21,997 nucleotides of DNA from positions 1-21,997 of IMG/VR virus record IMGVR_UViG_3300021085_000251; one strand, given 5' to 3'. This document shows positions 1 through 21,997 of this stretch, piece after piece (the stretch's first letter is position 1; the number at the start of each line of letters is the position of its first letter). The position numbers and the translations under genes were made by a program. Origin of the DNA: a virus. The notes beneath the pieces were generated by a model, which searched no databases, had not been told where the DNA came from, and was given only the letters and a program-made list of their open reading frames with translations.

Positions 1-231
1 GCTGTGTGGGGTTATTTTGGTATTGTAGAACGGCTTAACTCTCTTGAGAATGAAGCGGATAAACAACTTGTTTACACTAAAATGAATAGCGAGTTTCGAG
101 TGAAGTGGCCTCGCGGAGAGCTTGGCGTTTTACCTGCTGACTCCAAACAAGATATGATGATTGAATTTCTTCAGGAACGCATCAATAAACTTGAAGTCGT
201 TATTGAGGAATTAGAAAATGGCAGTAATTAA
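1..231 (+). CDS. 3' end of an unknown phage protein (partial)
   Basis: The reading frame is open from the first base of the window. A GTG at position 4 could serve as a start, but no ribosome binding site can be seen because the sequence begins there, so I read this as the tail of a gene starting upstream. About 76 residues are visible, ending in TAA at 229-231. The visible part is mixed and charged, with a Trp-Pro-Arg-Gly segment in the middle. It ends in a probable coiled-coil helix (about the last 25 residues, MIEFLQERINKLEVVIEELE). The stop overlaps the next gene by 14 bases, which suggests translational coupling and membership in the same fibre operon. I do not recognise a family. A short C-terminal coiled coil next to fibre genes would fit a fibre-attachment or assembly protein, but that is only inference from position. 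Confidence 0.6.
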   Translation, partial: AVWGYFGIVERLNSLENEADKQLVYTKMNSEFRVKWPRGELGVLPADSKQDMMIEFLQERINKLEVVIEELENGSN

Positions 232-460
232 ACCACCAATTACAGGAATTGTTGATCAAGACTCTTGGGCTGAACAAACTACATTAGCCGTTGAAGAATT
301 AGAATCCATTACGGCTTCCGTAAATATTTCTAATTGGACTATTACGGAAGATAGTAATCAAAAACTCTTAATAAGTCATAATGGTGCTTTAAAATTTAGG
401 TTAGCATCTAACGGTAATCTTGAGATAGCTGGAACGCTAACTCAATCAGTAACATTCTAG
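218..460 (+). CDS. Small fibre-like structural protein (80 aa)
   Basis: The ATG at 218 follows GAGGAA (205-210) with 7 bases of spacing, so the start is well supported. The N-terminus reads MAVIKPPITGIVDQDSWAEQ and the C-terminus carries the pattern KLLISHNGALKFRLASNG followed by NLEIAGTLT. That pattern, alternating hydrophobic residues with Asn-Gly turns, is the kind of beta-strand text found at the end of phage tail fibres. The same style appears at the end of the 889-residue fibre encoded immediately downstream. The gene is probably a short trimeric fibre segment, a fibre foot or a connector. No enzyme motif is present. It overlaps the upstream gene by 14 bases and lies 10 bases before the large fibre gene, so the three are likely co-transcribed. 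The fibre-like reading is moderately sure; the exact role is not. Confidence 0.65.
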   Translation: MAVIKPPITGIVDQDSWAEQTTLAVEELESITASVNISNWTITEDSNQKLLISHNGALKFRLASNGNLEIAGTLTQSVTF

Positions 461-470
461 GAGAAGAATT

Positions 471-3140
471 ATGGGTAAAACAAGAGATATGTCGAATCTC
501 CTTAATTCGACTCCTGCAGATGTAGATGCCACGAGTCTCGATGGCGCTTCTGGGGAACAATATGTTCGCTCAGATCAAGCTGATACTACGTCTAGCCTCA
601 CCGTTCAGGGTGACTTAAATGCTTCAGGCACTATTTCAGGTGCTATTGATTATGGAAATCTAACTAACTTACCTGATCCTACAATTACTATTAGCGGTTT
701 TGCTACAGGTTCAGGTACGCTTACTAATTTAGGCGATGTTAATATTTCTACAACTCGTACTAATGCTTCTACTATTAGTTTTAATGGTGATGTAACTGGC
801 GCTTCAACTATTACTAGCGACAACGCCGCTATTACGTTATCTTACAATCCAAATACAATGAAAAGTGCCATTCAAACTTTTGATGGCCCAGGTTCGGGTA
901 TTGATTCAGATCTTTTAGATAGTCAGCAAGGTACTTACTATCTTGATTACGCTAATTTTACAAACTCATCAGCTTTGATGAATACTATTACCGCTAACGA
1001 CGGTGCTGGAACAAGTCTCGATGCAGATCTCCTTGATGGTCAGCATGGTACATACTACACTGATTATGGGAACATTACAGGTACTCCGACTTCGATTACT
1101 GACTTAGGGGTAACTGATGGTTTAGCAGGCCAATATCTTATTACAGATGGGAATGGCGGCTTTGCTTTTCAATCTCTAGTAATTGAAGGCGCAGCAGATG
1201 CTGGTACGCTTGATGGCTTAGATAGCCTTCAATTTCTTCGTTCAGACGTAGATACGACGAGTACAGCCACTATAACTGCGAACGCATTTTCAGGACCCCT
1301 CACAGGTAACGTAACAGGTAATGTAACGGGCGCAGTGACGGGTAACGTTACGGGCGATCTTACGGGTAATGTTACAGGCAATGTAACAGGCGATGTTACA
1401 GGTGCAGTAACGGGTAATGTAACAGGTAATCTTACAGGTAATGTAGATGCTGATACTATTGAAGTAGGTCAGACCATTGAAATGACAGCGCAATCAGCGC
1501 ATCCTTCTTATCAGGAAGGTTTGCTTTGGTATGATAATCTTCATAAAACTGTTAACTACTACAGCGATGTTAATGATGTAGTTCACGAAATAGGTATTGA
1601 AGAACACCAACGCGTTTACAACAATACTGGATCAACGCTTAACAGAGGTAAACCTGTTTACTTCTCTGGGAGCCATTCAAATGGTTCTATTGAAGTACCT
1701 ACAGTTGCTCTTGCAGATGGTACAAGCGCTACTGCGTATAACGCGCAAGGTCTTTTGGCAGGCGACATAGCGGCTAATTCTTACGGTTACTGTATTATCA
1801 CGGGTCAACTTGATGGCCTAGATACTTCAGGTTTAACTGCTGGCACAAATGTTTTTGTTGGGGTAACTCCTGGGGCGCTTCAAACTGCTGCTCCTACTTA
1901 TCCTAACTTTCCTATTTGTCTTGGATTCGTTGTAAACTCAGATGCTACTGATGGTGTAATCTTGCTTAACAGGCAGTTCCATGCGGTACAATCTTTCAGA
2001 GTTGAAACGGATGCTCACGTTGGTGGTGATCTTCAAATTGATGGTGACTTAACGGTTATTGGTACGACTACTACTGTGTCTTCAGCAGACGTTACAGCAG
2101 GTTCTCCAATGTTCCGCCTTAACGAAGGTAACGCCATTGGTGAAGCTGGTACTACATTTAACGGCACTGGTCTTGATGATGCGTTCTTTGCTGGACACTT
2201 TACAGGTACAGTACCAACTACGTACTACGTTAAAATTGATAGCGTAGGCGGCGGTACTGGTGGCGTAGATACATTCGCAGTGTCTACTGATAACTTCGCT
2301 ACGACTATTGTAAGTAACGTAGATATTACTACTAACGAACAGTTAATTCATTCTGCCGACAACATATCGGTCGAATTCGGTGCGGCTACTGGTCACACAC
2401 TTAACGATCAATGGACTGGCGTTGCATCTCCAATTAATGTTGACACAGGTTATTGGACCAACAGAAACACTGGTACGTCTGGTGTTGGTTACACTCACAT
2501 GGGTATGTGGTATGATGTGTCAGATTCAAAATGGAAACTCGTAGACGAGTACGATCCAACACCCGACGGAACTATTGATACAGCCCACGCCTCTTACAGT
2601 ACAGGTACTTTAGTATCTAACGTAGAAGGCAACGTAACAGGTAACGTTACGGGTAATGTGACTGGCGATCTTACGGGTGACGTAAGTGCTGGTAATGTTA
2701 TTGCTACTGGTACTGTTACTGCTGGTAACGGAGAGTTTACTGGGGATGTTACCTTTGGCGACAATGACAAAGCCATCTTCGGTAATGATTTAGAAATCTA
2801 TCACACTGGTACTACTGGTATTATTTCTGATACGGCTAATTCTCTAGACATTGAAAACACAAGAACACGCTTCTATAATACTAGTACTGGTAATACCCTT
2901 AAAATGGAAATAACCAGCACAGGCGTTGATGTTAATGGTACGGCCACGGCTGATGTGCTTGATGCAGCAACCGTTAAAACAGATGAACTTGTTTTAGATG
3001 CAGCTACAGATTGGAAGTTCCAAGTAGACGCTTCTGGTAACCTTGAAATTTTATATGGAACAACTAAAGTACTAGAACTAAGCACTACAGGTGCGCTTAA
3101 AACAGTAGACGATATTACTGCGTTCGGAACTATTTCTTAA
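471..3140 (+). CDS. Tail fibre protein (889 aa) with repeat domains
   Basis: The ATG at 471 follows AGGAGAAG (459-466). The protein is a mosaic of fibre modules. Near the N-terminus is a repeat with LDG and (Y/F)(V/L)RSD, occurring as SLDGASGEQYVRSD and again as LDGLDSLQFLRSD (about residues 245-260). Two copies of an LD(S/G)Q-x-GTYY-x-DY motif lie at about residues 150-200. Residues about 275-326 are a run of four-residue GNVT-type units. A compact domain of about residues 370-700 begins near HQRVYNNTGSTLNRGKPVYF and contains NEGNAIGEAGTTFNG and GYTHMGMWYDVSDSKWKL. A second GNVT run follows, then GDNDKAIFGNDLEIYHTG and a C-terminal beta-rich end. From memory these modules are common in fibres and structural proteins of marine phages. 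The protein likely forms a long, trimeric, host-contacting or baseplate-linked fibre outside the virion. I see no intramolecular chaperone or depolymerase motif. The start and the fibre call are firm; which domain binds the host is unknown. Confidence 0.85.
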   Translation: MGKTRDMSNLLNSTPADVDATSLDGASGEQYVRSDQADTTSSLTVQGDLNASGTISGAIDYGNLTNLPDPTITISGFATGSGTLTNLGDVNISTTRTNASTISFNGDVTGASTITSDNAAITLSYNPNTMKSAIQTFDGPGSGIDSDLLDSQQGTYYLDYANFTNSSALMNTITANDGAGTSLDADLLDGQHGTYYTDYGNITGTPTSITDLGVTDGLAGQYLITDGNGGFAFQSLVIEGAADAGTLDGLDSLQFLRSDVDTTSTATITANAFSGPLTGNVTGNVTGAVTGNVTGDLTGNVTGNVTGDVTGAVTGNVTGNLTGNVDADTIEVGQTIEMTAQSAHPSYQEGLLWYDNLHKTVNYYSDVNDVVHEIGIEEHQRVYNNTGSTLNRGKPVYFSGSHSNGSIEVPTVALADGTSATAYNAQGLLAGDIAANSYGYCIITGQLDGLDTSGLTAGTNVFVGVTPGALQTAAPTYPNFPICLGFVVNSDATDGVILLNRQFHAVQSFRVETDAHVGGDLQIDGDLTVIGTTTTVSSADVTAGSPMFRLNEGNAIGEAGTTFNGTGLDDAFFAGHFTGTVPTTYYVKIDSVGGGTGGVDTFAVSTDNFATTIVSNVDITTNEQLIHSADNISVEFGAATGHTLNDQWTGVASPINVDTGYWTNRNTGTSGVGYTHMGMWYDVSDSKWKLVDEYDPTPDGTIDTAHASYSTGTLVSNVEGNVTGNVTGNVTGDLTGDVSAGNVIATGTVTAGNGEFTGDVTFGDNDKAIFGNDLEIYHTGTTGIISDTANSLDIENTRTRFYNTSTGNTLKMEITSTGVDVNGTATADVLDAATVKTDELVLDAATDWKFQVDASGNLEILYGTTKVLELSTTGALKTVDDITAFGTIS
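1293..1448 (+). repeat. 12-base tandem repeat array inside fibre gene (13 units)
   Basis: Thirteen consecutive 12-base units encode four-residue repeats of the form G-(N/A/D/P)-(V/L)-(T/D). The order is GPLT, GNVT, GNVT, GAVT, GNVT, GDLT, GNVT, GNVT, GDVT, GAVT, GNVT, GNLT, GNVD. The DNA units vary at third positions (GTA/GTT, ACA/ACG, AAT/AAC), so the array is old and kept by protein-level selection rather than being a fresh slippage product. Because the unit is a multiple of three, gain or loss of copies would change fibre length without shifting the frame. Confidence 0.92.
2628..2687 (+). repeat. Second 12-base tandem repeat array (5 units)
   Basis: Five 12-base units encode GNVT, GNVT, GNVT, GDLT and GDVS. 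They use the same four-residue unit as the array at 1293-1448, about 1.2 kb downstream in the same fibre gene. The two arrays flank the compact domain and probably form equivalent thin beta-type shaft segments on either side of it. They also give the gene two patches of similar sequence at which domain swapping by recombination could occur. Confidence 0.88.
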
Positions 3141-3146
3141 GGAGGT
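3141..3146 (+). promoter_or_regulatory. Ribosome binding site fixing the start of the glycine-rich adhesin
   Basis: GGAGGT lies 4-5 bases before the ATG at 3151. A GTG at 3145 is in frame but sits inside this Shine-Dalgarno sequence and has no site of its own, so the ATG at 3151 is chosen as the start. Confidence 0.85.
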
Positions 3147-3150
3147 GGCT

Positions 3151-4458
3151 ATGGCTGTCAAATCTTCAGGCTCCCTATCGATTACTACAGATATTGTAGG
3201 CGAATTTGGTGGCCAAGCCCCTCACAGTCTTTCTGAGTACTACCGCAATGGTGCTAACGTACCTGATGCGGGAGCCAACTCAAATATTGCAACTTCTGGC
3301 GAAATATCTTTCAGCGACTTCTACGGTTCAGTAGCGGAACTTGGCGTTACTATTAGTGCTGATACTACTAATCTTAATCTCCTTGCAGCTATTGAGGCTG
3401 TATATGGAACTCAAAGTGCATCTTCAGTATATCGAGTATCGATTGCTAGCGGCGTAACTATTGGTGCTACATCTAGCGCACCGAATAATGCGGCTATCAC
3501 TTGGGGCGACTTCCCTGATGGGTCTACTATTACACTCGTAAACGATGGCGACATCGATGCGCTTGGCGGTTCGGCGGGTTCCAGCGGTGCTGGTGATACG
3601 ACCCATGCGGGTGGTGGCGCAGGCGGTTCTGGGGGTTCTGGTGGAGACGCTATTTATGCTAATTACTCTAGCCAAACTATGAACATTACTAATAACGGTA
3701 ATATCCGTGGTGGCGGTGGAGGCGGAGGCGGCGCTGGAGGCGGTGGTCAAGGCGGTAATGGTCGAGTTACTACCACTAATACCTTGTACACCCCTCAAGA
3801 ATACTCTACTTCAGCCCCCGTTTCTTATTGGATATGGTATAGTAACAGTGCTACTAATCGCGCGTATTGGCGTGGCACATCAGAAGCGTCAGGCTTCTCA
3901 GATGGTACAACGAGTGCAGCAATAAGCCCTGTAGGTGCTAGTGGTTTTCCGAATGCCGATAGAGTTTATCGAGGTACGAACAGGGGAACTACTAATGTAC
4001 CCGCAACTAATCCAACCCCACCTACTAAATTTGGTCCAGGTAGCCCAGGAAGCCCTGCGTATTCGTACACTCGATACAATGTATATCTTCGTTATTACGG
4101 CACAACTACTAACGACTATACTGGCGATGCTGGAGGTAACGGTGGTGCTGGCGGATTAGGGCAAGGTTACAATCAAACTAATACTAACGGCGCTGCTGGT
4201 AATAGCGGTGGTACGAATGCTAGCCCAGCAGGCAATGGCGGCAATGGCGGTACAGGTGGTAACGGCGGTGCTTACGGCGTAGCAGGTTCTACAGGTAATA
4301 ACGGTGGGGCAGGTACTAACGGAAGCCCAGCACTCGCACCAAACGGCGCTGCTGGTGGTAGCGGTGGTGGAGCAGGCTCGGCTGGTCGTTATCTTGTTAA
4401 AGGTTCTAATACAGTTACACTTACAGGCTCTGGTACAACCGCTGGAGGTACTGCATAA
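3151..4458 (+). CDS. Glycine-rich putative receptor-binding (adhesin) protein, 435 aa
   Basis: The N-terminus carries SITTDIVGEFGG, then SLSEYYRNGANVPDAG, then SGEISFSDFYG. I recognise this set from the start of many marine phage tail proteins, where it probably anchors the protein to the particle. After it, at about residues 130-205 and 325-425, come long glycine-rich stretches (Gly-Gly-x runs, one with eight glycines in a row). Between them is a Tyr/Thr/Asn-rich segment of about 120 residues. The C-terminus has YLVKGSNTVTLTGSG. Glycine-rich motif blocks joined by variable loops are the design of gp38-type adhesins of T-even phages, where the loops contact the receptor. The layout here is similar, but homology is not shown. 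The gene sits 10 bases behind the large fibre gene, and its stop overlaps the next start (TAATG), so it belongs to the same operon. A fibre-tip adhesin is the best call. Confidence 0.75.
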   Translation: MAVKSSGSLSITTDIVGEFGGQAPHSLSEYYRNGANVPDAGANSNIATSGEISFSDFYGSVAELGVTISADTTNLNLLAAIEAVYGTQSASSVYRVSIASGVTIGATSSAPNNAAITWGDFPDGSTITLVNDGDIDALGGSAGSSGAGDTTHAGGGAGGSGGSGGDAIYANYSSQTMNITNNGNIRGGGGGGGGAGGGGQGGNGRVTTTNTLYTPQEYSTSAPVSYWIWYSNSATNRAYWRGTSEASGFSDGTTSAAISPVGASGFPNADRVYRGTNRGTTNVPATNPTPPTKFGPGSPGSPAYSYTRYNVYLRYYGTTTNDYTGDAGGNGGAGGLGQGYNQTNTNGAAGNSGGTNASPAGNGGNGGTGGNGGAYGVAGSTGNNGGAGTNGSPALAPNGAAGGSGGGAGSAGRYLVKGSNTVTLTGSGTTAGGTA

Positions 4459-4616
4459 TGAAAAAAGATTTACCCGAAAAAGTTAAAGAAGGATTATTAG
4501 AAAGACCCGACACTCCTGTCAGCGATGGGAAAGTTGGTTTTGCTCCGTGGGTTAAAAAACGTGCGGAAGATCCAAACGATACATATTACGTCAACGAGGA
4601 CAGTGACACATTATGA
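4458..4616 (+). CDS. Small hypothetical protein (52 aa)
   Basis: The ATG at 4458 overlaps the stop of the adhesin gene (TAATG), and its own stop TGA at 4614-4616 overlaps the next ATG (ATGA), so it is coupled on both sides. The product begins MKKDLPEKVKEGLLERPD, has a central GKVGFAPWVKKRAEDPND, and ends with an acidic tail (NEDSDTL). It is charged, soluble-looking, without a membrane segment or Cys. I do not recognise the family. Its position between an adhesin and a 227-residue protein suggests a chaperone or small fibre accessory protein, which is speculation. The tight overlaps at both ends are the main evidence that it is a real gene. Confidence 0.7.
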   Translation: MKKDLPEKVKEGLLERPDTPVSDGKVGFAPWVKKRAEDPNDTYYVNEDSDTL

Positions 4617-5296
4617 CTCTTACAACAGACATTAAATTCCATGGCAACGCAAAAGTATTAGATGATAAACTAGCGTTCCACCCTGCTATCAATATGAAGA
4701 AAGGTAATTACTTCGCAAGAGAAGGTTATTCCGATTTCGCTCATTCAGAAGGCAAACAATATCACCCTAAATACGATAAGCTAACACTAGGCTCGCAGAA
4801 CATGTATTTAGTTAAAGGTTCGGTTACTCAATACAATTACTTAGAAGAACCTATTGATATGACAGCAGTTACTCAATACGCAGATTATCTTTTAGAAAAC
4901 GAAAGTGGTCGTTATGAATTAGAGTTAATTGATAATCGTTTAGAGTATAAAACTAAAGTTGATTATAGCTTAACAGAATGGACTGACCCTCCCGCAATCT
5001 ATAATATTGAGTGCGAAAAGACTATGCTGGAAGTTCAAGAAGACGATTCGGCATTTCTTTGCGTTATTCGATTAGATGAAGACTACGATGCGTGGATACC
5101 GAAGCTTCGCGACGTTAAAGCAGGTGAATCTTTGACTATAGAGAAAGAAGGCGAACACTGTTATGTTGTTTTCAGTTCTGAAGTAGAAAAGGAAGGAACA
5201 AACCTTGAAGCCTTTAAAATGTACAAACTTTCTAGTGATTCAATGGTAATAACGGCTACCGAAGATACACGCATCTTTAGGACTTACCGTGATTAA
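4613..5296 (+). CDS. Hypothetical protein (227 aa), possibly beta-rich C-terminal domain
   Basis: The ATG at 4613 is coupled to the preceding stop (ATGA). A GAGGA at 4596-4600 lies 12 bases upstream, which is long, so re-initiation may matter. The N-terminal half has HPAINMKKGNYFAREGYSDF and KLTLGSQNMYLVKGSVTQYN. The middle is acidic and helical, including LLENESGRYELELIDNRLEY. The last 90 residues alternate hydrophobic and polar residues and contain AGESLTIEKEGEHCYVVFSS and end in TATEDTRIFRTYRD. That end has the feel of a cupin-like double-stranded beta fold (Gly, Glu, His in the expected style), but I see no full metal-binding set, so this is weak. It is probably a structural or accessory protein of the fibre/tail region. 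Function unknown. Confidence 0.75.
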   Translation: MTLTTDIKFHGNAKVLDDKLAFHPAINMKKGNYFAREGYSDFAHSEGKQYHPKYDKLTLGSQNMYLVKGSVTQYNYLEEPIDMTAVTQYADYLLENESGRYELELIDNRLEYKTKVDYSLTEWTDPPAIYNIECEKTMLEVQEDDSAFLCVIRLDEDYDAWIPKLRDVKAGESLTIEKEGEHCYVVFSSEVEKEGTNLEAFKMYKLSSDSMVITATEDTRIFRTYRD

Positions 5297-5792
5297 ATAT
5301 ATTTTTACACATTATTATGTTCGTCATTTTAACATCGAGACTTCCACTCGAGCTTTCAAAGGTAATTTAGTAGAGAACGGCGCTTTAGGCGAGGGGTTTT
5401 TTATTAAGTATAATTGGTTTAAAGGCGCAGTAAAAGGCGGTGGACGAGGCTGTTCAGACAGTTCTAAAGGCCAACGTCAAATGTTTGCCGATTTTAAACT
5501 TTACTTTTTAGGTCCTTTCTTTTTGAGCTTAGGGCAATGGTACGGATGGGTAGCTAAACACCCTGAAATGGGGTTTACTAACAACGAAATTGGGGTACTT
5601 TTATTTAATCGTATGATTACAATTAGTCGTGCTTACAATTTTAATGATACTAAATCTGGAAAACGAAAATGGGGTTTGCAAATTCAATACAAAAAGTTTG
5701 TTGAATATAAAGGGCCAATTGAAGAAAAGGATATAGAGCATCCGCAGATTGATCGATTAATTATTGATCCACATTTAAAGGGAAAGTTTTAA
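5289..5792 (+). CDS. Hypothetical protein (167 aa)
   Basis: The frame starts at GTG 5289, 8 bases before the upstream stop, with AGGA at about 5279-5282 as a weak ribosome binding site. The product starts MIKYIFTHYYVRHFNIETST and is rich in aromatic and basic residues. A hydrophobic stretch at about residues 70-89 (KLYFLGPFFLSLGQWYGWVA) could be a buried helix or a membrane-associated segment. The C-terminus is charged with EKDIEHPQIDRLIIDPHLKG. I do not recognise a family, and no catalytic motif stands out. It sits in a run of four coupled unknown genes between the adhesin and the portal. The high content of Tyr, Phe and Trp argues for a folded protein rather than a shadow frame. Confidence 0.72.
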   Translation: MIKYIFTHYYVRHFNIETSTRAFKGNLVENGALGEGFFIKYNWFKGAVKGGGRGCSDSSKGQRQMFADFKLYFLGPFFLSLGQWYGWVAKHPEMGFTNNEIGVLLFNRMITISRAYNFNDTKSGKRKWGLQIQYKKFVEYKGPIEEKDIEHPQIDRLIIDPHLKGKF

Positions 5793-5941
5793 TGTCTAAA
5801 CCATACCTCGGTAAAGTAACTGGATCTGAACAGAAACAGTTAAATAAAATTATGAATAGTCCTATTAAACGGACTAAAGAAGACAAGGCTAAGCCGACGA
5901 AGAGTGTTAACTTAAACATTCGCGGCGAGAAGCCTCAGTAA
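5792..5941 (+). CDS. Small basic hypothetical protein (49 aa)
   Basis: The ATG at 5792 overlaps the preceding stop (TAATG), giving coupling. The product starts MSKPYLGKVTGSEQKQLNKI and continues with IKRTKEDKAKPTKSVNLNIR. It is strongly basic, has no hydrophobic segment, and is probably largely extended or helical, as expected of a nucleic-acid-contacting or head-associated peptide. I do not recognise it. It is the last gene before the portal; 81 bases separate its stop from the portal ATG, one of the larger gaps in the window. Confidence 0.65.
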   Translation: MSKPYLGKVTGSEQKQLNKIMNSPIKRTKEDKAKPTKSVNLNIRGEKPQ

Positions 5942-5981
5942 TCTCCATTGTCCTCGCTCGTTGAGGGTCATCGAGTGGAGA
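5942..5981 (+). other. Imperfect stem-loop before the portal gene
   Basis: TCTCCA at 5942-5947 pairs with TGGAGA at 5976-5981. Inside this, CCTC at 5952-5955 pairs with GAGG at 5963-5966 around a 7-base loop. No T-run follows, so it does not look like a simple intrinsic terminator. It could be an RNA-processing or stability hairpin at the boundary between the accessory block and the head module. The pairing is imperfect, and no covariance evidence is available from one sequence. Confidence 0.35.
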
Positions 5982-6009
5982 GAGAAAACCCTCATTTAGA
6001 TAGATTGAT

Positions 6010-6014
6010 AGGAG
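6010..6014 (+). promoter_or_regulatory. Ribosome binding site fixing the portal start
   Basis: AGGAG lies 8 bases before the ATG at 6023. The frame is open further upstream, with a TTG at 5948 and a GTG at 5975 (the latter has GAGGG at 5963-5967). The combination of AGGAG and ATG at 6023 is the strongest candidate, but the GTG at 5975 cannot be fully excluded. Confidence 0.7.
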
Positions 6015-6022
6015 TCATTGAT

Positions 6023-8242
6023 ATGGCACAAAAAGCAAAGGGCTATCAGGAAGCTATTACTGACGATCAACTGGTCAATATGATTGACTCAGGCGTGATG
6101 CACAGTGTAGGTCACTTCCTTAGCTCATCCGATCTTACTAGGGAAAGAATTAAAGCTACTTACGAGTATGCTGGTCTAGCTAAAGATCATCTTTCACCTC
6201 AAGGTGTATCGAGCATTGTTGCTTCAGATACTACCGAAGTTATTGAAGCGTACTCAGCTATTATCTCAGAACTTATGTTTGAGAACCAAAAGCTAGCACG
6301 TTTCCTTCCATACTCTACAAGCCCTGCAGCGCTTATGTCGTCGCAGCAAGCTTCCGATGTAGTTAATTATTGCATCTTTAAAAAGAACGATGGCTGGCGT
6401 ATTTTTAATACGTGGGTTAAGTCGGCTCTTCTTTGGAAGACCGCAGTTATCCGTTGGGATTATTGTGAAGAGTATGAATACCGTTTTGAAGAATACGAAA
6501 GCATTAATCAACTTGCACTTGATGAACTCTTGGCAGATGATAATGTAGAAATCGTTGGCGACTTAATGCTTGAAAACGATTTTAACATTGAAGAAGCTGT
6601 TTACAAAGATGTTCGTATCAAACGTAAAGTTGATAAGTCTGGTGTTAAACTAGAAGTAGTTCCGCCAGAAGATTTTCGTATTGATCGGGATGCGTCTTCA
6701 ATTGAAGATGCAAGCTTTATTGCTATTCAACGGGATATGACCCGCTCCGAAATTAGAAAACAATGGCCAGATGTTGCTGATAGTGTAGAAGACTGGGATC
6801 GTCTTGGTTCTTCTATTGGGCAGCAATTTGATGTGTATAGCGAAGAACGCTCGGTACGCAAAGAAGTTACTGGCCAAGAGTACTATGATGAGCCTAATGT
6901 AGGTGACCTCTTTGGTACTGAAGCTAATACCGAAGTATCTGTTACAGAATCTTGGTTACGAGTAGATCGTGATGGAGATGGTGTAGCAGAGCTTAAACAC
7001 ATTATTACTGTTGGAAATCATATTTTATATGAAGAAGATATTGACATGGTTCCGTTGGCAGCTATTAGCCCCTTCGAAGTACCGCATGAATTCTACGGTC
7101 TTTCAATGGCTGATATGGTTCGATCGTCAACTCTGGCAAGCACAGCTATCTTACGGGGGTTCGTGGAGAATACTTATCTTACTAACTACTCTCCGAAGCT
7201 GGCTGACCCGAATGTTGTCGATTTCAGCGCACTCCAAAATATGAAACCAAAGCAGTTGATTGCTACCAATGGTAATCCAGCTGCAGCGGTTTCTTCTATG
7301 CCCCCCGAAGCTATGTCTGCGGGTACTGTGCCGCTCCTTGAGTTCTTACAACTCCACAAGGAACAAGCGACAGGCATGTCGAAGGCTGCACAAGGGCTTA
7401 ACGACACCCTTTATGTATCAGGTAATAGTGAACAAAAAGTATCTCAAGTACAGTCAGCAGCTCAGAAGCGTATTCAACACATTGTACGCCGATTTGCTGA
7501 GACTGGGTTTAAGCGTTGCATACTTGGTGTTTACCATTTAATGCGACAGAATATGAAAGAAACTTTGTATAACACGCCTACCTCTACGGGTGTATATAGC
7601 ATGGTTGATGTTTCTAAACTCCCAGAAACAATGGATGTTGAAGTAAATATTAATGTTGGAGAAAACAGCAATGACTCGCGGCTCCAAAAGGTTACGAACA
7701 TCGGACAACAAATCTTACCCGCCCTTCAAGCGGCGGGACAAGGGATGGCGGTTAAACCCGAAGCTGGTCTGGCACTTGCTTATGAAGCCATTCAAGCTAT
7801 GGGTCTTGATCCTACGAAGTATCTTCAGAATTACGAAGACCCAGGATTCCAAGAGCAAGCTCAAGCAGCTATGGCCGAACAACAACAGCAGGCTCAGGTA
7901 GAGCAGCAAATGCAACAACAAATGCAAGCTACTCAAATGGCCTTGAACGAAGCTAATGTTCGTTATACACAAGTTCAAGCAGATAATTCTCTGCAAGATA
8001 ACACTAAACAACTGGCAGTAGCCCTTGACAAGTCTAACCAAGAATGGTCTAAACTTGCTTTGGAAGCTGCTAAAGATGGCATGTCCTTACCACCTCGCCC
8101 CGACTTTGAAGAGTTATTTCAACTCGCTATGACGGGCATTCAGGCCATGTCTAATCAATTACCCGTCTCCCCAGCGTCTGCCGTTCCTTCTGAAGAAGAA
8201 GAAGCTATGATGGCTGAGATGATGGCACAAGGACAAATATAA
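6023..8242 (+). CDS. Portal protein (P22-type head-tail connector), about 739 aa
   Basis: The portal forms the dodecameric ring at one capsid vertex through which DNA is packaged and ejected. The length from the ATG at 6023 is close to that of phage P22 gp1 (725 aa). Typical portal segments are visible: PPEDFRIDRDASS followed by an RDMTRSEIRKQ helix, RDGDGVAELKHI, PFEVPHEFYGLSMADMV, and EQATGMSKAAQGL (about residue 447), then AAQKRIQHIVRRFAETGFKR. The C-terminal 150 residues (from about residue 605) are Gln/Ala-rich with long helical runs, as in the barrel helices of P22-like portals. The scaffold and major capsid genes follow, which agrees with the assignment. Translation could start earlier at GTG 5975, adding 16 residues. 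The portal call is firm from motifs, length and order. Confidence 0.93.
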   Translation: MAQKAKGYQEAITDDQLVNMIDSGVMHSVGHFLSSSDLTRERIKATYEYAGLAKDHLSPQGVSSIVASDTTEVIEAYSAIISELMFENQKLARFLPYSTSPAALMSSQQASDVVNYCIFKKNDGWRIFNTWVKSALLWKTAVIRWDYCEEYEYRFEEYESINQLALDELLADDNVEIVGDLMLENDFNIEEAVYKDVRIKRKVDKSGVKLEVVPPEDFRIDRDASSIEDASFIAIQRDMTRSEIRKQWPDVADSVEDWDRLGSSIGQQFDVYSEERSVRKEVTGQEYYDEPNVGDLFGTEANTEVSVTESWLRVDRDGDGVAELKHIITVGNHILYEEDIDMVPLAAISPFEVPHEFYGLSMADMVRSSTLASTAILRGFVENTYLTNYSPKLADPNVVDFSALQNMKPKQLIATNGNPAAAVSSMPPEAMSAGTVPLLEFLQLHKEQATGMSKAAQGLNDTLYVSGNSEQKVSQVQSAAQKRIQHIVRRFAETGFKRCILGVYHLMRQNMKETLYNTPTSTGVYSMVDVSKLPETMDVEVNINVGENSNDSRLQKVTNIGQQILPALQAAGQGMAVKPEAGLALAYEAIQAMGLDPTKYLQNYEDPGFQEQAQAAMAEQQQQAQVEQQMQQQMQATQMALNEANVRYTQVQADNSLQDNTKQLAVALDKSNQEWSKLALEAAKDGMSLPPRPDFEELFQLAMTGIQAMSNQLPVSPASAVPSEEEEAMMAEMMAQGQI

Positions 8243-8548
8243 ATGGACAAGTACAAAAAGACAGCTGAGAAGAAGCTGACTGGTAAAGTTCATCCCGACA
8301 CACTCGCAAAGGAAGCTCTGGTTAATGCAGAGTTTTCTTCGCGGGAACGTGAAAATTTCTTTAACGATGCCTATGGAGAGGTCTTAGTAGATCTTTTTGT
8401 TGAATGGCTTAAAACTGACCCACACGAATCTAAGAGTCGTGAATTTTTATATAGCACAGCTATGGGGTTAGGCTCTTTAAAAGAGAAGTTAATCGCTATT
8501 GAAACTTATGGGAAGAACATTCCACACATTACAGAGGACAATAACTAA
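8243..8548 (+). CDS. Small hypothetical head-module protein (101 aa)
   Basis: The ATG at 8243 follows the portal stop directly, with AAGGA at 8229-8233 as its ribosome binding site. The stop overlaps the next start (TAATG at 8546-8550). The product starts MDKYKKTAEKKLTGKVHPDT and has a helical, amphipathic middle (FFNDAYGEVLVDLFVEWLKT) and a C-terminal SREFLYSTAMGLGSLKEKL. It is soluble, with no Cys or transmembrane segment. I have no firm family name. Small helical proteins between portal and scaffold genes are frequent in podovirus head modules, and this one is probably a minor head or assembly factor. Confidence 0.75.
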   Translation: MDKYKKTAEKKLTGKVHPDTLAKEALVNAEFSSRERENFFNDAYGEVLVDLFVEWLKTDPHESKSREFLYSTAMGLGSLKEKLIAIETYGKNIPHITEDNN

Positions 8549-8748
8549 TGAATGAGCATGAAGAAAAAGCTCTAGTTGCATTAAGTGCAGCTATCGAACG
8601 CGATATTAAAATGATTGCACAACATCCAGTACGAATTCTGGATACTATTAATACGTTGAGCAATATGATTACTATTCGTGATTATTTAGAAGCTAAAGCG
8701 GCTGTACCCTCGAAAGCACCCGCCAAAGCAAAAGGAGATAAGAAATAA
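8548..8748 (+). CDS. Small hypothetical head-module protein (66 aa)
   Basis: Coupled at both ends: ATG at 8548 within TAATG, and stop at 8746-8748 overlapping the scaffold ATG. The first 50 residues look fully helical (ALVALSAAIERDIKMIAQHP, then INTLSNMITIRDYLEAKAA). The last 16 residues are a basic, Ala/Pro/Lys-rich tail (SKAPAKAKGDKK) that could contact DNA or the acidic scaffold protein made next. I do not recognise the family. Its place between portal and scaffold suggests a role in head assembly. Confidence 0.72.
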   Translation: MNEHEEKALVALSAAIERDIKMIAQHPVRILDTINTLSNMITIRDYLEAKAAVPSKAPAKAKGDKK

Positions 8749-9881
8749 TGGATGAAACTGAAGTAAACGAAGTCGCTACCCTCGAAGAGGATGCCATTTC
8801 TACTGATGTTAATACCGATCGCACTGAAGACGACATCTTGGCTGACATTCTATCTAACACCGAATTCCTAGAGGAAGACGATGTTCCCCAGTTAGAATCT
8901 CTACCCGATGATGAGATGGAAGATACAGGCGATCCTGACGAGTTGGATTCAGAAGACCCAATGGATGAAGACGAGTCAGTGAATGATGATGATGAAGAGA
9001 TTGATGAAGAGTCTGAAGAAGACAGTGATGACGAAGATGCCTCCGATGAGGACGCTACCGACGAAGTTACTGCCTACGAAGAAGACGAAGTTGATTGGGA
9101 TATTCATGTTCCCGTAACCATTGATGGTGAACAATCCCTCGTATCACTTGCCGAACTTCGCAAGGGATATGCTACGGAACAACATCTTTCAAAGAAGGGT
9201 CGCGAACTAGGCGAAGCACGGAAAGAAATCGAAGCCGAGCGAGAACAACGTCTTGGTGAACTAGTAAGTCTCACTGAGGCTGTTAATGGTATGCTTGCTT
9301 CAAATGAGCAAGAGCTTGCACAACAATATCATAATCTCGATGCCGAGATTGTTAAGGCAAGGGAAGAGGGTAATACCTTTGAACTTACTGAACTTAAAGA
9401 TAAACGTGAGCAAGCACAACAAGCCTACTGGGAAGCTCGCAATCGCCGTGAAGCGGTTGTAACCCAGACTCTTGAGCAAAAGCAAACTGCTGAAGCCCAA
9501 GAATGGAATACTAAAGTAGAGCAATTCTTTACTGAAATCGAAGAAGTAATTCCTGGATACGACGATAAGTATGCAGAAGACCTTCGGGGATTTGGTAATG
9601 AAATTGGTTTGTCTGAAGAATTCATGGCAACCGTGGCTGATGTGTCAATTGTTAAAGCGCTAGACGACTACCGTAAATTAAAGAATGGTGTCAAAACTGG
9701 TGCTAAGAAACGAGCTAAATCCGTCGTTAAGAAAGCCCCTGTTAAGAAAGCTAAACCAGCTCAACAGAAACAACAGGATGCTGACAAGATGACTAAGGCT
9801 CGTGCGTTCCGCGATGGAGCGTCACAAGATGAACAAATGGCTTTTCTCCGTAACTACGCCTCCAAATCTCTAAACCAATAA
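8748..9881 (+). CDS. Capsid scaffold protein (377 aa)
   Basis: Scaffold proteins direct procapsid assembly and leave before or during DNA packaging. The ATG at 8748 overlaps the preceding stop, and an AAGGAG lies just upstream. Residues 1-118 are extremely acidic, with dense Asp/Glu runs from about residue 60 to 115. Then comes VPVTIDGEQSLVSLAELRKG (121-140) and YATEQHLSKKGRELGEARKE, the short beta/helix element that I know from many phage scaffolds. Residues about 145-270 are a long coiled coil rich in Glu, Arg and Gln. Residues about 317-345 are Lys-rich, and the C-terminus (MTKARAFRDGASQDEQMAFL) is helical. A basic C-terminal helix that binds the coat protein is the known P22 arrangement. 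The position directly before the major capsid gene agrees. Confidence is high for the role and lower for any specific family. Confidence 0.88.
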   Translation: MDETEVNEVATLEEDAISTDVNTDRTEDDILADILSNTEFLEEDDVPQLESLPDDEMEDTGDPDELDSEDPMDEDESVNDDDEEIDEESEEDSDDEDASDEDATDEVTAYEEDEVDWDIHVPVTIDGEQSLVSLAELRKGYATEQHLSKKGRELGEARKEIEAEREQRLGELVSLTEAVNGMLASNEQELAQQYHNLDAEIVKAREEGNTFELTELKDKREQAQQAYWEARNRREAVVTQTLEQKQTAEAQEWNTKVEQFFTEIEEVIPGYDDKYAEDLRGFGNEIGLSEEFMATVADVSIVKALDDYRKLKNGVKTGAKKRAKSVVKKAPVKKAKPAQQKQQDADKMTKARAFRDGASQDEQMAFLRNYASKSLNQ

Positions 9882-9898
9882 AAATCAGGTGATTTAAA

Positions 9899-11011
9899 AT
9901 GGCAACTAACCCTTATGCTACTCGCCAGTCTGCTAGCATTGCCTCTGGCACAAGCAGCTCTAGCGTATCCGAACGTGAAGATCTAGCTAACTTTATTAGC
10001 ATGATCACACGTGACGAAACCCCATTCACTTCTGGCATTGGCAAGTCGAAAGCGACTGCCGTATACCACGAATGGCAAACTGACACCCTCGAAGCTCCTG
10101 GCAACAGCCGCTTGATCGAAGGTGCTGACTATGCAACTCCGGACGGATCTGGCTCTAACGCCGATGGCGCTTCGGGTGCAGAAGCTTATAAGACTGGTCC
10201 TAATCGTACCCGTCTTGGTAACTTTACGCAAATCAACGGTAAAACCATTGCTGTCTCTGGCACGAAACGTGCTGTAGACCAAGCTGGTGTTGCTGATGAG
10301 TATGCTTACCAGCTGAAAAAGCGCGGTACAGAACTGCGTCGTGACGTAGAAGCCGACATCGTAAACAGCAACCAAGTCGCTAGCGGCTCTGGCGCTCGTA
10401 CGATGGGTGGTTACACCGCATGGGTCAACAACACTGACACCGTAGTCTACAAAGACGCTGGTACGTCAACTATCAATGTTGCTGCCCCCTCTACTGGTGA
10501 TCAAGGCGAAGGCTCGACTGGCATTGTTGCTGGTTCTGCCGATGCTTATGATGCAATCACATTGGCTGACATTGACACGGTAATGCAAGGCATCTACGAA
10601 GAAGGCGGTAACGCTACTACGCTGATGACCTCGCCGAAAGTCCGCCGTGACATTTCTGCTCTGGCACACGCTTCTGGCGTAAACACTCGCCGTAACATCG
10701 ATGAGTCTGGCTCTTTGCGTCAGTCGATTGACGTATACATGAGTGACTTTGGCGATCTCGCCATTGTACCGAACTACATCATGGGTCTGAATGTACCTGC
10801 TGATTATGCAGCAAGTGGTGCAAACACTTCCTTTGGTAACGCATTTGCGTTCATCTATGATCCGTCTTACTGGGCTGTCGCGACTCTTCGTCCGATGAGC
10901 GAAGTTGACGTAGGTCAAAAAGGTGATAGCACTGTTGGTATGCTCGTTGAAGAGACTACCCTTGAGTGCAAAAACCCGAAAGCTTCAGGCGCTATCTACG
11001 GCCTCAAGTAA
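9899..11011 (+). CDS. Major capsid protein (HK97-fold, DUF5309/SU10-like), 370 aa
   Basis: This protein forms the icosahedral shell. The ATG at 9899 follows AGGTGA (9887-9892). The N-terminal region has REDLANFISMITRDETPFTS, then GIGKSKATAVYHEWQTDTLE, which is the signature of the DUF5309 (phage SU10 major capsid) family. This is followed by GNFTQINGKTIAVSGTKRAV and KRGTELRRDVEADIV, all in the expected order. The C-terminal half contains TTLMTSPKVRRDISALA and RPMSEVDVGQKGDSTVGMLV, also typical. Length fits the family. Codon choice differs from most of the window: none of the 16 Leu codons is TTA and five are CTG, in line with very high expression. A strong hairpin terminator follows the stop. 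The call is firm from sequence and gene order. Confidence 0.95.
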   Translation: MATNPYATRQSASIASGTSSSSVSEREDLANFISMITRDETPFTSGIGKSKATAVYHEWQTDTLEAPGNSRLIEGADYATPDGSGSNADGASGAEAYKTGPNRTRLGNFTQINGKTIAVSGTKRAVDQAGVADEYAYQLKKRGTELRRDVEADIVNSNQVASGSGARTMGGYTAWVNNTDTVVYKDAGTSTINVAAPSTGDQGEGSTGIVAGSADAYDAITLADIDTVMQGIYEEGGNATTLMTSPKVRRDISALAHASGVNTRRNIDESGSLRQSIDVYMSDFGDLAIVPNYIMGLNVPADYAASGANTSFGNAFAFIYDPSYWAVATLRPMSEVDVGQKGDSTVGMLVEETTLECKNPKASGAIYGLK

Positions 11012-11018
11012 TCTTTGT

Positions 11019-11049
11019 GGGGAGATCCTTCGGGGTCTCCCCCTTTATT
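11019..11049 (+). terminator. Rho-independent terminator after the major capsid gene
   Basis: A 10-bp stem (11019-11028 with 11033-11042, one G-T wobble) closes on a TTCG tetraloop and is followed by CTTTATT. The stem is GC-rich and the UUCG loop is especially stable. It lies 8 bases after the capsid stop and ends just before the ribosome binding site of the next gene, so it likely lowers expression of downstream tail genes relative to the capsid gene or acts as a 3' stabiliser. Confidence 0.88.
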
Positions 11050-11062
11050 CTAGGAGAAAACT

Positions 11063-11296
11063 ATGTCTTTAGTTCTTAAAATTACAAATCCGACAGGCAC
11101 AACATCTGGTGGAATTGCAGCGAATAAAAGTTATTTTTATCAGCTTAATGATACTGCCTTTGTAGTAACTGGTGATAATGACACGACTATTGTTGCTGCT
11201 GATGTAGCAGGTACAGCTTATACTACAGCTACCCTTGTTATTAAAGTTGGCCATCTAGGTCGTAACGGCACTTTTGATGAACTTCTTTCATCTTAA
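11063..11296 (+). CDS. Small hypothetical protein after the capsid gene (77 aa)
   Basis: The ATG at 11063 follows AGGAG (11052-11056). The product is small and Thr/Val/Ala-rich: it begins MSLVLKITNPTGTTSGGIAA, has NDTAFVVTGDNDTTIVAADV, and ends VKVGHLGRNGTFDELLSS. The pattern of short hydrophobic strands and Gly/Asn turns predicts an all-beta fold, with no membrane segment or Cys. I do not recognise a family. Position just after the capsid gene is typical of capsid decoration or head-completion proteins, and a small beta-rich protein would suit decoration. That is inference from position and composition only. Confidence 0.72.
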   Translation: MSLVLKITNPTGTTSGGIAANKSYFYQLNDTAFVVTGDNDTTIVAADVAGTAYTTATLVIKVGHLGRNGTFDELLSS

Positions 11297-11314
11297 TTCT
11301 CATAGGAGAGGACA

Positions 11315-11659
11315 ATGAAGAAATGGGATATTACCCCTGGAGTTAACCCTAATGACGTTAACTTGAAGGGCGAAGTTTATTTTGATAAAGGTGTTGCAGC
11401 AGACTGGCGTGTTACGCAGGATCTCGCACCTTTTCTCAAACAAGTTAAGCTTGAAAGGGAACAGTTAGCAGCTACCCCTCAAGCTAATAAAGGTCACTAC
11501 AGGAAATTTGCAACAATACCTGATGTGATCGCAATTGAAATTATGGAAAATCACGGTCTCGATATTCATCATCCTGAGTTTATGAAAACAAAGGAAGAAG
11601 TACAAAAACTTAAAAGAGTTATTATGTCTGAATATCCCGACCTCATTGTAAGTACTTAG
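11315..11659 (+). CDS. Hypothetical head-tail region protein (114 aa)
   Basis: The ATG at 11315 follows AGGAGAGG (11304-11311). The N-terminus is MKKWDITPGVNPNDVNLKGE, then a charged helix DLAPFLKQVKLEREQL, then the segment YRKFATIPDVIAIEIMENHG followed by LDIHHPEFM, and a final Lys/Glu helix ending in EYPDLIVST. It is a compact, soluble protein. The YRKFATIPDVIAIEI segment is familiar to me from small proteins encoded between capsid and adaptor genes in other marine phages, but I cannot name the function. It may be a head-completion or connector accessory factor. Confidence 0.75.
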   Translation: MKKWDITPGVNPNDVNLKGEVYFDKGVAADWRVTQDLAPFLKQVKLEREQLAATPQANKGHYRKFATIPDVIAIEIMENHGLDIHHPEFMKTKEEVQKLKRVIMSEYPDLIVST

Positions 11660-11668
11660 GAGGCTCTT

Positions 11669-12985
11669 ATGTCTACACCTCTCTACGATGCGCTTGTTAC
11701 TAAAGTGCGAGACTGGTCCAATAGGGATTCAGAGTCTCTTCCTGATTCTATTATTAAAGATTCATTAACATATGCATCAGAATCAGCCTATCGTGAACTT
11801 CGTCTTCAAGGTATGGAAAAAATTTATACATTTGAAGCGGATAACGATGGAAATACATTTAACGTTCCAAGTGATCTTAAAGAGTTTATTTCGTTAAGAC
11901 AACTTAGCAGCGCAACATCTAATGTAGCAGGAACAGAGACCTATTCATTCACAGCAACTACAGGGCAAACCTTGTTTAATGGTGCGGATGATGATGGTAA
12001 TCAATTACAATATGTACCAAATGCTATTTTAGTAACTGTGAACGGCGTTTTTCTTTCGCCTTCAGAGTATACAGCAACAAATGGTTTGAGTGTTGTATTA
12101 ACTAGCTCAGCCTACGCTCAAGACGAAGTAAATGTAGTTGCATTTAACAGTATTGTTGATAGTGCTAGTATTGCTACGTTTGAGTATACTGCTACAGCAA
12201 GCCAAACAGTTTTTACAGGTACTGATAACAATAATAATTCTTTAGCTTACAAATTAAATAAAGTATTAGTAACTGTTAACGGTGTTTATCAAGACCCCGC
12301 GAATTTTACGGCTGCAAACAGAACATCTGTAGTTCTTAATTCGGGTGCTACTTTAAATGATGAAGTTAAAATTGTTTCTTTTAATGAAACAACTGTTTAT
12401 TCTTCTCAAGTATCTACTGTAGAAAATCAAACAGTAGTATACGATAATCGCGCTGATTACCGCAGTTTTGTTAGTGATTGTTCTAATAAATACTCATTAA
12501 ATCTTTGGACCCGTCAAGGCAATAAGATTATAGTGAATCCTGCTTTCAAAAAAGGCGATGCATTTGAACTTTATTACTATTCAGACGGTTCGGATTTAGG
12601 CGCGGAATACGAAGTTACTTCTGCCAATTTTCAAAATGGTTTATTAGAAACATCGACCCAAGCAGCAGGCCAAGCTTTATATTTTATTAATGCTACGACA
12701 CCAATTGCAGGTGAAGATGTTCCTTCAAATAATCAAGGTGGTTCTTATCAATATCCTTTTTATTTCAAAGGTATAGAACAACCACATTTTCTCAGAGATA
12801 ATCAAGAACGCCTTCTTATTTACGGAGCGCTATCTTTTATTAATGATTATCTTGGTGAAACAAATGAATCAACAAAATATGAAACTAAAGCGGCTCAGTT
12901 AATTCAACGGCTCCTCAATGAAGAAGTATTTAAACAATCTTCAGGTGGTAATGTTAGAATTAATTTTGAAGGCCCTCTAATTTAA
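11669..12985 (+). CDS. Head-tail adaptor (gp4/tail tubular A-like) with two inserted repeat domains, 438 aa
   Basis: The adaptor ring sits under the portal and joins it to the tail nozzle. The ATG at 11669 follows TAGGAGG (11657-11663). Residues 1-80 are the helical adaptor start (YDALVTKVRDWSNRDSESLP, then LTYASESAYRELRLQG and VPSDLKEFISLRQL). Residues about 250-310 resume adaptor text with NKYSLNLWTRQGNKIIVNPA and FELYYYSDGSDLGAEYEV. The typical adaptor lacks what lies between: two beta-rich domains of 71 residues each (90-160 and 169-239) with the same motif order. The C-terminal 70 residues are helical (RLLIYGALSFINDYLGETN). The gene order capsid, adaptor, nozzle supports the role. The insertion makes the protein longer than common adaptors, and the inserted domains probably project outward. 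I am confident of the adaptor core, less so of the insert's function. Confidence 0.82.
   Translation: MSTPLYDALVTKVRDWSNRDSESLPDSIIKDSLTYASESAYRELRLQGMEKIYTFEADNDGNTFNVPSDLKEFISLRQLSSATSNVAGTETYSFTATTGQTLFNGADDDGNQLQYVPNAILVTVNGVFLSPSEYTATNGLSVVLTSSAYAQDEVNVVAFNSIVDSASIATFEYTATASQTVFTGTDNNNNSLAYKLNKVLVTVNGVYQDPANFTAANRTSVVLNSGATLNDEVKIVSFNETTVYSSQVSTVENQTVVYDNRADYRSFVSDCSNKYSLNLWTRQGNKIIVNPAFKKGDAFELYYYSDGSDLGAEYEVTSANFQNGLLETSTQAAGQALYFINATTPIAGEDVPSNNQGGSYQYPFYFKGIEQPHFLRDNQERLLIYGALSFINDYLGETNESTKYETKAAQLIQRLLNEEVFKQSSGGNVRINFEGPLI
11936..12385 (+). repeat. Tandem repeat domains inside the adaptor gene
   Basis: Residues 90-160 (11936-12148) and 169-239 (12173-12385) of the adaptor align along their length. 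Both have Y-x-F/Y-TAT followed by (G/S)QT-(L/V)F, then LVTVNGV, then a Tyr/Phe-TA-x-N motif, (S/T)SVVL, and a final DEV-(N/K)-(V/I)-V-(A/S)-F-N. The DNA copies have diverged well beyond third positions, so the duplication is not recent. This module is familiar as a repeating beta domain in phage structural proteins. Confidence 0.85.
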
Positions 12986-12996
12986 GAGATATAAAA

Positions 12997-13137
12997 ATGA
13001 AAGAATTAGTAGACCTCGCCGCTTGTGGCACTATCGTAACTGCCTATTTAGGCTTTCTCCCCCCGATCGCAGCAGGCTTTGCTATTATTTGGTACGTAGT
13101 ATTGTTGCATGATCGATTTAAAAAAGACGAGGACTAA
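12997..13137 (+). CDS. Small two-helix membrane peptide, holin-like (46 aa)
   Basis: ATG at 12997, 11 bases after the adaptor stop, with only a weak purine-rich AAGAGAT upstream. The product begins MKELVDLAACGTIVTAYLGF, turns at a Pro-Pro, continues IAAGFAIIWYVVLLHDRFKK and ends in DED. Residues 6-38 are almost entirely hydrophobic with the Pro-Pro break at 22-23, giving one long or two short membrane helices. The C-terminus is charged and would lie in the cytoplasm. The size and layout suit a small holin or lysis accessory protein, but small membrane peptides can also be virion components. It directly precedes another membrane protein, and the two may work together. Confidence 0.7.
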   Translation: MKELVDLAACGTIVTAYLGFLPPIAAGFAIIWYVVLLHDRFKKDED

Positions 13138-13140
13138 CTA

Positions 13141-13653
13141 ATGTTTGGATTGTCTAGCACTGCTCTTAGCGGTATTATTGGTGGGGCTGGTGGGTTTGTC
13201 TTTAAACTCATTGGTCAACAAGCCGAAATGAAGGCTGCTGAAAAGAAACATCAAATGGATGTTATGGCTATGCAGTCCGAAAATTATTTCAAAGCTTTAG
13301 ATAAAGAAATTGAACTTGTAAAAGTTAAAGCTGAATTTGAAGAACGTGTTTCTTCCCTTGATCCGTTCCGAGCGGCAACTCGACGAGTTATTGCGCTTGG
13401 CCTTTTAGGTCTGTTAGCATTTCTACCATTATACGTTATCTTTGGTGGGATGGAATGGATTTGGATGTTCGAAGAAACTCAAAAAAGTGGGTATTGGATT
13501 TTTAGTACTAAAGAAATAATTCATAGAATTGTAACTGAAACAGGACTTCCAGTAGAATGGTTGTTCGGTGTATCAGAAGCGTTTGCTTTAGTAGTTAGTT
13601 TTTACTTTGGCGGGTCAGCTGCTCAAATTAAAAATCCGTACGATAAAAAATAG
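13141..13653 (+). CDS. Putative holin-like three-segment membrane protein (170 aa)
   Basis: The ATG at 13141 lies 3 bases after the stop of the 46-residue membrane peptide, and GAGGA overlaps that gene's end. The product has a hydrophobic N-terminal segment (about residues 5-24, Gly-rich), a charged coiled coil (27-70, QQAEMKAAEKKHQMDVMAMQ), then DPFRAATRR before a clear membrane helix (about 83-101, VIALGLLGLLAFLPLYVIFG). A last hydrophobic helix at about 140-157 ends in SFYFGGSAAQ. This resembles the layout of the GTA_holin_3TM family: coiled coil, Arg-rich entry, two membrane helices and an F-(Y/W)-FG-type end. A holin would form lesions in the inner membrane to release the lysozyme. The alternative is a virion membrane-interacting protein, because the gene lies between adaptor and nozzle rather than next to the lysozyme. 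Confidence 0.65.
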   Translation: MFGLSSTALSGIIGGAGGFVFKLIGQQAEMKAAEKKHQMDVMAMQSENYFKALDKEIELVKVKAEFEERVSSLDPFRAATRRVIALGLLGLLAFLPLYVIFGGMEWIWMFEETQKSGYWIFSTKEIIHRIVTETGLPVEWLFGVSEAFALVVSFYFGGSAAQIKNPYDKK

Positions 13654-13662
13654 GAGATCATT

Positions 13663-16600
13663 ATGGCTTCGCAAAAAATTCAAATTCCTAGTTTAGCCCA
13701 AATTGGGGTAATTCGTGATGCAGCCCCTCACGTTCTCCCGCCTAACGCTTTTTCTGATGGACAAAATATTAGGTTCGTAAATGAAGGTGTTGAGAAACGA
13801 AAAGGTACTGCTAAAATTTTTGCAGATACTTCTTCGACTGACGAAATTATTTCGATTTCTTATTTTCCCGACCCCTCAGAAACTCGTTATATCCGTGTTA
13901 TTCGAGACACTAGCTTTAACCCAAATAGAATTAAACTTGAATCAGTAGAAGCTGATGGTACAGCAACCAACTTAACTTTAAATACTAACGCAACTAGTTT
14001 TTTAGAATTTATTAATACCTCAGATTCTGACTTCCAAACAGATATCGTTGCGGGTGGCTACGCTTTAATTGTTAATAACGGTTTTCATACTCCTCATGTT
14101 ATTGAAAGTTCACTAAATACTGCCGTTGAAATCCCTAATTGGAACTACGATATTTCTACTGATGGTCACGTTTCTTGTAAGGTAATTAAATCTTTTAAAG
14201 ATGTTTTGATTGCTGGTAATTTAACTAAGTATGGAACAGTGACAACGGACGGTAGCGGTAACATTACAGCCATTACTCCAAATGCTAATATAACAAGATT
14301 ACCTAGTGCAATCAGAGTTTCGTCTATTGCAAGCCCAGGTGAGATTCCGCAATTATGGGATCCTTCAGCTGCTGGTAGTAAACCTGCGGATGAGTTTGAA
14401 CTTTCAAGTACCGCACCTATTCAAGACATTTTAGAGTTACAAGGTACAGCAATTGTTTATACTAGTGATTCTATTCACTCAATTCAAATTGATTCTCGCA
14501 ATAATATTAATGTTCAAAACATTACGAAATCACAAGGCTTATTGAGTACTGGTTTAGTCTCTGAGTTTGAAGGAAAACATTTAGTTGTTGGTTCAGACGA
14601 TATCTATACTTTTGCAGGATCTTCTTCTTCTATTCAAACAGTAGCTGAAAATCGTATTAAAGAATACTTTTTTGAGAACTTAAATCCAGGTTATATTGAT
14701 AATGCTTTTGTAGCTACAGATAAAATGACTTCAGAAGTTAAAATTTTCTTTCCTAATAAAGAATCTTTTGATGGAAAATGTAATGAGTATCTTGCTTGGA
14801 ATTATAAAAATAATACGTGGACAATTAACACTTGCGAAAGTGTTATAGATTCTACAATTGGACCAATTACGGGTGGTGGCTTACCTTCTTCGACAGTAAC
14901 ATTCGGGGGCGTAGGTAACGCAGCCGCAAGCGGTCAACCTGAAACTCAGAAAATAACAGTAGACTTAGGAACAGGAAATACACTATCAGCCCCTACTAAT
15001 CAAGTAGAGGCGTTAACATATACGGGAAGTAATTCCGCAACGTATCTTGCAACTAAAGCTACGTTAGGAATATCTGACGATATTATTCCAACTAACCAAG
15101 AAAATTTGGAGTACACATTAGAAAACCAAATTAGCACTGGTGGTGTAAAACTTGATTTTACAACAGTTTCTTCTAATCAAGACGCTACTGTTTCTCGTAC
15201 ACAATTAGCTGTAGATGTTGATTTTGATTTTACTACAACTGCAATTAATGGTGTAACATCAAAATCTGGTAGTTCTTTTGCGACTTCTACTAGTGGTAAT
15301 GATTACTTTTGGGACGGAGAAAATGGGATCATTATTTTTACTGGTTACCGTTATGATCTATTCTCTAGCTCAACAGGTATGTTTACTCCTGCAAATAATC
15401 AAACAATAATTGTTCAAATGACTGCTAACTCGTTTGGTGATAATGATATCAATAAGTATCTGGTTATTACAAATCGAAACGGAGACGTAACTAGAACCAG
15501 CCTAAGATCTGGTTTTCCGCTGTCGTTTAATCATAGTAATGGTCAGCGAATAGTTGTTAATAGCGTTAGCGGCCCAGGAACAACGGCTACTGGTCGTCGT
15601 CTTAGGAAAGTCAATACCTCTGCTAAAAATACGATTACAAATGAGGGTACTGCTTCTATACGTTATTGGACTGGCGCAGATATTGACATGTTTGATCCCG
15701 AAGTAACGTATACCCTTAGCGGTGTTCGTACAGGCGATAATACTGATTTTAGGTTATCAAATACTAATAAACTTTTAAAACAAAATGGTACTCTTACGAC
15801 TCTTGTGGATACCCCGACGGATACTATACCTGATTATACTTTAAGCGGAGATGTTGCTGTAGCCCCAGTTAGCGGCGTTGGTGATGCGACTGATTTGGAT
15901 TCTAAACCAGAAATTGATCTTAATGTTTCTGTAATAAATAGCATTTTAAGTTATTCACCCTCAGGTAATAATGCAACTAATGTGAATCTTTCAACACCCT
16001 CAATTTCTTCGGGTATAGAATATGTAGAAATTAATTCGACTCAAAGCGAAATTAGGATTACCTCTAATTACAACTCGTCTGATCCAACTACTTTTGCTGT
16101 CTTTCGGTTTAACACTCCCTCAACGACTCCCGTGTCTTATTTGTTAGATTCAGCAGATATTGTTTCGGGAACTTTAGGTTTTCCTTTTTCAACAATAGAT
16201 ACAAATGGTGTTGCATTAACACTTAATTTAGGTGATAAATTAATTAGGAATACACAAGAAAAGTCTGGGTTTATTGGAACTTACTCAACTGTTTCTTATA
16301 ATACTACTAAACAGCACACTGATTTTAAACTTACTAATAATGGTAATTCTTCTGTTTCTACAAACGTTGAGTTTGATTCTGCTAAGGTATCTGTTAACGG
16401 TAGTTCTACTCAAGGTTCCTTAAGTTTTGGTCAATCAGTGATATTAGAAATCCCAGGTAATGAAAGTACAAGCCAATGGACAGTAAGTCTTGGAGAAGCT
16501 GCAACGTTTTCTTTCTCAGATGATAACGGTCAATTAATTACTGATTTTGCTTTAAACCCACAAGAAACAAATGGTTCAACTGTTGCAACCGAAATTGCTA

Positions 16601-19071
16601 CGGCTATTAACGATTTAAATCATTCAACGTATACAGCTTCTTCTTCAGGTTCTGTTATTACTGTTAAGAATAAAGTTTCGGCTTCAACGAATCCAACTTT
16701 AAGCTTTACAGAAAATGATGGAGTTGGTTTAGAAAAAGATTTTCTTGAGTCTCCTTTGGGTGATCAATCTGTTAATAATAATTATGATACTAGAATACTT
16801 TGGCGTGTAAGAGAGAATGGCAGCTCAAATGATGACATCGTTTTCCAAAGATATACAGGTACTGCGGGTACTACTGATTTTAATTTTCGGCAATCTACTC
16901 AATTTACTTTAACTAGTAGTAATACTTTAACAGGTCTTATTAATTTTACTGATAATGAATTTACTCGCGTAGATAATACTGGGACTGCTGGTGGTTTTCC
17001 GTTTCCTATAACTATAGGTGATTTTACTTACTCAGAAGATAATGATATTATACAAAGAGGTAGTCTCGCTTATTTTACTGGTACTGCACCGGCCAGGACT
17101 CTTTATTACAAAGTAAAATTTAAATCAAATTTAGCTGCTGGTTCTTCTGTAAGAACCTCTCCAGGAACTACTTTTCCTATTTACAATTATACTATTGATG
17201 ATGGTGTAAATAGTGCATTAACTTCTTCTTATAGCCCTTCTAATGCAACAGATTCTTCTACAATCGTTGCTGAAGGTCTGCGAGATGACATTATTTCTTA
17301 CTTTAATATTAATAAACAGAGTAATCAAAATGCTTGGAACTCAGAAGCAACTGTTTCAAATAACAATAAAACATATGGCGTTATTGATTTAAATAACGAA
17401 ACTACATTAGATGAATTTGTTATTTCAATTTCTACAAATGCTAATCCTGACGCGCCAAACTCTACGGCGGTACTAACAGGGGCAGGCATATCAGGTAGCC
17501 AAACAGGTAATGTGCTTCGTTTATTTGAGCCTAACAATACGACAGCTGTTTTAGACGTATTACTATCAAGCAACGAAGCTACGAGTGCTATTATCCAAAG
17601 AATTGTTGATACAATTAATAATAATACGCAGTCACCGATTAATTACTCTGCGACAAACAATACAGGCTCTACTAGAGTTGATATTGTAGGTTCAGCGGTT
17701 AACACATCAGCTAGGTGGACGACTCAATATTTAGCCGCGAGTAACGGTACTAACGCTGATGGCGATTTTCTTATTTCGGCTACAGCGTCAGTTATTACTC
17801 AAGGTAAACCTTTTTCGGTTAAGTTAAGAGTGTTTGAGCCTCGAAGCCAAACAACAGTTGTGCTTCCGCTGACTCAGGTTAATAATACGACCATAACTTC
17901 AGAGCTAGTTAGTTTAATTAATAACTCATCTTCTGTGTTTTACCCTAATTGGTTAGCAGCCGTTGATAGCGGTAATAGTAATGTAATTAATTTAACTTTT
18001 AAAACTAATGATTACGTTTTACCTGCAAACCACCCTACTGCTCGTGATGTTGATTATGCGGGGCCTACAGGTAATGATGGTCGCGCTATTTATGTTAGCG
18101 AAGTTATTTATGATACTGAGACAATTGATAACTCATCTATTATCACGGAAGGTAGCTCAGGCTTAACGATGACTGCGCAGCTTGCACAAGTAAGTGGTGT
18201 CGAATTTCAAAGAGGCCAACCAGATATCGTTGGTACTAAAGTAAAATTAACTTTTGAAAATGAAAATTTTCTAAGTCAATCGGCAGCGTTAAGTGCTACC
18301 CCCGCTCAACTGGGACTTGCATTTACTGATATGATTAACTCGGATGTACCGAAACTTAATGCGACAGATAACGCGGACGGAACTGTAACAGTTACTTCTA
18401 ATGATTTAACAAATACTAGTTTCTCATTTGCCGTTGGTTTTGATGAAACAAGTGATGCCAATGATATCAATAAAGCTGATAGGACTGTTCCTGAAAATTG
18501 GCCTACAGCATCAGTTGCTGTAACTAGTGCAGAGCAAGATACTGAAAGACCTTGGAGTACTAGTAGCTTTAACGATAGGCAACAATATTTAGTTACTACA
18601 AGTAATCATGTTATTTTAGGTTCTAATATTGGTTATTCTTTCAATAGTTGTAAGTTACCTTCGTTAACAAGCACAGGTACAGCGTATGATTCTTTTGTAG
18701 AAAGAACACACTTACCTATAGGTGATTTTAGTAATATAAAACAATTCAATTACTTACAAGCCCTTATTACGCAAGGTGACTTAGGTATTTGCGTTAATAC
18801 TATTAATAGCCCAGGTGAAACTGTTTCTCAGCTTCGAACTCAAAGCAAAAAACCTTTTCATATTCAAGAAGAATATAAAATTGATATTCGAAAGCCTGCT
18901 TCCGCTAATGCGGAAAAGGTTTATTCATCAGGAAGACTAGTGAACGTTTGTTTCACTGATCTCGTCGGTGAATTTAATGGAATTCAATATGTCGGAAAAA
19001 CTCCTTGGCGTATTTCTGGTTATGGTTTTGATTTTATTATTCGAGAATCGAGAAGTGAATCTAAAGATTAA
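13663..19071 (+). CDS. Giant tail nozzle / tail tubular B-like protein (1802 aa) with a large insertion
   Basis: The nozzle continues the short tail below the adaptor and plugs the DNA channel. The ATG at 13663 follows AGGAG (13652-13656). Residues 1-60 include PPNAFSDGQNIRFVNEGVEK, the usual opening of nozzle proteins. Residues about 240-390 have beta-propeller-like text (LELQGTAIVYTSDSIHSIQI; GLLSTGLVSEFEGKHLVVGS; YLAWNYKNNTWTINT). The last 175 residues return to nozzle sequence: RPWSTSSFNDRQQYLV, then SFVERTHLPIGD, YKIDIRKPAS and TPWRISGYGFDFIIRES. In T7 gp12 (794 aa) and P22 gp10 (472 aa) such ends lie much closer together. Here about 1,200 residues (roughly 400-1625) of Ser/Thr/Asn-rich beta sequence are inserted, including repeated helix-plus-strand modules. 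The reading frame is unbroken over 5.4 kb. The nozzle assignment is strong from ends, order and operon; the role of the insertion is unknown. Confidence 0.85.
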   Translation: MASQKIQIPSLAQIGVIRDAAPHVLPPNAFSDGQNIRFVNEGVEKRKGTAKIFADTSSTDEIISISYFPDPSETRYIRVIRDTSFNPNRIKLESVEADGTATNLTLNTNATSFLEFINTSDSDFQTDIVAGGYALIVNNGFHTPHVIESSLNTAVEIPNWNYDISTDGHVSCKVIKSFKDVLIAGNLTKYGTVTTDGSGNITAITPNANITRLPSAIRVSSIASPGEIPQLWDPSAAGSKPADEFELSSTAPIQDILELQGTAIVYTSDSIHSIQIDSRNNINVQNITKSQGLLSTGLVSEFEGKHLVVGSDDIYTFAGSSSSIQTVAENRIKEYFFENLNPGYIDNAFVATDKMTSEVKIFFPNKESFDGKCNEYLAWNYKNNTWTINTCESVIDSTIGPITGGGLPSSTVTFGGVGNAAASGQPETQKITVDLGTGNTLSAPTNQVEALTYTGSNSATYLATKATLGISDDIIPTNQENLEYTLENQISTGGVKLDFTTVSSNQDATVSRTQLAVDVDFDFTTTAINGVTSKSGSSFATSTSGNDYFWDGENGIIIFTGYRYDLFSSSTGMFTPANNQTIIVQMTANSFGDNDINKYLVITNRNGDVTRTSLRSGFPLSFNHSNGQRIVVNSVSGPGTTATGRRLRKVNTSAKNTITNEGTASIRYWTGADIDMFDPEVTYTLSGVRTGDNTDFRLSNTNKLLKQNGTLTTLVDTPTDTIPDYTLSGDVAVAPVSGVGDATDLDSKPEIDLNVSVINSILSYSPSGNNATNVNLSTPSISSGIEYVEINSTQSEIRITSNYNSSDPTTFAVFRFNTPSTTPVSYLLDSADIVSGTLGFPFSTIDTNGVALTLNLGDKLIRNTQEKSGFIGTYSTVSYNTTKQHTDFKLTNNGNSSVSTNVEFDSAKVSVNGSSTQGSLSFGQSVILEIPGNESTSQWTVSLGEAATFSFSDDNGQLITDFALNPQETNGSTVATEIATAINDLNHSTYTASSSGSVITVKNKVSASTNPTLSFTENDGVGLEKDFLESPLGDQSVNNNYDTRILWRVRENGSSNDDIVFQRYTGTAGTTDFNFRQSTQFTLTSSNTLTGLINFTDNEFTRVDNTGTAGGFPFPITIGDFTYSEDNDIIQRGSLAYFTGTAPARTLYYKVKFKSNLAAGSSVRTSPGTTFPIYNYTIDDGVNSALTSSYSPSNATDSSTIVAEGLRDDIISYFNINKQSNQNAWNSEATVSNNNKTYGVIDLNNETTLDEFVISISTNANPDAPNSTAVLTGAGISGSQTGNVLRLFEPNNTTAVLDVLLSSNEATSAIIQRIVDTINNNTQSPINYSATNNTGSTRVDIVGSAVNTSARWTTQYLAASNGTNADGDFLISATASVITQGKPFSVKLRVFEPRSQTTVVLPLTQVNNTTITSELVSLINNSSSVFYPNWLAAVDSGNSNVINLTFKTNDYVLPANHPTARDVDYAGPTGNDGRAIYVSEVIYDTETIDNSSIITEGSSGLTMTAQLAQVSGVEFQRGQPDIVGTKVKLTFENENFLSQSAALSATPAQLGLAFTDMINSDVPKLNATDNADGTVTVTSNDLTNTSFSFAVGFDETSDANDINKADRTVPENWPTASVAVTSAEQDTERPWSTSSFNDRQQYLVTTSNHVILGSNIGYSFNSCKLPSLTSTGTAYDSFVERTHLPIGDFSNIKQFNYLQALITQGDLGICVNTINSPGETVSQLRTQSKKPFHIQEEYKIDIRKPASANAEKVYSSGRLVNVCFTDLVGEFNGIQYVGKTPWRISGYGFDFIIRESRSESKD
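17251..18420 (+). repeat. Repeated helix/strand modules in the nozzle insertion
   Basis: Several segments share the order: short amphipathic helix ending in an (I/M)N or similar, a short linker, then strands with V-x-(I/V). Examples start near 17251 (TIVAEGLRDDIISYFN), 17578 (AIIQRIVDTINNNTQS), 17884 (TITSELVSLINNSSSV) and 18301 (AQLGLAFTDMINSDVP). A further copy lies upstream near 16579 (TVATEIATAINDLNHS). Similarity is at the protein pattern level only; T7 gp12 contains a related segment (an EELAKQM-type helix then strands). Spacing between copies is irregular. Confidence 0.55.
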
Positions 19072-19076
19072 TAGTG

Positions 19077-19101
19077 AGAGGGGTTCTTCGGAATCCCTCT
19101 T
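19077..19101 (+). terminator. UUCG-loop hairpin after the nozzle gene (probable weak terminator)
   Basis: A 10-bp stem (19077-19086 with 19091-19100, one G-T wobble) closes on TTCG, 5 bases after the nozzle stop. It is built like the hairpin after the capsid gene, but only two T residues follow, so termination may be weak or the structure may instead protect the mRNA 3' end. Confidence 0.65.
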
Positions 19102-19118
19102 ACACATTGAGGACAACA

Positions 19119-19625
19119 ATGATTATACGAAATATTATTGACAGTGATATCTGTCAACTTATCGCTCTTTGCGAAAAAGAAAATACCCCGCGCGCTCATC
19201 AAGGCGATGGGCTGGGATATAACGCTTATAATGAATATGTGTGGATCAAGAATACTCTTGCCCTATACGAACAAGCTAAAGACCCTTCGTCTGGGAATCT
19301 TTGCATAGGTGTGTTCGATGAGAACAACGTTATGTTAGGATTCCTTACAGCCAGTTATTTTTCGAATTGGTACACTGGGTCGTACATTGCAGATATGAAA
19401 GATGTTTGCACAGACATGACCCATGACAAATACCATGAGGTCTTTGAAAAGTTATTTAGACGGTTTATCAATCATTACGCTCAACTCGGTGTTACCGATT
19501 GGAGGGCGGATACGATTAGGTCTGAAGACGATAATGGTCTGAAGTTTGGTAATTACATTAAAAAACTTTTTAGCGAAGAGAACGATATTGTTCTCAACAC
19601 TTCCGTTAGGGGAGTAAACAGATAA
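19119..19625 (+). CDS. Acetyltransferase-fold (GNAT-like) protein, 168 aa, catalytic loop not visible
   Basis: The ATG at 19119 follows TTGAGGA (19107-19113). An in-frame GTG at 19074 would place the start inside the UUCG hairpin and is rejected. The N-terminus MIIRNIIDSDICQLIALCEK is the usual first strand and helix of GNAT proteins. The middle CIGVFDENNVMLGFLTASYF fits strands 2-4, and the C-terminal part has a long helix (KYHEVFEKLFRRFINHYAQL) followed by strand-like DWRADT and KFGNYIKKLF. The acetyl-CoA-binding loop (Q/R-x-x-G-x-G/A) expected before the long helix is replaced by CTDMTHDKYHE, so it may not be an enzyme. In T7-like phages a gp13-type internal protein with such a fold sits in a similar place after the tail tube genes, and this could be a counterpart. 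The fold call is moderate; activity is doubtful. Confidence 0.6.
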   Translation: MIIRNIIDSDICQLIALCEKENTPRAHQGDGLGYNAYNEYVWIKNTLALYEQAKDPSSGNLCIGVFDENNVMLGFLTASYFSNWYTGSYIADMKDVCTDMTHDKYHEVFEKLFRRFINHYAQLGVTDWRADTIRSEDDNGLKFGNYIKKLFSEENDIVLNTSVRGVNR

Positions 19626-19639
19626 TTGAGGAAACAATT

Positions 19640-20425
19640 ATGAAATACGAAAACGAAATGTTCCAAGACCTCATGGGAATCGTTATCGAGACCAACGATA
19701 AATGGCTTGATAAGAAGCTCAATGGTCATGTATGTTATAAAGGTGGAAGTAGTCGTCAGACTTCTACATCAGCACCTTTAATTCCCAAGGAATTCAAACC
19801 ATTTGCTAGTCAATATGGTAGACAACTTACTAGAGCTTCTCAAAGCGGCAATGTGTTTGGCCAGTTAGCGGATGTAGATCCCTCATTAACAAAAGCTCAA
19901 GAAGCTGCTTTAGGCCGTGCAGGTGAAGTTCGTCAGTTAGGACAAGCAGGCGTTCAAGCGCAACAAGAAGCTTTAACTGGTCGTGGTTTGTTTGGCGCTC
20001 AAAATCTTGAAAACCAAAAAGATGCCTTAGCAATGCAAGCAGCTGAACGTCTTAGTCAACAAACTGAGAATCTTGGTGGTGAAGCTAGCGCACGTGGTGT
20101 AGCTGGTGGTCGTCGTACTCAGTTTGGTAAAGAACGTGCTAAAGCCCTTGCTGGCGCTGAATTGACAGGACAACTAGCAAAGCTTGATACTCAAGATCTT
20201 TCGGCTCGTCGCGCTGCTTCAGCCGCCGCTCGCGGGGAAACAGGGATGATGCAAAAAGCTGGTATGGCGGATATCGATGTCCTTCGGGGTGTCGGTAAAG
20301 AACGTGGCGCTCGTGCGCAACAGCAAGCTGAACAACAATTTCAAGCCCTCCAACAACAAGCGGGTCTCTTTACGGGTCTCCCTCAAGGTCAATCTCAAAC
20401 CACTAGCGGTGGTGGAGGTAAGTAA
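19640..20425 (+). CDS. Putative DNA-ejection / internal virion protein with shared N-terminal leader (261 aa)
   Basis: The ATG at 19640 follows GAGGAA (19628-19633). Residues 7-36 (MFQDLMGIVIETNDKWLDKK, then LNGHVCYKGG) are nearly the same as residues 1-30 of the next gene's product. The rest is Ala/Gln/Arg-rich and helical, with segments such as LTKAQEAALGRAGEVRQLGQ, NLGGEASARGVAGGRRTQFG and ERGARAQQQAEQQFQALQQQ, and ends in a Gly/Ser tail. I associate this composition (long helices with AG-x-x-R and Gln-rich repeats) with phage ejection or internal virion proteins such as those of P22 and T7 groups and many marine podoviruses. The gene is followed by an overlapping (TAATG) second leader-bearing gene and then a lysozyme. 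The role is inferred from composition and order, not from a recognised domain. Confidence 0.62.
   Translation: MKYENEMFQDLMGIVIETNDKWLDKKLNGHVCYKGGSSRQTSTSAPLIPKEFKPFASQYGRQLTRASQSGNVFGQLADVDPSLTKAQEAALGRAGEVRQLGQAGVQAQQEALTGRGLFGAQNLENQKDALAMQAAERLSQQTENLGGEASARGVAGGRRTQFGKERAKALAGAELTGQLAKLDTQDLSARRAASAAARGETGMMQKAGMADIDVLRGVGKERGARAQQQAEQQFQALQQQAGLFTGLPQGQSQTTSGGGGK
19658..19747 (+). repeat. Leader module copy 1
   Basis: Thirty codons (residues 7-36 of the 261-residue protein) encode a segment matching the first 30 residues of the following gene in 23 of 30 positions, and most differences are conservative (L/I, E/D, V/I). Synonymous positions differ widely, so the likeness is kept at protein level. 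Confidence 0.88.
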
Positions 20426-20514
20426 TGTTTAAAGATATTATGGGTATCGTTATTGATACCGAAGATAAGTGGCTTAACAAGAAACTTAACTCTCACATTT
20501 GCTATAAAGGTGGC
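20425..20514 (+). repeat. Leader module copy 2
   Basis: The first 30 codons of the 437-residue protein gene pair with 19658-19747. Both copies end in H-(V/I)-CYKGG followed by Ser/Gly, and both have the same DKWL and KKLN blocks. Confidence 0.88.
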
Positions 20515-21738
20515 GGAAGCGAAACTGATTTTCTAAATACGTTTCAACAACAAGTATCTGAAGGCCCAACAGAAGTTACTAATACTTCTTCTTCTTCCAG
20601 CGGTCTTGAACAAGGCTCATCTAAAGTAGCCGAAGCTCGCACTAAGCTTGAAGGCGCTCTTGGATCTCTTCAGGGTCTTAAGGATGGCAGTTCAGGCGTA
20701 TGTTCTTGTGGTAAACCTAAAGGTAAGTGTAACTGTAAAGGTTACGCTGACGGTACAAGATCTATTGATGAGCTTATGAAAGAATACCGTGAAAAAATGA
20801 ACGCCCCTACAGAAAATACTGAAAAACTTCGTTCAATGATTCGCGAGAAACAAAAGAAAGGTTACGCTTACGGTACTAAAATGGCTAGCCCTATGGGATA
20901 CTACATGGGCGACGCTGCAGTAGCTACTCCACAAGAACAACAAGAAATGATGGCTATCCAACCTGGTGTTCGTATGCAAGCTCCTGCTCCGACACCTGAA
21001 GAGCCAGACCCTATGCAACAAGCGGTTCAAGGTGTAGCTATGAATGAAGCTATTTCACCTGTAGTTGGTTATGCTAAAGATCAAGGCGCTCAAGCATTAA
21101 CAGGACAAACAAGTGGTGCTATTGCGGATGCTGCGGCAAAAGAAGCCTCTAAATCAGCGGTAGATGCGGGTGTTGCTATATCTAAAGACATGGCAGCAGA
21201 TGCAGGCGCTGAAGCTGTAAAGGCAGCTGGTGGTGGTGCTTTGAATAGCGCCCTTTCAGGAATAGGTGGTGCAGCCGCTGCAGATCTTCTTACTAAAGGT
21301 AAGGTCGATGAGAAAACACTTCTGAAAGGTGGTCTCGCTATGGGTGCTAACATGCTTCTCCCAGGTTCAGGTTTCTTAGTAGGCCCTGCAATGTCTGCTC
21401 TCGGACTTAAAGATGGTATGATGGAAGTACCTCCGATGGGGTATGCTGACGGTACTGCTAAGATGACCCCCGAAGAATATCAAATGAAATTCATTAAGGA
21501 ACGCATTGTAGAACCAGCCGAAGCGTACGTTGAAGAACGTCCTATGCTCCAAGCACCTTTACTTATGGCCGCTGCCGCCCGTGATTACGAGCGTGGTAAG
21601 CTTCCACTCGGTAAATTCGGTGGTGGTAAGCTGGAAGGCGGTAAAGATCGTCTTGCTTATCGACACAAAAAATATGGTGAATTCGAAGTTAACCCAGAAT
21701 CTGAACGAGTATCGTACAAGAAAACATTTCGCTTCTAA
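20425..21738 (+). CDS. Putative internal virion protein with leader, Cys cluster and GYADGT repeats (437 aa)
   Basis: The ATG at 20425 overlaps the previous stop, with GGAGGT at 20414-20419. Residues 1-30 are the leader module. After a Ser/Thr/Gly linker, residues 93-104 form a CxCx6CxC cluster (CSCGKPKGKCNC) that could bind a metal. GYADGT occurs at 106-111 and 339-344, with GYAYGT at 146-151. Residues about 198-290 are Ala-rich helical, and 296-332 include a hydrophobic Gly-rich segment (GANMLLPGSGFLVGPAMSAL) that could enter a membrane. The C-terminus is basic (GKFGGGKLEGGKDRLAYRHK). Such a mix (leader, linker, repeats, hydrophobic helix) suits a DNA-ejection protein that leaves the virion and inserts in the host envelope. 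Similar GYAxGG-type repeats occur, in my memory, in marine phage virion proteins. No enzyme motif is seen; function is inferred. Confidence 0.62.
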   Translation: MFKDIMGIVIDTEDKWLNKKLNSHICYKGGGSETDFLNTFQQQVSEGPTEVTNTSSSSSGLEQGSSKVAEARTKLEGALGSLQGLKDGSSGVCSCGKPKGKCNCKGYADGTRSIDELMKEYREKMNAPTENTEKLRSMIREKQKKGYAYGTKMASPMGYYMGDAAVATPQEQQEMMAIQPGVRMQAPAPTPEEPDPMQQAVQGVAMNEAISPVVGYAKDQGAQALTGQTSGAIADAAAKEASKSAVDAGVAISKDMAADAGAEAVKAAGGGALNSALSGIGGAAAADLLTKGKVDEKTLLKGGLAMGANMLLPGSGFLVGPAMSALGLKDGMMEVPPMGYADGTAKMTPEEYQMKFIKERIVEPAEAYVEERPMLQAPLLMAAAARDYERGKLPLGKFGGGKLEGGKDRLAYRHKKYGEFEVNPESERVSYKKTFRF

Positions 21739-21749
21739 GGAGATTTACT

Positions 21750-21997
21750 ATGGACATAAATAAGATTGCCGATCAAATTGCGGCTGAAGAAGATTTCAAG
21801 TCCAGAGTTTATATTGATACACAAGGATTTCCTACTATTGGTTTTGGTGAAAAATTATCGGATAAAGAATATCCTGTAAGTGACGAAGGCGTAGCACAAG
21901 CTCGTAAAGATCTTGGCAACCCTACTGTGACTAAAGAAGAAGCTAAAGCTAAAATGATTCAATATATTAAAGCTACCGCTATACCTGATGCTCAAAA
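21750..21997 (+). CDS. T4-type lysozyme (GH24 muramidase), N-terminal part, cut by window end
   Basis: The ATG at 21750 follows AAGGAG (21737-21742), 11 bases after the preceding stop. Only 82 codons are visible and the frame is open at the window end. Residues 13-33 align with the T4 lysozyme catalytic region: E14 matches Glu11, D23 in VYIDTQGFPTIGFG matches Asp20, and T29 matches Thr26. All three catalytic residues are therefore present. The enzyme would cleave the glycosidic bonds of peptidoglycan. Because it follows two candidate ejection proteins, it may be a virion-borne muramidase that helps genome entry, or the N-terminal domain of a larger internal protein; an endolysin for host lysis is equally possible. 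No signal peptide is visible in the N-terminus, which argues for release through a holin or packaging in the virion. Confidence 0.88.
   Translation, partial: MDINKIADQIAAEEDFKSRVYIDTQGFPTIGFGEKLSDKEYPVSDEGVAQARKDLGNPTVTKEEAKAKMIQYIKATAIPDAQ

Follow-up and report, generated by a model that had tools for sequence, protein, structure and literature searches.

A short N-terminal leader shared by two adjacent genes of an SU10-related podovirus, and its likeness to the removable leader of P22 gp7

Why do two adjacent genes, the products of which otherwise have nothing in common, begin with the same 30 amino acid residues? The question is raised by the IMG/VR virus record IMGVR_UViG_3300021085_000251, of which positions 1 to 21,997 were analyzed (hereafter the window, 21,997 nucleotides). 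The window holds part of the genome of a marine SU10-related podovirus: matches to SU10-type families were obtained for the genes of the portal, scaffold, major capsid, and adaptor (PF23899, 1e-130; PF17236, 2e-77; PF24175, 3e-8). Among named phages Roseobacter phage CRP-7 is the nearest (53% in the portal); it is a marine podovirus and belongs to an isolated group (PMC6918029). The features needed for the first part of the analysis are as follows.

19119-19625, + strand: small GNAT-like gene directly upstream of gene A, with weak GNAT matches only and 95% identity to L001
19640-20425, + strand: gene A, 261 residues, consisting of leader, KGG linker, Ala/Gln-rich helical body, and GGGGK end; predicted small ejection protein (body profile; phrog_4287 via intermediates)
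19658-19747, + strand: leader copy in A, residues 7-36 (MFQDLMGIVIETNDKWLDKKLNGHVCYKGG), 23 of 30 residues identical to residues 1-30 of B
20414-20419, + strand: GGAGGT, ribosome-binding site of B within the GGGGK codons of A, read directly from ggaggtaagtaATG, with the TAATG stop-start overlap next to it
20425-21738, + strand: gene B, 437 residues, Gly/Ala-rich, with one hydrophobic Gly-zipper-like stretch (residues 310-328)
20425-20514, + strand: leader copy in B, residues 1-30 (MFKDIMGIVIDTEDKWLNKKLNSHICYKGG), matching the A leader at 23 of 30 residues

T7, P22, epsilon15, and CRP-4 have their genes in the same order as the window: a tail protein is followed by a small GNAT-like or internal protein, a small ejection protein, and then further ejection proteins. 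The GNAT-like gene of the window occupies the position of T7 gp13, P22 gp14, and epsilon15 gp13, and homology to P22 gp14 was not detectable. Its identity to the L001 counterpart is 95%, against 57% for the adjoining gene A, and in the other homologous contigs the position holds a clearly different small protein of a GRxGWxRxL type. On the 3' side of B lies a lysozyme-type gene, the L001 homologue of which matches endolysin and internal-virion-lysozyme families.

The initial annotation had stated that the two genes start alike and then diverge, and this is borne out. Residues 7-36 of A and 1-30 of B agree at 23 of 30 residues and 67 of 90 bases, and a search of the window with the B leader retrieved the A leader at E = 1e-15 and no third copy. 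Chance similarity is ruled out by these figures (23/30 residues, E about 1e-15), and so is an assembly duplicate, because 23 of the 90 bases differ. Past the leader, the local alignment score between A and B was 47, compared with a shuffle mean of 48.7, and 283 of 500 shuffles scored as high; nothing is common to the two proteins beyond the leader. At the codon level, 12 leader codons are identical, 11 differ synonymously, and seven differ in the encoded residue. The NG86 dN between the two copies is 0.133 while dS is saturated, and the protein sequence of the leader is therefore constrained. Since 11 of the 23 shared codons differ synonymously, an RNA-level element behind the likeness of A and B is rejected as well. 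An internal start after the KGG is ruled out, as no in-frame ATG, GTG, or TTG occurs in the next eight codons of either gene. A Sec or lipoprotein signal peptide was not recognized in the A leader, which has no hydrophobic core and a best 19-residue hydropathy of −0.16.

The annotation had also described the synonymous bases as diverged, which is correct for A against B but does not extend to A against its closest orthologues. Between the window and L002, synonymous differences were found at 4/28 in the leader versus 47/82 in the body, and between L017 and L018 at 4/30 versus 63/160. The leader codons of close A orthologues (19640-19747 in the window) are kept beyond the needs of the protein, possibly by local recombination or by a nucleotide-level constraint at the gene start.

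The gene A alignment, together with two DNA patterns for the leader, was used to scan IMG/VR. The leader was present on gene A in ten contigs, always as a single copy and always on gene A; three of the ten have an identical gene A start, so about eight are independent. A further match in the L005 record, weak and partial over 17 residues (E 0.03), was taken as chance. The 50,697 phage records searched gave no credible match, and the leader was not found in named phages, bacterial genomes, or plasmids. Among nine homologues the mean pairwise identity was 69% in the leader and 30% in the body, the leader being the higher in 36 of 36 pairs, and no 30-column window of the A body exceeded 33% identity. 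The residues F, D, L, K-K-L-N, and C-Y are invariant. As judged from these alignments, the leader is a normal part of A and its best-conserved one, and the difference of 69% versus 30% supports the annotation's view that the leader is a module of its own at the N-terminus of virion-region proteins.

Window A gave no direct family match. Its body profile, built without the leader, retrieved the ctXG6705 protein at 1.3e-13, and the body of the L023 homologue was aligned by hhalign over 206 columns (p 8e-5). Both the ctXG6705 protein (2.6e-7) and L023 gene A (6e-17) match phrog_4287, annotated as 'DNA ejection protein', which is also matched by tf_54 and by SU10 gp21/gp22; the window A body is linked to phrog_4287 through these two intermediates only. 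The earlier reading of A as an ejection-protein homologue is strengthened by this chain, by which A is assigned to the small ejection proteins of the SU10 gp21/gp22 and LUZ24 gp53 family. SU10 gp21 and gp22 belong to the virion proteins that are gone once the genome has been released (PMC9509320). The structures predicted by AlphaFold for A (pLDDT 51) and B (pLDDT 35) were too poor for use.

The GGGGK C-terminus of A is present in most homologues and encodes the ribosome-binding site of B (20408-20427, ggaggtaagtaATG). Because the same DNA serves both, the conservation of GGGGK is probably not about the protein. The motif ggaggt or ggaggc precedes B in eight of the nine compared loci, and A and B overlap by TAATG.

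Further leaders emerged when the ejection proteins of a hand-picked set of named phages were compared. In CRP-7 gp37, LUZ24 gp53, Bjorn, and P22 gp7 the corresponding position is occupied by leaders of 16-36 residues that are unrelated to it, and the usual end is an aromatic residue followed by Lys-Gly-Gly: HICY before KGG in the window, ITF before KGGGG in CRP-7, AY before KGG in LUZ24/PaP3, HF before KGGG in tf, and KF before KGGGG in Bjorn. The phrog_4287 match starts at residue 25 in tf_54, 24 in ctXG6705, and 48 in L023, which places it at the Gly run or immediately behind it. SU10 gp21/gp22 match from residue 1, and the leaderless members of the family (SU10, HTVC106P) begin at the Gly-rich segment. 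These alignments suggest that the leader is an optional N-terminal extension of the ejection-protein body. The bodies of CRP-7 gp37 and L017 gene A match at 7e-15 while their leaders are wholly unlike, and the CRP-7 leader recurs in L039 with 28 of 30 residues identical; at the sequence level, leaders have thus been exchanged on one body. The LUZ24-like phages have a third leader type, with variants, and ctXG6705 a fourth. In the same way, the gp7 relatives of P22, Kapi1, and phiSG1 carry different leaders on one body, and the leader ends seen among them are PE-KGG, YC-KGG, and LM-KGG.

Apart from the KGG, no significant likeness was found between the leader types; for the window and LUZ24 types, both of which contain LMG, common ancestry was not significant against shuffled decoys. 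A KGG within residues 11-45 occurred in 7 of 377 phage ORFs, four of which were the proteins discussed here (window A, window B, CRP-7 gp37, and tf_54), and only these four have an aromatic residue before the Lys. The junction is variable: the Gly run measures 2-6 residues (GG to GGGGGG, including KKGGG and CYGGGGGG), the Lys is missing from CYGGGGGG of L018 and FYGGGG of ctXG6705, and Lyrsu01 reads WKGS. As annotated, the LUZ24 gp53 homologue of Pseudomonas phage BroderSalsa (L064:301-354) starts too late and lacks the first 18 leader residues, which are restored by the GeneMark start.

A leader of this kind has been studied in P22. The host oligopeptidase OpdA removes residues 1-20 of gp7, the mature N-terminus being Lys-Gly-Gly-Lys-Gly (PMC8402733; PMC4992974). 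Deletion of the leader leaves about 60% of the burst, and the leader is not needed for the packaging of gp7 (PMC8402733). The gp7 precursor reads SYPE and then KGGKGG, i.e., the cut is exactly before K-G-G. No further studied case of ejection-protein leader cleavage was found in the literature. The window leaders are likewise short and end directly before K-G-G, which places the candidate cuts as follows.

19739-19747, + strand: K34-G35-G36 of A, with a putative cut before K34 (Y33/K34), by analogy with P22 gp7
20506-20514, + strand: K28-G29-G30 of B, with a putative cut before K28 (Y27/K28), by the same analogy

A gave no match to the gp7 family PF25688, and hhalign p values of 0.026 and 0.047 were not significant; since homology to P22 gp7 is undetectable by sequence, in the leader as in the body, the P22 cut serves as an analogy for A. 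Of the processing signal that the annotation had tentatively placed at the Gly-Gly end, the location is plausible given the KGGKG start of mature gp7, whereas the double-glycine type does not stand. We propose, with confidence that is about evenly balanced, that A carries an exchangeable and removable N-terminal pro-leader with a Y/KGG junction, and that B gained a copy of it. The leader would most likely act before or during procapsid assembly, where it may keep a membrane-active ejection protein soluble and/or route the protein into the head. A host peptidase would then cut before the Lys, as OpdA does in P22 gp7, and the mature protein would begin with the Gly-rich linker. With a leader copy gained ahead of its old start, B could be handled in the same way as A.

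The main competitor of the pro-leader is an uncleaved docking peptide, a possible but rather unlikely reading in which the leader is retained after maturation and attaches to the portal, scaffold, or core, the Gly run is a flexible tether, and the B copy docks alike. A conservation far above that of the body would fit such a peptide, as would the varying length of the Gly run, which is expected of a linker. P22 ejection proteins also enter procapsids via the scaffold, and residues 21-154 of gp7 and N-terminal parts of gp20 suffice (PMC8402733). A plain tether, however, has no need of the Lys that recurs before the Gly run in most of the unrelated leaders; moreover, the sole such leader studied, that of P22 gp7, is removed, and the leaderless SU10 gp21/gp22 are packaged all the same.

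We regard as improbable a capsid-targeting sequence like that of T4, a short N-terminal tag that directs otherwise unrelated proteins to the head core before a phage prohead protease cuts it off. In T4 the mature parts of IPI, IPII, and IPIII have diverged while their N-terminal tags are alike, and ten IPIII residues are enough; A and B likewise have only the leader in common. The same tag does stand on unrelated proteins in the window, in this one phage and with a presumed place of B in the virion. The junction, however, lacks an [LI]xE cut site, and P22 gp7 is packaged without its leader. In addition, a prohead protease was not recognized between the portal and capsid genes among the tested ORFs of the record, which is a fragment with its small ORFs partly covered.

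The pro-leader reading leaves the question of how B came by its copy, for which one more feature is needed.

20515-20700, + strand: residues 31-92 of B, joining the leader to the ancestral B start (CSCGKPKG), with no convincing relative found

No match of B to known families was found; its position and single hydrophobic stretch suggest that it is probably an ejected membrane protein. After residue 150 much of B can be aligned to L001 gene B, with 30-93% identity per 30-residue block. In the two closest relatives, L001 and L002, gene B is without the leader and starts MRxKKDM, and CSCGKPKG, at residue 93 of window B, has its aligned counterpart at residue 9 in gene B of L001. The leader is found on B in the window only, the other homologous contigs holding the gene A copy alone, and the idea of a general tag common to A and B is thereby not supported. 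Residues 31-92 of B gave no phage match at E<=10 and nothing convincing in the fetched loci, and their origin as a second gene A remnant was unsupported (shuffle P 0.04-0.72 over eight homologues). Short GYADGT-like motifs are repeated in B at about residues 106, 146, and 339, in addition to a CSCGKPKGKCNC cluster (gene at 20425-21738), and GYxxG-like motifs recur in B and in the lysozyme-type protein of L001 and L002.

The window A leader differs from those of L001 and L002 by 4-6 synonymous codons, and the window B leader from every leader by 9-14. Compared with any other leader, the B copy is saturated at synonymous sites and hence not young, and with the A leader so near to L001 and L002, a recent tandem duplication is ruled out. 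As L002 is the outer one by identity of both A and B, the simplest reading of the sequences is that the B leader was gained in the window lineage; arrival from an unsampled phage and an old copy lost twice both fit. The copy could also be an evolutionary accident, i.e., a leader gene piece of another phage that recombined into the B start and was tolerated, to which we give little credence. The leader on B was found once, no convincing relative of residues 31-92 was found, and the region is mosaic (the upstream gene and gene A being 95% and 57% identical to L001), all as an accident would have it. On the other hand, the B copy keeps every invariant leader residue, and its residues matter, because dN is 0.133 with saturated dS.

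The last alternative, put forward by the annotation, is a double-glycine leader that a C39-type peptidase would cleave behind the GG; it agrees with the Gly-Gly end of the leader and can be dismissed almost entirely, as the hydrophobic positions −4/−7/−12 read Y/H/K in both A and B, the Gly count is 2-6 and not a fixed GG/GA at −2/−1, the known P22 cut is before Lys and not after Gly-Gly, and ABC-transporter export is unexpected for an internal ejection protein.

The proposal bears on the means by which ejection proteins are taken up into heads and remain inactive before they are ejected. Tentatively, and at less than even confidence, the pro-leader may be a wider arrangement: P22-like, LUZ24-like, and CRP-7-like phages and the present group would then use, on their small ejection proteins, functionally equivalent and freely exchanged pro-leaders with a common aromatic/Lys-Gly-Gly junction and a host oligopeptidase, and the window phage would have started to employ its leader as a portable tag for a second ejected protein. 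Should the arrangement prove general, tractable phages such as LUZ24 or P22 would allow its function to be tested, and the window phage, in which two unrelated proteins naturally carry the leader, offers a built-in test of the portable-tag idea.

Among known systems, the gene A body belongs, via ctXG6705 and L023, to the same family as SU10 gp21/gp22 and LUZ24 gp53 (phrog_4287, phrog_7477). The leader of LUZ24 gp53 is of another sequence, ending AY-KGG, and unlike A, SU10 gp21/gp22 are without a leader. The two SU10 ejection proteins (L041:21904-23937) are full-length paralogues (32% over 275 residues), so their N-terminal likeness is not that of a leader on unrelated bodies. Roseobacter phage CRP-7 gp37 has a homologous body and a leader ending TF-KGGGG, as in the KGG type, but the leader sequence is wholly unlike that of the window and CRP-7 gene B carries none. 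The T4 IPI/IPII/IPIII tags resemble the window leader as a short N-terminal block on otherwise unrelated internal virion proteins; the T4 tag is, however, about 10 residues long and cut by gp21 after [LI]xE, whereas the window leader has 30 residues and no such site. P22 gp7 (PF25688, phrog_598; 229 residues compared with 261 in A) is like A in its place in the gene order, between a small GNAT-like or head gene on one side and other ejection proteins on the other, and in its layout of a short leader, KGG with a Gly/Ser linker, and an Ala/Gln-rich helical body. The leader is on one protein in P22 and on two in the window, and its cleavage is established for P22, while the junction in the window is predicted from the sequence.
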